Shown here piece by piece: positions 1 through 64,000 of a stretch of DNA of 64,000 nucleotides. Location of the stretch: NCBI GenBank assembly GCA_009702755.1, contig WLHL01000004.1, forward strand, positions 1 through 64,000, read 5' to 3'. Position 1 is the first letter of the stretch, and the number at the start of each line of letters is the position of its first letter. Position numbers and translations under genes: made by a program. The notes under the pieces were generated by a model. That model was not told the origin of the DNA and searched no databases. It saw nothing but the letters and a program-made list of their open reading frames with translations. The DNA comes from Actinomycetota bacterium. Its GTDB lineage: Bacteria; Actinomycetota; Acidimicrobiia; Acidimicrobiales; Ilumatobacteraceae.

Positions 1-105
1 AGATCACCGGAGAGCCCATTGAGCCCGGTCATCTTGCAGCGCACCCAACGGCTCGCCGTAATCCCTGAATTTCAGTGAATAATCTCGCTCACATGAGCGA
101 GCGAT

Positions 106-918
106 TTAGTTCTCGCGAAGTTTTGACAAGAGACGAAGAATCTCGAGGTACAGCCACACCAAGGTGACAGTGAGGCCAAGTGCGCAGAACCATTCCATGT
201 GTGCTGGCAACTTGTTCGCAACGCCTTGCTCGATGGTGTCGAAGTCAAGTGCGAGGTGGAATGCAGCAAGACCGGCAACCAACACGCTGAATCCGATGCC
301 CAAGGGGCTTGCATCGTTAATGAATGATGGGTAGCCAGCAAAGATTCCGATAACAAACGAGATCAAGTAGAAGCCCAACAGTCCGAGTGTTGCGCCCATA
401 ACAATGCGGCGGAACTTGTTTGTCACTTTTACGACACCGCTGCGGTACAGCAGCAACATCACAATGAATACACCCATCGTTGCGCCGATGGCTTGCGTGA
501 CAATTCCGTCGTACATCTCGGAGTATGCGCGACTAATCGCACCAAGAACAATGCCTTCAGCAAGTGCATAAATAGGAGCTGCGATCTTTGCGGTGTGTGG
601 CTTAAATGAGGCAATCAGTACTGCAACAAGTGCAACAACGAATCCACCAAGCACCCAACCCATGGGAAGTTGCACTGCTTGACCAGGAATTGGTTCGTCG
701 ATCGACATCCACGTGAAAGTCGCCGACGCAAGAATCAGAGCCAACAGCATGATGGTGGCGGACGCAGTGCCCTTCACTGTCATCAATCCACCATCCCAGC
801 GGCTCACCGGACCATCAGTCACCGGCTGCGGAGTGGGTGGTGCCCACGTGTTGTTCTGCTGATCGAGGTTTCCAAGGCCGAGGGCCTTGTTGTTCAAAAT
901 GGGATTTGCCATGCCCAA
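106..918 (-). CDS. Bax inhibitor-1/YccA family membrane protein
   Basis: 270-aa ORF with about 7 hydrophobic segments and YccA/BI-1-like composition; start may be the internal MANP at about 912. Confidence 0.75.
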   Translation of the reverse strand: MGMANPILNNKALGLGNLDQQNNTWAPPTPQPVTDGPVSRWDGGLMTVKGTASATIMLLALILASATFTWMSIDEPIPGQAVQLPMGWVLGGFVVALVAVLIASFKPHTAKIAAPIYALAEGIVLGAISRAYSEMYDGIVTQAIGATMGVFIVMLLLYRSGVVKVTNKFRRIVMGATLGLLGFYLISFVIGIFAGYPSFINDASPLGIGFSVLVAGLAAFHLALDFDTIEQGVANKLPAHMEWFCALGLTVTLVWLYLEILRLLSKLREN

Positions 919-1070
919 AAACTAACTCTTATCGGGCTTTGTGGGGCGTCAGGCCTGTGTATAACTATTTGTTCCCTCTTCGGCTGTGGGGCTCCATGGT
1001 GGGCTCGGTATCCTGCAACTTGTTCAGGCCAAATGGCTCTGAATCACTAACGAAAAGGCGAGGTTTCAGG

Positions 1071-2015
1071 GTGGCTAAGGATCGGATTGATCGCGACGAG
1101 GAAGACCTCGTCAGGCTCTACCTCACTGACATCGGTCAGTACACCCTCCTCACCAAGGATGACGAAGTTCGTCTCGCCAAGGCCATCGAAGCAGGCAAGA
1201 TCGCCCTTGCCGAACAAGAAGCTGGCGACGCAAAGACTCTCACCGCAACGAAGCGTCGTGAACTTCGTAAGGCCATCCGTGAAGGCGAAATCGCTGAGCG
1301 TGCATTCGTGCAGTCAAACCTTCGTCTCGTTGTCTCCATCGCAAAGAAGTACCAAGCATCTGGTCTTCCACTTCTCGACCTCATTCAAGAAGGCAACCTC
1401 GGCCTTATGCACGCAGTTGAAAAGTTCGACTGGCGTAAAGGTTTCAAGTTCTCCACCTATGCAACATGGTGGATCCGTCAGGCAATCACGCGCGGTATCG
1501 CAAATACCGGTCGCACCATTCGCCTCCCGGTCCACGCGGGCGACACACTTGCTCGTTTGCAGAAGGCTCGCTCACGCCTCGAGCTCAAGTTTGGACGACC
1601 TGCAACTCTTGCCGAGTTGTCAAAAGAAGTTGAGATGCCTGAAGACAAGGTCACCGAAGCATTGCGTTTCGCTGCTGAACCATTGTCGTTGTCAGAACCT
1701 CTTCGTGAAGATGGCGATGCTGAGTTGGGCGACGTCGTTGAAGACCGCTCTGCAGAGTCACCATTCGAAGTTGCTGCAACTGCATTGTTGCCAGAAGAGA
1801 TTCAGCGTTTGCTTGCACCGCTTGACGAACGCGAGCGAGAGATTCTTCGTTTGCGTTTCGGTCTCGACGGCAGCGGTGAAGGTCGCACCTTGGAAGAAGT
1901 AGGCGAGCACTTCAATCTCACACGTGAGCGCATTCGCCAGATCGAAGCTCGTGCGATGAGCAAACTGCGTCACCCGTCGTCTGACACTGGTGCACGCGAC
2001 CTTCTTTCGGTGTAA
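1071..2015 (+). CDS. RNA polymerase sigma-70 family factor (primary/group 2 type)
   Basis: ORF 837-2015; likely GTG start at 1071 (VAKDRIDRDEEDLVRLYL). Contains region 2 (SNLRLVVSIAKKYQASGLPLLDLIQEGNLGLMHAVEKFDWRKGFKFSTYATWWIRQAI) and region 4 (LEEVGEHFNLTRERIRQIEARAMSKLRHP). Confidence 0.95.
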   Translation: MAKDRIDRDEEDLVRLYLTDIGQYTLLTKDDEVRLAKAIEAGKIALAEQEAGDAKTLTATKRRELRKAIREGEIAERAFVQSNLRLVVSIAKKYQASGLPLLDLIQEGNLGLMHAVEKFDWRKGFKFSTYATWWIRQAITRGIANTGRTIRLPVHAGDTLARLQKARSRLELKFGRPATLAELSKEVEMPEDKVTEALRFAAEPLSLSEPLREDGDAELGDVVEDRSAESPFEVAATALLPEEIQRLLAPLDEREREILRLRFGLDGSGEGRTLEEVGEHFNLTRERIRQIEARAMSKLRHPSSDTGARDLLSV

Positions 2016-2027
2016 AAACACCAGCGC

Positions 2028-3044
2028 TTACGGCGCTGTACGAATAATGCGTGTCACGCCATCAACGGCAGCTACTAAGCCCACGCCCATCATCACTGGT
2101 ATCGCTGTTCGTGCGAGCCACATTGCATCAAGGCCCGGAATGTACGCAGCGCGTACTTGATCTGCTGTTAACCATGCACCAACGACAAGCGCTGCACCTG
2201 CACCTGCATTCAGCGACAAAGCGATGTGCATCGCTCCAGGGCGAATGAGACGTATTGATGCTGCAATGGCAATCGCCGCAGCACCTGCACAGAACATCAA
2301 CATCACCGGGGTGATCTGAGCACCTTTCGGCAAGCCGGTGAACTCCAATAATCCAGTGACGACACCAAGCAACGACGCACCGACGACGAGAGCAAAGAAG
2401 CTGCGACGACGCAACAGCGATAACAACACCGCAATCGCGACGGCAGGAACAATGAGCAACCACCACGCAGCACTTGCTTGATCACGCAGAAAGAGAGTGC
2501 CCGACACGACAGTTGCTTTGCCCGCAATCGTCATCGGAATATCCCACTTCAAAACAGTTCCCTTTGCGTCAATAGTTGCTGGCTTCAGTGGACTCATCCA
2601 ATGGGAACGATGATCGTGCCACATGGCAATGCCATCAACAGACAGCGTTCGCCATTGTGGAACTGCGCCTGGCTTCATCTGCGAAGTGTCAACGTTTCCG
2701 TATCGGTCGCCATTGAGAACTGCGGTGACGGAAGCATCGTTGATCTCAACAAGGCCGTTTTCATTGATGCGCAAGTACGGCTCTTTGTCATACCCCCGCA
2801 CCTCGGCTCGCACGCCGACAGCCGTCAATCTCACGAACGTATCGGCACCCACAATTTCGATCTTCACCCCGTCTGGCACGGCAGGAGAGATTTTCTCGAT
2901 GACCGACTCGGTGTTGCGCGGCTGCACACTGTCTCCAGAACCCAGGTGGGCGGGAGCCAATGGCAACAGGGAAAGCAGTCCAACGAAAAGGCGCACACCT
3001 GAACGGTACTGCCACATAGGCCTGCGATACATAGTCTGTGTCAA
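2028..3044 (-). CDS. hypothetical membrane protein
   Basis: 338-aa ORF with N-terminal signal/TM and several C-terminal TM segments; true start may be internal (about 3017) because it overlaps the divergent neighbour. Confidence 0.6.
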   Translation of the reverse strand: MTQTMYRRPMWQYRSGVRLFVGLLSLLPLAPAHLGSGDSVQPRNTESVIEKISPAVPDGVKIEIVGADTFVRLTAVGVRAEVRGYDKEPYLRINENGLVEINDASVTAVLNGDRYGNVDTSQMKPGAVPQWRTLSVDGIAMWHDHRSHWMSPLKPATIDAKGTVLKWDIPMTIAGKATVVSGTLFLRDQASAAWWLLIVPAVAIAVLLSLLRRRSFFALVVGASLLGVVTGLLEFTGLPKGAQITPVMLMFCAGAAAIAIAASIRLIRPGAMHIALSLNAGAGAALVVGAWLTADQVRAAYIPGLDAMWLARTAIPVMMGVGLVAAVDGVTRIIRTAP

Positions 3045-4015
3045 TGACCACAGTGGGCTCCGACATCGTTCTTCTCGTCAGCGACAATGTGTGGCAGCGA
3101 GAAGGGACAAACATCACCTCCTTCGCGCCCGGCATCACCCCCATCATCTACGAAGGTGATGAGCCGTTGCCCGACGACATCCTCGCAACAGTCAATGTTG
3201 CGTTCTTCTCTAGTGATGTGTGGCCAGAACGTTCACGAGGCATGGTGCTTTCCATCATGAAGTCCACCAATGTGAAATGGCTTCATACTTTTTCTGCAGG
3301 CGTTGATAGCCCGTTCTTTATTCAGTTAATGGAGAACGGTGTTCGCCTGACAAATTCTTCGGGTGCAACAGCATCACCCATTGCACAAACTGCAATCTTG
3401 TACATGCTCGCTCTGAGCCGTAACACGCGCGCATGGTTCCGTCATCAAGACAAGCGTGAATGGGAACGCCACTCATTCGTCGAGCTAGATGGTGCTCGTC
3501 TTGCTGTCATTGGTCTCGGTCCCATCGGTTTAGAGATTGCACGATTGGGTGTTGCACTCAACATGGAAGTGGAAGGCATTCGTCGCACACCACAGGGTAA
3601 TGAACCGTGCCCTACTTATGGTTTTGATTCTCTTAATGAAGTGCTCGGCCGGGCTGATTGGGTTGCGTGTGCACTCCCCCTCACACCTGACACACGCGAT
3701 CTTTTCGATGACGCACGTTTCGCCGCATTCAAACCGGGTGCACGATTCATCAATGTGGGCCGAGGTGAACTGGTCTCTGAACCAGCCCTCATTGCTGCCT
3801 TGCAATCGGGGCACATCTCCGGAGCAGGACTTGATGTCTTTGCCACCGAACCTCTGCCGGAAGATTCTCCACTGTGGGGTTTTGACAATGTCATCATCAC
3901 GCCGCACAGTTCCGGATCTTCTTCTACCTCGGGCATTCGTGCGGAGAAACTCTTTGTTGAAAACCTTCGTCGCTACATCAAGAACCAACCAATGCGCAAC
4001 GAAGTGAAGTTGTAG
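3038..4015 (+). CDS. D-isomer-specific 2-hydroxyacid dehydrogenase family protein
   Basis: NAD-binding motif LAVIGLGPIGLEIARLG, INVGRGELVSEPALIAAL, GAGLDVFATEPLPEDSPLW. Confidence 0.9.
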   Translation: MSMTTVGSDIVLLVSDNVWQREGTNITSFAPGITPIIYEGDEPLPDDILATVNVAFFSSDVWPERSRGMVLSIMKSTNVKWLHTFSAGVDSPFFIQLMENGVRLTNSSGATASPIAQTAILYMLALSRNTRAWFRHQDKREWERHSFVELDGARLAVIGLGPIGLEIARLGVALNMEVEGIRRTPQGNEPCPTYGFDSLNEVLGRADWVACALPLTPDTRDLFDDARFAAFKPGARFINVGRGELVSEPALIAALQSGHISGAGLDVFATEPLPEDSPLWGFDNVIITPHSSGSSSTSGIRAEKLFVENLRRYIKNQPMRNEVKL

Positions 4016-4068
4016 TTCCACTTTCTGCACTCGCCGTACACATCACCTCCACCTAACTAGGAGGTTGT

Positions 4069-4704
4069 GTGTCCACACTTTTCATGTCGCCCAAAGGCGG
4101 CAACTGCACCACAGTGACTGCATCTGCATTCTCACTCATGTCCGCTATTCGCGGTACCAATACATTGCTTATTGATCTCTGCGGAGATGTTCCAGCCGCA
4201 ATCGGTATAGCTGAGCCACATGGCCCTGGCATCAACGACTGGCTTCACGAGGACAACATTGGTGATCCACAACAAATGGTTCTTCTTGGCACTCCAGTGA
4301 TTCCAGGACTTGTTGTTGTTCATCGAGGTGCTCGCTTTGTTGACGGAGAACCTCGCTGGAAGGCGTTAGCCCAAGCAATCTCTGAACTTCCGCACGATGT
4401 CATTATCGATGCGGGAACAACGTATGTTCCCGAAGCACTGACGACAGCAATGGGCAGCGTTTCGATGGTGGTGAAGCCCTGCTATCTCTCTCTACGCCGC
4501 GCCTCGCGATTGCCACGGCCTTCCAATGTGTTCGTCATCAAAGAAGACAACAGAGCTCTCACCGTGAAGGACGTGGGCAATGTGCTTGGCGTCCCGATTG
4601 CTGCAGAGATCCCTTACGAGGCGGCCATCTCTCGAGCAGTTGATGCGGGACTCCTCCCCGCTCGTGTTGAGCAATTGTTCGGCAATTGCTTATCTCAACG
4701 CTGA
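4069..4704 (+). CDS. TadZ/CpaE-like atypical ParA-type ATPase of the Tad pilus locus
   Basis: MSTLFMSPKGGNCTTVTASAFSL (degenerate deviant Walker A), adjacent to the TadA ATPase. Confidence 0.65.
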   Translation: MSTLFMSPKGGNCTTVTASAFSLMSAIRGTNTLLIDLCGDVPAAIGIAEPHGPGINDWLHEDNIGDPQQMVLLGTPVIPGLVVVHRGARFVDGEPRWKALAQAISELPHDVIIDAGTTYVPEALTTAMGSVSMVVKPCYLSLRRASRLPRPSNVFVIKEDNRALTVKDVGNVLGVPIAAEIPYEAAISRAVDAGLLPARVEQLFGNCLSQR

Positions 4705-4707
4705 TTC

Positions 4708-5613
4708 ATGACCTCCACCATCGGAGTTCTACAAGAACATCTTGACAACCCTGACATCAACGAGATCATGGTTGTCGAAGGAGGCCAGGTGTGGCTGGAA
4801 GATGCGCACGGGCTGCACCCCGCCGGACAACTGAGCCAAGAACAAATCTCTCAGAGCATCGAACATATCTGTCGAGCATCAGGCAGACGAGTTGACTTGC
4901 TCTCTCCCATACTTGATGCGCGTTTGCACGACGGTTCACGAGCATGTGTGGTGTTGCCACCCATCTCACTCGGTGGCAGCACCATCAATATTCGAAAGTT
5001 TTCAAAACGAATTCTTCCGTTCGCTGCCTTTGGCCCACCTGCCTGCACGGACATTCTCAAGAACTTGATTCACGAGCGACTGAACGTTGTGGTGTCTGGT
5101 GCAACGTCAAGTGGAAAGACCTCACTGTTGTCTGCTGCTGCATCACACTTTCATCCCACCGAACGGCTTGTTGTTGTTGAAGACACTGCAGAGTTGCGCT
5201 TCAACAATTCCCATGTTGTTCGTCTGCAAACACGGCCGGCAAATTCCGAGAACCTTGGTGAACTCACACTGCAACAGTTGGTTCGCACCTCTCTTCGGCT
5301 GCGACCCGACAGATTGATTGTCGGAGAGGTGCGGGGCGCAGAAGCGATTGACATGTTGATGGCTTTGACCACTGGCCACCGAGGGAGTTGGGCCACCGTG
5401 CACGCAACATCTTCACGTGACACCGTGGCTCGATTAGCAGCAATGATCACTCGAGATTCTCCACAGTGGTCACATCAACAATCGCAAGAGCTAGCCACCA
5501 GCGCTCTTGATGCAATCGTGCACATCGAGCGACTGCCCAACGGTCGTCGACATATCTCTGAGATTCTGCACATCACCAAAAATTCCATGCAGTCTCTCTA
5601 CGAGGCAACGTGA
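4708..5613 (+). CDS. tadA: TadA/CpaF family type II/IV secretion ATPase
   Basis: Walker A VVSGATSSGKTSLLSA, VVVEDTAEL, RPDRLIVGEVRGAEAIDMLMALTTGHRGSWATVHA. Confidence 0.93.
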   Translation: MTSTIGVLQEHLDNPDINEIMVVEGGQVWLEDAHGLHPAGQLSQEQISQSIEHICRASGRRVDLLSPILDARLHDGSRACVVLPPISLGGSTINIRKFSKRILPFAAFGPPACTDILKNLIHERLNVVVSGATSSGKTSLLSAAASHFHPTERLVVVEDTAELRFNNSHVVRLQTRPANSENLGELTLQQLVRTSLRLRPDRLIVGEVRGAEAIDMLMALTTGHRGSWATVHATSSRDTVARLAAMITRDSPQWSHQQSQELATSALDAIVHIERLPNGRRHISEILHITKNSMQSLYEAT

Positions 5614-6782
5614 GGCACATCATCTTTTTCGTCCTCACATTCAGCATTGTCATGTGGTTTCTAAGCCCTCGATTTTTTCTCTTCATGGATCAACGCATGG
5701 CGAGTCAATACGTCGCTGACCTGATTGCCCCACCTCAGCAGAAACCAGTTCACACCAGTGTGGAAACGCCTCGTGAAATTGGTTATGCGAGGAAACACAG
5801 ACCACGTTCGGTTTCGCACACTCTTCCTGAATACGCCCAATGTCTTGACTCACTGGCGCGGGCGACGCGCTCTCATCAACACCCGCGTGATGCCCTCATT
5901 GCCACGCTTCCCTATCTCCCTGCGTCGCCTGCACACGTCCGAGTAGTCGATGATCTTCGCAACGGCCAAGATATTGATGAATCGCTTTCGCTGCAGGAAT
6001 GCAATGACTATGAACAACGATTCTTCGAGTTCTTACGCGTCTCACTTGTGCACGATGTTTTCATTCCACAGGCTCTTGAACAGGCGGCCGATCTCATCAG
6101 AGAAGATGTTCGACATCATCAAGACATTGCAACGGCAACAGCGCAAGCACGCTCGTCTGCAACTCTCCTCACTTTGTTGCCATTTGTCGTGCTCCTCCTC
6201 CTTCTCCTCTCCTCATCTACCGCTCGTCAAGGCGCACTCACATCTCCATTTGTTCTCACCATGGGAGTCGGCATCATCCTGAACCGAGTCGGAGCGTGGT
6301 GGATCCAACAAATGGTTCGTAGGTCGAGCGTGAGTACTCCGGATATCTCCTCATCACTCGCTCAGCGACTGTGTGTGACGCTTCGTGCAGGTGTGTCATT
6401 GCGTAATGCAGTTGAGGCATGGGCTGCAGAGTCAGAACCATCTCTGCATCAAGCTCTCGTGCGTGGAGAACCGCTCGCCACTGCACTACATGAATTCGCT
6501 CATCGACACCCTGGTGGATCTCATCACCTCCTTCAAGTGCTCCTTGAGGCTGACCGTGATGGACTTCCAGTGATTCACACAGTTAGCCGTCTCTCATTAG
6601 AGATGCGCACTCATCGGCGTCAACAAGCAGACATCAGAGTTCGTCAACTGCCCACAAAGTTGATGCTCCCCCTTGTCCTCTGCGTGTTGCCTTCTTTCAT
6701 ATTCCTGACGGTGATTCCCATCGTCCTAGCGAATCTCAGCCAGTTCACACTCTCTCCTCCCCCGCTACCCAATATCTCGTAA
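5610..6782 (+). CDS. TadB/TadC-like type II secretion system F family membrane protein (possibly fused)
   Basis: 390-aa ORF with TM segments, overlaps tadA by 4 bp; C-terminal half RLCVTLRAGVSLRNAVEAWAAE...LPTKLMLPLVLCVLPSFIFLTVIPIV. Confidence 0.75.
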   Translation: MRHIIFFVLTFSIVMWFLSPRFFLFMDQRMASQYVADLIAPPQQKPVHTSVETPREIGYARKHRPRSVSHTLPEYAQCLDSLARATRSHQHPRDALIATLPYLPASPAHVRVVDDLRNGQDIDESLSLQECNDYEQRFFEFLRVSLVHDVFIPQALEQAADLIREDVRHHQDIATATAQARSSATLLTLLPFVVLLLLLLSSSTARQGALTSPFVLTMGVGIILNRVGAWWIQQMVRRSSVSTPDISSSLAQRLCVTLRAGVSLRNAVEAWAAESEPSLHQALVRGEPLATALHEFAHRHPGGSHHLLQVLLEADRDGLPVIHTVSRLSLEMRTHRRQQADIRVRQLPTKLMLPLVLCVLPSFIFLTVIPIVLANLSQFTLSPPPLPNIS

Positions 6783-6789
6783 GGACTAC

Positions 6790-6993
6790 ATGCACTCGAC
6801 CACATCATCTCGACATCGCTCTCGTGGACAAGCCACCACTGAATACGCCTTAGTGCTGCTTGCCGCAGCAATCATTGCCACGTTGGTCATTGCATGGGCC
6901 ACAGCCGGAGGTGGTGCAGGCCAAATCGGCTCTCTCTTCGACAATATCTTTGATGGCATTCTTCAACGTGCGAATCCTCCCGTACAAGGATGA
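6790..6993 (+). CDS. Flp/Tad-type pilin-like small protein
   Basis: 67 aa, RGQATTEYALVLLAAAIIATLVIAWA, typical pilin N-terminal region. Confidence 0.7.
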   Translation: MHSTTSSRHRSRGQATTEYALVLLAAAIIATLVIAWATAGGGAGQIGSLFDNIFDGILQRANPPVQG

Positions 6994-7345
6994 TTCCGGT
7001 CAGGCAACAGTTGAGTTTGCACTTCTGTTGCCGTTATTTGTTGCTTGCATCGCAGTCTTGATTGCCACGACTGCACTTGCGTTGTCATCACTGCGTCTTG
7101 CAGACACTGCTCGCACTGCTGCTCGGATTGCTAGCACTTCGAACGACCCACAGACTGCTGTCAGTTCCTATATCGCAGAAACTGGCGTTGATTCACGAGT
7201 TGTCCTCGATGATCAACGCCAGTTTCTCACTGTGTATGTATCTCAACGGATTCGTCTTCCCCTGATCGGGGTTCCGATTCCTGTAGTCAAAATCTCTTCA
7301 CACATCACTGTGATGTATGAAGGAGTTCCTACGCTCCTTGGCTAG
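6953..7345 (+). CDS. TadE-like pilus assembly protein
   Basis: DDSGQATVEFALLLPLFVACIAVLIATTAL; likely ATG at 6953 within the ORF 6860-7345, overlapping the preceding pilin gene by 41 bp. Confidence 0.75.
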   Translation: MAFFNVRILPYKDDSGQATVEFALLLPLFVACIAVLIATTALALSSLRLADTARTAARIASTSNDPQTAVSSYIAETGVDSRVVLDDQRQFLTVYVSQRIRLPLIGVPIPVVKISSHITVMYEGVPTLLG

Positions 7346-8303
7346 TTGTGCCTTGAGCAGGTGCACCAGGTGTTGCGCCGAACTGATGTCCGCCACCATG
7401 GCCGTGACCACCGCGTCCACCTTTGCCACCAGGACCATGACCGCCCTTGCCTCCGACTGGGCGAACACCGTTCACCATGTCGTCAAGACGAGTCGTGAAC
7501 TCTGCAAGCTTCGCATCGGCTTCAGCCTGAGTGTGCTCGCCGGATGCAACCTCTTCGTCAAGGTGTGCCTTGAAGTCAGAAGTCAGTGTTGCCTTCACGT
7601 CGGCAATGTCGACATTCTGTGCATCAGCAATCTGCTTGATGGTCTTGCCGGACTTCAACTCTGTCTGGAGTTCTGTCTCGGTCAACTTCAATGTTGTTGC
7701 CAGAGTTGCTGTTGCAAACTTCTGTGGTCCATGACCGCCCTTGCCACCATGTCCGCCGGGGCCATGTCCACCCTTGCCTCCACGCTGAGGTAATCCGGCG
7801 GTATTCACCATCTTGGTCACGCGGGTTTTGAACTCAGCAAGCTTGGCGTCTGCCTCTGCTTGTGTGTGCTTTCCAGAAGCAACTTCCTCATCAAGGTGTG
7901 CCTTGAATGCTGCAGTCAATTTTGCAATCACTTCATCAAGATCAATGTTCTTAGCTTTTGCAACGTCGGCTACTGACTTGCCAGCTTCCAGCTCTGTCTT
8001 CAGTTCAGCCTCGGTCATTCCCAAAGCCTTGGCAGCTTCTGCAAGTGGCGATGGTCGACTTGTTGCACCAGAAATGGCGCCCGACGCTGTCTCAACAGAT
8101 TCAGCACTGACCATTCCTTCAGCTTCGAGATTTCCAAGTTGCGATGCGTCTGTGGTGCTGTTCGCTGATGCGACAACTGCTGGGGTGTTGATTCGTGCGA
8201 CCTGAGCGCTGGCGAAGCCTGTAAGTCCGAGGACTCCGGCACCAGTCGCGACGACGAGACCTGCGGCCACTGCGACCTTTGTAAAACGGGAGTTGATCTT
8301 CAT
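7329..8303 (-). CDS. secreted protein with duplicated helical domain and Gly/His-rich linkers
   Basis: Signal peptide; two copies of xKAHLDEEVASGxHTQAEADAKLAEFxTR and GKGGHGPGGHGGKGGHGP-type linkers. Confidence 0.75.
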   Translation of the reverse strand: MKINSRFTKVAVAAGLVVATGAGVLGLTGFASAQVARINTPAVVASANSTTDASQLGNLEAEGMVSAESVETASGAISGATSRPSPLAEAAKALGMTEAELKTELEAGKSVADVAKAKNIDLDEVIAKLTAAFKAHLDEEVASGKHTQAEADAKLAEFKTRVTKMVNTAGLPQRGGKGGHGPGGHGGKGGHGPQKFATATLATTLKLTETELQTELKSGKTIKQIADAQNVDIADVKATLTSDFKAHLDEEVASGEHTQAEADAKLAEFTTRLDDMVNGVRPVGGKGGHGPGGKGGRGGHGHGGGHQFGATPGAPAQGTTSQGA

Positions 8304-8462
8304 TGTTCTGTGTTCCTTTGTTAAGTGGTGTGGGCCAGGTCCTTCTGGCTTGGTACCACTGTCACGCTCGTAGGTAAGGAGTATCTATGAGAAGGGTAAG
8401 AGCTTCTCAAGAATCAAGCCAAGGAACGGGAAACCCTTGCTCTTCATGGCTACCGTAAAGTC

Positions 8463-9146
8463 ATGGAGACTCGCAAAGTGCTCATCGCAGAAGATGATCC
8501 CTCAGTTCGCAAGGCTGTGCAACGAGTTCTCGCACTTGAAAAGTATGACGTGACCGCCGTGAACGATGGTCAAGCAGCCCTGGAAGAACTGAGCAAGACA
8601 CGTTTTGATCTTGCGGTTCTTGATGTGATGATGCCGTTTGCAGATGGTCTTACTGTGTGTCGCGAAGCTCGTCACCGCGGAATTCAGACTCCCATTCTTC
8701 TGCTGACAGCGCGTGTTGAAGTGGGCGACAGAGTTGCCGGACTTGATGCTGGCGCCGATGATTACCTCGTCAAGCCATTTGTTGTTGATGAGTTACTTGC
8801 ACGCTGTCGAGCTCTCTTACGTCGCTCTGTATCTGCCACCACACATTCAACACTGACTGTTGGCACTCTTGTTTTGAATCCCCTCACGCGTGAAGTGCAT
8901 CGTGGGGAGCGTGCACTCTCGCTCACGAAAACTGAATTTGATTTGCTTGAACTTCTCATGCAGCAACCCAACACAGTTGTGTCACGTGATTACATTTACG
9001 AAACCATCTGGGGTTATGACTTTGAGACAAATTCAAAATCACTCGACGTATACATCGGCTACTTGCGTCGCAAGACAGAAGAAGAAGGCGAAAGCCGCCT
9101 TTTGTACACCATTCGCGGTGTGGGATACACGGTGAAGGAATCATGA
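8463..9146 (+). CDS. OmpR-family response regulator (MprA/TcrA-like)
   Basis: Receiver (VLIAEDDPSVRKAVQRVL, AVLDVMMPFADGL, DYLVKPF) plus winged-helix C-terminus (LTKTEFDLLELLMQQPNTVVSRDYIYETIWGYDFETNSKSLDVYIGYLRRK). Confidence 0.95.
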   Translation: METRKVLIAEDDPSVRKAVQRVLALEKYDVTAVNDGQAALEELSKTRFDLAVLDVMMPFADGLTVCREARHRGIQTPILLLTARVEVGDRVAGLDAGADDYLVKPFVVDELLARCRALLRRSVSATTHSTLTVGTLVLNPLTREVHRGERALSLTKTEFDLLELLMQQPNTVVSRDYIYETIWGYDFETNSKSLDVYIGYLRRKTEEEGESRLLYTIRGVGYTVKES

Positions 9147-10477
9147 ACCTTCGTACGCGATACGTGGCAATCACCGCCATGCTGGTTTTCGTTATCGCAA
9201 CAGCGATGAGTATTGGCGCCTATCGCATTGCAACAGATCAACTCGAGAAGCAAGTAAAGGCATCGCTCAATCAGAGAGCACTCTCCACCATCGAGGCCAT
9301 CAATCGTCCACGTCGAGACTTCAACGATTTCTTTGGTAGTGGTCCACTCGACAGAGCAATCTCTCAAACAGAGTTTGACTCAATCACACAGATCATCGAC
9401 ACCAACGGAATCTTGCACAAACGTCGAGATCTTCCCGACCTTCCCTATGAGCCCGCACTGAAGGCCCTCAGAGAAGACCCTGCCCGTGCGTATTACTCCT
9501 CTGTCAACCTAGAAAATCATGAGTTCCGCATGCTCTCAGTGGCATCCCCTGATGGAACCATCATCCAAGTCGCAAAAGACACGCAGATTCTTGTTGATGC
9601 ACAGAACGGCATGCGGACGTACTTCCCACTTTTCGCAGCACTCGCTGTGTTGATTTCAGGCGGATTTGCTTGGTTATTCGCTTCTCGAGTCACACGACCC
9701 ATCGAGGAACTTGCTGCAACCGCCGAATCGATTGCGGCAACTCAAGACCTCAATCGCAGCATTGAAGTATCCGGTAGCGATGAAGTTGCGCAACTTGCAC
9801 GAAGCTTCAACACGATGCTTGTTGCATTGCGCGCGAGCAGTGATCGCCAGCGGCGACTTGTGCAAGATGCAAGCCATGAATTGCGTACTCCCCTTACGAG
9901 TTTGCGCGCGAATGCAGAAATTCTCGAACGAGCAACTCTCAGTGATGAGGACCGTTCTTCCATCCTTGCGGATATGAAAGCAGAAGTTGACGAACTGGCA
10001 GATCTCAGTGTTGAACTCAGCGCACTCGCCACTGATCAACGTGCTGCAGAAGACCCAGTGACCGTTGACCTCTTAGATGTTGTGAGCGAGATTGCAACAC
10101 GATCTTCACGACGGACCTCTGCAGAAGTATCTGTTCACTCCACCGACGACACGATTGTTTCTGCTCGTCCAAGCCAACTCGAACGAGCCATCTCAAACTT
10201 GGTGGACAATGCCATTAAATTTAGCGGTGCCACTTCAGCGGTTGAAATTCATGTGGGGTCAAAGCGAGTGGAAGTACGTGATCACGGACCAGGCATTTCT
10301 GACGAAGATAAGCCGCATGTGTTTGATCGTTTTTATCGCGCAACGTCGACACGCTCAATGCCAGGCTCTGGATTAGGCCTCGCAATTGTGTCGCAATTTG
10401 CGGAAGCTAATGACGCAAATGTCTATGTCTTAGACAATGCCGGCGGCGGCGTCATTGTTGGACTTCAGTTCAAATAA
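9143..10477 (+). CDS. sensor histidine kinase (HAMP, HisKA, HATPase)
   Basis: H-box QDASHELRTPLTSLRANAEIL, N-box NLVDNAIKFS, VRDHGPGISDEDKPHVFDRFYRA, GSGLGLAIV; overlaps the regulator by 4 bp. Confidence 0.95.
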   Translation: MNLRTRYVAITAMLVFVIATAMSIGAYRIATDQLEKQVKASLNQRALSTIEAINRPRRDFNDFFGSGPLDRAISQTEFDSITQIIDTNGILHKRRDLPDLPYEPALKALREDPARAYYSSVNLENHEFRMLSVASPDGTIIQVAKDTQILVDAQNGMRTYFPLFAALAVLISGGFAWLFASRVTRPIEELAATAESIAATQDLNRSIEVSGSDEVAQLARSFNTMLVALRASSDRQRRLVQDASHELRTPLTSLRANAEILERATLSDEDRSSILADMKAEVDELADLSVELSALATDQRAAEDPVTVDLLDVVSEIATRSSRRTSAEVSVHSTDDTIVSARPSQLERAISNLVDNAIKFSGATSAVEIHVGSKRVEVRDHGPGISDEDKPHVFDRFYRATSTRSMPGSGLGLAIVSQFAEANDANVYVLDNAGGGVIVGLQFK

Positions 10478-10496
10478 CCCAATATTTATTGGGGTT
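10478..10496. terminator. short bidirectional hairpin between convergent genes
   Basis: CCCAAT-attt-ATTGGG followed by gtttctt, overlapping the rsgA stop. Confidence 0.4.
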
Positions 10497-11472
10497 TCTT
10501 GCGCCTAAAGCCGCGTCGGTCCTCGGCGCGCTCACGTTCAATCTGTTCTTCTTCAACAGATAACTCTTCAGCAACTAGTTGACGCATTGACGCCAATCGC
10601 GCTGCAGACAATGTCCCTGCTTCGATCGCCTCAAGTACTGCACAATTCGGCTCGTCCAAGTGTTTGCAGTCTCGGAATCGACAATTGTCTGCAACGGTGA
10701 AGACATCGCGAAATGCGCGCTCAATACCGATACCGCTTGTCCACAATGTGACTGCACGAAGACCCGGCGTATCAAGCAACCACGCCCCGCCAGGTAATGC
10801 AATGAGCTCAGCTGCAACTGTGGTGTGTCGGCCACGTTGATCATCTTCACGTACTTCTGCTGTGCGTTGTACTTCATGCCCCACAAGGGCGTTCACCAAT
10901 GTGGACTTACCCACACCACTTGCCCCGATGAACGCAACTGTTGTCCCAGCCGGAGAATGTGCGCGGATGAGATCAATACCAACACCAGTGCGTGAACTCA
11001 CCAGAACGATGTCAACACCAAGAGCAACTTGCGACAAAGATTCCTTCACCACGTGGGCTTCTTCTGTCGACACAGTGTCAATCTTTGTCAGCACGACCAC
11101 TGGTGTTGCACCGCTGTCAAAAGCGAGTACTAGTTCGCGCTCAAGACGACGTTGGCTCACTGCACCATTCACTGCATGCACCACAAAGACGACATCGATG
11201 TTGCTCGCAACAATCTGTCGTGTGCCACGAGCACCTTCAAATGAACTGCGACGCGTCAGCGCGCTTCTGCGCACATGCACACGTTCGACGCGCTCATAAT
11301 CTGAGGACACGTCCACGAAATCGCCCACTGCGACTTCGACCCCGAGGTTGCGAACGCGCACAATCTCACCGTCATCGAGAAGCACAGTGCTCCATCCCCG
11401 ATCAAGGCGTGTGATGCGCCCCGACAGCACTGAAGAACCCACTGTGTTCTCTGCTGTGACATGTGCATTCAT
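10486..11472 (-). CDS. rsgA: ribosome small subunit-dependent GTPase RsgA
   Basis: Circularly permuted GTPase: VLTKID, GASGVGKSTLVNALVG, GRHTTVAAELIALPGGAWLLDTPGLR, Cys/His zinc knuckle DNCRFRDCKHLDEPNC. Confidence 0.95.
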   Translation of the reverse strand: MNAHVTAENTVGSSVLSGRITRLDRGWSTVLLDDGEIVRVRNLGVEVAVGDFVDVSSDYERVERVHVRRSALTRRSSFEGARGTRQIVASNIDVVFVVHAVNGAVSQRRLERELVLAFDSGATPVVVLTKIDTVSTEEAHVVKESLSQVALGVDIVLVSSRTGVGIDLIRAHSPAGTTVAFIGASGVGKSTLVNALVGHEVQRTAEVREDDQRGRHTTVAAELIALPGGAWLLDTPGLRAVTLWTSGIGIERAFRDVFTVADNCRFRDCKHLDEPNCAVLEAIEAGTLSAARLASMRQLVAEELSVEEEQIERERAEDRRGFRRKKPQ

Positions 11473-11554
11473 TCAATGAAACCGTACCGCTTGACACCTC
11501 TTGACGGGCACGCCTTCTCTAGCCTTGAACTGCCCCCAACTGAAGGAGCCCCCC

Positions 11555-13828
11555 ATGCTTCGCCGTATCGCAACTTTTGCTGTCCACCACAAGCGCCTCA
11601 TGGTGCTTGGCATTTGGTTGCCCCTCACCATTCTCATCGTGGTCGGCAGCACAACCATTGGTTCCAACTTCCGTACCGAGATGGCGATGCCATCGAGTGA
11701 GGCTCGCCAAGCCGAAGAAATGCTCTCATCGGTTCAATCGGGAGATGCTGGTGTCAATGGACAACTTGTCATCAAGACGGAGAAGTCGGTTCTTGATGAA
11801 TCTGTCAAAGAAGCATTCACCGCATCACTGAAAGTCATTTCTCAGATTCCCAATGTCTCGGTGAAGAGCCCTTATGAAAACCCTGCTCAGATCAACCAGA
11901 GCAAGACAATCGCCTTTGCAGAGATCAGCGTGCCCCGTACCTACACCATGGTCGATATGGAGAAAGTTGCTGACGAGGTCTTTACTGCAACACAAAACAT
12001 GAAGGATGCTGGCATCACCATTGAATACGGCGGACAAATCTTCGAAACCTTTGAAATGCCGGAGAGCGAAGTGCTCGGACTTCTTGCAGCTGTCCTCATC
12101 CTCGTGATCGCATTTGGTTCCATCATCGCGATGGGTCTTCCTATTGGCGTCGCGCTTCTTGGTCTTGCTGTTGCATCGAGCATCGTGGCGGTTGTCAGCA
12201 ACTTCATGTCAATGCCTAATGAAGCGACTTCGATGGTGGCAATGATTGGCCTCGGTGTTGGTATTGACTACGCGCTATTCATCGTGACGCGTTTCCGCGA
12301 AGCGATGCACGACGGTCTTTCGATTGAAGATGCTGTCGTCGAAGCAATCGACACCTCAGGCCGTGCGGTCATGTTTGCGGGTATCACCGTCATCGTTGCA
12401 CTTCTTGGTCTCCTTTCTATTGGCCTTGCTTTCGTCACGGGCTTTGCAGTTGCAATGGCAATTGGTGTTGCAGTGATGATGATCGGATCCGTGTCTCTCC
12501 TCCCAGCACTTCTCGCAATGGTCGGGACACGCATTGAAAGCACTTCATGGGCTGCAGTCGCTGCACTGGGTTCATTGGTAATCAGCGCAATGGTTGCTGT
12601 TTTCACTCACTCAATTCTTTTCGTTCAAATTGGCGGTGCCATTGCAGCTGCTTTCATCATCATGCGCTTCTTTGTCGCCGGATTGAAGAAGCCATTGCCG
12701 CATCGTGCACAGAACAATCACCAACACACCATCTGGTGGCGTTGGAGCCGCGTCGTGCAGCATCACCCATGGCGAGCATTAACCGTTTCCGTTGTTGGTC
12801 TCGGACTTCTTGCAATGCCGATGTTCTCATTGCGTCTGGGATTCAGTGATATGGGCAATGCCCCCGAAGACACATCTGTGCGTAAGGCATATGACCTCAT
12901 TAGCGAGGGCTTCGGTCCAGGATTCAACGGACCTCTTTATATTGCAGTTGGTGGCGAGACTGCCGCTGACCCACAGGCAATGCAACAGTTCGCACAAGTG
13001 ATCGCAAAGACAGATGGTGTTGCAGCAGCATTCCCCGCACCGATGCCCAGCAAAGAAGTCGGACTCGTCATTGCCTATCCAAAGACGTCTCCACAAGATG
13101 AAGCAACATCAGACCTCGTGCACAATCTGCGCAGTGACATCATCCCTGCAACGAACGTGTATGCAAAAGTTGGCGGCTTTACCGCGAGTGGCATCGACTT
13201 CTCTGACTATCTCAGTAAGCGTTTGCCGTGGCTGATCGGAAGCGTGCTGATTGTTTCGTTCTTCCTTCTGATGGCCGTCTTCCGCAGCATCCTTGTTCCA
13301 CTCAAAGCTGTTCTCATGAACTTGTTGTCGGTGGGCGCTGCATATGGCGTGATCGTCGCGGTGTTCCAGTGGGGCTGGATGGCTGACGTCTTCGGAGTCG
13401 GCAAGCCAGGGCCCGTTGAAGCGTGGGCGCCGATGTTCCTTTTCGCGATCGTGTTTGGCTTGTCCATGGACTACGAAGTGTTCCTTCTGTCGCGTATGAA
13501 AGAGGAGTACAACCGCACGGGTGACAACTTCACGGCCGTTGCCGATGGTGTGGCGGCAACTGCCCGCGTCATCACTGCAGCAGCGCTCATCATGGTGTGC
13601 GTGTTCGCCGCATTCGTGCTCGCCCCGGACCGTCAATTGAAGCTTTTTGGCATGGGAATGGCCGTCGCTGTCTTCCTTGATGCGACCGTTGTGCGCATGT
13701 TGTTGGTGCCCGCCACCATGGAACTCCTCGGAGATCGCAACTGGTGGATTCCAAAATGGCTCGATCGGGTCCTTCCCAAGATCGATGTGGAGGGAAGCCA
13801 CCACACGGCCTCCCATCCAATCCCTTAG
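11555..13828 (+). CDS. MMPL/RND family transporter
   Basis: ORF 11501-13828, likely start MLRRIATFAV at 11555; two TM-cluster halves, GLGVGIDYALFIVTRFREAM and FGLSMDYEVFLLSRMKEEY. Confidence 0.92.
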   Translation: MLRRIATFAVHHKRLMVLGIWLPLTILIVVGSTTIGSNFRTEMAMPSSEARQAEEMLSSVQSGDAGVNGQLVIKTEKSVLDESVKEAFTASLKVISQIPNVSVKSPYENPAQINQSKTIAFAEISVPRTYTMVDMEKVADEVFTATQNMKDAGITIEYGGQIFETFEMPESEVLGLLAAVLILVIAFGSIIAMGLPIGVALLGLAVASSIVAVVSNFMSMPNEATSMVAMIGLGVGIDYALFIVTRFREAMHDGLSIEDAVVEAIDTSGRAVMFAGITVIVALLGLLSIGLAFVTGFAVAMAIGVAVMMIGSVSLLPALLAMVGTRIESTSWAAVAALGSLVISAMVAVFTHSILFVQIGGAIAAAFIIMRFFVAGLKKPLPHRAQNNHQHTIWWRWSRVVQHHPWRALTVSVVGLGLLAMPMFSLRLGFSDMGNAPEDTSVRKAYDLISEGFGPGFNGPLYIAVGGETAADPQAMQQFAQVIAKTDGVAAAFPAPMPSKEVGLVIAYPKTSPQDEATSDLVHNLRSDIIPATNVYAKVGGFTASGIDFSDYLSKRLPWLIGSVLIVSFFLLMAVFRSILVPLKAVLMNLLSVGAAYGVIVAVFQWGWMADVFGVGKPGPVEAWAPMFLFAIVFGLSMDYEVFLLSRMKEEYNRTGDNFTAVADGVAATARVITAAALIMVCVFAAFVLAPDRQLKLFGMGMAVAVFLDATVVRMLLVPATMELLGDRNWWIPKWLDRVLPKIDVEGSHHTASHPIP

Positions 13829-13893
13829 CCCATAAGGGTTTCAGCGCCTTGCCTTGACAGGGGCCTACCAAATCACCTAACGATGAAAAAGGT

Positions 13894-16605
13894 ATGGCTA
13901 AATCACTTGTAATCGTCGAGTCTCCAGCGAAGGCAAAGACAATCTCTAAATATCTCGGTCCGGAGTTCGATGTTCGTGCTTCCGTGGGCCACGTTGCGGA
14001 CCTCCCTAGCAAGGGATTAGCCGTCGATGTCGAGAATGGTTTTAAGCCTTCTTATGAGTTGACGGAACGCGGTCGCACCGTGGTGAAGGAATTGAAAGCC
14101 CTTCTTAAAACCGCTGACGCTCTCTATCTCGCAACCGACGAAGACCGTGAAGGTGAGGCCATCTCTTGGCACCTGCTCGAGCATCTCAAGCCCAAGGTGC
14201 CCGTGTACCGAATGGTGTTCCATGAGATCAACGAGAAGTCCATTAAAGAGGCAGTGGAGAACCCACGTGATCTTGACTACGGATTAGTTGATGCCGCCGA
14301 AGCGCGCCGCATCCTCGACCGTCTGTATGGATATGAGGTGTCGCCTGTTCTCTGGCGTCGCGTCAACCGGGGCTTGTCTGCTGGTCGTGTGCAGAGCCCT
14401 GCTTTGCGCCTTGTTGTAGAACGTGAACGGGAACGCATTGCTTTCCGATCAGCTGACTACTTCTCTCTTGAAGCACTCACCTCTACATCTCCTGCATTCA
14501 CCGCAAAGTTGATCTCTGTCAATGGCACTCGCTTGGCAACGGGCAAGGACTTTTCTGAACTCGGTATCGCCAGCCCCGAAGTTCTCGTGATGAACGGCGG
14601 ACGTGCAGCAGAACTTGTGAAGGGACTCGACGGGAAAGACCTTCTCGTTCGCAGTGTGGATGAGAAGCCGTATCGCTCTTCACCAAAGGCGCCGTTCACC
14701 ACCAGCACATTGCAGCAAGAAGCCGGACGCAAGCTGCGCCTCTCGGGTCGTCAGGTAATGAGCGTTGCGCAAGGACTCTACGAACGCGGATTCATTACAT
14801 ATATGCGTACTGACTCCGTCACGTTGTCGTCAGAGGCAATCAATGAGATTCGCTCATATGTTGAACGTCAACATGGATCGAACTATCTGTATCCAAAGGG
14901 TCCTCGCACATTCCAGAACAAGGTGAAGAATGCACAAGAAGCGCACGAAGCGATTCGTCCAGCACTTCCACTGCGTTCACCTGAGCAAGTCTCATCGGAA
15001 CTTCGCGGTCAAGAACTCAGTGTGTATCGCCTCATCTGGCAGCGCACACTTGCATCACAGATGGCAGACACCGACGGCAAGACCACCAGCGTGCGTCTAG
15101 GCGTTACTGCATCCGACTCCGAGCGCAGCGATTGTGAATTCTCTGCAAGCGGCACAACAATCACGTTCCCCGGTTACCGCGCTGCCTACGAAGAGACACG
15201 CGATGAGGATGATGCGGAATCTGACGACGAGAAGGCAGCATTGCTCCCCGATTTGGTGAAGGGACAAAATGTTCCTGTTGAGAAGTACACAGAGATTTCT
15301 CACACCACCACACCTCCACCGCGCTACACCGAAGCATCTTTGGTGAAGATGCTGGAAGAGAAAGGCATCGGTCGTCCGTCAACCTGGGCATCGATTATTT
15401 CGCAGATGGTGGATCGTGGCCATTATCTGTGGAAGAAGGGAACATCTCTTGTTCCGACATGGACTGCTTTCTCTGTTATCCGTTTGCTGGAAGACAACTT
15501 TGAATCCCTCGTGGATTATGAGTTCACAGCGGACTTGGACAACGATCTCGACTCCATCGCACGCGGTGAGCTGAAGAAGGTTGATTGGCTAACCGAGTTC
15601 TATTTCGGTGGAGAGCACGAGCTTGGTTTGCGCAACATCGTGACTGCCAACCTTGACTCCATCGACGCTGCTGTGTTGAACACCTTCTTATTAGGTGTGA
15701 ATCCTGAAAGCGGCGAAGACGTCATCGTGAAGCCGGGCTTGTACGGACCATATGTACGTTGCGGCGAAAAGAACACCGCAAGTGTTCCCGACACCATGAC
15801 ACCTGATGAACTCACACTTGATACAGCCATTGCGTTGTTGAAAGCACCAAAGGGCGACACGCCGATTGGTGAGTGGGAAGGCTTCCCAGTATTCGCAAAG
15901 TCAGGTCGCTACGGCCCGTACGTGCAATGGGGCACGATGGATGTGCCGCCAACAGGATTCGAAAAGCCGAAGATGGCTTCGCTCTTCAAGACGATGAACA
16001 TTGAGCGCATCACGATGAAGGACGCGTTGGACTTGTTGTCACTTCCACGCACCATTGGCGCTGATCCGACTGACGGTGAACTCATCACGGCGCAGAACGG
16101 AAAATTCGGTCCGTACATTTCAAAGGGCAAAGACAGCCGTTCACTTCCTGGTGAAGAAGAGCTGCTCACGGTGACACTGGAAGAAGCTTTGGCACTTCTC
16201 GCAACACCACGCGTCTTCGGTAAGGGTCGTGCTGCTGCGAAGCCACCACTGAAAGAATTCGGCAATGACCCGATGAGTGGTCGCCCTGTCATCGGTAAAG
16301 AAGGCAAGTTCGGCGACTACATCACCGATGGTGAAACCAATGCTGGTCTCACACGTGGCGACCGTATGGAAGTGATGACCAACGAGCGCGCATATGAACT
16401 GCTGCAGTTGCGCCGCGAGTACATCGAAGCCAATGGTGGGCCAAAGAAGAAGTCGGGTTCGCGCAAAGCTGCCGCGAAGAAAGCTCCGGCGAAAAAGGCC
16501 GCTGCTAAGAAGGCTCCGGCCAAGAAGAAAGCTGCAGCAAAGAAGGCACCTGCGAAAAAGAAAGCAGCGGCTGCGCAACCTATTTCCAAGGATGAACCGT
16601 TCTAG
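13894..16605 (+). CDS. topA: type I DNA topoisomerase with Lys/Ala-rich C-terminal tail
   Basis: MAKSLVIVESPAKAKTISKYLG, TDEDREGEAISWHL, active-site region GFITYMRTDSVTLS, tail AAKKAPAKKAAAKKAPAKKK. Confidence 0.97.
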   Translation: MAKSLVIVESPAKAKTISKYLGPEFDVRASVGHVADLPSKGLAVDVENGFKPSYELTERGRTVVKELKALLKTADALYLATDEDREGEAISWHLLEHLKPKVPVYRMVFHEINEKSIKEAVENPRDLDYGLVDAAEARRILDRLYGYEVSPVLWRRVNRGLSAGRVQSPALRLVVERERERIAFRSADYFSLEALTSTSPAFTAKLISVNGTRLATGKDFSELGIASPEVLVMNGGRAAELVKGLDGKDLLVRSVDEKPYRSSPKAPFTTSTLQQEAGRKLRLSGRQVMSVAQGLYERGFITYMRTDSVTLSSEAINEIRSYVERQHGSNYLYPKGPRTFQNKVKNAQEAHEAIRPALPLRSPEQVSSELRGQELSVYRLIWQRTLASQMADTDGKTTSVRLGVTASDSERSDCEFSASGTTITFPGYRAAYEETRDEDDAESDDEKAALLPDLVKGQNVPVEKYTEISHTTTPPPRYTEASLVKMLEEKGIGRPSTWASIISQMVDRGHYLWKKGTSLVPTWTAFSVIRLLEDNFESLVDYEFTADLDNDLDSIARGELKKVDWLTEFYFGGEHELGLRNIVTANLDSIDAAVLNTFLLGVNPESGEDVIVKPGLYGPYVRCGEKNTASVPDTMTPDELTLDTAIALLKAPKGDTPIGEWEGFPVFAKSGRYGPYVQWGTMDVPPTGFEKPKMASLFKTMNIERITMKDALDLLSLPRTIGADPTDGELITAQNGKFGPYISKGKDSRSLPGEEELLTVTLEEALALLATPRVFGKGRAAAKPPLKEFGNDPMSGRPVIGKEGKFGDYITDGETNAGLTRGDRMEVMTNERAYELLQLRREYIEANGGPKKKSGSRKAAAKKAPAKKAAAKKAPAKKKAAAKKAPAKKKAAAAQPISKDEPF

Positions 16606-17213
16606 TGGCTACACCTCTATATATAGCGCTAGAAGGCCTCGAGGGGTGCGGGAAGAGCACGCACACAAAACGTCTGGGTGAACATCTTGATGCGATCATC
16701 ACTCGCGAACCAGGTGGCACTCGCATTGGGACTTTGCTTCGTGCAATTTTGGCCGACCCTGAGAACAGTGATCTTGACCGGCGCACCGAAGCATTGCTCA
16801 TGGCTGCCGACCGAGCGCAACACATGGCCGAAATCATCAAGCCGTCACTTGCCCAGGGGCGTCATGTTGTGAGTGACCGTTCCATTTATTCAACGCTCGC
16901 GTATCAGGGCTACGGCCGCCAGTTGGGCACCGAGGCATTGCTCTCAATCTCCACATGGGCTCTGCAGGACCGACTCCCCGACTTGGTCATCTTCATTGAT
17001 GTCCCGACCGATGTCCTCAATGCCCGGTTAGCCAAGCGAGACCTCGACCGCTTTGAACGCGAAGGGGCTGACTTCTTCGCCCGTATCGCCGAAGGATTCC
17101 GCGAGCTCCGCGCCGCTGACCCTGAACGCTGGATCATCATTGACGGCACTGTTCCAAAGGATGACGTCGAAGCTGCCATCCGTACTCAGGTGAACGACAG
17201 ACTCAATAAGTAA
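16605..17213 (+). CDS. tmk: thymidylate kinase
   Basis: ALEGLEGCGKSTHTKRLGEHL, REPGGTRIGTLLR, VSDRSIYSTLAYQG; GTG start overlaps the topA stop. Confidence 0.95.
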   Translation: MATPLYIALEGLEGCGKSTHTKRLGEHLDAIITREPGGTRIGTLLRAILADPENSDLDRRTEALLMAADRAQHMAEIIKPSLAQGRHVVSDRSIYSTLAYQGYGRQLGTEALLSISTWALQDRLPDLVIFIDVPTDVLNARLAKRDLDRFEREGADFFARIAEGFRELRAADPERWIIIDGTVPKDDVEAAIRTQVNDRLNK

Positions 17214-17222
17214 CCTCTCATC

Positions 17223-18314
17223 GTGACTTCGGTGTGGGATTCAGTACTTGGGCAAGACCGTGCGGTCGACCAACTGCAACACAGCGTTGTGAATCCTGTG
17301 CATGCGTACCTCCTCGTGGGGCCTGAAGGATGCGGCAAAGAAGAAGCTGCTCGTGCACTAGCTGGTGTTCTTCTTGCTGGGAATGACGATGACTCCGACC
17401 GCAACAACGACATGGCGGTTCGCGGCACGCATCCGGATATTCACGAAGTGAAGCGCGAAGGTGCATCCATTCTGAAAGACCAGGCAGAAGAAGTCATCAA
17501 GATTGCATCCACCACTCCGAAGGAAGGCAATCGCAAAGCGATCATCATGCACGAAGTGCATCTCATGCAGCCATCGGCAGCAGCGCGACTTTTAAAAACA
17601 GTGGAAGAACCACCTACTGGTGTTTTCTTCGTGATGCTCGCTGAGCAAGTAGATGAATCACTCGTCACGATTGCGTCGCGTTGTATGACGATTCACTTCG
17701 GGCCACTTGATCCTGCAGTGATCGAACATGTGTTGACATCAGAAGGCATCAAATTGGATGTTGCTGAAGTCGCTGCCAAATCTGCGCACGGAAGTCTCAC
17801 TCGTGGTCGTCTGCTTGCAGCCGATAAACAACTCGCACATCGTCGCGAGTTCTTTGCAAACATTCCCCGACGCATTGATGGCACCGGCGCAACTGTTGCT
17901 GCAATCGTGGAACAAATTCTTTCTCTCATTGATGACTCAGTTGCTCCACTGCAACAGCGACACGAACAAGAGATTGTCGACACTGAAAAGACACTTGCGC
18001 TTATGGGCGTGAAGCGCGGTGGCAAGAAAGCGCTTGAAGATAAACACAAGCGAGAGATTCGTCGTTTCCGCACTGATGAACTTCGTAATGGTCTAACCGA
18101 AGTTGCCAGCGTGTACCGCGACGAACTTGCACGCAACGAACAGATTCACCGGCCCGAGGGATACGTCACCGCGATTCATCGTTTGCACGAAGCGATGCGG
18201 CGCTTAGGACTTAATGTGAATGAAGCAATCTTGTTGCGTGATCTCATTTGGTCGTTGCCATCACCGTCTGCAGACGCTGCTCTGCAATTCGTTCTTGAAG
18301 GAAATCATGAATAA
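17223..18314 (+). CDS. holB: DNA polymerase III delta' subunit-like
   Basis: VWDSVLGQDRAVDQLQHSV..HAYLLVGPEGCGKEEAARALA; AAA+ clamp-loader organisation; follows tmk as is common. Confidence 0.88.
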   Translation: MTSVWDSVLGQDRAVDQLQHSVVNPVHAYLLVGPEGCGKEEAARALAGVLLAGNDDDSDRNNDMAVRGTHPDIHEVKREGASILKDQAEEVIKIASTTPKEGNRKAIIMHEVHLMQPSAAARLLKTVEEPPTGVFFVMLAEQVDESLVTIASRCMTIHFGPLDPAVIEHVLTSEGIKLDVAEVAAKSAHGSLTRGRLLAADKQLAHRREFFANIPRRIDGTGATVAAIVEQILSLIDDSVAPLQQRHEQEIVDTEKTLALMGVKRGGKKALEDKHKREIRRFRTDELRNGLTEVASVYRDELARNEQIHRPEGYVTAIHRLHEAMRRLGLNVNEAILLRDLIWSLPSPSADAALQFVLEGNHE

Positions 18315-18717
18315 CGCATTCTGGAATCGCATGGCGGTTGTTGTCGGACTCTTCCTCGGTTTTGCAGGAGTCATGCACTTCGTGAGTCCGCAATTCTTCA
18401 ACGACATTGTTCCGCCATGGCTTCCCCCTTCGGAATCGTTCTGGACATATGCCAGTGGCGTTGTCGAACTTGTCGTGGCGTACTTGCTGCTGCGTCCGTC
18501 CACTCGACGCGTTGGCGCTATCGCCACCATCTGGCTGCTCATCGGCGTGTACCCAGCGAATCTCTATATGGCGTGGGACTGGCGCAATGAACCCCTCAGC
18601 GACCAAATCGTGTCGTATGGCCGCCTGCCATTCCAATTCCTCTTTATATGGGTCGCGTGGAAGATTGCCCAGGCGCACTCCGACGCCGATAAACCAAAGG
18701 CCCCCGGCGACATCTAA
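18307..18717 (+). CDS. DoxX-like small membrane protein
   Basis: ATG at 18307 (MNNAFWNRMAVVVGLFLGFAGVMHFVSPQFF), 4 TM segments; within ORF 18220-18717. Confidence 0.65.
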   Translation: MNNAFWNRMAVVVGLFLGFAGVMHFVSPQFFNDIVPPWLPPSESFWTYASGVVELVVAYLLLRPSTRRVGAIATIWLLIGVYPANLYMAWDWRNEPLSDQIVSYGRLPFQFLFIWVAWKIAQAHSDADKPKAPGDI

Positions 18718-18720
18718 AAA

Positions 18721-18755
18721 GTCTTGTACAAGACTGCCAACTGTTTTGTACAGTT
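18721..18755. promoter_or_regulatory. candidate toxin-antitoxin operator, two palindromes with shared TTGTACA core
   Basis: GTCTTGTACAAGAC (perfect, 18721-18734) and AACTGttttgtaCAGTT (18739-18755) just upstream of the antitoxin ATG at 18762. Confidence 0.6.
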
Positions 18756-18761
18756 GCACAC

Positions 18762-19016
18762 ATGGCCAATATGTCAATCAGTCAAGCCCGAGAGCAATTG
18801 CCAGCCGTCATTGAGTTGTGCCAAACCGAAGCCGTCGTCCTCGAGCGATACGGGAAACCACAAGCGGTCATCATCAGTTACGAGCGTTACGACGAATTGA
18901 TGACGGCTCTTGAAGACATTGAGGATCTTGAGGCAATTGCCGAGATTGAGGCTGACATCGAGAAGAACGGGACTATTCCCTGGGAAGAAGTACGGCGGGA
19001 CTTGGGCATCGAATGA
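18762..19016 (+). CDS. Phd/YefM-family antitoxin
   Basis: 84 aa, MSISQAREQLPAVIELCQTEAVVLERYGKPQAVIISYERYDELM; overlaps the toxin gene by 4 bp. Confidence 0.88.
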   Translation: MANMSISQAREQLPAVIELCQTEAVVLERYGKPQAVIISYERYDELMTALEDIEDLEAIAEIEADIEKNGTIPWEEVRRDLGIE

Positions 19017-19276
19017 CTCGCTACACAGTTGAGTTCTCGCGAGCCGCAGAGAAGGCACTCGCCCAACTTCAGCCACAAATACGCCGCCGAGTGGATGGTG
19101 CAATACAGGTTCTTTCCATTGATCCGTATCCACCGAACTCGCGGCCAGTGAAGGGCACGAGCACATTCCGCTTACGTGCTGGTGATTATCGAATCATCTA
19201 TCGAGTGGACCACGGTGTGCTTACGGTGATCATCTTTGACATCGGGCACCGGCGCAATATCTATCGCAAGTTCTAG
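19013..19276 (+). CDS. RelE/ParE-family toxin
   Basis: 87 aa, YTVEFSRAAEKALAQLQPQIRRRVDGAIQVL...RPVKGTSTFRLRAGDYRIIYRVDHGVLTVIIFDIGHRRNIYRKF. Confidence 0.9.
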   Translation: MTRYTVEFSRAAEKALAQLQPQIRRRVDGAIQVLSIDPYPPNSRPVKGTSTFRLRAGDYRIIYRVDHGVLTVIIFDIGHRRNIYRKF

Positions 19277-19323
19277 ACAGTGATGAGCCAGCCAAATCGG
19301 TCGGTAAAGTTGAACTCCTACCC

Positions 19324-19399
19324 GCCCAGGTAGCTCAGTCGGTAGAGCAACGCACTCGTAATGCGTAGGTCGTGAGTTCGATTCTCATCTTGGGCTCCA
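19324..19399 (+). tRNA. tRNA-Thr (anticodon CGT)
   Basis: GCCCAGG/CTTGGGC acceptor, AGCTC D-arm, anticodon stem-loop ACGCA-CTCGTAA-TGCGT, T-arm GTGAG-TTCGATT-CTCAT, encoded CCA; 76 nt. Confidence 0.95.
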
Positions 19400-19857
19400 G
19401 TTTCAAAACATCAGTTGGCTTCAAGTTCGGCAACGCACGACCGGGAATGAACATTCATTGGAATTGATGGGAGATGACAAATCCCGAACCGCGGGCGCTT
19501 CTCGCCAAAGGATTGATGATGGCATGAGATTGGAAACTAAGACTGCTTCTTTCTTCGGAATAACCACCCGAAGTCACGGGGCTTATTGAGAAGTCACTCG
19601 GTAAAGTCCATTCGACGATGGTCAGCCATCTAAATACATGCTTCGACTCCCTATCAAAATCTGATCAAAGCAGTCTTAATTAGATTGACATTCAGAAACC
19701 AACTAAATGATTTTGGAGAAGAACGGGTACTAAGTTTTCTGGACAATCTCTCTTAAACAAAAGATCATCTGCCCGCTACAAGCTCAATTTTCGTCAAATC
19801 TGACCTTTGGAATACTTGACTATTGTGGGTACCGATAGTGACTTCTGAGGGGGAGAA

Positions 19858-22800
19858 ATGGCGAAATCAAAGGAAGTGCCAATTTCTGGATTGTCTACGC
19901 TGAAGTCCCCTCGACTTCACCCTTTCCCCCAACTTTTTCGTTCCATAACGTCAGCCTTGGAATTTCTGGAGAGATATGCCAATGACGAGAAAAATCTCGC
20001 GACCAGTGGCAACGAAGTTCTTCTCACCGTTATCCATCAAGCTCATCTTCAGTTGTCATCACTAAATGGCAGACCAGAACAAAGCGAATCCTGTGAATGT
20101 TGGACCCTGTGTTCTGACATGTGCAGTTATGAAAACCACAGCCACAGCAGCGACGAATACGAGAAGAATTCCGGAAACTGCAAGAAGATAATCCGCTGTT
20201 ATCGATCAAATCCTGACAGTTCTGACCATGTTGTCTTGAGAAAAAAACTCACACACAAGTTGACTAGGACGTTTCTTTCCCAACGCCGAAGCCAGGATCT
20301 TGAGACAAACGAGCGTGAGTCATTTCTTTCCATTCTTAGTGTTCTGGTTGCGGTGTTGCTTGATTCCGACGAGTGTTCGATGAAAGCAACTTTGCGTACA
20401 CCTAGTTCACAAATTCGTCGACACAGATTCAGGCGTGCTCTGAAGCTCCAGATACACCACTATCTCGAGCCAACAATACGAAAAGCAGAATTCATCACAT
20501 TTCCCGACCAGCTCGGCGCCAATCACCAATGGCGTCTCTGCCATGCACTTGAGGCATTTCTTCGTACATCCCCATCACGTCGAAAGTTTCCGAAGCGACG
20601 AACGGCAGTGGTCTGTGAGCCTCTCGTCCAGTCGGCTGTCGACAAAATCACATCATGGCAAATTCAACGTCAGGACACCGATGACAACGGGGCCTTCAGA
20701 AGCGGAGACAATGGCCAGCCGGCGATAAATGTCACGATTGCTGCACTTTTCGCCATGCTTCAATTTGAGCAAATTCTGAAGTTGAACTACCCAACACAAA
20801 GAATTGATGAAGTCGCTTTGCAGGTTGCAGTAATGCCTGTACCTCGGAAAATTCTTTCAATCAAGATCCCAGCCAATCTCCAGAGATTCGGACTGCGTGG
20901 ACCAGTAGAAACAGATGTGGCGGGCGCATGGGCTTCACTACTTTTCGCCTCGTTCTGTCTAATCGCTGGCATATTCATGTTTCCCAAACCAAACACAGCA
21001 CCCATCTCAGCCACAACATCAACTATCGCGCTAGCAAGTGCCACCACAACCTCTGTAATGACGAGTGCCAGTAATTACGTAGCCGACATACGTCCCAACA
21101 CTTCCGAGTTTTCGATCGTGATGAAATCTCTAATCGCGATATCCGTCATCAGTTTCGGCTCAATTGCCTTCTACCTAATCAGCCAGGCGTTTGCGAGACG
21201 TCGGTTTTCGCTACTCGGAGGCGAGACCGATTCAAATCGATTCCGTCAATCCATCGTGAATCTCCAACAGATGCGCGAGTCATTTATTCTCTCAATAGCT
21301 AAATCGATTCAGGAACAAATTGAGAGTCAGAAGTTCATTCCCCCTGATCTCGCCGCACGAACTATTAGCGAATTAGTTCGTAGTGGGTATTTCTCTACTA
21401 GCGAGAACCTAAGCAATTCAGGGGCGAAGATGCGACAAGCCACTCTCAATGGTCTTGTGAATTCTCTCTCAGTCAGAGATATGGACGACCCGATATTGGG
21501 AGTGAGATACACCAACAATGTCGACAGATCACTCGTCCTAGCAGCACTTGTCGATCTGTTCTCACTTTCCTTCTCCGGTGAAGAATTAGGTGCTCCTAAA
21601 TTATTTGGGGTCACACGCACCGAAATCATTGACTCTGCCCATCACCAAATCTCAGTATTAGTCAAATCTCAGGAGTCAGGCAACGAAAGAGCGGGCGGAT
21701 GGAGAATTAACGATAAGGATTCTCGTGCTTCGGTCTTTGCAACGGCCCAAGTGGTACGTACCCTCACGCGGATTGTTGATTCAAAGAATGCCACCGATCT
21801 CCGTTTTCAAAAAGCCCTGACTACATATAGCTCAGAATTGGAACCCCACAATAAGAGAGAAGAGATTTCGATTGCGTCTATCAAAGATGCCGTTGCATCG
21901 GGAGTGACCTACTTGAGGTCAGACCTATTGGAAAAGATTGACAGAGAATCGAAGCCTTGGTCGATAGCGACCGGTACAAGAACTGAGATCTATAGGGTCG
22001 CACTCCCCTTGATTGCATTGTCTGAACGTGCAATCTTCCGAGGAAAACACGGAGCAGACGAAGTTGAGATTCGTGCCGCGATTGAGTGGATACAGAACTC
22101 GGTTCTCGACCCCGCATGTCCCGACCGTGAAGACCAGGTCTTACAACGTGAGACCGATGTTCAATCAAAATACAAGTCCTTTGTGCATAGACATTCTGTG
22201 TCGCGTCACGTAGTCGAGGGAATCCTCTCTGGTGAGATTTCTCTAGAGAAATCATTCCTGCAAAGTCAACTTGGCCCGATGGGCACAAGTGGTCGCCCTA
22301 TCACCTCACGCCTATTCCAGAGCGCTGTCCAGAGATGTATTCTTGCTGTTCAGCACCTTTCGCTTCGTCCAGCAAAAGGGGACATCACCCTTCTCAGTGA
22401 CCAAGTCGATGCACTCGCAATTGCCAATCGTTGTAATGAGTACATCGATAAACACTTGACTGCAGGGCAAATCTGGATTGAATACTGCAGATCTGCTGAA
22501 TTTTTGTCCGCTCGACCACTTCCACTCCTCCACGTTCTACCTCGACAATCACGAAACAGGCAGTCGCTGTTAAGACCGGTAGTGGCAGCTGTTCAGCTCA
22601 ACAGGCCTGCACGGCGATTCCTGCTTGGGTCAGTCATCCTGGGAGTGATACTCACTGCAGTCAGTGGTTTCATACTGGATCCACAGAATTACTCGCTGCA
22701 GGAATGGCGGGCCTTAATGGCCATAGCGAGCCTGCCTCTTGTTGTACCGCTAGCAGCAGTCTTTCAATTCATAACTAAACCGAAGACAATAAGCTCGTCA

Positions 22801-22863
22801 CTACGCTGGTCCATCGGTGTTGTTGCATCGCAATTTTTTTCTATCACCGGGCTGTTCAAGTAG
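19858..22863 (+). CDS. 1001-aa multi-TM protein with alpha/alpha-toroid (terpene-cyclase/prenyltransferase-repeat)-like motifs
   Basis: Good RBS (gaggggga) before ATG; TM segments near aa 360-380, 420-445 and at the C-terminus; motifs such as GGWRINDKDSRASVFATAQVVRTLTRIV. Confidence 0.6.
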   Translation: MAKSKEVPISGLSTLKSPRLHPFPQLFRSITSALEFLERYANDEKNLATSGNEVLLTVIHQAHLQLSSLNGRPEQSESCECWTLCSDMCSYENHSHSSDEYEKNSGNCKKIIRCYRSNPDSSDHVVLRKKLTHKLTRTFLSQRRSQDLETNERESFLSILSVLVAVLLDSDECSMKATLRTPSSQIRRHRFRRALKLQIHHYLEPTIRKAEFITFPDQLGANHQWRLCHALEAFLRTSPSRRKFPKRRTAVVCEPLVQSAVDKITSWQIQRQDTDDNGAFRSGDNGQPAINVTIAALFAMLQFEQILKLNYPTQRIDEVALQVAVMPVPRKILSIKIPANLQRFGLRGPVETDVAGAWASLLFASFCLIAGIFMFPKPNTAPISATTSTIALASATTTSVMTSASNYVADIRPNTSEFSIVMKSLIAISVISFGSIAFYLISQAFARRRFSLLGGETDSNRFRQSIVNLQQMRESFILSIAKSIQEQIESQKFIPPDLAARTISELVRSGYFSTSENLSNSGAKMRQATLNGLVNSLSVRDMDDPILGVRYTNNVDRSLVLAALVDLFSLSFSGEELGAPKLFGVTRTEIIDSAHHQISVLVKSQESGNERAGGWRINDKDSRASVFATAQVVRTLTRIVDSKNATDLRFQKALTTYSSELEPHNKREEISIASIKDAVASGVTYLRSDLLEKIDRESKPWSIATGTRTEIYRVALPLIALSERAIFRGKHGADEVEIRAAIEWIQNSVLDPACPDREDQVLQRETDVQSKYKSFVHRHSVSRHVVEGILSGEISLEKSFLQSQLGPMGTSGRPITSRLFQSAVQRCILAVQHLSLRPAKGDITLLSDQVDALAIANRCNEYIDKHLTAGQIWIEYCRSAEFLSARPLPLLHVLPRQSRNRQSLLRPVVAAVQLNRPARRFLLGSVILGVILTAVSGFILDPQNYSLQEWRALMAIASLPLVVPLAAVFQFITKPKTISSSLRWSIGVVASQFFSITGLFK

Positions 22864-22865
22864 TC

Positions 22866-23789
22866 ATGGAAACTTATGAAGCAGTTGTCTGGGGAGAGCC
22901 TTCGCTTGACACTGTCGTTGCTTTGGTCGGTGATGAAAAACGCGGTTCTCGAAATCACGCAATGATCAATGATGATGTCGGTGGTTCGGGTGCTAATACT
23001 GCATCCTCTCTCTCTTTATTAGGCGTGAATACGGCACTCATTGGCTTTCTCGGCTCAGATCAAACAGGGCAAAACATCGAGGCAGAACTGAGAAGCCGCA
23101 GAATTTCCCTGATTATGGGTAGGACGCCGACAAACAGAAGAACTGTCTCGCTAGCGCGCTCGGATGGAACTCGGACTATGTACGGGACCGAGGGAGACCA
23201 ATACTCATCGTCGGAAGACTTAACCGCACAAGTGAGATTGCTCCGATGCAACTGTTTTCATGTTTCACTTACGTCGTTACTTCGGTCCAGGCACTCATTG
23301 ATTTACCGCACTATTGAGCATCTTCGTGCTTGTGGTGCAGTTATCTCGATGGATGCCGGAAACGACGTCGAGATCAGGTCCAATTCCGCCGAGATTCCAA
23401 AAATTTTCAATCAAATACAACCAGACATTGTGTTCGCAAACGAAGAAGAGGTAGACGCACTCAGCTCGACCTCATTGGACTTGCGTTCCTTGCGGATGCT
23501 CGTAATCAAGAAAGGTTCCCGTCCGTGTGAGATTCAGCGAAAAGATGGTGAATCCCTTATCGTTCCGATCCCGCGCAAGACAGTTGCAGTAGACACCACG
23601 GGAGCAGGAGATGCATTTGCTGCAGGCATGTTGGGTGGACTCATACGAGGGCTTAACCCAACTATGAGTTCGACACTCGGTCACCTATTGGCTAGCGCGT
23701 GCATCCGTGAAATTGGGGCAACCATCCGCGATAAATCAGCAATCGACGCAGCCCGTCAATTCCTTGAGAAAAACAGTCGAACTAGATGA
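22866..23789 (+). CDS. PfkB-family carbohydrate/nucleoside kinase
   Basis: N-terminal NDDVGGSGANTASSLSLLGVNTALIGFLGSDQTGQ and C-terminal signature VDTTGAGDAFAAGMLGGL. Confidence 0.9.
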   Translation: METYEAVVWGEPSLDTVVALVGDEKRGSRNHAMINDDVGGSGANTASSLSLLGVNTALIGFLGSDQTGQNIEAELRSRRISLIMGRTPTNRRTVSLARSDGTRTMYGTEGDQYSSSEDLTAQVRLLRCNCFHVSLTSLLRSRHSLIYRTIEHLRACGAVISMDAGNDVEIRSNSAEIPKIFNQIQPDIVFANEEEVDALSSTSLDLRSLRMLVIKKGSRPCEIQRKDGESLIVPIPRKTVAVDTTGAGDAFAAGMLGGLIRGLNPTMSSTLGHLLASACIREIGATIRDKSAIDAARQFLEKNSRTR

Positions 23790-24336
23790 GGTTGGAAATG
23801 ATATGGATCTCATCCCACGAATTCATCACTGGTACCTGCTCGTCCCCAACATTCAATCTCGAACCGAAGTAAACGTGGGTCCATGAAGGACGAACCAATC
23901 CTGTGATGCTGAACTTGTCGTCAATCAAAATCTTGCCGACGACAAGAGTCTTGTCCGAGGCAAGGATGTAGCGACCTTCAAATTCAGGGAAGTTCCTGTC
24001 AAGCCAAGATGTCTTTTCGCTTGCACAGGTTGGATTTTCTCGCCTTGGCTTAGTACAAACAACGGGAATCGCGCCGAAACTAAGAAGGCTCTTGATGCCC
24101 GCAGAAGCACCTCGTACCACTTCAAGGCTGTCATAGAACCCTGGCAAGTTTCTCTCGAGATCAACTTTGTCGGCAATTTCCTGTCCGTATGCGAGCAACA
24201 AGTCTTCGCGTGTGCTCGACGTCTGCATCTTGAATCGTGCTGGATCCTCTCCGAGAGACTTCAAAATGCGACAGATACCAGCTCTGTAGTCGGCAAGCGG
24301 CCCATCCTGATCGACGAGGACAATCGCATTTTTCAT
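23782..24336 (-). CDS. HAD-superfamily 5'(3')-deoxyribonucleotidase-like protein
   Basis: MKNAIVLVDQDGPLADYRAGI (DxDG), IPVVCTKPRRENP, LIDDKFSITGLVRPSWTHVYFG; likely ATG at 24336 in ORF 23782-24375. Confidence 0.7.
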   Translation of the reverse strand: MKNAIVLVDQDGPLADYRAGICRILKSLGEDPARFKMQTSSTREDLLLAYGQEIADKVDLERNLPGFYDSLEVVRGASAGIKSLLSFGAIPVVCTKPRRENPTCASEKTSWLDRNFPEFEGRYILASDKTLVVGKILIDDKFSITGLVRPSWTHVYFGSRLNVGDEQVPVMNSWDEIHIISNLI

Positions 24337-24495
24337 ACACAAATCGTACCCACCTTCGTCTTTTGAGAGAGTCACTCAATCACAACCCTGTCACTTGTTC
24401 CGGACTTTAGGGCTTCGATAAGTAACTCAATCAAGTCGTTTCTGTGAAATTCTGGACCAGGGCATGGCCTATCTTTTACTCAAGTACCCGTGATT

Positions 24496-24530
24496 CGTAG
24501 GTCGTGAGTTCGATTCTCATCTTGGGCTCC
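24496..24530 (+). repeat. tRNA-Thr 3'-end direct repeat 1 (att-like)
   Basis: cgtaggtcgtgagttcgattctcatcttgggctcc, 35/35 identical to 19364-19398; degenerate similarity continues upstream to about 24484 and past the end (ggtttc vs agtttc). Confidence 0.95.
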
Positions 24531-24558
24531 GGTTTCGTGACAAGTCCTTAATGAGGAA

Positions 24559-26019
24559 TTGAGAAGCAGATACCATGCGCTTGTGAAGCGCATCTTGATC
24601 TTGGTTTCTGCATTGCTGGCGAGCGCACTTGTTTACGGGAGTTCAACACCAATTGCATCGGCAACTGACAGCACTCCACCGGTTGGAAGTTGGCAATGGT
24701 GTAGCGACACAGTCAAGAACGGCTGCATCGAAGCTGTCACCACCATCAGCCCCGAGAAAGTTGAAACCACTTACAGAACAGCTGCCGAGTTGCCATCTGA
24801 ACTGAAGGTCTCAGCTACGTGTTCGTCAAACAGTTCTGTGAATACGTGTGACACCAATCGATATGTCACCCGAGATGATGGTCAATGCACTGAGACATCA
24901 ACCTGGGGTGGTCGCTTCACAACGCCAAGCATTGAGATCGATGCTCAATGGCCCGGAATGGTTGGTTGGGAAGTTCGTATTCGGTTCTCCACCGGAAACT
25001 TCAGAGCCGCATTTTCAATCGGATACGGAATTACGGCGACGCAAACAACCCGTGATGAAGACGGCACATACACCTTTACTCTCACTACATTCATCGGTAA
25101 GTCCTACAGCGCGATGATGCCTCCAAGCGTCACCTCACTAATGGGCACTCCGCAATACTTCGCCGCAATGAACGAGTGGATCAAGACTGCAGTTGCAACG
25201 TCAGAGCAAGATGCTGCCCACGTTCAGGTATGGCCCCGCGACCACCTGTTACGAAACTCTTCTCCAGTTCCAACATTCAATAACGCCACCTCAACCTTGC
25301 CGTTAGCTCCAACTGCTAGTGGTTGCCAGTATTACCCCTTTGATGGTGCGTTTGCTGAAGCGAATGCTTCATCTTTTTCATGGTCATACTCATCTGGAAA
25401 CTTGTCTCCCACCGTTCCTAACGTTCTGAAGTTTGTCGCGCAGGCTCCTCACTACCTCCCACGAAAGGGAACTGAGCCCTTACAAGTCATGCCCGCTCGC
25501 GTGCAGGTTTTCTTGCCAACCGCTTACTTTTCTGCCCTCGGTTACGCATCACTGTCAGAGTTCAATGGTTCGTCCTATTCCGTGACCACTGAGGACGGGC
25601 AAACAACAACTCCCACCGTCACTGCACGAGACAATGGCATTCTCATAAATCTTGGGTTGCAGCACTATTCCGCCCCAAACCCTTCAGTGACATTCGTGCC
25701 CAAGGGTGCAGCAATTGGCACAACCGACTCGTTGGCATCGACGTCACCTCTGCCCGCATTGGTCACCACCACAACTACAGCTCCAAAAGTCTTCTCAGCT
25801 CTCAAGAAACTTGGGAAGAAAAAGAGCGCACCACTTTCTTCCTTCATCTCCTATTCCTCACCTGGAACAAAGACTTGGAAAGTTAGTGGTGGCTGCCGAA
25901 TTGTGAAGTCAAAACTTCAGGCCCCATCTCGTGCCGCTAGCTGCAAACTGACCCTGACAGTCAGAAACGCAAAGAAGAAGATCGTTGCAACAAAATCGAA
26001 CACCATCCGTGTTCGGTGA
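24559..26019 (+). CDS. secreted protein of unknown function
   Basis: 486-aa ORF; signal peptide (KRILILVSALLASALVYGSSTPIASA), Thr-rich linker, basic C-terminus; TGA stop lies inside repeat 2; start may be internal. Confidence 0.7.
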   Translation: MRSRYHALVKRILILVSALLASALVYGSSTPIASATDSTPPVGSWQWCSDTVKNGCIEAVTTISPEKVETTYRTAAELPSELKVSATCSSNSSVNTCDTNRYVTRDDGQCTETSTWGGRFTTPSIEIDAQWPGMVGWEVRIRFSTGNFRAAFSIGYGITATQTTRDEDGTYTFTLTTFIGKSYSAMMPPSVTSLMGTPQYFAAMNEWIKTAVATSEQDAAHVQVWPRDHLLRNSSPVPTFNNATSTLPLAPTASGCQYYPFDGAFAEANASSFSWSYSSGNLSPTVPNVLKFVAQAPHYLPRKGTEPLQVMPARVQVFLPTAYFSALGYASLSEFNGSSYSVTTEDGQTTTPTVTARDNGILINLGLQHYSAPNPSVTFVPKGAAIGTTDSLASTSPLPALVTTTTTAPKVFSALKKLGKKKSAPLSSFISYSSPGTKTWKVSGGCRIVKSKLQAPSRAASCKLTLTVRNAKKKIVATKSNTIRVR

Positions 26020-26043
26020 GTTCGATTCTCATCTTGGGCTCCA
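26016..26043 (+). repeat. tRNA-Thr 3'-end direct repeat 2 (att-like)
   Basis: gtgagttcgattctcatcttgggctcca, 28/28 identical to the tRNA 3' end. Confidence 0.92.
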
Positions 26044-26055
26044 TTTGCTCACGAA

Positions 26056-28395
26056 TCACCACGTGTGAATATGAGTACCCGCAGACAACGCGTAGACATT
26101 TCCATTCGGAAGCTCTAGTTCACATTCGGTTCCAGTTGGAACATCACACGTGATAGTGCCTACACCATTCTCAAGTAACCACTCCACACCAATACGTCCG
26201 TTGGGCGAATCATGGTGCGTGCGAACCCACGAAACACCAGCACCAGGTCGTGGTGCCACCCGAAAGCGTCGATATCCAGGCTCTTGAATCCTCAGACCAG
26301 CAACGTATTGATGAAGAAAAGAAATCACTGCTCCCTTGCTGTAGTGATTCAAACTATGAGTTGCCCTATCGCCGACAATTCCGTCCCAGTCTTCCCAAAT
26401 TGTTGAATATTGATGTGTCATGTACATCCACGACGGTTCTGTGTCCTGAAAAAGCAGGGAATATGCGGTGTCTAAGTGACCGTGATCAGCAAGCACAGGA
26501 AGAAGCATCGGAGTTGCAAGAAATCCTGTTCCAAGATGCATGTCTGCCTCTTCAATCAACCGAACAAGGTCATCGGCTGTTTGCTGACGTAGCGAATCTG
26601 GAACAAGTCCAAATGCAAGTGCACGACATAAATTCGCCTGTGTGCGCGGTGTCAAAGCACCCTCGTCATCAATGAATTCGGCCCGCCATGCATCAAGAAC
26701 ATTTGCGGCTAATTCTGAATACCGTTGGGCTTCGTCATTCTTCCCAAGAATGCTGCTGACGTGTGCAAGTTGATCTGCTGAGCGATACAAATACGCAGTT
26801 GCCACTGCGCCGTGATCCTGATTGCCAAGACTTGCAACATCCGTTTCAATATCAGCTCCTGGTTCTAACCACTCGCCGTAATGCCAACCGCTATCCCATA
26901 AGAATCGTTCATGAGGTAGTGGATTCGGCCGTTGCGCTTCTCGTACTGGATGACGTCGCCCCTCGGCTCTACGTGCGGCGAATTCAACCCATTGAGTCAT
27001 TGACTCGAATTGCACTGCAAGCATGTCGGTTCGCGCAGTGGCCCGGTACAACTCCCACGGAACATGTACCGCGGCATCACCCCATCCGGAAGAACCGTGA
27101 CTTCCTCGCCACACTGGCGCACCCGAAGATGGGTCAGGGACAATGCTCGTTACTTTGCCATCGGGAAATTGATCAGCTGCAAGATCTCGCATCCACTTTG
27201 CTGACCAATCAAATACGTCGTACAGATACGAAGCTGTCTCAACATAAATCTGCCAATCTCCGGTCCATCCTGATCGCTCCCGTGTTGGACAGTCGGTAGG
27301 AATCTCGCAAGCATTTCCACGAAAACTCCAATCGGCAGCACGATGAAGTCGATTGATGCGCTCATCGGAACACTCAAAATCTCCCACTCGTTGAAGATCG
27401 GTGTGGACCACGACACTGACTATTGATGCAGGATCGAAGACGCCATCAATTCCGTCCACTTCCACAAAACGAAAACCCTTAGTGCTGTGCCGTGGTTCGA
27501 ACACTGTGTTGTCACCTGCCGAATAAACACGATCTGTTTGGAAGGGAACATTGCGGGGCTCCGAAAATGCTGCATCAGCAACATTCGACTGCGTTACTTC
27601 GCCTTCGGAGTTTGTCCATTCTCCATATTTCAACGTGACTTCGTTACCCTCAGGTCCCAGTCCAGACAATCTCACCCAACCATTGCTGTTCTGTCCAAAA
27701 TCAACCACGTGTCGTCGCGGTGCAATTTGAGTAATTGAAACTGGTGACAGTTCTTCTATCTGTCGCACTGGCGGACCAAGAACCTCACACAAGTTGTCCA
27801 TCGAATAATCAGCAACAGTGACTTGGTCCCAAGATGTACGATCAGTACCTGCATCACACCAACCATGAACTCTTCTACGTAAATCGTGCGTTTCACCGGC
27901 AATGAGATCTGCGGCAAGAATGTGGCTGGGTGTAGAGCACCACTCACCGTGTGTACAAATGCTGATTTGTTGGCCATCTGCTAGCTCAATCATTAGCTCT
28001 GCAAGAAAAGAAATGTTGGGCCCGTACGCGTCAATCTCTCTGATCACTCCGTGTTGACCCCGCCACCATCCATCACTCAGAATTGCACCTATTGCATTGT
28101 TCCCAACATGCAGCAGATCAGTCACATCAAACGCATGCACTTGTAGACGCTTGCGGTACGCGGTAAACCCAGGAGTTAGTTCAATGTCGCCAACCCGCGA
28201 TCCATTGATAAACGCTTCATAAACTCCATGTGCCGTCGCCCACAGCCGAGCCGAAACGACATGGGAAGGTACGACAAACTCGCGTGCGAGGTGATACGCA
28301 GGACGATGTATCGCTGGCGAATCCACTGATTCAACAGGCTCAATCCATGAAGCTGTGAAGGCGGTCGGTGTGTTCGAACTACGACTTTCGGTCAT
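26056..28395 (-). CDS. GH78-family alpha-L-rhamnosidase
   Basis: ARLWATAHGVYEAFINGSRVGDIELTPGFTAYRKRLQVHAFDVTDLL, ACEIPTDCPTRERSGWTGDWQIYVETASYLYDV, LNHYSKGAVISFLHQYVAGL. Confidence 0.93.
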   Translation of the reverse strand: MTESRSSNTPTAFTASWIEPVESVDSPAIHRPAYHLAREFVVPSHVVSARLWATAHGVYEAFINGSRVGDIELTPGFTAYRKRLQVHAFDVTDLLHVGNNAIGAILSDGWWRGQHGVIREIDAYGPNISFLAELMIELADGQQISICTHGEWCSTPSHILAADLIAGETHDLRRRVHGWCDAGTDRTSWDQVTVADYSMDNLCEVLGPPVRQIEELSPVSITQIAPRRHVVDFGQNSNGWVRLSGLGPEGNEVTLKYGEWTNSEGEVTQSNVADAAFSEPRNVPFQTDRVYSAGDNTVFEPRHSTKGFRFVEVDGIDGVFDPASIVSVVVHTDLQRVGDFECSDERINRLHRAADWSFRGNACEIPTDCPTRERSGWTGDWQIYVETASYLYDVFDWSAKWMRDLAADQFPDGKVTSIVPDPSSGAPVWRGSHGSSGWGDAAVHVPWELYRATARTDMLAVQFESMTQWVEFAARRAEGRRHPVREAQRPNPLPHERFLWDSGWHYGEWLEPGADIETDVASLGNQDHGAVATAYLYRSADQLAHVSSILGKNDEAQRYSELAANVLDAWRAEFIDDEGALTPRTQANLCRALAFGLVPDSLRQQTADDLVRLIEEADMHLGTGFLATPMLLPVLADHGHLDTAYSLLFQDTEPSWMYMTHQYSTIWEDWDGIVGDRATHSLNHYSKGAVISFLHQYVAGLRIQEPGYRRFRVAPRPGAGVSWVRTHHDSPNGRIGVEWLLENGVGTITCDVPTGTECELELPNGNVYALSAGTHIHTW

Positions 28396-28521
28396 TAGCC
28401 GAGAATAGTTTGCTTTACACGGGTTTTCAGTTGTGCACGACTTTCAGCCGCACGAACTTGACAGGAAAATGTGAATCTCCTGGTACGACGGTGCTTCAGT
28501 CTCATGCACTAGTGAAACGGC

Positions 28522-28553
28522 GGTCGTGAGTTCGATTCTCATCTTGGGCTCCA
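28522..28553 (+). repeat. tRNA-Thr 3'-end direct repeat 3 (att-like)
   Basis: ggtcgtgagttcgattctcatcttgggctcca, 32/32 identical to the tRNA 3' end; degenerate similarity upstream to gcact at 28506. Confidence 0.94.
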
Positions 28554-28573
28554 TTTGCAACTAGAACTTCTAC

Positions 28574-29407
28574 ATGACAACTGCTGTAGTTCTCGCCGGA
28601 GGTGGCCTCACCGGCATCGCGTGGGAGATAGGCGTTCTTCTTGGGCTACGAAACAATGGTTTCGACATTGTTCGCGATGCTGACCTCATTATCGGTACAT
28701 CAGCCGGCTCTGTGGTGGGAACACAACTCTCACAAGGACTTGACCTTTCTGATCTCTTCGTACGTCAACAACAACCTGACGAAAATGAAATCTCACCTCG
28801 CATTGATCTTGAGGTCATGACGCAGGTGTACAGCCAGATGCGTGGCGGTGGAACACAATCAGATGAACAACGTCAACAGATTGGACAAATCGCTCTCAAC
28901 AATTCTTTTGTTGATTGGCCCACTCGACGCGCGGTAATTGAAGGGCGCGCGAAGACCGATACATGGCCTGATCGAAACTTGATAGTCACCACTATTGATG
29001 CCGAGTCCGGTGAGTTCCGCACATGGTCAAAGAATGATGGTGTTGGTCTCATTGACGCAGTCGCCAGCAGTTGCGCCGTTGCCGGCATTTGGCCGTGTGT
29101 ACCCATCAATGGTCGCATGTACTACGACGGTGGTTTTCGCAACTCCGCAAACGCATCACTCGCTGCCGGATACGAAACGGTGTGGGTACTGGCACCACTT
29201 TCGGGCGATGCATCCCCTGCTGTCGAAACCGAAGTGCAAGAACTTCGCAACCAAGGTGCGAATGTTCACTACATCACCACCGATGACACTGCCAAGCAGG
29301 CAATGGGCCTGAACTCGCTTGACCCACGCGTTCGTGGTGCTGCCGCAGAACAGGGCCTTCGCCAGGGACATCAATTTGCTGAATTGCTCGGCAGAATGAA
29401 GCCGTGA
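28574..29407 (+). CDS. patatin-like phospholipase family protein
   Basis: VLAGGGLTGIAWEIGVLLGL, GXSXG in IIGTSAGSVVGTQL, DGG in YYDGGFRNSANASLA. Confidence 0.9.
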   Translation: MTTAVVLAGGGLTGIAWEIGVLLGLRNNGFDIVRDADLIIGTSAGSVVGTQLSQGLDLSDLFVRQQQPDENEISPRIDLEVMTQVYSQMRGGGTQSDEQRQQIGQIALNNSFVDWPTRRAVIEGRAKTDTWPDRNLIVTTIDAESGEFRTWSKNDGVGLIDAVASSCAVAGIWPCVPINGRMYYDGGFRNSANASLAAGYETVWVLAPLSGDASPAVETEVQELRNQGANVHYITTDDTAKQAMGLNSLDPRVRGAAAEQGLRQGHQFAELLGRMKP

Positions 29408-30243
29408 AAAAAGCTCTTCTGCTGTTCCCCCTTCTCTTCGGACTCGCGGCATGCGGATCCACCTCTGACTCCGCTGCGACAACATCGCCCACAACTGTCG
29501 CCATTGCTTCCACTGTGCCGATGGCAGCAACAACCACGGTTCCCACGTTCTTGAATCCTGCATCAGGTGAAAAAGAAATCGCTTGTGACAATAAAGCAAT
29601 CGGCGCAAACTTTGGCGAGAAACTGCGACTCGAGAAGTGCACCGCTACCTGGGCATTCGGCGACACCGACCGCGACAAATGGAATTGCCCCGATGACGGT
29701 TGCACACAGACACGTCTTTTCCATTTGGTGGACACCAAGTGGGTCAACACCACTACATGCCAACGCTCTCTTCCGCTCACACGATTCTTTATGAGTTGCT
29801 ACGTTCCCGATGTTGGCGCTGCCACCCTCAAGGAAATCCCACCCAGTGATGTCGCGTGCATTATCTGGCCGGCGAACAAATCCTTGAAGTACGTCGCAGA
29901 GACTGGCTGTGAAGCAGATCTTGCTTCCATCACTGCCTCACTGAATGAAAAGTGCACCGGATACTTCGCCGCAAGTGAACTGCCGGTTGAGAAGTGTGAT
30001 CAAGGGCTTGCGGTGCAACTCATGCAATCACGGCTGCGTAAAGCCGGATACAGCACAAGTGTTGATGGCTACTACGGACCAGCGATGGCACTATCTGTCT
30101 ACAAATTTCAGAAAGAGAAAGGTCTTTTGCAGAGCGGCGCTATTGATGCTGCAACGTGGAAGGCGCTCGAACCTGATCAATCACAACTGCCAGGTACTGA
30201 TACAAACGCCGACGGATTAGTCACTCCTGATGAGCTTCGATAA
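29404..30243 (+). CDS. lipoprotein with C-terminal peptidoglycan-binding-like domain
   Basis: Lipobox LFGLAACGS; LMQSRLRKAGYSTSVDGYYGPAMALSVYKFQKEKGL. Confidence 0.75.
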   Translation: MKKALLLFPLLFGLAACGSTSDSAATTSPTTVAIASTVPMAATTTVPTFLNPASGEKEIACDNKAIGANFGEKLRLEKCTATWAFGDTDRDKWNCPDDGCTQTRLFHLVDTKWVNTTTCQRSLPLTRFFMSCYVPDVGAATLKEIPPSDVACIIWPANKSLKYVAETGCEADLASITASLNEKCTGYFAASELPVEKCDQGLAVQLMQSRLRKAGYSTSVDGYYGPAMALSVYKFQKEKGLLQSGAIDAATWKALEPDQSQLPGTDTNADGLVTPDELR

Positions 30244-30248
30244 TCACA

Positions 30249-30431
30249 ATGACCCCTGCTTCTGAAAAAGCACACGACACTGCCGTTGCGGCAGGGCGTG
30301 ATTTTTACACCGACCCTGACACCGGGTTAATGGTGATGACTGTGCTCTATCTGAAAAACCGTGGGTATTGCTGCGGGAACATCTGCCGTCACTGCCCCTA
30401 TGACCGCGGCGAGCAATCAACAAAGAATTAG
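30249..30431 (+). CDS. small Cys-rich protein (DUF5522-like)
   Basis: 60 aa, GRDFYTDPDTGLMVMTVLYLKNRGYCCGNICRHCPY. Confidence 0.75.
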   Translation: MTPASEKAHDTAVAAGRDFYTDPDTGLMVMTVLYLKNRGYCCGNICRHCPYDRGEQSTKN

Positions 30432-31960
30432 TTCAGAGCTAAACGCTCAAACTGTTCGCTTGGCGCATCAACTTCCGTCAGTGCAACTCGTAACAGTTCT
30501 TCTGCTTCTTTCGCAATCGAATCACCAATCCGATTTACCGTTTCATCTGGGTCTTCAGCACGATTAAACATCAACGTCTCATACCGTTTCGCGTACGACC
30601 AAAACGGCAACAAGTCACCTTCACGGAACGGTTGACGGATAACCGGAATCGTGCTTCCCGGCATGTAGTCAAGGACCGCACGCTCATCTGGCATTGGCAT
30701 TTTGTATTCAGGCATTGACGCAATCGGCATCGTGCTCCAACGGTTCGACCACATGGAGTGCGGCGCGTTCGCACCCGATGGTCCACGTGTGTATCGCCAA
30801 TCATTCGTCACGATCTGTACTTCTCTGCCCCACACACCAGTCAACAACCAGTCACGAACTTGTGATTGTTGATTTGCCAAAACAGGCACCAGTGATTTGC
30901 CATGCGCCGTGTGCTTTACCGATGCACCAAACACTTCTGCGATCGTCGCATGAATATCGGTTGATGTCGTGAGAGCGTCATTCGTCGTAGGTGCAACTCC
31001 CGGCCATGACACCAACATCGGAATATGCCCGAGCGGTTTGTACACAGGCAAGCCAGGCTTGCCCCACACATCACGGCCATGCACATCGGTGTCACCCAAG
31101 TAATGACCATGGTCTGTGCACAGAATCACTGCTGTGTCATCCCATGCATTTGTTGCATCCAGAGAATCAAGAACACGGCCCAACCAATGGTCAATCATTG
31201 ACAACTTGCCGCCGTATTGCGCGCGAATCTGTCGTGCATCACGTTCAGTCAAAATGCCCTGTTTATAGGCATCAATTGCATAGGGCGGCCATGTGAGGTG
31301 CGGGCCTTCCCATGAATCGTCGTATCGCGTTGCCCATTCTTCGGGTGTATCAAATGGTTCATGCGGGTCGAACTCATCGACAAATAAAAAGAAACGTTCG
31401 CCCTTTGCACGATGCACGGGTGCGTCTTCAGCCAACCACTTTGCCGTTGCTTGCATCGTGCGCGGACCGGGGAAATCTTCCTCGCCTCGAAAGTAACCGC
31501 GAGAATTGTCATAGTGCGTGTGGCCACGGCCATACGTTGGTGTGCCCAACCACGATGGGTCTGGTCGTGACTTCCACGCATCACTCTCATGGCCACGTTC
31601 GTAATCCCATGCGGTGAAATCAGTGTGGTAATTCTCTCCACCTGTTTCAAACAGATGCGGATGATCCGTAATCAACTGCGTAATCACACCTTCACGACGA
31701 AGTGATGCCGTGATTGGTTCTTCCCACAATTCAATAGAACCCCACGGCCGCCATAGAAAGTCCCACGCTCCGACGAGAATGTCATGACGCGCAGGAATGC
31801 ACGGCAGTGAACCCGTGTGATGATTCGTGAAGCGCACCGAACGTGCAGCGAGTCGATCAAGGTTTGGCGTATCAAAGTTTTTGCCGCCGTACGCACCCAT
31901 CTCATGACGATTCAAACTGTCAAGCAAAAGAACAACGACATTGCGTGGTGATGATGTCAC
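30428..31960 (-). CDS. sulfatase-family hydrolase
   Basis: NVVVLLLDSLNRHEMGAYG, CxPxR motif SLPCIPARHDIL, ILCTDHGHYLGD. Confidence 0.9.
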   Translation of the reverse strand: MTSSPRNVVVLLLDSLNRHEMGAYGGKNFDTPNLDRLAARSVRFTNHHTGSLPCIPARHDILVGAWDFLWRPWGSIELWEEPITASLRREGVITQLITDHPHLFETGGENYHTDFTAWDYERGHESDAWKSRPDPSWLGTPTYGRGHTHYDNSRGYFRGEEDFPGPRTMQATAKWLAEDAPVHRAKGERFFLFVDEFDPHEPFDTPEEWATRYDDSWEGPHLTWPPYAIDAYKQGILTERDARQIRAQYGGKLSMIDHWLGRVLDSLDATNAWDDTAVILCTDHGHYLGDTDVHGRDVWGKPGLPVYKPLGHIPMLVSWPGVAPTTNDALTTSTDIHATIAEVFGASVKHTAHGKSLVPVLANQQSQVRDWLLTGVWGREVQIVTNDWRYTRGPSGANAPHSMWSNRWSTMPIASMPEYKMPMPDERAVLDYMPGSTIPVIRQPFREGDLLPFWSYAKRYETLMFNRAEDPDETVNRIGDSIAKEAEELLRVALTEVDAPSEQFERLALN

Positions 31961-32661
31961 GATGACACTCCATCAAAAATGTTCTTCAGCCACTTCAACA
32001 CTTCTTCAAACATGTGGTCATGGCTGTTCGTCAAGAGATGATCATCACCTTGCATGATGCGTAAGTCTCCGTAGCCGGCGATGGTGCGCACCATCTCGCT
32101 TGCTTCTGCAGGAAGAATGCTGTCGCTGTCTCCGTGGAACATCAGCAGCGGTTTCCCTTGTAAACCGCCCGCAATTTCACATCCGGCCGATTGTGTTGCA
32201 AAGGTCACAACACCCGCAACCATCTCTGATAATCCCACCGCAACACGGATAGCGACTGCCCCACCAAAGCTGTGACCCATGAGAACAACGCGATCGACTC
32301 CGCTACCGATTAGTAATTGCACGGCGGCAGCGGCATCCACACAACACGAATCCATGTCATTTGGTGCGCGATAGCTGAGGCGAATTGATGGAACTCCATA
32401 CTCAGCAAGAGAATGCCCAAAATCGTTGTACAAACCGTTGCCTGGGCCCAATGTTCCGCCCATTGCTCCGCCCACCATCACAATGCCGACATTGCGCGTT
32501 AGTTCACTGGGTTCATGCCATAACAAGGACAACAATCCTCGTCGCGTGTACATCTCTACCTGTCGCACTGTTGGTGACAACAAACCTTGTTGGCTCGCCA
32601 TGATGCCAAGAACGTCCAATGGGGTTTGTAGCCCGTCCTGACCAGTGTCGCTCTCTGTCAT
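31957..32661 (-). CDS. alpha/beta hydrolase
   Basis: GxSxG nucleophile elbow VVLMGHSFGGAVAIRVA. Confidence 0.8.
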   Translation of the reverse strand: MTESDTGQDGLQTPLDVLGIMASQQGLLSPTVRQVEMYTRRGLLSLLWHEPSELTRNVGIVMVGGAMGGTLGPGNGLYNDFGHSLAEYGVPSIRLSYRAPNDMDSCCVDAAAAVQLLIGSGVDRVVLMGHSFGGAVAIRVAVGLSEMVAGVVTFATQSAGCEIAGGLQGKPLLMFHGDSDSILPAEASEMVRTIAGYGDLRIMQGDDHLLTNSHDHMFEEVLKWLKNIFDGVSS

Positions 32662-32680
32662 GGGGTTACCCTAGTAAGAG

Positions 32681-33190
32681 ATGAAGAACACCGAGACGCC
32701 GAACCCACTGTTCAACGATCTCGACCTCGAAACCGCAGGTCGAGTTGGTTTTGCATGGCGCGATATCCGTCGTGGCACTACCGCTGGCGCTGCACGCGAT
32801 GTGGTCTACGGAGTTGGTGGCAGTGCAATCGAGCCCGGCCAGATGGATGCCCTCGATCTTCTCGTCAATGTTGAGTCATGTCGCATGGGAGACCTTGCCG
32901 ATCATCTGCGCATCGATCCCAGCACTGCAACACGAGCCGTGCAACGTCTGATTAAAGATGGTCTTGCGGAGCGCGTAACGCATGATGGCGACGGTCGTGT
33001 CGTTGCAATTGCAGCAACCGAACGCGGTCGACGTATTCATGGTGAAGTGCACATTCGTCGTCGCGACCTCACTCTTGCAATTCTCAGTGAATACACACCC
33101 GAAGAACGTTTTGTGCTCGCAGATTTTCTTGAGAGATTCACTGTTGCCATGGACAATGCCGTGAAGGCCCGTAAGCGGCGCGGTCGCTAA
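32681..33190 (+). CDS. MarR-family transcriptional regulator
   Basis: LLVNVESCRMGDLADHLRIDPSTATRAVQRLIKDGLAERVTHDGDGRVVAIAATERG. Confidence 0.87.
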   Translation: MKNTETPNPLFNDLDLETAGRVGFAWRDIRRGTTAGAARDVVYGVGGSAIEPGQMDALDLLVNVESCRMGDLADHLRIDPSTATRAVQRLIKDGLAERVTHDGDGRVVAIAATERGRRIHGEVHIRRRDLTLAILSEYTPEERFVLADFLERFTVAMDNAVKARKRRGR

Positions 33191-33200
33191 CACTTTCACG

Positions 33201-33785
33201 ATGGGGGCCCGCGAAGATTTCACAGATGACGCGATGCAATATGCGCCGCAATTGTTTGCCACTGCTTTGCGAATGACGCGCAACAGATCAGACGCTGAAG
33301 ATCTCGTACAAGAAACCTTCCTCAAGGGTTGGCGCGCTTTTGATTCCTACCAACAAGGAACCAACTTGCGTGCGTGGTTGTTTCGCATCATGACGAACAC
33401 ATTCATTAACAAATACAACTCGCAACAACGCCGCCCGCAAGAAACTGAACTCGACGAAGTGGAAGAGCTCTTCTTGTTCCGCCGCATGGGCGCCTTCGAT
33501 CAGTCAAAGATGAGTCAGTCCGCCGAAGACCAGATGCTCGAACTCTTCACCGATGATGAAGTGAAGAATGCCATCGAGTCATTGCCCGAAACCTTCCGCA
33601 TCCCGGTCCTTCTCTCTGACGTTGAAGGCTTTTCATACAAAGAAATCGCCGAAATGCTTGAAGTTCCCATTGGAACCGTGATGTCGCGCCTCCATCGGGG
33701 AAGAAAAGCGATGCAGAAGATGTTGTACGAGTACGCAAAAGAACGAGGACTCGTCGACGAGTCCCTACTGGACCCACAGGATTAA
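33201..33785 (+). CDS. ECF sigma factor, SigH/SigR-like
   Basis: QLFATALRMTRNRSDAEDLVQETFLKGWRAFDSYQQGTNLRAWLFRIMTNTFINKYNSQQR, PVLLSDVEGFSYKEIAEMLEVPIGTVMSRLHRGRK. Confidence 0.93.
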   Translation: MGAREDFTDDAMQYAPQLFATALRMTRNRSDAEDLVQETFLKGWRAFDSYQQGTNLRAWLFRIMTNTFINKYNSQQRRPQETELDEVEELFLFRRMGAFDQSKMSQSAEDQMLELFTDDEVKNAIESLPETFRIPVLLSDVEGFSYKEIAEMLEVPIGTVMSRLHRGRKAMQKMLYEYAKERGLVDESLLDPQD

Positions 33786-33788
33786 GCC

Positions 33789-34031
33789 ATGGCCGACTGC
33801 CAAGAAACACTGAATGAGCTGGAGAGTTACCTTGACTCTGAGCTGTCAGAGGGTCGCGCCAATGAGATCATCACCCATCTCAAAGGTTGCACCGATTGCC
33901 AAGGTGCTTATGAATTCCACGCAGATCTGCGCACGGCCATTAAGACCAAAGCGAAAAATGAGGAACTGCCCGATGGCTTCCTCGACCGTCTCCGCGACTG
34001 CCTCGGTGACGACGTTCTCGGCGCCGAATAG
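33789..34031 (+). CDS. RsrA/RshA-like zinc-binding anti-sigma factor
   Basis: 80 aa with HxxxCxxC (ITHLKGCTDCQ), directly downstream of the ECF sigma gene. Confidence 0.85.
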   Translation: MADCQETLNELESYLDSELSEGRANEIITHLKGCTDCQGAYEFHADLRTAIKTKAKNEELPDGFLDRLRDCLGDDVLGAE

Positions 34032-34088
34032 CACCGTTTTGCCCATGTAGTGCCCCTCTCGGGGGTTGCACTGGCTACGCTTAGAAAC

Positions 34089-34244
34089 ATGTTCGCAGCG
34101 TATGTATGGCACTACTGGGTGGGTCTCGTTCTTCTAATTGCCGCTATTGGCGCAGTTCTCCAGGCTGTGGTCGGGTATCTCGTGAAGGTCAGCGCAACTC
34201 GCTACCCGAACCGTCGCCAGCGCCAAGCTCAGAAGAACAAGTAG
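34089..34244 (+). CDS. small membrane protein
   Basis: MFAAYVWHYWVGLVLLIAAIGAVLQAVVGYLVKVSATRYP; internal ATG of ORF 34050-34244. Confidence 0.5.
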   Translation: MFAAYVWHYWVGLVLLIAAIGAVLQAVVGYLVKVSATRYPNRRQRQAQKNK

Positions 34245-34264
34245 CCGCCGGCGCGCTGCCTCCC

Positions 34265-35149
34265 ATGTCGGACGGCGCCACATCATCTCCCTTGACTGAG
34301 CCACTTCTGGCTCGATGCACTTTTCCTGCTCACGGCACCTCCGTATCCCTTGCCATCTCTGGCGGCCCTGATTCCATGGCTCTTCTGTTGTTGGCTCATG
34401 CAGCAGGTCTCGACATCACAGCGATTCACGTCGACCATCAATTGCGTCCCGACTCATCCCGTGATGCAGACATCATCCGCACCGTCACAGAACCTCTCGG
34501 TATTCCCCTTGTGGTTCACACGGTTCATGTCGGAGACGGTCCCAATCTGGAAGCACGCGCTCGCACTGCCAGATACGCAGTGTTTCCAGGCGAAATCATG
34601 ACCGGTCATACCGAAGACGATCAGGCAGAGACAGTGCTCATCAATTTGTTGCGCGGCGCCGGTGCACAAGGCCTCTCTGCCATGCGCCCAGGGCATACAC
34701 GACCTCTTCTGCGCGTTCGACGCGACGAGACGCGCTCATTGTGCTCATCGCTCAACATCACAACTGTTGACGACCTCACAAATGCCGACCCCCGATTCCT
34801 TCGCAATCGCGTGCGCAACGAACTTCTCCCCCTCATGAGCGATCTCTCCCAGCGTGACCCTGCACCTCTTCTGGCACGCACAGCGGATGTCCTGCGCGCC
34901 GATAATGACCTTCTCGATGAACTGGCCCGTGGACTCGACCCCACCGATGCCAAGGCCCTGGCCGCAGCGCCCACCCCCCTGGCCCATCGAGCCCTTCGCC
35001 AGTGGCTGTCAGACCCGTACCCTCCCGACCTCGCCACCCTGGAACGGATCCTCTCTGTCGCCCGAGGGGACGTTTTGGCCTGCGATATAGGAGAAAATCG
35101 GCAAATTCGTCGCAGCAAACAGAGGCTGACCCTGCACATCCTGGGGTAA
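34265..35149 (+). CDS. tilS: tRNA(Ile)-lysidine synthase
   Basis: PP-loop SLAISGGPDSMALLLLAHAAGLDITAIHVDHQLRPDS, TGHTEDDQAETVLINLLRGAG; likely ATG at 34265. Confidence 0.92.
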   Translation: MSDGATSSPLTEPLLARCTFPAHGTSVSLAISGGPDSMALLLLAHAAGLDITAIHVDHQLRPDSSRDADIIRTVTEPLGIPLVVHTVHVGDGPNLEARARTARYAVFPGEIMTGHTEDDQAETVLINLLRGAGAQGLSAMRPGHTRPLLRVRRDETRSLCSSLNITTVDDLTNADPRFLRNRVRNELLPLMSDLSQRDPAPLLARTADVLRADNDLLDELARGLDPTDAKALAAAPTPLAHRALRQWLSDPYPPDLATLERILSVARGDVLACDIGENRQIRRSKQRLTLHILG

Positions 35150-35158
35150 CTTGCAGAG

Positions 35159-35178
35159 CGGCGTTTTACGCCGTTATT
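35159..35178 (+). terminator. hairpin after tilS
   Basis: CGGCG-tttta-CGCCG followed by ttattgattt. Confidence 0.4.
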
Positions 35179-35205
35179 GATTTCAGGACTGATTAGGAGA
35201 TTCGA

Positions 35206-35715
35206 ATGCCCCCAAAGCTGCGCGGAAAATGGGCACTCGGAATTACCCCCCGCAACTTCACCTGGGTCATTAAGGACCGCCTCGCCATCTGTGAGCGCCC
35301 TGGCGGCTACGGCGAGAACCACCGTCGCGTGCGTCGTCAAGAAGAGATCATCTGGCTTCGCGAGAACCACTTCGACCTTGTGATTTCCAATATCGCTGCG
35401 CCACATAACTTGCACGCATATGAAGAACTCAACATGCCCTACCGTCATCGCCCACTCAGTGGTGCAGACGACACCGATGCGTTCCTTCGCTTGTTCTACA
35501 GAGAGTTGCAAGACCTTCTCGGTCGCAATATGAAGCTCGTCATGCATTGTGAAGAAGTCGGCGATCGCCTCCTCGGCATCGTTGGTGGCTACATCCGCTG
35601 GAGCGGCATGGTGGAAGACCCATCACAAGCAATCATCATCACCGAGCGCATCGGTGGACGTCAGCTTGATACATGGGCTCGCGAGCTCATCCTCAACGTT
35701 CACACCCTCCGCTAA
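35206..35715 (+). CDS. dual-specificity/tyrosine-phosphatase-like protein with atypical HCX5R loop
   Basis: DLVISNIAAPHNLHAYEELNMPYRHRPL...LVMHCEEVGDRLLGIVGGYIRWSG. Confidence 0.5.
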   Translation: MPPKLRGKWALGITPRNFTWVIKDRLAICERPGGYGENHRRVRRQEEIIWLRENHFDLVISNIAAPHNLHAYEELNMPYRHRPLSGADDTDAFLRLFYRELQDLLGRNMKLVMHCEEVGDRLLGIVGGYIRWSGMVEDPSQAIIITERIGGRQLDTWARELILNVHTLR

Positions 35716-35736
35716 TCACCTGACACAATTAGTTCC

Positions 35737-36708
35737 ATGAAGGGTCGTCGCGTTCTCGTCACAGGAATGGGCGGTGAACTTGGTTCTCTCGTTGCATCGA
35801 TGGCGGAGCGCACAGAGTGGGCCGGCGACATTCTTGGTTTCGATGTTGATCCTCCGCGTCGACACTTATCGCGTTCACGGTTTGTGCGTGTTGAAGCCAC
35901 AGAACATGACCGCATTGCCGAGCTTGTTAGCGAATTCAATCCTCATGTGTTGTTACATGTTGGTGTGTGGGAACCACATGCGCGACTTGCAACCGCTCAA
36001 GCCGAACTCTGCACACAACTTGTAGCCAAGGCTGTGTTTGATGCTGCACATCAATCGGAATCACTTGAAACAGTTGTTGTGCGAAGTGGTATCGAGATTT
36101 ATGGTGCAGGGTCGTACTCACCAGAGATCGCAATTGAAACAACACCCGTTGCACCCAACACCACGTACGGCAATATGTGTTTGAACATCGAAGAGCAGGC
36201 AACAGAACTACGCACTGCTCGCGGCATCAACGTGTGCACACTTCGTCTTGCGCCTGTTCTTGGTGCACACGTGCCAAGTCCGCTTGGGCGTTTGTTGCGC
36301 CTGCCGGCGATTCCGTATTACGGACTCGGTAATCCCATCTTCTCTGTTGTCGAAGATCACGATGCAGCAGAAGCGTTTATCCTCGCCGCACAGCGTGATG
36401 CCGATGGCGTCGTCAACATCGTTGCCAATGGTGCGATCAGCATGTTGCGCGCCACTGCAATTGGTCGTCGACTTCCACTTCCATCATTTGGCCCTGGTTG
36501 GTGGCTTGCACAGAACGCTTCTTCGTTCGCCGGCGCGCCAATGCCAGACCACGTTGCCGACCTCATCCAACATGGTCGCCTCGCAGCATCAAACGAAGCA
36601 GCACATCTCTTACGTTTTGCTCCACGTCATTCAACAAACGAAGTTGTTCATCGTTTGTACGACTGGCCAAGTGTTGAGCGCATCCCTGCACGTCAGCAGG
36701 TCGCATAA
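35737..36708 (+). CDS. NAD-dependent epimerase/dehydratase family (extended SDR)
   Basis: RRVLVTGMGGELGSLVASMAER; Rossmann start. Confidence 0.83.
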   Translation: MKGRRVLVTGMGGELGSLVASMAERTEWAGDILGFDVDPPRRHLSRSRFVRVEATEHDRIAELVSEFNPHVLLHVGVWEPHARLATAQAELCTQLVAKAVFDAAHQSESLETVVVRSGIEIYGAGSYSPEIAIETTPVAPNTTYGNMCLNIEEQATELRTARGINVCTLRLAPVLGAHVPSPLGRLLRLPAIPYYGLGNPIFSVVEDHDAAEAFILAAQRDADGVVNIVANGAISMLRATAIGRRLPLPSFGPGWWLAQNASSFAGAPMPDHVADLIQHGRLAASNEAAHLLRFAPRHSTNEVVHRLYDWPSVERIPARQQVA

Positions 36709-37556
36709 TGCCGTTTGCAGTGTCCACCGATGGTGCACGTCTTCATTACGAAGTCACCGGATTAACCAAGCGCGCACCTGTGTTATTGGTGCAGGGCCTC
36801 GGTGCCGAGAAAAATTCCTGGAACTTGCAGCGTGCAGCACTTGCTCTTCGCCACCTCACTATTGCCTTTGACAATCGCGGAGCCGGTCGTAGCGATAAGC
36901 CAGACGGCACCTACAACCTTGAACAAATGGCCGATGATGCGATTGCTGTTCTTGATGCAGCAGGAATCGAATCAGCTCACGTTGTCGGTCTTTCCATGGG
37001 CGGCGCCATTAGCCAGATCATCACGTTGAAGTACCCACAACGTGTGCGCTCGCTCACTCTTGTCGCAACGGCATGTCGAAACCATGAATGGCGCGAAGAA
37101 CTCTTGTCTTCTTGGGCCACACTCGCGCAAACAGATGGCATGGGTGCAGTGGGGCGCGAGGCTGCTCGCTGGATGATTGGCCCACGCTCATTTCGCCGGC
37201 TTCTTCCCGCACTGGGCTGGATGGGTGCACAACAATTGTTCAACCCTGCCAATGCATTTGTCTCACAAATCAATGCCATCTTGTCCACCGAAGACGAACA
37301 CCTCACGGCAGACCTCTCCACCATCGCATGTCCTGCAATGGTTGTTGTTGGAAATCAAGATGTTCTCACTCCTCGAGGTGACGCTGAAGAAATTGCTTCG
37401 CGCATCTCCACCGCAGAACTCGTCATCATCAGCGGTGGTGCACACGGATTACACATCGAACATGCAGCAACCTTCAATCGCGTGCTTCTTGAATTTCTTC
37501 ATCGTGCCGAAAAGGTTTTTGTTCCGCACGGTCATGCAGTAGCGGCAGCTCTCTAA
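36708..37556 (+). CDS. alpha/beta hydrolase
   Basis: FDNRGAGRSDKPDG, HVVGLSMGGAISQIITLKYPQRVRSLTLVAT. Confidence 0.88.
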   Translation: MPFAVSTDGARLHYEVTGLTKRAPVLLVQGLGAEKNSWNLQRAALALRHLTIAFDNRGAGRSDKPDGTYNLEQMADDAIAVLDAAGIESAHVVGLSMGGAISQIITLKYPQRVRSLTLVATACRNHEWREELLSSWATLAQTDGMGAVGREAARWMIGPRSFRRLLPALGWMGAQQLFNPANAFVSQINAILSTEDEHLTADLSTIACPAMVVVGNQDVLTPRGDAEEIASRISTAELVIISGGAHGLHIEHAATFNRVLLEFLHRAEKVFVPHGHAVAAAL

Positions 37557-38494
37557 TGCGCGTCATTGTTGTCGGCGCCGGACTCTCGGGTTTGATGGCC
37601 GCACAATCACTCTCGGACGACAGACACGATGTCATTGTGTTCGACAAAGGTCGTGGTGTTGGCGGCCGACTCGCGACACGTCGTATTGGCGACGCCACGC
37701 TGGATCACGGTGCGCAGTTCTTCACCGTGCGCAGCGAAGAATTCGCATCACATGTCACTACATGGCTGGAAGCCGGCGTTGTGCACGAATGGTGTCGCGG
37801 CTTTGATTCGGAAGATGGTCACCCGCGATACGCAGGCAGCAAAGGAATGTCGGGCATCGCCAAGCATCTTGCGCAAGGCCTAGATGTCCGAACAAATGCT
37901 TTGGTGTTTTCACTTGAACGCACAGCAACTGGCTACAACGTGATCACCGACGATGGCGTCGCTCACGCTTGCGACAAGGTGTTACTCACCGCGCCCATCC
38001 CGCAATCGTTTTCACTGATGTTTGGTGGTGCGATTGAAATGCCCGATGAGATGCGCACCATTGACTACGACCGCACACTTGGCCTTCTCGCCGTTCTTGA
38101 TTCGGCAAATCACAATGTGAAGTCACCTGGTGGCATGCAGAATCCCGATGATGTGTTCTCGTTCATCGGAGACAACTCTGCGAAGGGCATCAGCGCAACT
38201 CACGCTCTCACCTTCCATGCGAATCCTGAATGGAGTCGCACACACTTCGATCTCGAGCTTGATGAGATTCACTCTCTCTTACTGACCGCTGCTCGTCCAT
38301 GGCTGGGTGACGCACAGATTCTTGAAAGTCAGCCAAAGAAGTGGCGCTTCGCAACACCTCGCACCACGTGGCCCGAACCATTCTGGATTGATCCATCAGG
38401 CACCTTGGCTCTTGCCGGCGACGCTTTTGCCGGGCCGAAGATGGAAGGCGCAGCCCTCAGCGGTCTGGCCGCCGCACGCGCGTTAACGAACTAA
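37556..38494 (+). CDS. NAD(P)/FAD-dependent oxidoreductase (renalase-like)
   Basis: RVIVVGAGLSGLMAAQSLSDDRHDVIVFDKGRGVGGRLATRR, LALAGDAFAGPKMEGAALSGLAAA. Confidence 0.88.
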   Translation: MRVIVVGAGLSGLMAAQSLSDDRHDVIVFDKGRGVGGRLATRRIGDATLDHGAQFFTVRSEEFASHVTTWLEAGVVHEWCRGFDSEDGHPRYAGSKGMSGIAKHLAQGLDVRTNALVFSLERTATGYNVITDDGVAHACDKVLLTAPIPQSFSLMFGGAIEMPDEMRTIDYDRTLGLLAVLDSANHNVKSPGGMQNPDDVFSFIGDNSAKGISATHALTFHANPEWSRTHFDLELDEIHSLLLTAARPWLGDAQILESQPKKWRFATPRTTWPEPFWIDPSGTLALAGDAFAGPKMEGAALSGLAAARALTN

Positions 38495-39468
38495 GAGACT
38501 GTTGCTAACAGTGCAGCAGTTGCCGCGCGCATTGCGTCAGTCGTGATGCCTTGAGGCAATGCATCGCACGCACGTTCTGCATCTGCAACAAACGAACGAG
38601 CCGCATCAATCGCTGTCGCAACACCTGTTCCGTTACGCACAATCTCAAGAACATGCAAACGCTCTGTCTCGTTCAACGGCTTACCCAAGATGGAAGCCAA
38701 CTCATCTGCAGCAGCGCCACCAGCGGCCAACGTGTGAAGAACGGGCAGTGTGTACACACCTTCTTCCATGTCGTGGCCCGCAGGCTTTCCAAGTTGTGCA
38801 TCTGTTGCGGTGAGATCAAGAACGTCATCAACAATTTGGAACACCATGCCGTATGCAGTGCCATAGGCAGTCAATGCATCAATCACTTCGCGGCTATGAC
38901 CAGCAACAAGACCGCCAATGCGTGCGGCCGTTGAATACAGCGACGCAGTCTTTCCATCAATGGAAGACAAGTAGGCATCCACAGGACGTGACACGTTGTA
39001 CGTGTGGCGAAGCTCCAGGATTTGTCCTTGGCACAACTCACCAATAGTGCGTGCCAATAACTCGGCAACTTCCACGCCTAACCCGGCGGCAATTTCTGAT
39101 GCCTTGGCGAGAAGAAAGTCACCCGCAAGAATCGCCTGCAAGTTGCCCCACTTGGCATTGACGGTGTCTACTCCGCGGCGCTGCGTGGACTCATCCATCA
39201 CGTCGTCGTGGTACAAAGATCCCAAGTGCACTAATTCACAGGAGATTCCACCGAGGATTGCTTCGCGCGACGCAGGGGCATCATTGCCCACTTGTGAGGC
39301 CACAATCGTGAAAACAGGGCGTAAACGCTTCCCACCTGCCGAAATAAGGTGAGATGCGATTTCCGTGAGGTAGGCATCGGGAGTGGTCACAGCTCCCAAG
39401 AGGGCGTCTTCCACCCGCTGGCGGTCTTTGTCCATCGTTGGCAAACCAAGCAGCGGGGATGCGGTCAC
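38491..39468 (-). CDS. polyprenyl diphosphate synthase
   Basis: DDxxD motif LGSLYHDDVMDESTQRRG, FQIVDDVLDLTA, GKPAGHDMEEGVYTLPVL. Confidence 0.93.
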   Translation of the reverse strand: MTASPLLGLPTMDKDRQRVEDALLGAVTTPDAYLTEIASHLISAGGKRLRPVFTIVASQVGNDAPASREAILGGISCELVHLGSLYHDDVMDESTQRRGVDTVNAKWGNLQAILAGDFLLAKASEIAAGLGVEVAELLARTIGELCQGQILELRHTYNVSRPVDAYLSSIDGKTASLYSTAARIGGLVAGHSREVIDALTAYGTAYGMVFQIVDDVLDLTATDAQLGKPAGHDMEEGVYTLPVLHTLAAGGAAADELASILGKPLNETERLHVLEIVRNGTGVATAIDAARSFVADAERACDALPQGITTDAMRAATAALLATVS

Positions 39469-39552
39469 GGTGCAAGGCTACGGGCTGCGCAGGGGTACTC
39501 CCTCCCTGCACCGATACACTTCTGAGCAATATCCACCGATTTTCCAAACGGG

Positions 39553-42099
39553 GTGGTCCCATTGTTCGAACGTTTTACAGACCGAGCCCGCAGGGTTGTT
39601 GTTCTCGCCCAAGAAGAGGCGCGTCTCCTCAACCATTCATACATCGGCACCGAGCACATCCTTCTCGGTCTCATTCATGAAGGCGAAGGCGTTGCCGCCA
39701 AAGCTCTTGAGTCTCTCTCCATCTCCCTTGAGGCAGTACGCGCTCAAGTCGAAGAGATCATCGGTCAAGGTGGGTCTTCCCCATCAGGCCACATTCCGTT
39801 CACACCACGGGCGAAGAAGGTTCTCGAACTGTCATTGCGCGAAGCGTTGCAGTTGGGTCACAACTACATCGGCACCGAGCACATCTTGTTGGGTCTCCTT
39901 CGTGAAGGCGAAGGCGTTGCCACTCAGGTTCTCGTGAAGTTGGGTGCCGATCTCGGCAAGGTTCGCCAGCAAGTCATTCAGTTGCTCTCTGGCTACCAGG
40001 GTCCTGCAGCAAAGGGCGATGCTCCTACCGGTGGTGCACCTGCTGGCGGCGCAAAGGAAGAAGCCGGTGACAAGGGCGGAAGCCAAGTTCTCGATCAGTT
40101 CGGTCGCAACCTCACGCAACTCGCACGCGACAAGAAGCTTGACCCCGTGATCGGTCGTACTCGTGAACTCGAGCGCGTCATGCAGATTCTTTCTCGTCGC
40201 ACGAAGAACAACCCTGTTCTCATCGGTGAGCCTGGTGTTGGTAAGACAGCAGTTGTTGAAGGTCTCGCACAAAAGATTGTCTCGGGCGACATTCCTGAAA
40301 CATTGAAGGACAAGCAGCTCTACACGCTTGACCTCGGTGCATTGGTTGCTGGTTCTCGTTACCGCGGTGATTTCGAAGAGCGCTTGAAGAAAGTTCTCAA
40401 AGAAATCAAGACACGCGGCGACATCATTCTCTTCATTGACGAAATCCACACACTCGTGGGTGCCGGTGCAGCAGAAGGTGCCATTGATGCTGCAAGCATC
40501 TTGAAGCCAATGCTCGCTCGTGGTGAATTGCAGACAATCGGTGCAACAACAACCGACGAATACCGCAAGCATCTTGAAAAAGATCCTGCACTTGAGCGTC
40601 GCTTCCAGCCAGTGAAGGTGGAAGAGCCAACCGTTGCGCACACGATTGAAATCTTGAAGGGTGTGCGCGACAAATACGAAACGCACCACCGCGTCACCAT
40701 CACCGACCAAGCAATCGTTGCTGCTGCAAACCTTGCAGACCGCTACATCGCAGATCGTCACCTTCCCGACAAGGCAATTGACCTCATCGACGAAGCTGGT
40801 TCACGTTTGCGCATCAAGCGCATGCAGACACCTCCTGATCTCAAAGAACTTGAAGGCAAGATTTCTGAAGTGCAGAACGCAAAGAAGAAGGCCATCGAAG
40901 AACAACTCTTCGAAGAGGCCGGACGCTTGCGTGACCAAGAGCGTCAACTGCTTGAAGAAAAGACTGCAAAAGAGACCGAAATCAAGGCCTCGGGCGTCAA
41001 CTTGTTTGATGAAGTCGACGAAGAAGCAATCGCAGAAGTGCTCAGCATCTGGACAGGTATTCCCGTCTACAAACTCACCGAAGCAGAGACACAGAAGTTG
41101 CTCAACATGGAAGGTGAACTGCGTAAGCGCTACATCGGCCAGCCCGATGCAGTGAAGGCAGTGTCACAAAGCATTCGCCGTACACGCGCCGGATTGAAAG
41201 ATCCACGTCGTCCAAGCGGTTCGTTCATCTTCCTCGGACCAACAGGTGTTGGTAAGACAGAACTTGCAAAGACTCTTGCTGAGTTCTTGTTCGGTGACGA
41301 ACAAGCTCTCATCACACTCGACATGTCCGAGTACCAAGAGAAGCACACTGTTAGCCGTCTTGTTGGGTCACCTCCGGGATACGTCGGATACGAAGAAGGC
41401 GGCCAGCTCACCGAAGCAGTTCGTCGCAAGCCGTTCTCTGTTGTGTTGTTCGACGAAATCGAAAAAGCACACCCCGACGTGTTCAACACATTGCTTCAAA
41501 TTCTTGAAGAAGGTCGTCTTACCGACAGCCAAGGTCGCAGCGTTGACTTCCGCAACACGGTTCTCATCATGACGTCAAACCTCGGTACACAAGACTTGCG
41601 TAAGGGAAGCCTCGGCTTCACCAAGGGTGACTCTGCACTGTCGTACTCACGTATGAAGGACAAGGTCACTGATGCACTCAAGGCGCACTTCCGTCCTGAG
41701 TTCTTGAACCGCGTTGACGACATCATCGTGTTCCACGAACACGGCAAGGAAGAGATCCTCCAGATGGTTGATCTCATGATGAAGCGCACTGCATCTCAGC
41801 TTGAGTCACAAGGCTTGGGCATTGAGCTCACACAGGGTGCGAAGGATTACCTCGCTGAAGTCGGATACGACCCACAGTTGGGTGCACGTCCATTGCGTCG
41901 CGCCATTCAGCGCCACATCGAAGACGAACTGTCAGAGAAGATCCTCTATAAGGAATTCACTGCCGGTCAGATCATCGTTGTTGATGCAGAAGATGATCCT
42001 GAGAACGAAGGCAAGAAGCACCTCGTGTTCCGTGCCGTCGAAGGTTTTGTTGCACCAAGCGAGCCACCACTCGTGGGTGACGGCGACACTGCCGACTAA
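39553..42099 (+). CDS. clpC: ATP-dependent Clp protease ATPase subunit ClpC
   Basis: Clp N repeats, two AAA+ domains ([37 protein letters not shown]), UVR-like linker. Confidence 0.97.
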
Positions 42100-42108
42100 A
42101 CATTCCTC

Positions 42109-42903
42109 GTGACTTTTCTCAAGGGGCGATTCGCACGGCTTGGTGTCGTGGCATGTGCAGCATTGTTGTTGACTTCGTGTCGCGTTGATCAGAGTGTGTC
42201 TCTCACTGTGAAGCCCAACGGCTCAGGTGAGGTCACAGTTGTCATCACAGCGAACAAAGACATCGTTGCCAAGGCACCCAACCTTGCTGCAGATCTTCGA
42301 ACAGACGATCTAGTCGAAGCAGGCTGGGAAGTCACCAAACCAGTCAAGACAAAAACAGGTGGCCTCACTGTCACCTTGGTGCGGTCGTTTCGTAACCCTG
42401 CAGAGGCAAACATTGCCCTTTCCCAGGTCAATGGTCCAAAGGGCCCCTTGCACGAAATGGTCGTGACACGCTCTGGCAAAGACACCAATAGCCAATGGTC
42501 ATTGGCCGGTCGCCTCGAAGTCACCGGTGGCTTAGAAGCCTTCATTGATGATGCAGGTCTGGAATTAGTTGGCGCTGCGCCTTATCTCGCCAACGTGCAA
42601 GAAGCAGGCCTCGATCTTGGTGATGCCGTGGGCATTACATTCACGGCAGTTCTTCCCGGAACCATTGATCAGTCAACTGGTGTCAAGACAGACGGTCCCG
42701 TTAGTTGGGCTGTTCCTATGGACGGTTCAAAGATCGACATCGCAACAACTTCGACAAATGTTGACGTTGTCTCCAGTATCTCACGAGTGAGCAAAGTGCT
42801 TCTTCTCGGTCTTTTGGTGTTGTGGATTGCAGCAACAATCGTTCTGTTGTTGTTAGTGGGCAACGCACGTCAGCGCCGTTCTGGACGTATGTCCCGACCA
42901 TAA
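42109..42903 (+). CDS. lipoprotein with C-terminal TM (LppM-like organisation)
   Basis: Lipobox AALLLTSCRVDQSVSLTVKPNGSGEVTVVIT, C-terminal TM SKVLLLGLLVLWIAATIVLLLLV. Confidence 0.65.
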   Translation: MTFLKGRFARLGVVACAALLLTSCRVDQSVSLTVKPNGSGEVTVVITANKDIVAKAPNLAADLRTDDLVEAGWEVTKPVKTKTGGLTVTLVRSFRNPAEANIALSQVNGPKGPLHEMVVTRSGKDTNSQWSLAGRLEVTGGLEAFIDDAGLELVGAAPYLANVQEAGLDLGDAVGITFTAVLPGTIDQSTGVKTDGPVSWAVPMDGSKIDIATTSTNVDVVSSISRVSKVLLLGLLVLWIAATIVLLLLVGNARQRRSGRMSRP

Positions 42904-42935
42904 GTTGCAGGCTAAATACGGTCTACACTTTTCCC

Positions 42936-43574
42936 ATGGCGGAGTCTTCCAAACGCATCGTTGTTGTGGGTGGTCGCAGTCGTCGTCCTTGGGCGCTGCA
43001 ATCAAAGGATCGCATTCTTGAAGCAGCAATTGCAGAGATTGGCGCTGTCGGATTCGAACGAGCCAAGATCAGTGAGATTGCGAAGCGTGCCGATATGGCT
43101 CCTGGCTCTGTCTACACCTGGTTCGACAACAAAGAAGATCTCTTTCGTGCCGCACTAGAGGCTGCCCTCAAGGAACAGATTCTTAGCAACAAAGTTGCAC
43201 TGGCAGACGTTGACACCAAGCAAGATTGGATCTTTCAATTAGCTGCCCTTGTACCACGTAACCACGAAGACAAAGGTCCGACAACAACCCAAATGCTTCT
43301 CATTGAGTCGTATTACGCAGCTTGGCGTGACAAAAAGGCACGTAAGAAGTTACTCCCCGACATCAATTCACACATTGAAATGCACGTCAACATCATTAAG
43401 ACTGCACAAGAACAAGGTCATATCTCAAAAGAAATAGACGCTGACGCCCTCGGACTTATCTTCCTCGCACTGCCCACAGGATTGTCCGTTCTCAGCCTTG
43501 CAGGTGCACCTCGCGTCAATGACGCCTCATGGCTTGAACTGCTCACAAGATTTGCGCGAGCGATTAAGCCCTAA
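42936..43574 (+). CDS. TetR-family transcriptional regulator
   Basis: SKDRILEAAIAEIGAVGFERAKISEIAKRADMAPGSVYTWFDNKEDLFRAAL; ATG at 42936. Confidence 0.9.
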   Translation: MAESSKRIVVVGGRSRRPWALQSKDRILEAAIAEIGAVGFERAKISEIAKRADMAPGSVYTWFDNKEDLFRAALEAALKEQILSNKVALADVDTKQDWIFQLAALVPRNHEDKGPTTTQMLLIESYYAAWRDKKARKKLLPDINSHIEMHVNIIKTAQEQGHISKEIDADALGLIFLALPTGLSVLSLAGAPRVNDASWLELLTRFARAIKP

Positions 43575-43577
43575 AAA

Positions 43578-45578
43578 CTATGGACAACCGTATGGATGGC
43601 AGCCGCCACCACCGGTATAGCGACCAGATGCAGTGAATCCTGCTGGCACTGATTCAACGTTGTAATTGACTGTGTAATCGCCGTATTGGTAACCAGTATC
43701 GGGTCCAAAATTGAAGTAGTAGGTATCACCTGGGAATCGCGTGAGATACCCACGCCAGCCTCTTTGAGTTCCATTGTTGCAATTGAAACCTTGAGCGCCA
43801 TAACCGTTCAAGACAAAGACGCAATTCAGTGCCGCAGTCGTTGTCGTTGTACTCGACGTCGAAGTACTTGAAGTCGTTGATGATGACGGAGTACTCACCG
43901 ATGTAGATGGTGACGAGGATCCCGGTGACGCTGGAGACGATGAAGAAGTAGTCGAAGAGCCAGGCGTGACAGCTGGGCTAGTTGAACTGTCGGTACTACC
44001 AGAGGCGCCTGCAGCAATTGTCATCTCAGACTTCTTAATTGTCGTGGTTGTGGTTGTCGTCGTTGTAGTGACAGGAGGTGCGGTGACAGGCGTAGTCGGA
44101 ACTGCTGCAACAGCCTCTACATATGCAGTGTTGGAGAGGCTGCGTACCTCTGCAGCGGACAAGCCTGGCTTCACTGCTTCTGGGATGAGCTCCGCCACTA
44201 CCGGCGCAACCACGGTGACAAGATCAGTGCTTTTCTCAATGGTTGGTGTGCTTGTTCCGTTATCCGTTACCACCACTTGAGGATTTGCTTCGTTCACGAT
44301 GACAGGAGTTGATGCACCCTCCACCGCAATCGACAATGCATTGTTCTCGATCGTGATTTGCGAGGAATTGGTATCGACTTGTGCGATGACATCATCAACG
44401 GCAACCTGAATGCTGGTGGAATTGTCATTCAGAGAAATTGAATTCTCTGTGAATGTAATGGGTGTTCTCTTCTTCTTGCCTGTTGTCACGATGCGCACGA
44501 CAGAGTTGCCGTTTGAAACATACGCCGATGCAGTATCCGGAAGAGTCAGTTCAAAATCTGTCTCATCAGTTGAAAGAACGAATTCAGGAATCTTCACGAC
44601 AGTGTCACACGTTGCCGTGCGAACAGCCTTCGATTCCACATCGGAAACAGTTTCTGTGCTTGATGGTGAGTAGGTGCCGCTTTTTGTTGTGACAGACCAG
44701 TCGGAGGACGTTGATCGAATCAGCAGAACCGATTTGGTGACTTTGGTTCCATCGCCGCAGAACGGACACGTGCCTGCTGTACGCGCTGAAATCGGAGTGA
44801 TGTCAAGATCGCCAGCTTTTCCAGTCCATGCACACTCATCATCTTGAGGATTAGTGCTTGAGAACGAAAAGAACCATTCATCAGTTTTCAGATCGATCAC
44901 GACATATCGCTCCATGCCAGGCCAATTGCTGTCATACACCTTGATGACTGCCAAATCTTTGCTTGGGAATTCAAGTGCATAAGGCAAGACAGCATGACCA
45001 CCAGTGGGTGTGTACACACCCAAGGTGTACTGCGTGCCACCCGACTCAAAGGACTTGTGGAGCTCATTCAGAATTTCAACAAGAGATTTCTTTGCCCACG
45101 CATTTGTTGTGTCTTGTACTTCAGGAAGAAACTGTGTTGCAAAGGCCCTCATGATTCCGTGAGTCACCTCGCCTTCATTCGGCAACTGAACAGTCGGCGG
45201 AGTCTGCTTTGTGTCGAAGCGTGCTGAAGCTTGAACAACTAATCCTTCACAGTGTCCGGACTGACGCGCATCGTTGACCATCTGTGCCCATGCAGCAGCT
45301 TGCGCAGTGGGCGAACAGTTCTCCTCTTTGCCCGACGCACAGGCCCGATCTCCAAACATGGTGTAGAGATCAGATGCATTGAAAACTTCTGCTGTTGCTC
45401 CGGCACCAAAGTTGGCAAACGCGAAACCGTTGCTCTTCGGTGCAAGACCCGTATCAATTTTCTTTGCGCTCAGAGGAACAGACCCGCCCCCGCCACACGA
45501 TGACACGATTCCTGCAAGCACCACTGCGGTGATTGCTGCTAATCGAGTTGTGCGGCGAAGGGGGGATCTAGACCTCAT
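43578..45578 (-). CDS. large secreted/lipoprotein with Ser/Thr-rich low-complexity region
   Basis: Lipobox-like VLAGIVSSCGGGG; TTTTTTTTIKKSE and SSSPASPGSSSPSTSVSTPSSSTTSS stretches; C-terminal domain with GGGGCHPYGCP. Confidence 0.7.
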   Translation of the reverse strand: MRSRSPLRRTTRLAAITAVVLAGIVSSCGGGGSVPLSAKKIDTGLAPKSNGFAFANFGAGATAEVFNASDLYTMFGDRACASGKEENCSPTAQAAAWAQMVNDARQSGHCEGLVVQASARFDTKQTPPTVQLPNEGEVTHGIMRAFATQFLPEVQDTTNAWAKKSLVEILNELHKSFESGGTQYTLGVYTPTGGHAVLPYALEFPSKDLAVIKVYDSNWPGMERYVVIDLKTDEWFFSFSSTNPQDDECAWTGKAGDLDITPISARTAGTCPFCGDGTKVTKSVLLIRSTSSDWSVTTKSGTYSPSSTETVSDVESKAVRTATCDTVVKIPEFVLSTDETDFELTLPDTASAYVSNGNSVVRIVTTGKKKRTPITFTENSISLNDNSTSIQVAVDDVIAQVDTNSSQITIENNALSIAVEGASTPVIVNEANPQVVVTDNGTSTPTIEKSTDLVTVVAPVVAELIPEAVKPGLSAAEVRSLSNTAYVEAVAAVPTTPVTAPPVTTTTTTTTTTIKKSEMTIAAGASGSTDSSTSPAVTPGSSTTSSSSPASPGSSSPSTSVSTPSSSTTSSTSTSSTTTTTAALNCVFVLNGYGAQGFNCNNGTQRGWRGYLTRFPGDTYYFNFGPDTGYQYGDYTVNYNVESVPAGFTASGRYTGGGGCHPYGCP

Positions 45579-45587
45579 TTGGTTGTC

Positions 45588-46979
45588 TTACTTCTTCTTA
45601 CGACGAAGTTGGAAGGCAGCACCGGCAGCACCTAAGACGACGACCGCACCCAAGATCACCCAGATGGTGTTTGAAGATGATTCATCGTCAGATGACGTCG
45701 ATGCTGAGGTTCCTTCATCTGGAATTTCGTCCGCTGATGTTGGTGCAACAGTGGAAGAACTTGTTGTCGTTGAAGCCTCAGCTTCGCCTTCGCGAACAAT
45801 GGCTTTTTCAACTACCAGTTCCTTGTTATCTGTTCCAATTACTCGAGTTTTCACAGTTTTGGCAGAAGCAGGAATAACTAGCTTCGTGTTCTTTGAGCCG
45901 GAAACAGTGATCCAAGTCTTTCCGTCAAATGACACTTCCATGTTGCTGATCTTGTCCGAGTCCACAGTTGGGAAGAATCCCCTAAGTGTTTCTGGAGTGA
46001 TATTGATACTCGTCTCGCCGGAAGGAAGCTTGACTGTTTCGCTGATCGGATCGAGAACTTGAGTCACGATGACCTCTTCCGGAGAAGCGATAGTTGTTGG
46101 CGGCGCTACAGGAGCTTGCGTTGTTGATGTTGGTGCTTCAGTTGTTGACGTTGATGAGTCTGCAGGAGCAGCGGTTGGCACAAAAGAGGCAACTACTGAA
46201 GCAACGTTCTCTGTACCAGTTGTAAATGAACGCATTGGTCGCAAGAGGTAGTTCGCCCATGATCCGCCAGCAAATGTTGCAACGTATCCCTGACGCGAAG
46301 TTGAAGGAATTTCAACAAGATAAAACGGCCAGTTCGCGCGTGTTCCTGATGTCCAGTAGTAGTTGTAGTTTCCACCTGGCGTGATGCCAATTGCGTTTGT
46401 CAGATTTCGGTCGATGAGGATGTGTCGCATCTCCCATTCGTTGCCAAGAATCCAGTCCGCTGCGGGTGTTGATTTCTCATTGAAAGTTTTCAGCGTCGCA
46501 GGAATGTTGGCTTGGGAGACATTCGGGTCAACCCCACTACCCGACCAACCAGGCATCGCGACTTCGAAATAGACGGGCTGAGCGCCATTCGTATCAATGC
46601 GATAGATGATTCCGTCTCGTGAACCATTTGGCTTTACCTTGTCAATGCCGACGACGTTTCCTGAAGCATCAAAAGTTTTGATTGTTCGTGTTGTGCCTCC
46701 GATGAGTGGAAGATCGATGACGCCATCACTGATTTGTGTCCGTTGGCCTTCGCTTCCATCCAGGGCTATAAGTGCCCACTCTGTTGCAGCAGCACAGGTC
46801 GGAACCTTCAGAATGTTCTCTGGGGCCAAACTTGACTTCGCTGCGTCAAGGCATGCGACGGGGTCGAGGGCGCTGTTGCGATTACGGCTGGAATCTGAGT
46901 CTCCTCCGCACGCTGCCAATGTGCCCACCAAGAGGGCGGCTGCGCTCAAGGACACTGCTTTTGATAGTGACTTCTTCAT
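45588..46979 (-). CDS. lipoprotein with Ser/Thr-rich linker and C-terminal TM anchor plus basic tail
   Basis: Lipobox LLVGTLAACGGDSDSS; C-terminus NTIWVILGAVVVLGAAGAAFQLRRKKK; likely ATG at 46979 in ORF 45588-47009. Confidence 0.72.
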   Translation of the reverse strand: MKKSLSKAVSLSAAALLVGTLAACGGDSDSSRNRNSALDPVACLDAAKSSLAPENILKVPTCAAATEWALIALDGSEGQRTQISDGVIDLPLIGGTTRTIKTFDASGNVVGIDKVKPNGSRDGIIYRIDTNGAQPVYFEVAMPGWSGSGVDPNVSQANIPATLKTFNEKSTPAADWILGNEWEMRHILIDRNLTNAIGITPGGNYNYYWTSGTRANWPFYLVEIPSTSRQGYVATFAGGSWANYLLRPMRSFTTGTENVASVVASFVPTAAPADSSTSTTEAPTSTTQAPVAPPTTIASPEEVIVTQVLDPISETVKLPSGETSINITPETLRGFFPTVDSDKISNMEVSFDGKTWITVSGSKNTKLVIPASAKTVKTRVIGTDNKELVVEKAIVREGEAEASTTTSSSTVAPTSADEIPDEGTSASTSSDDESSSNTIWVILGAVVVLGAAGAAFQLRRKKK

Positions 46980-47068
46980 ATCTACTCCTGAATTTGAATT
47001 CAGTTTCAATCATAGGGGATTTTTGTCCCTCACTGAACGACCACTCACCCCCCTATTAGGGTCAGCAC

Positions 47069-48439
47069 GTGGCCAAATTGAAGCTCGTTCATCGTTGTTC
47101 CGATTGCGGAACCTCTTTCCCTAAATGGTCCGGCCGCTGTTTGTCTTGTGGCGCTTGGAACTCCCTGGTGGAGGACGTCGAAGGGCCCGATGAATCCCAC
47201 GCCACTCTGGCGGCAGGCCTTGCTCTTGTCCCTCCAGGTGAAGCCACCCCTATCGGTGACGTCAGTTCACACGAAAGCGACCCAGTACCCACCGGCATTG
47301 GTGAACTCGATCGCGTGTTGGGCGGCGGCTTAGTTCCAGGTTCAGTCACCTTGTTGGGTGGAGAACCTGGCATCGGCAAGAGCACCTTGTTGTTGCAGTT
47401 ACTTGCAGGTGCGACTGGGCCCACTTTGTATGTGACCGCAGAAGAAAGTGCACAACAAGTTCGTCTTCGCGCTGATCGTCTCGGTGCAGTGAGTCCTCAA
47501 TTGTGGTTGTTGCCAGAAATGTCAATGCCCAACATCATTGCGGCCATCGACAAAATTTCTCCTGCGCTTGTCGTCGTTGACTCCATTCAAACTGTTGTTG
47601 ATCCAGAGCTCGGCTCTGCGCCCGGTTCAGTAGTGCAAGTACGTGGTTGCGCACACCGTCTCGTGCAAGAAGCCAAGCGCCGCAATGTCAGCATTGTGAT
47701 TGTTGGTCATGTCACAAAAGAAGGCGGTCTTGCTGGTCCGCGCGTGCTGGAACATGTTGTTGACACTGTGTTGTCATTTGAGGGTGAACGTCATCACGCA
47801 TTGCGATTGTTGCGTGCATCAAAGCATCGCTTCGGACCAAACAATGAACTTGGTTTGTTCGAGATGACAGAGACAGGTTTGCAAGGTGTTCCCGATGCAA
47901 GTTCTTTGTTCCTCACTGATCGTCGCACTGGTGTTCCTGGTTCTGTTGTTGTACCAACAATTGAAGGCCAACGTCCGCTGCTGGTGGAACTGCAAACTCT
48001 TACGAACCCGGTGAACTCTGCAGCACCTGCTCGACGCAGTGCACAAGGTGTCGATCAAGGTCGACTCTCCATGTTGCTCGCAGTGCTCGAACGTCGCGCG
48101 CGCGTCAGCCTTGCTGCACACGAGGTGTATGCATCTGTTGTTGGCGGTGTGAAACTAAGCGAACCCGCCGCAGACCTCGGCTTGTGTCTTGCGCTTGTTT
48201 CGGCAATCACCAATGTTCCGCTTCCCGCAGATCTTGTGGTCATCGGTGAAGTAGGTCTTGCCGGCGAAGTGCGCCAGGTCGGCCACCTTGGTCAGCGTCT
48301 CAATGAAGCAGCCCGACTTGGGTTCAGCCAGGCAATCGTTCCCGCCAGTGCGCCCGACATCAATGTGGGGTGCACCATCCGACGAGCCAGCACGCTCAAC
48401 GAGGCCCTTGCCCTCGCTGGGCTCACCACCAACGGCTAA
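47069..48439 (+). CDS. radA: DNA repair protein RadA
   Basis: Zinc finger CSDCGTSFPKWSGRCLSCGAW, Walker A GGEPGIGKSTLLLQL, C-terminal Lon-like domain. Confidence 0.96.
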   Translation: MAKLKLVHRCSDCGTSFPKWSGRCLSCGAWNSLVEDVEGPDESHATLAAGLALVPPGEATPIGDVSSHESDPVPTGIGELDRVLGGGLVPGSVTLLGGEPGIGKSTLLLQLLAGATGPTLYVTAEESAQQVRLRADRLGAVSPQLWLLPEMSMPNIIAAIDKISPALVVVDSIQTVVDPELGSAPGSVVQVRGCAHRLVQEAKRRNVSIVIVGHVTKEGGLAGPRVLEHVVDTVLSFEGERHHALRLLRASKHRFGPNNELGLFEMTETGLQGVPDASSLFLTDRRTGVPGSVVVPTIEGQRPLLVELQTLTNPVNSAAPARRSAQGVDQGRLSMLLAVLERRARVSLAAHEVYASVVGGVKLSEPAADLGLCLALVSAITNVPLPADLVVIGEVGLAGEVRQVGHLGQRLNEAARLGFSQAIVPASAPDINVGCTIRRASTLNEALALAGLTTNG

Positions 48440-48516
48440 CGCCACCAAGCACCCACCTACCGCAACTGCCAGGTCACATAGGGCCAAACCCCAGTAGTTG
48501 CAGGCGAATATCTATT

Positions 48517-48531
48517 GTTAGAGTGTCTAAC
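48517..48531. promoter_or_regulatory. 15-nt inverted repeat next to the start of the YeiH-like gene
   Basis: GTTAGA-gtg-TCTAAC, 1 nt before ATG at 48533. Confidence 0.4.
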
Positions 48532-48532
48532 T

Positions 48533-49558
48533 ATGTTGTCGCTACAGGGCTCCGCCACACAGGCTCGACTTCTTTCCCCTGGACTGGCACTTGCCGGTGT
48601 TGCCGTGGCGGCCGGATTTGCCGCCAACTCTCAGTTATCCAGCTTGTCGGCGCTCACCGTTGCCCTATTAATAGGTGCAGTGCTCGGCAACCTCGGACTG
48701 ATCCCCTCCATGGCCGATGCTGGCCTCAGGTTTGCTGCCCGACACCTTCTGCGCGCAGGCATTGTTCTCCTCGGTCTGCAGCTCTCGTTACGTGAAGTCG
48801 CACATCTCGGTGGCAAAGGTTTCGTCGCCGTCATTGCAGTTGTCATCATCACATTCTTCGGAACACAGTTCATCGCGCAGTGGCTTGGTGTGTCGCCGGG
48901 TCTCGGGCTGCTCACTGCAACTGGTTACTCCATCTGCGGAGTCTCTGCCATCAGCGCCATGACTGGCGCAGTGGATGGTGACGAAGAAGACGCAACCTAC
49001 GCCATCGCACTTGTCACCATGTTCGGCAGCATTTGCATTTTTGCATTACCGATTCTTGGACATCTCTTCGACATGGGCAATGTTCGCTTTGGTCTCTGGG
49101 CCGGATCATCAGTTCATGACGTTGCACAAGTGGTTGCAACATCTACTGCGTACTCAAGCGAATCACTCAAAGGTGCCGTCATCGTCAAGTTGTCACGCGT
49201 GATTCTTCTTGCACCTCTTGTTGCGTACTTCGCCTACCAACATCGCACTGCCAACAAGAAAATCTCTACAAACGGAGCAAAGGTCGTGAAGACATCTCCA
49301 CTCCCCTTGTTCATCATCTTGTTCCTCGCAATGGTGTGTGTGCGCACCACTGGCTACTTCTCCGACGATGCGCTGCATCAATTCAAAAACTTCGAGAAGA
49401 TCTTCCTCGCGATGGCCCTCGTTGGACTTGGCGCCGGGGTCAACATCAAGCGACTGCGCATTCTTGGCTCGCGCCCTCTTCTGCTTGGTTTGTTCTCGTG
49501 GTTGCTGGTGATGGGTACATCGCTCGCAACCATCCGTCTTATCCCACTCGACTTCTAA
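48533..49558 (+). CDS. YeiH-family putative sulfate exporter
   Basis: About 10 TM; GYSICGVSAISAMTGAVDGDEEDATYAIALVT, VGSSVHDVAQV-like AGSSVHDVAQVVA; ORF 48515-49558 with internal ATG. Confidence 0.88.
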   Translation: MLSLQGSATQARLLSPGLALAGVAVAAGFAANSQLSSLSALTVALLIGAVLGNLGLIPSMADAGLRFAARHLLRAGIVLLGLQLSLREVAHLGGKGFVAVIAVVIITFFGTQFIAQWLGVSPGLGLLTATGYSICGVSAISAMTGAVDGDEEDATYAIALVTMFGSICIFALPILGHLFDMGNVRFGLWAGSSVHDVAQVVATSTAYSSESLKGAVIVKLSRVILLAPLVAYFAYQHRTANKKISTNGAKVVKTSPLPLFIILFLAMVCVRTTGYFSDDALHQFKNFEKIFLAMALVGLGAGVNIKRLRILGSRPLLLGLFSWLLVMGTSLATIRLIPLDF

Positions 49559-49582
49559 AGATCTACAACAAAGGAAAACACA

Positions 49583-50689
49583 ATGATTGAAATGAATTGG
49601 TTCCTCCCCACCGGTGGTGACTCACGCGATGTTCTCCCTGACGAGAACTCGATTAACCGTGCGCCCAGTCACGAATACCTTGCTCAGGTAGCACGGGCCT
49701 GTGAAGACCTAGGTTTTGAAGCTCTTCTCACACCATGTGGCACAGGCTGTGAAGATGCATGGCTTGCAACGTCATCCATCATTCCGCTCACCAAGCGCAT
49801 CAAGTTTCTTGTTGCATTCCGTCCAGCACTGATTACGCCAACTCTTGCTGCGCAGATGGCCAGCACCATGCAGCGCATGTCAAATGGTCGTTGCTTGGTC
49901 AACATCGTCACGGGTGCCGAACAGGCAGAACTTGAGCGATTCGGCATCACCGAAGACAAAGAAACTCGATACGAGCGCACGGGCGAATTCATCCAGGTGA
50001 TGCGCGGTGCATGGTCGGGCGAACCGTTCACATTCAAAGGCAAGTTCTTTAATGTCAAAGAGGCAACCACGCGTGAAGTTCCGAACCCTGTACCGGCAAT
50101 CTATTTTGGTGGTGCAAGTGAATCCGCAGAAAAGGTTGCAGCCGAAAACGTCGACCTCTATCTCTCATGGGGCGAAACACCGGAGGCAATCAAAGAGCGT
50201 CACGAGCGTGTTGCTGCACGTGCTGCAGAACATGGTCGCACCATGCGTTTCGGTATTCGCTTCCACACCATTGCTCGCCCCACTAGTGAAGAAGCGTGGG
50301 CAGTTGCCGATGGCATCTTGAACTCCATGGCACCCGATGCAATCGAAAAGGCTCGTGCAGATTTCCTCAGCACTCAATCAGTCGGTCAGCGCCGCCAGTT
50401 TGACCTGCACGGTGGCGATGTCAACAAGTTAGAGATTCACCCCAACGTGTGGGCCGGCATCGGTCTCGTGCGTGGCGGTGTGGGCACTGCGCTCGTGGGA
50501 AGTTACGAAGAAGTCGCTGATCGCATTGTGGAATATCACAATCTCGGAATTGATGCCTTCATCATGTCGGGCTACCCGCATCTTGAAGAGGCCTATTGGT
50601 TCGGTGAAGGCGTGATGCCCATCTTGCGTCAGCGCGGCTACTTGCCTGCGCTTGAGGGTGGACCTACGAAGGTCTTCTCATTCCGATGA
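49583..50689 (+). CDS. LLM-class flavin monooxygenase (SsuD/alkanesulfonate monooxygenase-like)
   Basis: NWFLPTGGDSRDVLP, FLVAFRPALITPTLAAQMASTMQRMSNGRCLVNIVTG, PAIYFGGASESAEKVAAENVDLYLSWGE. Confidence 0.9.
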   Translation: MIEMNWFLPTGGDSRDVLPDENSINRAPSHEYLAQVARACEDLGFEALLTPCGTGCEDAWLATSSIIPLTKRIKFLVAFRPALITPTLAAQMASTMQRMSNGRCLVNIVTGAEQAELERFGITEDKETRYERTGEFIQVMRGAWSGEPFTFKGKFFNVKEATTREVPNPVPAIYFGGASESAEKVAAENVDLYLSWGETPEAIKERHERVAARAAEHGRTMRFGIRFHTIARPTSEEAWAVADGILNSMAPDAIEKARADFLSTQSVGQRRQFDLHGGDVNKLEIHPNVWAGIGLVRGGVGTALVGSYEEVADRIVEYHNLGIDAFIMSGYPHLEEAYWFGEGVMPILRQRGYLPALEGGPTKVFSFR

Positions 50690-51384
50690 AAAAGATTGGT
50701 CTTCTTCTGGTCGGCCATATTGATGCCGGCAGTCTCCACGTTGGTGGTGATTATCCCGAGTTGTATGCCGACATTCTTGGTCCACAAGGAATTGAACTCA
50801 CCACGTATCGGTGCGATGAAGGTCAGATGCCTGATTCCTTGAATGAGCAAGACGGATGGATGTGTTCACCGAGTCGTCTGAGTGTGTACGACGACCATGC
50901 ATGGTTGCGCGATGTTGAGCAACTTCTGCGCGACATGGTGGCGAAGGAATCTCCATACGTTGGCATTTGCTTCGGTCATCAGCTCATGGGGCAAGCATTG
51001 GGCGCAACAGTTGCAAAGGCCGACTACGGCTGGGGCATTGGTGCAAAGCATTACGAAGTTGTTGCCCCACAGTCATGGATGGATTCATCAGATGACATCG
51101 TGTTGGCCGCCAGCCATCAAGATCAAGTGCAATCGCTCCCCGATGGTGCACGCCTTCTCGCGAAGTCTGACTACTGCCCTATCGGTGGCATGTTGATTGG
51201 TGACCGTGCGTGGACACTGCAAGTGCACCCAGAATTCTCACCAGCATTGGCGGACAGTTTGCTCGCAACGCGTCTTGCATTGTTTGGTGAAGAGAAAGCC
51301 AACGCAGCACGCGCAACACTGGCCGAGCCATTACAGCAACAACGAATTGCTAGATGGATCTCCAACTTCTTTCATCAGTTCTAA
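50686..51384 (+). CDS. type 1 glutamine amidotransferase
   Basis: Nucleophile elbow YVGICFGHQLMGQALG; WTLQVHPEFS. Confidence 0.88.
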   Translation: MKKIGLLLVGHIDAGSLHVGGDYPELYADILGPQGIELTTYRCDEGQMPDSLNEQDGWMCSPSRLSVYDDHAWLRDVEQLLRDMVAKESPYVGICFGHQLMGQALGATVAKADYGWGIGAKHYEVVAPQSWMDSSDDIVLAASHQDQVQSLPDGARLLAKSDYCPIGGMLIGDRAWTLQVHPEFSPALADSLLATRLALFGEEKANAARATLAEPLQQQRIARWISNFFHQF

Positions 51385-51956
51385 TGTCTGATATTCGTCA
51401 ACGTCTTTCCCGTGGAATTGTTGTGGAGATGGCTGCGGTAGTTGCCGATGCTGAAGGCATCGATGCCGTGACGCTGCAACGAATTGCGAATGACTCCGGC
51501 GTGAAACAACCTGCGCTCTACCGACATGTTTCAGGCATCGAAGAACTCCGCATGTTGTTATCACTGCGAGCGCGAGATGAACTCGTGCGCTATTTAGAAA
51601 CTGCTATCGGTGACTCGCACCGTGACGAAGCAGTGTTGTCCGCCGCGCGTGCATGGCAAAAGTTTGTTCGAGAACACCCAGGCTTGTACAGCGCTACAGA
51701 TCGTGTTCCTTCGGTGGGAGATCCAGATATCGAAGCGTCGTTATCACGCGTAGTTATCACATTGTCAAATGCTCTCGCTGGTTATCGACTCACTGATGAT
51801 GTACGTGCCCACTGTGCACGATCGCTTCGCAGTGCGCTTCATGGATTCTGTGTTCTTGAAAAAGATCACGGCCACCCAGAGCCACAAGCAATCGACGCGG
51901 GTCTCAACAATCTTGTTGAACTTTTCTGTCGCGGTATTGAGACTCTCGAGAGTTAG
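51384..51956 (+). CDS. TetR-family transcriptional regulator
   Basis: RGIVVEMAAVVADAEGIDAVTLQRIANDSGVKQPALYRHVSGIEELRMLL; ATG at 51384. Confidence 0.85.
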   Translation: MSDIRQRLSRGIVVEMAAVVADAEGIDAVTLQRIANDSGVKQPALYRHVSGIEELRMLLSLRARDELVRYLETAIGDSHRDEAVLSAARAWQKFVREHPGLYSATDRVPSVGDPDIEASLSRVVITLSNALAGYRLTDDVRAHCARSLRSALHGFCVLEKDHGHPEPQAIDAGLNNLVELFCRGIETLES

Positions 51957-52531
51957 CGGTACTCGTCAATTTTGTTTGTTTGCCACGTGACGGCGAACGA
52001 ACCAACAGCAAACAGAAGCGCCACTAGAAAGTTAATTCCCAACGGTGTGAACGACCGAGGAAACACATTGTCGCGTAAGAAGTGAACCGTAGGCAATGCC
52101 GTCACACCCGCTAGCAAAAGAACTATGCCCGTCTTGTCAACAACAGTGTCAGCATCTCCATCTTCGTGAAACACATAGTTGTGCCACACGCCTTCAATGC
52201 CTGGCACGACACGATGATCAGCTTTTTTACGGCGGGCGATAAAACGCCCTGCGACGAGACCCACGCTCGTTAATGGCCAACTCCACCAACCGGTGCTGCC
52301 ATTCCATTCACACACTCTGCCGTCGCGATCACCATCGAGATTGTGAATGTCTGAGCCGATTTTCTCAAACTCGTGCTGCGCGCGTTCACGTGTTCCAAAG
52401 TCAGGACAGTTCAGGTCGCTATTGCTTGCATTGGCAATACCGGGAAAACAGAAGACCCCCAGAATTACGGCAATACTCAGTTTTTTCGCAGCAGCTCTGA
52501 GACCGAAATTCATATGTCTATTCTTAGTCAA
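51953..52531 (-). CDS. membrane protein with excalibur-like calcium-binding motif
   Basis: NSDLNCPDFGTRERAQHEFEKIGSDIHNLDGDRDGRVCEW plus TM segments. Confidence 0.75.
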   Translation of the reverse strand: MTKNRHMNFGLRAAAKKLSIAVILGVFCFPGIANASNSDLNCPDFGTRERAQHEFEKIGSDIHNLDGDRDGRVCEWNGSTGWWSWPLTSVGLVAGRFIARRKKADHRVVPGIEGVWHNYVFHEDGDADTVVDKTGIVLLLAGVTALPTVHFLRDNVFPRSFTPLGINFLVALLFAVGSFAVTWQTNKIDEYR

Positions 52532-53499
52532 TGAGTCTGTTGAAGAACAAAGTGGCAGTAGTGACCGGAGCGGGAAGTGGCCTCGGTCGCGAGTATGCGT
52601 TTCTTCTTGCTTCTCATGGTGCGCGTGTTGTCGTCAATGATTACGGCGCAAACGTGTTGGGCGAACACATTGGCGAGAAGTCTGCCGACATTGTGACGCA
52701 AGAGATCATCTCGCGTGGCGGCTCTGCGGTCGCGAACTACGACAGCGTTGCTACATGGAACGGAGCACAGTCCATTATTGAAACTGCACTTAGTAGTTTC
52801 GGTCGCATCGACATCTTGGTGAACAATGCGGGGAACAATCGTCCGTCATCGCTGGTCAAGCTTTCAGAAGATGACGTCACGAGCCATCTCGACATTCATC
52901 TCAAAGGCACATTGGCAACAAGTCACTTTGCGGCAGCACATTGGAACGATGTCGGACCGGAACCTCACCGTGCAATCATCAACACCACATCTGCTGTTGG
53001 TCTTCACCCAACTATCGGCGGTGGTGTGTACGCAGCAGTGAAATCTGCAATTGCAGCTCTCACGGTTAGTCATGCACAAGAACTTGCATCACTCGGTGTG
53101 CGTGTGAATGCGTTAGCTCCGGCAGCACGCACTCGTATGGTGCAGGAATCTCCGGGAGTACTTGCGATGATGCCCGAGTCAGATGGCTTTGATCGACATG
53201 CGCCCGAACACAACGCGCCGCTTGTTGCCTATCTCGCCAGCGAGTTGTGTCGCTTCACAGGCAGAGTGTTTGCGATCGAGGGCCCAGATGTTGCGATCTA
53301 TCGTCCATTCCAAGTGGAACAGGATTGGTCAACAACAGGCGGTGCATGGACTCCAGAGACTTTGGCGGACGCATTTGCGGAAGCCGAACAGCATGTGGAC
53401 TGCCAAGCGTTTTTCCCCGGTGGTGTTGTGAGCAACAACGTTCCGCCGAAGCGCACCATGCGTGCGTTAGATGAAGTGGCGCGCTCGGCAGGGCTCTGA
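52531..53499 (+). CDS. short-chain dehydrogenase/reductase
   Basis: VAVVTGAGSGLGREYAFLLASHGARVVVNDYG, LVNNAGNNRP. Confidence 0.92.
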   Translation: MSLLKNKVAVVTGAGSGLGREYAFLLASHGARVVVNDYGANVLGEHIGEKSADIVTQEIISRGGSAVANYDSVATWNGAQSIIETALSSFGRIDILVNNAGNNRPSSLVKLSEDDVTSHLDIHLKGTLATSHFAAAHWNDVGPEPHRAIINTTSAVGLHPTIGGGVYAAVKSAIAALTVSHAQELASLGVRVNALAPAARTRMVQESPGVLAMMPESDGFDRHAPEHNAPLVAYLASELCRFTGRVFAIEGPDVAIYRPFQVEQDWSTTGGAWTPETLADAFAEAEQHVDCQAFFPGGVVSNNVPPKRTMRALDEVARSAGL

Positions 53500-53637
53500 C
53501 CCACCACCTTCTACCTGGGGGTCAATGTGGCTCTTCCCTATTAGATATTGGCCACCTTGCAGATGTGGTAGAAATGGTATCTAGATAATTTATATAGAAT
53601 TTTCTAGGTCATTTTTACTGAACATCGAGGGAAAAAC

Positions 53638-56481
53638 ATGCCTACTCACTGGCGGTCATCACTGAAGGAAATGTCATACCAGACAAACTTTTTCAAAGGG
53701 AAAGTTGTCGGCCGTTCCGTCGTAGCCGTTTCTCTACTTCTCGGTGTACTCGCAATGGGTGCACCGGTAAATCCGCCAGTTCTTGCCGCTGGTGTGCCGT
53801 CTGCGGTCGATGCTTCATCGGTTGTTCGCGCTCAAGCGGTGAATCAAAATGATGGGCTCACCGCTCAGAAGGTTGATGTGGGCAATTCACATACATGTGC
53901 GCTATCCACCGGGGAAGTCTATTGCTGGGGAAGTAACGACTCGAAGCAGCTCGGCATCGGAGCAAGTTCCCTATCAGAGGTCTCATATCCCGTTTCAGTT
54001 GCATCCGTCAGTGGGGGATTCCAGAACTCTGGTGTCACCGATCTGATTGTCGGTGAGTACACCTCCTGTGCCATCAAGGGCGGGTCGTTGTATTGCTGGG
54101 GATACAACCAATACGGGCAGATGGGGAATGGCACGACAACTGCTGCTGCCGCTCCGGTCAAAATCCCTGACGTTGCTGGCGGTTTCACCAATAGCAATAT
54201 TGAAAAAGTTGCAGTGGGAACAACACACATTTGTGCTGTTCGAGGAACTACTTCAACTGCAGCCGACGCCAATGATCGCATCTATTGCTGGGGATTATCA
54301 TCGAGTAAGCGACTGGGGCATACAACCACCGCAACAATCGGGGCTGTCGACACTCCAAAACTGGTCGCAGCCTCGAATGGATTCCTCAATGATGGAACGA
54401 AAGCAATCTCCGGTGTCGCATTAACTGATTCGGGTGCATGTGCCATTGAGGACGGAGTTGTCTATTGCTGGGGAACTGGTTCGGGTGAACTTGGACCTGC
54501 CCCATCAGGGAATAGTGCAACCGTCTGGAACTACCTTGCTACACCTATCGCTGCCGGTGAAATTTCCGGCGGGAATACGAGCATCGAGAAGATTGACGCC
54601 AACTTTCGACACGCTTGTGTCCTTAAGGCTGGGATTATCTATTGCTGGGGTGAGAACAGCACTGGAATGTTGGGCAGCGTGAGTCCAACTGTGAGGGGTA
54701 CTGCGGTCAAGATTGCAGACGTGGCCAATGTGTTCACCAATACTGGGGTGACATCGATGGCAGTCGGCAATAAAAATGTTTGCGTTGTCAAAGGCGCAGT
54801 CTTGTTTTGTTGGGGATCGCGAGACGACGGAATGTTGATGGACGGCTCCGTAGGTCAGGTATCCGGAAATGTGACGTCTGCAACAAAAATGGAAGATGGT
54901 GAGTTGACCAACTCCGGCCTTGAAGTAGGCGCTGATGCCGTTTCCATTTCGTATTACTCCGGCTGCGTAACCAAGTCCGCAAAGATTTACTGCTGGGGTA
55001 CAGATCGTCAAGGGGGTCTTGGTCTTGCCGGACTTCCTTCCTACGATGATGCCACTCAACGAAGCGTGAGCCAATTGCCGAGGCTGGTTCTGAAGACCAC
55101 TCCACCAACAGTGTCCGCGGTTTCTCCAACATCATTCGGTGTGGGAGACAAAATCACCATCACCGGAACCAACTTCAATACCTCCACCCTTGTGTGGGTC
55201 GGTGCGAACAGTTCAACTGATGCTCAGAGCAATATCTGTGGCTCCATTGTGATCCGAAACTCTGGAACAGAACTTGAATGTACTTTCGCATCCACCACGA
55301 CGCAGCGACGCTTTTTGTACGTGCGTAATCTCAGGCAATTAGATGCAGATATTGCTTCCAGTTCATATACATGGACAAGTTCGACCGGCGGCGGTGGTGG
55401 TCCTGTTGGTGGTGGCGGTGGTGGCGGTGGCGGTGGCAGCACCCCCACATTGCCAACACTGACCGGAACCATCGAAGAAGTCGCTGGTCCTGGAATCAAA
55501 CTGACTGTTCCCGCAGTAGCCAGAGGCGCACGATTGGATCTCACGATCCGCCCGAGCACATTCACATTTAGCCCGAACAATGCCGACAACCCAGTAGGAA
55601 GACTCGGTGATGCTGATGCAACATCGGTGACGGCAGAGAGCATTGCCTGGTTTGCTCCGAACAACACACAGACACGCTCTACGCGTCTCGAAGTGGGTGC
55701 AACATACACAGTGTCATACATGCAAGTCATCTTCAGCCCGTATGCGTTCAGTGCTGAAACGACAACCACAATCACCATCACTGGCAAAGCCAGTGCACCA
55801 AGAGTGACAACATCGACCACCATTGCTCCTGTCACCACTGTTGCTCCGGCCGCAACTACAGCTGCAGTGCCAGGTGTAACGGTGACAGATACAAAGGTGT
55901 ACACAGCTGCAGCACCGAAGAAAGTTGCTGCTGGTTCTGCCATCGCAGTGATGACTCCGGCGCAAGCCAAGACACGCGACATTGAAACATTGACACCAAT
56001 GGTGTGCGTGCCAGCCAATGATGATCTTGTGTTCATCAAGACTGGTCGATGCGTTGCTCAGATTGTTAATGAAAGAACTGGAAAAGTGTTGCGCACATTG
56101 TCGACACGAGTGGTTGCTGACGAAGTCAGCGAGCTGAATGTCGGAAATGAAATCGTGACGCTTGCACCTATCTACTTTGGTGGTGCATCGGCCTCGGTTG
56201 ATGCAGTAGCAATCAAGCGTCTGCAGTCAATCAAAGACCGCATTTCTGCTGCGGGAACTGTGTTGCTTGTCGGACACTCTGGCATTCTCATGGGGAATAC
56301 TCCAGAGAATCAGGAGATGAGTCGTGCTCGTGCAATCGCTACACGTAAAGAATTGCAACGCATGGGTGCCAAGGGGCCGTTCTACATCACGTCTGCTGGG
56401 GCTCTCGCTCCTGCAACAACGAAGATGACAAGTGCGGCGCAGGCAAAGAACCGTCGCGTTGTAATCGTTCTGATTCCTTAA
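53638..56481 (+). CDS. surface protein: 7 RCC1-like repeats, IPT/TIG-like domain, poly-Gly linker, C-terminal OmpA-like domain
   Basis: Seven (Y/F)CWG repeats with paired Cys; PPTVSAVSPTSFGVGDKITITGTNF; GGGGGPVGGGGGGGGGGS; VLLVGHSG...NQEMSRARAIATRKELQRMGA...AQAKNRRVVIVLIP. Confidence 0.85.
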   Translation: MPTHWRSSLKEMSYQTNFFKGKVVGRSVVAVSLLLGVLAMGAPVNPPVLAAGVPSAVDASSVVRAQAVNQNDGLTAQKVDVGNSHTCALSTGEVYCWGSNDSKQLGIGASSLSEVSYPVSVASVSGGFQNSGVTDLIVGEYTSCAIKGGSLYCWGYNQYGQMGNGTTTAAAAPVKIPDVAGGFTNSNIEKVAVGTTHICAVRGTTSTAADANDRIYCWGLSSSKRLGHTTTATIGAVDTPKLVAASNGFLNDGTKAISGVALTDSGACAIEDGVVYCWGTGSGELGPAPSGNSATVWNYLATPIAAGEISGGNTSIEKIDANFRHACVLKAGIIYCWGENSTGMLGSVSPTVRGTAVKIADVANVFTNTGVTSMAVGNKNVCVVKGAVLFCWGSRDDGMLMDGSVGQVSGNVTSATKMEDGELTNSGLEVGADAVSISYYSGCVTKSAKIYCWGTDRQGGLGLAGLPSYDDATQRSVSQLPRLVLKTTPPTVSAVSPTSFGVGDKITITGTNFNTSTLVWVGANSSTDAQSNICGSIVIRNSGTELECTFASTTTQRRFLYVRNLRQLDADIASSSYTWTSSTGGGGGPVGGGGGGGGGGSTPTLPTLTGTIEEVAGPGIKLTVPAVARGARLDLTIRPSTFTFSPNNADNPVGRLGDADATSVTAESIAWFAPNNTQTRSTRLEVGATYTVSYMQVIFSPYAFSAETTTTITITGKASAPRVTTSTTIAPVTTVAPAATTAAVPGVTVTDTKVYTAAAPKKVAAGSAIAVMTPAQAKTRDIETLTPMVCVPANDDLVFIKTGRCVAQIVNERTGKVLRTLSTRVVADEVSELNVGNEIVTLAPIYFGGASASVDAVAIKRLQSIKDRISAAGTVLLVGHSGILMGNTPENQEMSRARAIATRKELQRMGAKGPFYITSAGALAPATTKMTSAAQAKNRRVVIVLIP

Positions 56482-56493
56482 ATCACGCAAACA

Positions 56494-56529
56494 AAATGGG
56501 GGCGGGTCTTTGGCTCGCCCCCATTTTTT
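56494..56529 (+). terminator. rho-independent terminator after the RCC1/OmpA gene
   Basis: aaATGGGGGCG..CGCCCCCATtttttta hairpin with T tract. Confidence 0.85.
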
Positions 56530-56567
56530 ATTGTCAGACCAACCGATGACTGGCCTCTGAAAACAAC

Positions 56568-56597
56568 AAAATCCCCCTGTAAAAACAGGGGGATTTT
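56568..56597. terminator. hairpin terminator flanking tRNA-Arg, probably bidirectional
   Basis: AAAATCCCCCTGT-aaa-ACAGGGGGATTTT perfect inverted repeat. Confidence 0.75.
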
Positions 56598-56603
56598 CGT
56601 TAC

Positions 56604-56679
56604 TGGCGCGCTCGGCAGGACTTGAACCTACAACCTTCTGATCCGTAGTCAGATGCTCTATCCATTAAGCTACGAGCGC
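56604..56679 (-). tRNA. tRNA-Arg (anticodon ACG)
   Basis: GCGCTCG/CGAGCGC acceptor, TCTGA-CTACGGA-TCAGA anticodon arm, encoded CCA. Confidence 0.95.
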
Positions 56680-56744
56680 AAATATGTGGACTTCTGATGT
56701 TATCGGGTCCAATGAAATCCACGCACCTGACTTCTTGAAACCCT

Positions 56745-57323
56745 TTACTCCCAAGGGCTCCAGCCATTTGAGCGCTTGAATAACTGCAATGCAGCCCGCG
56801 TATTTACATAGGGGTCCAGCAGTTCTTGCGCCGAACTGATTCCCATCTCGTTCAGCCACTTCTTGTGCGGATTCCAATTCAATTGGAAGAGGCCTACACA
56901 GCACCATGAATAGCCCGCCGGGTTCAGGTTGCTCTCCCTTTTGGCGATGGCAATGGCACGGGGCTCAAGCTCGTCGGGGAAGATCTCTCGAATAATGGCC
57001 GCAGCTTGCTTCGTGGAATAGCGCTTTGCCGGGGGTTGCAGCTGCATGCCCTTAGACGGTGCCGCCGCAGTCACTGCCGCCCGAGGCAGACAGATCACAT
57101 CGCCAATCAAAATCATCGTTTTTGCATTGGCTTTATTGACTTTGAGAAGCAATTGCATGGACACACTCACCTTGTCGGCGATCTTGCTCCAGGAATCGTT
57201 CCGCTTCACGGTGTACGTCTTGACGCAACCGGTCGCCACTTTGGCCCCTGCCGGGGACGGCGCGCTGAAGGTCAGGGCACCAACAGTCAGAGCGACTGCG
57301 AGAAGTCTGCGAGGCAAACTCAT
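56745..57323 (-). CDS. LysM domain plus transglycosylase-like secreted protein
   Basis: Signal peptide MSLPRRLLAVALTVGALTFSAPSPAGA; LysM TYTVKRNDSWSKIADKVSVSMQLLLKVNKANAKTMILIGDVICLP; AIAIAKRESNLNPAGYSWCCVGLFQLNW. Confidence 0.85.
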   Translation of the reverse strand: MSLPRRLLAVALTVGALTFSAPSPAGAKVATGCVKTYTVKRNDSWSKIADKVSVSMQLLLKVNKANAKTMILIGDVICLPRAAVTAAAPSKGMQLQPPAKRYSTKQAAAIIREIFPDELEPRAIAIAKRESNLNPAGYSWCCVGLFQLNWNPHKKWLNEMGISSAQELLDPYVNTRAALQLFKRSNGWSPWE

Positions 57324-57414
57324 GGCGGAGAGGGTGGGATTTGAACCCACGGTCCGCTTTAAGACGGACAACGCCTTAGCAGGGCGCCCCATTCGGCCAC
57401 TCTGGCACCTCTCC
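57323..57414 (-). tRNA. tRNA-Ser (anticodon GCT)
   Basis: GGAGAGG/CCTCTCC acceptor, long variable arm, anticodon loop CTGCTAA, encoded CCA. Confidence 0.95.
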
Positions 57415-57589
57415 TGGGAGAAATTGAGTGTACCCCCGACCTCGGGCTCCCACCCTTCGGGGCCTGAAAGTGGCTATGTAACGGTTGTGTTAAAGCCTTT
57501 TCCTCCATGATTTGTGGCCGAATTCAGCAGACTAGGGTTTTCCCTATTCGGTGCCGACGGCGGTGCCGACGATCATGGGAGATCAATAC

Positions 57590-58747
57590 ATGAAGAAGTT
57601 CTGGAAGCTTGCCGCAACGGCAGCCGCAGCTTCACTCATCGTCGCAGCATGCGGCGGAAGTGATTCGGCATCAGACACAACGTCAGCACCAGCTGCGAAG
57701 ACTGACCTCAAGGTCGCAGTTGTTTACATCGGTACCACCGAAGACAAGGGCTGGTCATACCAGCACGAGCAGGGCATCCTTCAACTTGAGCAAGAGCTCG
57801 GTCTTGAAGTGAAGCGCGTTGAGAACATCAAGGATGATGCAACGTCAGAAGCAACCTTCGAGCAGCTTGCTGCCGACGGTTACCAGCTCATCTTCGCAAC
57901 CTCTTTCGGTTACGGAACACCAATGGCACGCGTTGCTACAAAGAACCCTGAAGCTTGCATGCAGTGGGCAACAGGCGCGAAGTTCCTCCTCACCAAAGCT
58001 GGTGGCGGCGAGTATGCAGACTTCGATGCATTGCCAACAAACATGGGCACCTACTTCGGTGCAGCTGAAGAAGCTCGTTACCTCTCCGGTATCGCAGCAG
58101 GCAAGGCAACAAAGAACGGCAAGATCGGTTACGTAGCCGCATTCCCAATTCCTGAAGTTCTTCGTGGAATCAATGCATTCACACTTGGTGCTCGCTCTGT
58201 TAACCCAGAAGCAACTGTTCAGGTCACATGGACAAAGACATGGTTCGACCCAACACTTGAGAAGCAGGCTTCAGAGTCACTTCTTGATGCAGGCGTTGAT
58301 GTTCTTGGTATGCACCAAGACACCACAGCACCTGGCGTTGCCGCACAGGCAAAGGGTGCAAAGTGGGTTGGTTACAACTCTGATGCAGCAGAAGCAGCAC
58401 CAGAAGCATGGCTCACCGCACCAACATGGAACTGGGGTCCTTTCTACGTGAAGACCGCCAAGGCAGTTGCTGCTGGCACATGCCCAACTGACGAGGCATA
58501 CGGCACCATGGCAGACGGAATGGTCACTCTTGGTTCATTCGGTAAGTCAGTTGCTGCAGATACGCAGTCAATGATCGAAGAGAAGAAGGCAGCCATCATC
58601 GATGGATCCTTCGCTCCATTCACCGGTCCAATCAACAAGCAGGATGGTTCTGCATGGTTGAAGGCTGGCGAAAAGGCTGAACTCGGATTCCTCTTGGGTG
58701 ACATGACATTCTTCGTTGAAGGCGTCGTCGGTTCCGCAAAGGGCTGA
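57590..58747 (+). CDS. BMP-family ABC transporter substrate-binding lipoprotein
   Basis: Lipobox SLIVAACGGSD; KVAVVYIGTTEDKGWSYQHEQGI; YLSGIAAGKATKNGKIGYVAAFPIPEVLRGINAFTLGA; ATG at 57590. Confidence 0.93.
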   Translation: MKKFWKLAATAAAASLIVAACGGSDSASDTTSAPAAKTDLKVAVVYIGTTEDKGWSYQHEQGILQLEQELGLEVKRVENIKDDATSEATFEQLAADGYQLIFATSFGYGTPMARVATKNPEACMQWATGAKFLLTKAGGGEYADFDALPTNMGTYFGAAEEARYLSGIAAGKATKNGKIGYVAAFPIPEVLRGINAFTLGARSVNPEATVQVTWTKTWFDPTLEKQASESLLDAGVDVLGMHQDTTAPGVAAQAKGAKWVGYNSDAAEAAPEAWLTAPTWNWGPFYVKTAKAVAAGTCPTDEAYGTMADGMVTLGSFGKSVAADTQSMIEEKKAAIIDGSFAPFTGPINKQDGSAWLKAGEKAELGFLLGDMTFFVEGVVGSAKG

Positions 58748-58756
58748 TTCTCACCA

Positions 58757-60319
58757 ATGACTAATACCTCTCACGAGGTCGTGAAGGGGCCGCATCACTC
58801 AGGTGATGCGGCCCCTATCGCACTCTCAGCCCACTCAATTACAAAGCGCTTTCCTGGTGTTCTCGCAAACGACTCCGTCGATTTCGATGTACGCGCAGGT
58901 GAAGTGCACACTCTCCTCGGAGAAAACGGTGCAGGTAAGAGCACCTTGGCCGCCATGTTGTGTGGCCTTTACCAACCCGACAGCGGATACATGCTGCGCA
59001 ATGGCGAACCTATTTCGTTGTCATCGCCGCGCGCTGGTCTGCAACACGGAATCGCAATGGTGCATCAGCACTTCCGTCTCGTCGAACGCTTTACTGTCGC
59101 AGAGAATGTTGTCCTCGGCAGTCGCAATCTTTCGTTCACTCTCAATCGCAAATCAATTGACGACAAAGTTGCCGCCGTTGCAGAGTCGTATGGCTTGCCC
59201 ATCGACCCGCAAGCAATCGTTGGTGACCTTTCTGTCGGCCAACGCCAACGCGTTGAGATTGTGAAGGCTCTGTACCAAGGTGCCGAGATTCTTCTTCTTG
59301 ATGAACCCACTGCCGTTCTTGTTCCCGCAGAAGTAGAGAAGTTGTTTGAAAATGTTCATGCAATGACTGCAGCAGGAAAATCCATCGTCTTCATTAGCCA
59401 CAAGCTTGGTGAAGTTGTTGAGATTTCCGATCGAGTCACCGTGTTGCGCGGTGGTCGTGTCACCGGACATGTTTCAGGTCGCGGCACTACCGATACCAAA
59501 GAACTTGCTCGCCTGATGGTGGGCCGTGACATCAACTTGTCAACACAACGCGCTTCACACCCCACTGGTCACGAGGTTCTTCAGATTCGTGAATTGTCAC
59601 TTGAATCTGAAGGCGTCAATCTTCTCTCGAACATTTCCTTCAATGTGCATGAAGGCGAGATGGTGGGCATCGCCGGCGTCGCTGGCAATGGTCAGCGTGA
59701 ACTCGCCGACACAATTGCTGGGCTTCTCTCGCCAACCAGCGGTTCTATTTCTATTGGTGGCGCAATGGCAACAGATCGCGGGCCGATTGCAGCACGCGAA
59801 CTTGGTCTTGCGTATGTTCCCGAAGATCGTCTTGGAATGGGACTCGTTCCGTCCATGTCAATCCTCGACAACTTGTTACTTACTCGTGATCGTCGCATCA
59901 TTGTTGATCGCGCGTCAGTTCGCCCCGAAGCAACCCGGCTCATTGAGCAGTTTGAGATCAAGGCAAACGACGCCGATCACATTGCGCGCAAGTTGTCTGG
60001 CGGTAACGCACAGAAGGTTCTCCTTGCGCGTGAACTCTCTGGTGGTCGTGCTGCAACAAAGCTGCTCGTTGTGTGCTCCCCTACTCGCGGTCTCGACGTG
60101 GGTGCCATCGAAACAGTGCGACGTCTTCTTGATGACGCACGCAGTGCTGGTCAAGCAATTCTTCTAATCTCTGAAGATCTTGATGAGATCATGTCGTTGG
60201 CTGACCGCATTCTTGTGCTCTATCGCGGAGCAATTGTCCATGAAACACGTGGCGAAGCTGCACAGCTCGCCACTGTCGGTGCAGCAATGGCCGGCCTCAA
60301 TACGGAAGGCGCCGCATGA
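58757..60319 (+). CDS. ABC transporter ATP-binding protein, tandem NBDs (nucleoside/BMP type)
   Basis: Walker A LLGENGAGKSTLAAMLCG, signature LSVGQRQRVEIVKAL, LLLDEPTAVLVPAE; second degenerate NBD LSGGNAQKVLLAREL. Confidence 0.95.
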   Translation: MTNTSHEVVKGPHHSGDAAPIALSAHSITKRFPGVLANDSVDFDVRAGEVHTLLGENGAGKSTLAAMLCGLYQPDSGYMLRNGEPISLSSPRAGLQHGIAMVHQHFRLVERFTVAENVVLGSRNLSFTLNRKSIDDKVAAVAESYGLPIDPQAIVGDLSVGQRQRVEIVKALYQGAEILLLDEPTAVLVPAEVEKLFENVHAMTAAGKSIVFISHKLGEVVEISDRVTVLRGGRVTGHVSGRGTTDTKELARLMVGRDINLSTQRASHPTGHEVLQIRELSLESEGVNLLSNISFNVHEGEMVGIAGVAGNGQRELADTIAGLLSPTSGSISIGGAMATDRGPIAARELGLAYVPEDRLGMGLVPSMSILDNLLLTRDRRIIVDRASVRPEATRLIEQFEIKANDADHIARKLSGGNAQKVLLARELSGGRAATKLLVVCSPTRGLDVGAIETVRRLLDDARSAGQAILLISEDLDEIMSLADRILVLYRGAIVHETRGEAAQLATVGAAMAGLNTEGAA

Positions 60320-61416
60320 TGCGAGCCCCATTCAGAATCATCTTTGAACAACGCAGCGAAACGCCGAGGTATCTGTCGGGCTTTGTCCCATTGGTATCGG
60401 TGCTTGCAGCGCTGCTTGCGGGTGCCATCTTCCTCATGGCTACCGGCTATTCAGTGTCAGAGACATACAGCAACATGTTGCAAGACGGCTTCTTCTCGTC
60501 TCGTGGTCTCACCGACACACTCGGCCTTTCGACTGTGCTCATCTGCATGGGTATCAGCGCTGCTTTTGCATTTCAGATGAACTTGTACAACATCGGTGGC
60601 GAAGGTCAGGGCTATCTCGGAATGATCGGTGGCGCGTGGGCAGGTCTTGCGCTTGGGCCACATCTTCCGTCGGTCGTGATGATTCCTGCACTTCTCCTGA
60701 TTGGTGCTGCTGCTGGTGCAGCGTGGATCTTCATTCCAGCTTTTGTCCGTGCTCGTTTAGGCACCAGCGAAATTGTGACCACACTGTTGTTGACGTACAT
60801 CGGCGCAAGCCTGGTGAATCACTTCATCTACACGCCGAATAGTTACTTCCGGGCTCCTGACGTTGTGTTCCCCATGGGGCGCACTGTTGCCGATTCTGCA
60901 AAGTTGACAGCCATCGGAAGCACCCGCATGTACCCAACATTTTTCCTCGTTGTGGTGCTTGCTGTGTTCTTGTACTGGGTTGTCAAGCGCACAGAGTTTG
61001 GCTATCGCATTCAAGTCATCGCTGATTCACCTCGTGCTGCTCAATACGCCGGCATGAATGCTCGTCGCACCACGATGCAAGTGATGTTGATCTCTGGTGC
61101 ACTTGCTGGTTTTGGCGGCGCAACACTCATTGTTGGCGAGTTTGGCAAGCTTGACCCAGGCATCACCATGCTGGGGTATGGCTACGCAGGCATCGTGATC
61201 GCGGCTCTTGCCCGTAACAACTTTGCAGCCATCATCGTGAGCGGAATTCTCTTTTCTGGTCTGCGTGTCGGTGGCGACAAACTGCAAATCACCACGGATA
61301 CACCAATTCACATTGGTGTGATGTTGCAAGGTGCCATCTTGTTGTTTGCACTTGGTGGCGAAGCATTCCGCCGCTACAAGATCAGAGCCGTACGGATGCA
61401 GGCGGTCACACAATGA
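60316..61416 (+). CDS. ABC transporter permease (BMP/nucleoside type)
   Basis: Multi-TM; FQMNLYNIGGEGQGYLGMIGG, in operon with the NBD gene. Confidence 0.92.
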   Translation: MMRAPFRIIFEQRSETPRYLSGFVPLVSVLAALLAGAIFLMATGYSVSETYSNMLQDGFFSSRGLTDTLGLSTVLICMGISAAFAFQMNLYNIGGEGQGYLGMIGGAWAGLALGPHLPSVVMIPALLLIGAAAGAAWIFIPAFVRARLGTSEIVTTLLLTYIGASLVNHFIYTPNSYFRAPDVVFPMGRTVADSAKLTAIGSTRMYPTFFLVVVLAVFLYWVVKRTEFGYRIQVIADSPRAAQYAGMNARRTTMQVMLISGALAGFGGATLIVGEFGKLDPGITMLGYGYAGIVIAALARNNFAAIIVSGILFSGLRVGGDKLQITTDTPIHIGVMLQGAILLFALGGEAFRRYKIRAVRMQAVTQ

Positions 61417-62351
61417 ACGAAAATATTTGGATTCTCACCAGTGCGAATGCAGTCACGATTGCGACCACGTTGATTCTCGCCGCACTCGGAGCTTTGTTTA
61501 CTGAGCGTTCCGGCGTTCTCAACCTTGGTGTTGAAGGCATTCTTCTTACATCAGCAATCTCTTCGTTCCTCGCAGCCGACTCCACTGGCAGCATTTGGAT
61601 CGGTCTTGTTGTGGGAACAGTGGTGGGTTCTTTGCTCTCCAGTATTCATGCCACTCTCACGGTGATTCTTCGAGCGAATCAAATTGTTTCGGGTCTTGCA
61701 TTAGTGATCTTCGGTACCGGGCTAGCCAACTTCCTAGGGAAACCAGCAGAAGGCCGCACTGTCACAACAATTATTGAACCCATCAGGCTTGGACCATTGT
61801 CGGACATTCCAGTCATCGGACCAATTCTGTTTACACAGGACATCATCACCTTCGGAACAATTGCTTTTGCAGTCGCATGCGCATGGTTCTTGTTCCGCAC
61901 TCGTCCTGGTCTCGAACTGCGTGCAACCGGAGATGACCCAGCAACGGTTGATGCTCAAGGGTTGTCTGTTTCGGGCATTCGCATCCGCTACACAATGTTT
62001 GGTGGTGCGCTTATTGGACTCGGTGGGTCGTGGCACATGTTGGCGCAAAGCGCAGCATGGCATCAGGCCGCAACCACAAACGGCATTGGCTGGATTGCAC
62101 TTGCTCTCGTTGTGTTTGCTGGTTGGCATCCGGTTCGACTCATCTTCGGAGCCATCTTGTTCGGATTCTGTCTGCGCTTGCCTTTCACATTGCAAGCAGA
62201 ACAGATCACGTTCATCCCATCGGCCTTCATGCAGATGCTTCCCTACCTTGCAACGTTGATTGCGTTGATTGCTCTCAGTCGCCCCGGTAGCAAGAACTTG
62301 CGTGGAGCTCCGAAGGCACTGGGCAATCCGTTCGTTCGCGACGAGCGCTAG
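61413..62351 (+). CDS. ABC transporter permease (BMP/nucleoside type)
   Basis: TLILAALGALFTERSGVLNLGVEGILLTSA, overlaps the upstream permease by 4 bp. Confidence 0.93.
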   Translation: MNENIWILTSANAVTIATTLILAALGALFTERSGVLNLGVEGILLTSAISSFLAADSTGSIWIGLVVGTVVGSLLSSIHATLTVILRANQIVSGLALVIFGTGLANFLGKPAEGRTVTTIIEPIRLGPLSDIPVIGPILFTQDIITFGTIAFAVACAWFLFRTRPGLELRATGDDPATVDAQGLSVSGIRIRYTMFGGALIGLGGSWHMLAQSAAWHQAATTNGIGWIALALVVFAGWHPVRLIFGAILFGFCLRLPFTLQAEQITFIPSAFMQMLPYLATLIALIALSRPGSKNLRGAPKALGNPFVRDER

Positions 62352-62416
62352 AACTCTCCGCCGCAGACCACTACGTTCCCAGCACGCCCTCACGTGTGTC
62401 CATCACCTGTGGGGGT

Positions 62417-62450
62417 ATAAAAAAGGAGAGTTGGCCGAAGCCAACTCTCC
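62417..62450 (-). terminator. rho-independent terminator of tRNA-Ser(TGA)
   Basis: Minus strand GGAGAGTTGGC-TTCG-GCCAACTCTCC followed by TTTTTT; UUCG tetraloop. Confidence 0.93.
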
Positions 62451-62538
62451 TGGCGGAACGGAAGGGATTTGAACCCCCGGGGCTTTTACACCCTCTCGCT
62501 TTCAAGGCGAGTGCATTTGTCCGCTCTGCCACCGTTCC
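62451..62538 (-). tRNA. tRNA-Ser (anticodon TGA)
   Basis: GGAACGG/CCGTTCC acceptor, CTCGC-CTTGAAA-GCGAG anticodon arm, long variable arm, encoded CCA. Confidence 0.95.
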
Positions 62539-62586
62539 GTCCAACACGCTACCTGCAAACCCTGCCAGCCCAAAAGGGCACAGCAA

Positions 62587-63561
62587 TTACTTGCGGATAT
62601 GCGTGCGCAGTTCAGTAATCCAGTCGTCAGCTTGCTGCCAACGGGCATCTGCATGTTCCCGCGCATTCGGGGCGTGATCGCCCGCTGCTGGGTATGAGCC
62701 CAAAAACTTCACGCCGCCCTGCTTGGTGTGGAGGTCACGAAGAACATCGGCCATCAATTCGTCAGCCACATGTCCATCGGCATAAATGATGAAGCAGTAA
62801 TCACCAAGGCCACCTGCTTTGGTCGGACGCGATGACAGCAACGACAAGTTGATACGACGTGCTGCGAACTCTTGCAAGATGGAAATCAAACTGCCGGGTT
62901 CATCGGCGCGCTGAAACACAACAAGGCCTGTTTTGTCATGACCTGTTGCAGCAGGAATACCCTCACGTGCAACAAGAACGAAACGTGTTTGGTTGCCGGC
63001 GTGATCTGCAATGTCTTTCGCAACAACCTCGAGACCGTACAGAGCTGCAGCATTCGATGGTGCCAATGCGGCAAGGCCCTTTTCCCCCGCAGTGGAACGT
63101 TCGCCCACAAGACGCGCTGCGTCTGCTGTGGAATTCGCTGCGTGCACGTCGGCCTTTGGCATGTTCTCGCGCAACCACGCACTGCACTGGGCAGTAGCGA
63201 CGGGAATCGAGAGCACAAGGTTCACGTCGGCCAGTTGAGTTCCTGGCGCAGCGAGGAGGCAGTGCTCAATGTCGAGAACCACTTCGCGCTGAATCAACAA
63301 TTCGTAATCAAAGATGAGTGCATCTTGGGTGAAGTTAACGGTGCCCTCGATGGAGTTTTCGATGGGGACGAATCCGGCATCAACATCGCCACGTGCGACG
63401 GCGTCGAGCACGTCGGGCACGGAGCGAAACGGCACCAATTCACCTGCAGCAAGATCTGACTGAGTCAGGAGAGCCTGCTCAGTGAAAGTGCCGAATGGTC
63501 CGAAGAACCCGATGCGCATTGGTGTTGTTGCCACGAATGGAAAGGCTACGCCCTCTGGCAA
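62587..63561 (-). CDS. pheA: prephenate dehydratase
   Basis: GFFGPFGTFTEQALL, VPIENSIEGTVNFTQDAL, NQTRFVLVARE, ACT domain PGSLISILQEFAARRINLSLLSSRPTK. Confidence 0.94.
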   Translation of the reverse strand: MPEGVAFPFVATTPMRIGFFGPFGTFTEQALLTQSDLAAGELVPFRSVPDVLDAVARGDVDAGFVPIENSIEGTVNFTQDALIFDYELLIQREVVLDIEHCLLAAPGTQLADVNLVLSIPVATAQCSAWLRENMPKADVHAANSTADAARLVGERSTAGEKGLAALAPSNAAALYGLEVVAKDIADHAGNQTRFVLVAREGIPAATGHDKTGLVVFQRADEPGSLISILQEFAARRINLSLLSSRPTKAGGLGDYCFIIYADGHVADELMADVLRDLHTKQGGVKFLGSYPAAGDHAPNAREHADARWQQADDWITELRTHIRK

Positions 63562-63574
63562 CCCTCACCCCTCC

Positions 63575-64000
63575 TCATTTACCGCTGGGCCGCTCTTGCA
63601 GAACCCCCGCAACACGCGAGTTGCTCTCCACCCATTGCTTTGTCGTAAGGCAGACACCACCAATCACCCACAAGCAATCCGCGAAGTCTCTGTCTAGGTT
63701 TCGCATGTGAATCGGCTCATGATGGGCGATGCGATTTCTCAGATCATGCAGTCGCCCCATGACAGTTGAGAGTTCTTGAATCTGAGACGGGTCAATATTC
63801 GGAAAGGCGTACTTACCTGCAAGTGGCCACAGTGTTGTTCGGTACTGCTTCGCTACTAAGAATCTCCAAAAACCAAAATTGAGTTCAGCAACCAGTTGAT
63901 TCATCGCTGGTGTTCGCCCTCGTTGAAGAAGTCGCTGGCGTGCCGCCTCAATGTGTTGAACGGAATTCTCTCTCAAGAATCCAAATTCATTTTCAGACCA
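63575..64000 (-). CDS. Abi-like family protein (HEPN-like), 5'-truncated by the window edge
   Basis: WSENEFGFLRENSVQHIEAARQRL...LNFGFWRFLVAKQY...VMGRLHDLRNRIAHHEPIHMRNL; frame stays open to position 64000. Confidence 0.7.
   Translation of the reverse strand, partial: WSENEFGFLRENSVQHIEAARQRLLQRGRTPAMNQLVAELNFGFWRFLVAKQYRTTLWPLAGKYAFPNIDPSQIQELSTVMGRLHDLRNRIAHHEPIHMRNLDRDFADCLWVIGGVCLTTKQWVESNSRVAGVLQERPSGK

Follow-up and report, generated by a model that had tools for sequence, protein, structure and literature searches.

How three short stretches of DNA came to lie one behind the other downstream of a tRNA gene, each closed by a copy of the end of that gene, is the question raised by a locus in a genome of the Ilumatobacteraceae, a family of mostly freshwater actinobacteria. 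The window, i.e. the whole stretch of DNA analysed, comprises 64,000 nucleotides (contig WLHL01000004.1). The genome itself (G000) is 85% complete. The locus is likely to represent an integration hot spot, or additive genomic island, at the tRNA-Thr(CGT) gene of one genus of the family, with integrase-less units being moved by tRNA-specific integrases acting in trans.

A tRNA-Thr gene and three copies of its 3' end

According to a preliminary description of the window, a full tRNA-Thr gene is followed by three copies of its 3' part in the same orientation, with 35, 28 and 32 exactly matching nucleotides, and these numbers were found to be right using ARAGORN, exact matching and shuffles (Table 1). 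The longest exact tRNA match is 35 nt, compared to 13 nt in 200 dinucleotide shuffles of positions 19400-30000. The start-to-start spacings of the tRNA and the three copies (5132, 1512 and 2510 bp) also confirm the division of 9.2 kb into cassettes of about 5.1, 1.5 and 2.5 kb. That all copies end at the tRNA 3' terminus holds for copies 2 and 3, which reach position 76, but not for copy 1, which stops one base short of it, at position 75 (CCG, not CCA). A degraded tRNA match extends 5' of the exact runs to about tRNA position 28-31 in copies 1 and 3, and is lacking in copy 2. The genome-wide search for the 27-nt core that had been proposed returned four exact occurrences in G000, all at the array, and none for the reversed-pattern control in the same genome.

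Table 1. Features of the tRNA-Thr(CGT) locus, in window positions.
Feature	Position	Strand	Evidence
tRNA-Thr(CGT), integration target (attB/attL)	19324-19399	+	ARAGORN; similar tRNA sequence in 61 of 61 genomes searched
Unit 1, 5.1 kb, three genes	19400-24495		ORFs, Pfam
1001-aa protein of unknown family (unit 1)	19858-22863	+	Family searches without match
PfkB-family sugar kinase (unit 1)	22866-23789	+	PF00294, E=9e-32
NT5C-like 5'-nucleotidase (unit 1)	23782-24375	-	PF06941, E=9e-11
tRNA-Thr 3' copy 1	24496-24530	+	Exact tRNA 41-75, 35 nt; degraded match from ~31
Unit 2, 1.5 kb, one gene	24531-26015		ORFs, copy positions
486-aa protein of unknown family (unit 2)	24559-26019	+	ORF
tRNA-Thr 3' copy 2	26016-26043	+	Exact tRNA 49-76, 28 nt
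Unit 3, 2.5 kb, rhamnosidase cassette	26044-28521		94.5% identical to G001, flanks 72-76%
Alpha-L-rhamnosidase, Bac_rhamnosid domains (unit 3)	26056-28395	-	PF17389, E=4e-94, and three further rhamnosidase domains
tRNA-Thr 3' copy 3, distal end of array	28522-28553	+	Exact tRNA 45-76, 32 nt
Patatin-like gene, first of right flank	28574-29407	+	Same place in G012 and G003

Gene content of the units and their flanks

As described earlier, two of the three units hold a single gene: ORFs and Pfam searches gave one gene each for units 2 and 3, and three for unit 1. The genes are oriented +, + and - in unit 1, + in unit 2 and - in unit 3, and the G+C content of the units (48-51%) is lower than that of the flanks (53-54%). 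The stop codon of the 486-aa gene in unit 2 falls within copy 2, and its product is predicted to begin with a signal-like hydrophobic stretch. Family searches of the cargo with PADLOC models found no defence function, the patatin-like gene beyond the array gave only weak matches, to phospholipase effectors, and a scan for sigma-70-type promoters returned fewer sites than in shuffles.

Upstream of the tRNA lie genes which, read by eye from their proteins, we take to be topA, tmk, holB and a DoxX-like gene. Homologues of the 486-aa gene are located directly upstream of tRNA-Thr in G001 and G014. In the window this spot is occupied by a pair encoding a Phd-type antitoxin and a ParE-type toxin (18762-19276, + strand); the upstream side is also variable.

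Turnover at the same site in related genomes

The tRNA region was examined in 24 further genomes, most of them of the same genus; some of the family searches covered a sample of genomes, and counts derived from these are lower bounds. A left anchor, topA-tmk-holB-tRNA-Thr, recurs across the genus. The right anchor is a conserved gene block starting with a peptidoglycan-binding protein, followed by what are presumably a sulfatase, a hydrolase, a MarR-type regulator and a sigma factor, and it recurs where contigs extend far enough. Between the anchors, different genes are found in nearly every genome, and at least one partial copy is present downstream of tRNA-Thr in 10 genomes, G000 included. 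Scoring of cassette presence and absence between the repeats, as had been suggested, showed that the contents vary even among close relatives: the flanks of G000, G012 and G023 are about 91-97% identical, yet their units differ. In G012, with flanks 94-97% identical to those of G000, unit 3 is absent and nothing aligns to units 1 or 2 beyond the tRNA copies, homology stopping at 19402 and resuming at 28560. The exact empty junction between tRNA-Thr and position 28554, which the preliminary description had named, was not seen among the relatives' genomes. In G003, homology to the window takes up again at 28553, on the final base of copy 3, and G022 is close to an empty site, with a right-anchor gene about 66 bp after the tRNA.

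An assembly chimera or repeat artefact is exceedingly improbable as the source of this pattern. The genomes seem to be fragmented assemblies from metagenomes, and contigs of several relatives end at tRNA-Thr, but the array lies in the interior of a 71-kb contig, and the structure of unit and borders is the same in the independent assemblies G001, G017 and G023. Two contigs titled 'Bifidobacterium breve' (L037, CAMBPP010000161.1; L052, CAMCZG010000033.1) bear an Ilumatobacteraceae-type tRNA-Thr, and these titles are probably wrong.

Transfer of the rhamnosidase unit

The claim that the tRNA 3' copies are recombination boundaries is upheld both by this variation between copies and by unit 3, which is shared with distant genomes precisely between them and at differing positions. 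Between G000 and G001, identity is 94.2% over the stretch that begins at tRNA position 49 and ends with the far copy (94.5% without the copies), compared to flank values of 74.0% (holB), 76.4% (sulfatase gene) and 72.2%, and to 67-76% over most of the xerC locus, which is unlinked. Among G000, G001, G017 and G023, identity of the rhamnosidase ORF is 88-95%, while holB is 69-73% identical for all distant pairs. Slow evolution of the rhamnosidase is not the reason, because its fourfold-degenerate sites are 68-84% identical in distant hosts, versus 40-48% in core genes, topA agreeing with holB in this respect. The unit is the first of the array in G001, the second in G017, G023 and G190 (the latter belonging to another genus) and the third in G000. 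Judged from these comparisons, unit 3 demonstrably moves as a unit, and does so between distantly related lineages, reaching a second genus.

The conservation of the flanks across the genus would also allow homologous recombination in flanking genes to swap whole allelic regions, the tRNA copies then being incidental. This is quite unlikely as a general account and for unit 3 it is largely refuted, as the jump from about 74% to 94.5% identity between G000 and G001 falls exactly at the tRNA copies and not in the flanking genes, and as shared units occur in differing orders; such recombination could still act on larger blocks.

A gene encoding a 95-aa protein is likewise associated with the site: of its 12 copies, spread over 11 genomes from three genera, nine are placed directly after tRNA-Thr, two directly after a partial copy and one elsewhere. 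Near this last copy (L158, G234:C76) are two near-identical copies of an apparent 3' end of another tRNA, about 1.2 kb apart (at 140 and 1326). For units 1 and 2, mobility is suggested by their borders; in the case of unit 1 the borders are what speaks for it, because its largest gene, that of the 1001-aa protein, has no relative in the other genomes of the family (222 searched).

Integrases at the same tRNA

A search of the array for integrases found none, and that for integrase remnants gave only a chance-level match, in the right flank. G000 has three tyrosine recombinases: XerC, XerD and, on another contig, an unrelated one. XerC and XerD are present in nearly all genomes of the genus, and another tyrosine recombinase in only a few. 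One of these few is G014, in which a 372-aa integrase is located 1.2 kb downstream of tRNA-Thr(CGT), at a contig end. Its relatives in G123 (45% identity) and G189 (34%) also lie downstream of a tRNA-Thr(CGT) adjoining topA, the distance to the tRNA in the three genomes being 0.1-1.9 kb, and G163 carries a broken integrase remnant next to its tRNA-Thr, with about 78% identity along 60 aa. With integrases or a remnant at tRNA-Thr in four genomes of the family, the site is therefore the target of a real integrase group; other relatives of the G014 integrase (in G117 and more genomes) reside beside other tRNAs. No relative of it was found in G000, at 85% completeness. The third tyrosine recombinase of G000 (L093, G000:C32:4204-5553, - strand; 449 aa), encoded on a 15.7-kb contig that also shows an apparent DNA methyltransferase start, did not reach the search threshold as a relative of the G014 integrase.

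As the array lacks an integrase, and as integrases or a remnant lie downstream of the same tRNA in four genomes, mobilisation in trans is the best explanation. Small elements with an attachment site that reproduces the 3' part of tRNA-Thr would insert at the tRNA. As each insertion would restore the tRNA and deposit a copy of its 3' end at the distal border, units would accumulate in tandem. The resident units, having no recombinase, would be moved by tyrosine integrases specific for tRNA-Thr and supplied by occasional integrase-bearing elements, and they may travel together with neighbouring units. A vehicle would presumably carry them from cell to cell; no conjugation module or genes were seen in or near the array, and viral contigs searched with the 27-nt core, a wider tRNA-Thr 3' pattern and the G014 integrase gave no match.

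The remnant in G163, the degradation of the copies and the description of CIMEs as decayed elements (PMC7563491) would also fit a different history, in which the units are what deletions in place have left of larger islands once equipped with an integrase, the copies being fossil and the units immobile. Such a history is possible, if doubtful, for the locus as a whole: it is fully compatible with units 1 and 2, but unit 3 has recently moved whole, integrase-less and with both borders.

The attachment site

In the freshest copies, identity to the tRNA starts sharply at positions 28-31, on the 5' side of the anticodon stem, and runs to the 3' terminus. A sharp start at the anticodon stem is the pattern left by integrases that cross over in the anticodon arm, which would place the crossover point of the mobilising integrases there. 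In G000, by comparison, the 27-nt core of T-arm and acceptor is exact in all three copies and the 20 nt upstream of it are degraded or absent, a profile that is biased since the copies were found via this core. Either a second site of shorter length or renewal through later events could account for it.

This profile, together with the single-gene units and a long XerC form of about 446 aa that is widespread in the genus, might point to a dedicated integron-like system in which a host chromosomal recombinase (XerC/XerD or another) shuffles cassettes at the 27-bp core. We regard this as very unlikely: besides the bias in the copy profile, XerC and XerD stand in ordinary housekeeping contexts, no integron integrase model scored above its cut-off, the gene orientation is mixed, and the family has integrases sitting at the same tRNA-Thr. 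A conserved 446-aa recombinase considered as a dedicated cassette recombinase was rejected, being XerC in a comM-dprA-xerC-fliA-rpsB context (the neighbouring genes, as read from their proteins, presumably being comM, dprA, fliA and rpsB).

A related reading is that the T-arm/acceptor end serves as a site of about 27 bp for many one-gene integrase-less units, which a shared tRNA-Thr-specific integrase would stably shuffle in trans. It is unlikely; if true, it would make the locus functionally analogous to an integron, the tRNA serving as its platform, and integration would also rewrite the 3' half of the tRNA, as the distribution of T-stem types suggests. These types are interleaved on the holB tree, with at least three changes forced by well-supported branches, and in G017 and G023 the copy closing the unit of the 95-aa gene has the 'GGG-type' T-stem of other lineages while the host tRNA is of the 'GAG-type'. 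A partial tRNA-Thr copy at a contig end (L083, G031:C54, about 29302-29352) has a T-arm matching the tRNA-Thr of another genus (G123), and is either a cross-genus copy or part of a mis-binned contig. A recurring sequence near ATTTGCAGCAAGGGTTT follows several copies and some tRNA ends (e.g. L038, L039 and L056), before unrelated genes, and may represent the arm that the element contributes to the attachment site.

Relation to known elements

The array is best read as tandem accretion of att-flanked integrase-less elements (CIME-like) in an additive genomic island, a kind of island already described from other bacteria. As in such islands, the content is variable at one conserved tRNA locus among relatives, a direct repeat of the tRNA 3' end stands at the distal border of units, in 10 genomes counting partial copies, and an inserted unit, here unit 3 only, has been horizontally transferred. 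The literature search for tRNA islands of Ilumatobacteraceae found no report. The preliminary statement that tRNA islands are normally large and integrase-bearing was too strict, as tandem units that are small and lack an integrase have been published from the ends of tRNA or tmRNA genes in Ca. Actinomarinales, Ca. Methylopumilus, Dehalococcoides and streptococci (PMC7771536, PMC10872708, PMC3146451, PMC7563491).

In Ca. Actinomarinales, also Actinobacteria, tRNAs are targets of small cassettes with a partial tRNA direct repeat distally and reported transfer between genera (PMC7771536). Several tRNAs in an envelope-sugar island are involved there, whereas here one tRNA-Thr site with other cargo is used in a freshwater family, and a border-to-border identity contrast is available for a single-gene unit. 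The additive fGI-2 of Ca. Methylopumilus at tRNA-Lys, with the last 20 bp of the tRNA repeated and a size of 330 bp-42 kb and 1-63 genes (PMC10872708), is similar in its recurring tRNA 3'-end copies and variable size, but concerns another phylum and tRNA, the identity block here being longer (28-48 nt). The ssrA islands of Dehalococcoides also lie in tandem between copies of the 3' end of an RNA gene, and 15 of 31 lack an integration module and were proposed to be cis-mobilizable; they differ in the tmRNA target, a Ccr-type recombinase and their larger size (PMC3146451). Streptococcal CIMEs are att-flanked, lack an integrase, measure 1.2-13 kb and occur in tandem with integrase-bearing elements (PMC7563491). 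The units of the array similarly have att sites on both sides and no recombinase or conjugation genes of their own, but CIMEs are by definition decayed ICE/IME, and an ICE/IME ancestry of the array, where no conjugation genes were seen, would be hypothetical. Tycheposons, as outlined in PMC10872708, are tRNA-targeted, cargo-carrying elements of plankton, 4-200 kb in size and encoding a tyrosine recombinase; the units here share the tRNA target, but are mostly smaller and no recombinase was found among them.

The likeness to mobile integrons consists of the tandem small units that each end in a recombination site. In the strict sense the integron-like array proposed earlier could not be sustained, as no integron integrase was found (the XerC, XerD and other recombinase of G000, 85% complete, fall below the integron integrase cut-off), the site is a tRNA 3' end, and the genes, which in an integron would mostly be single and point the same way, are of mixed orientation, with three of them in unit 1.

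For uncultured freshwater actinobacteria, the locus provides a well-resolved case of single genes that pass between species and between genera, their borders being exact and a resident recombinase lacking, and, with a candidate integrase family and a defined site named, trans-mobilisation of minimal units becomes directly testable. Elsewhere in the window, an exact 16-nt copy of the 3' end (positions 61-76) of a tRNA-Arg(ACG) gene (56604-56679, - strand) occurs at 53477-53492 on the same strand, 3.1 kb downstream (E about 0.001), and may represent a second instance of this kind, though a weaker one.
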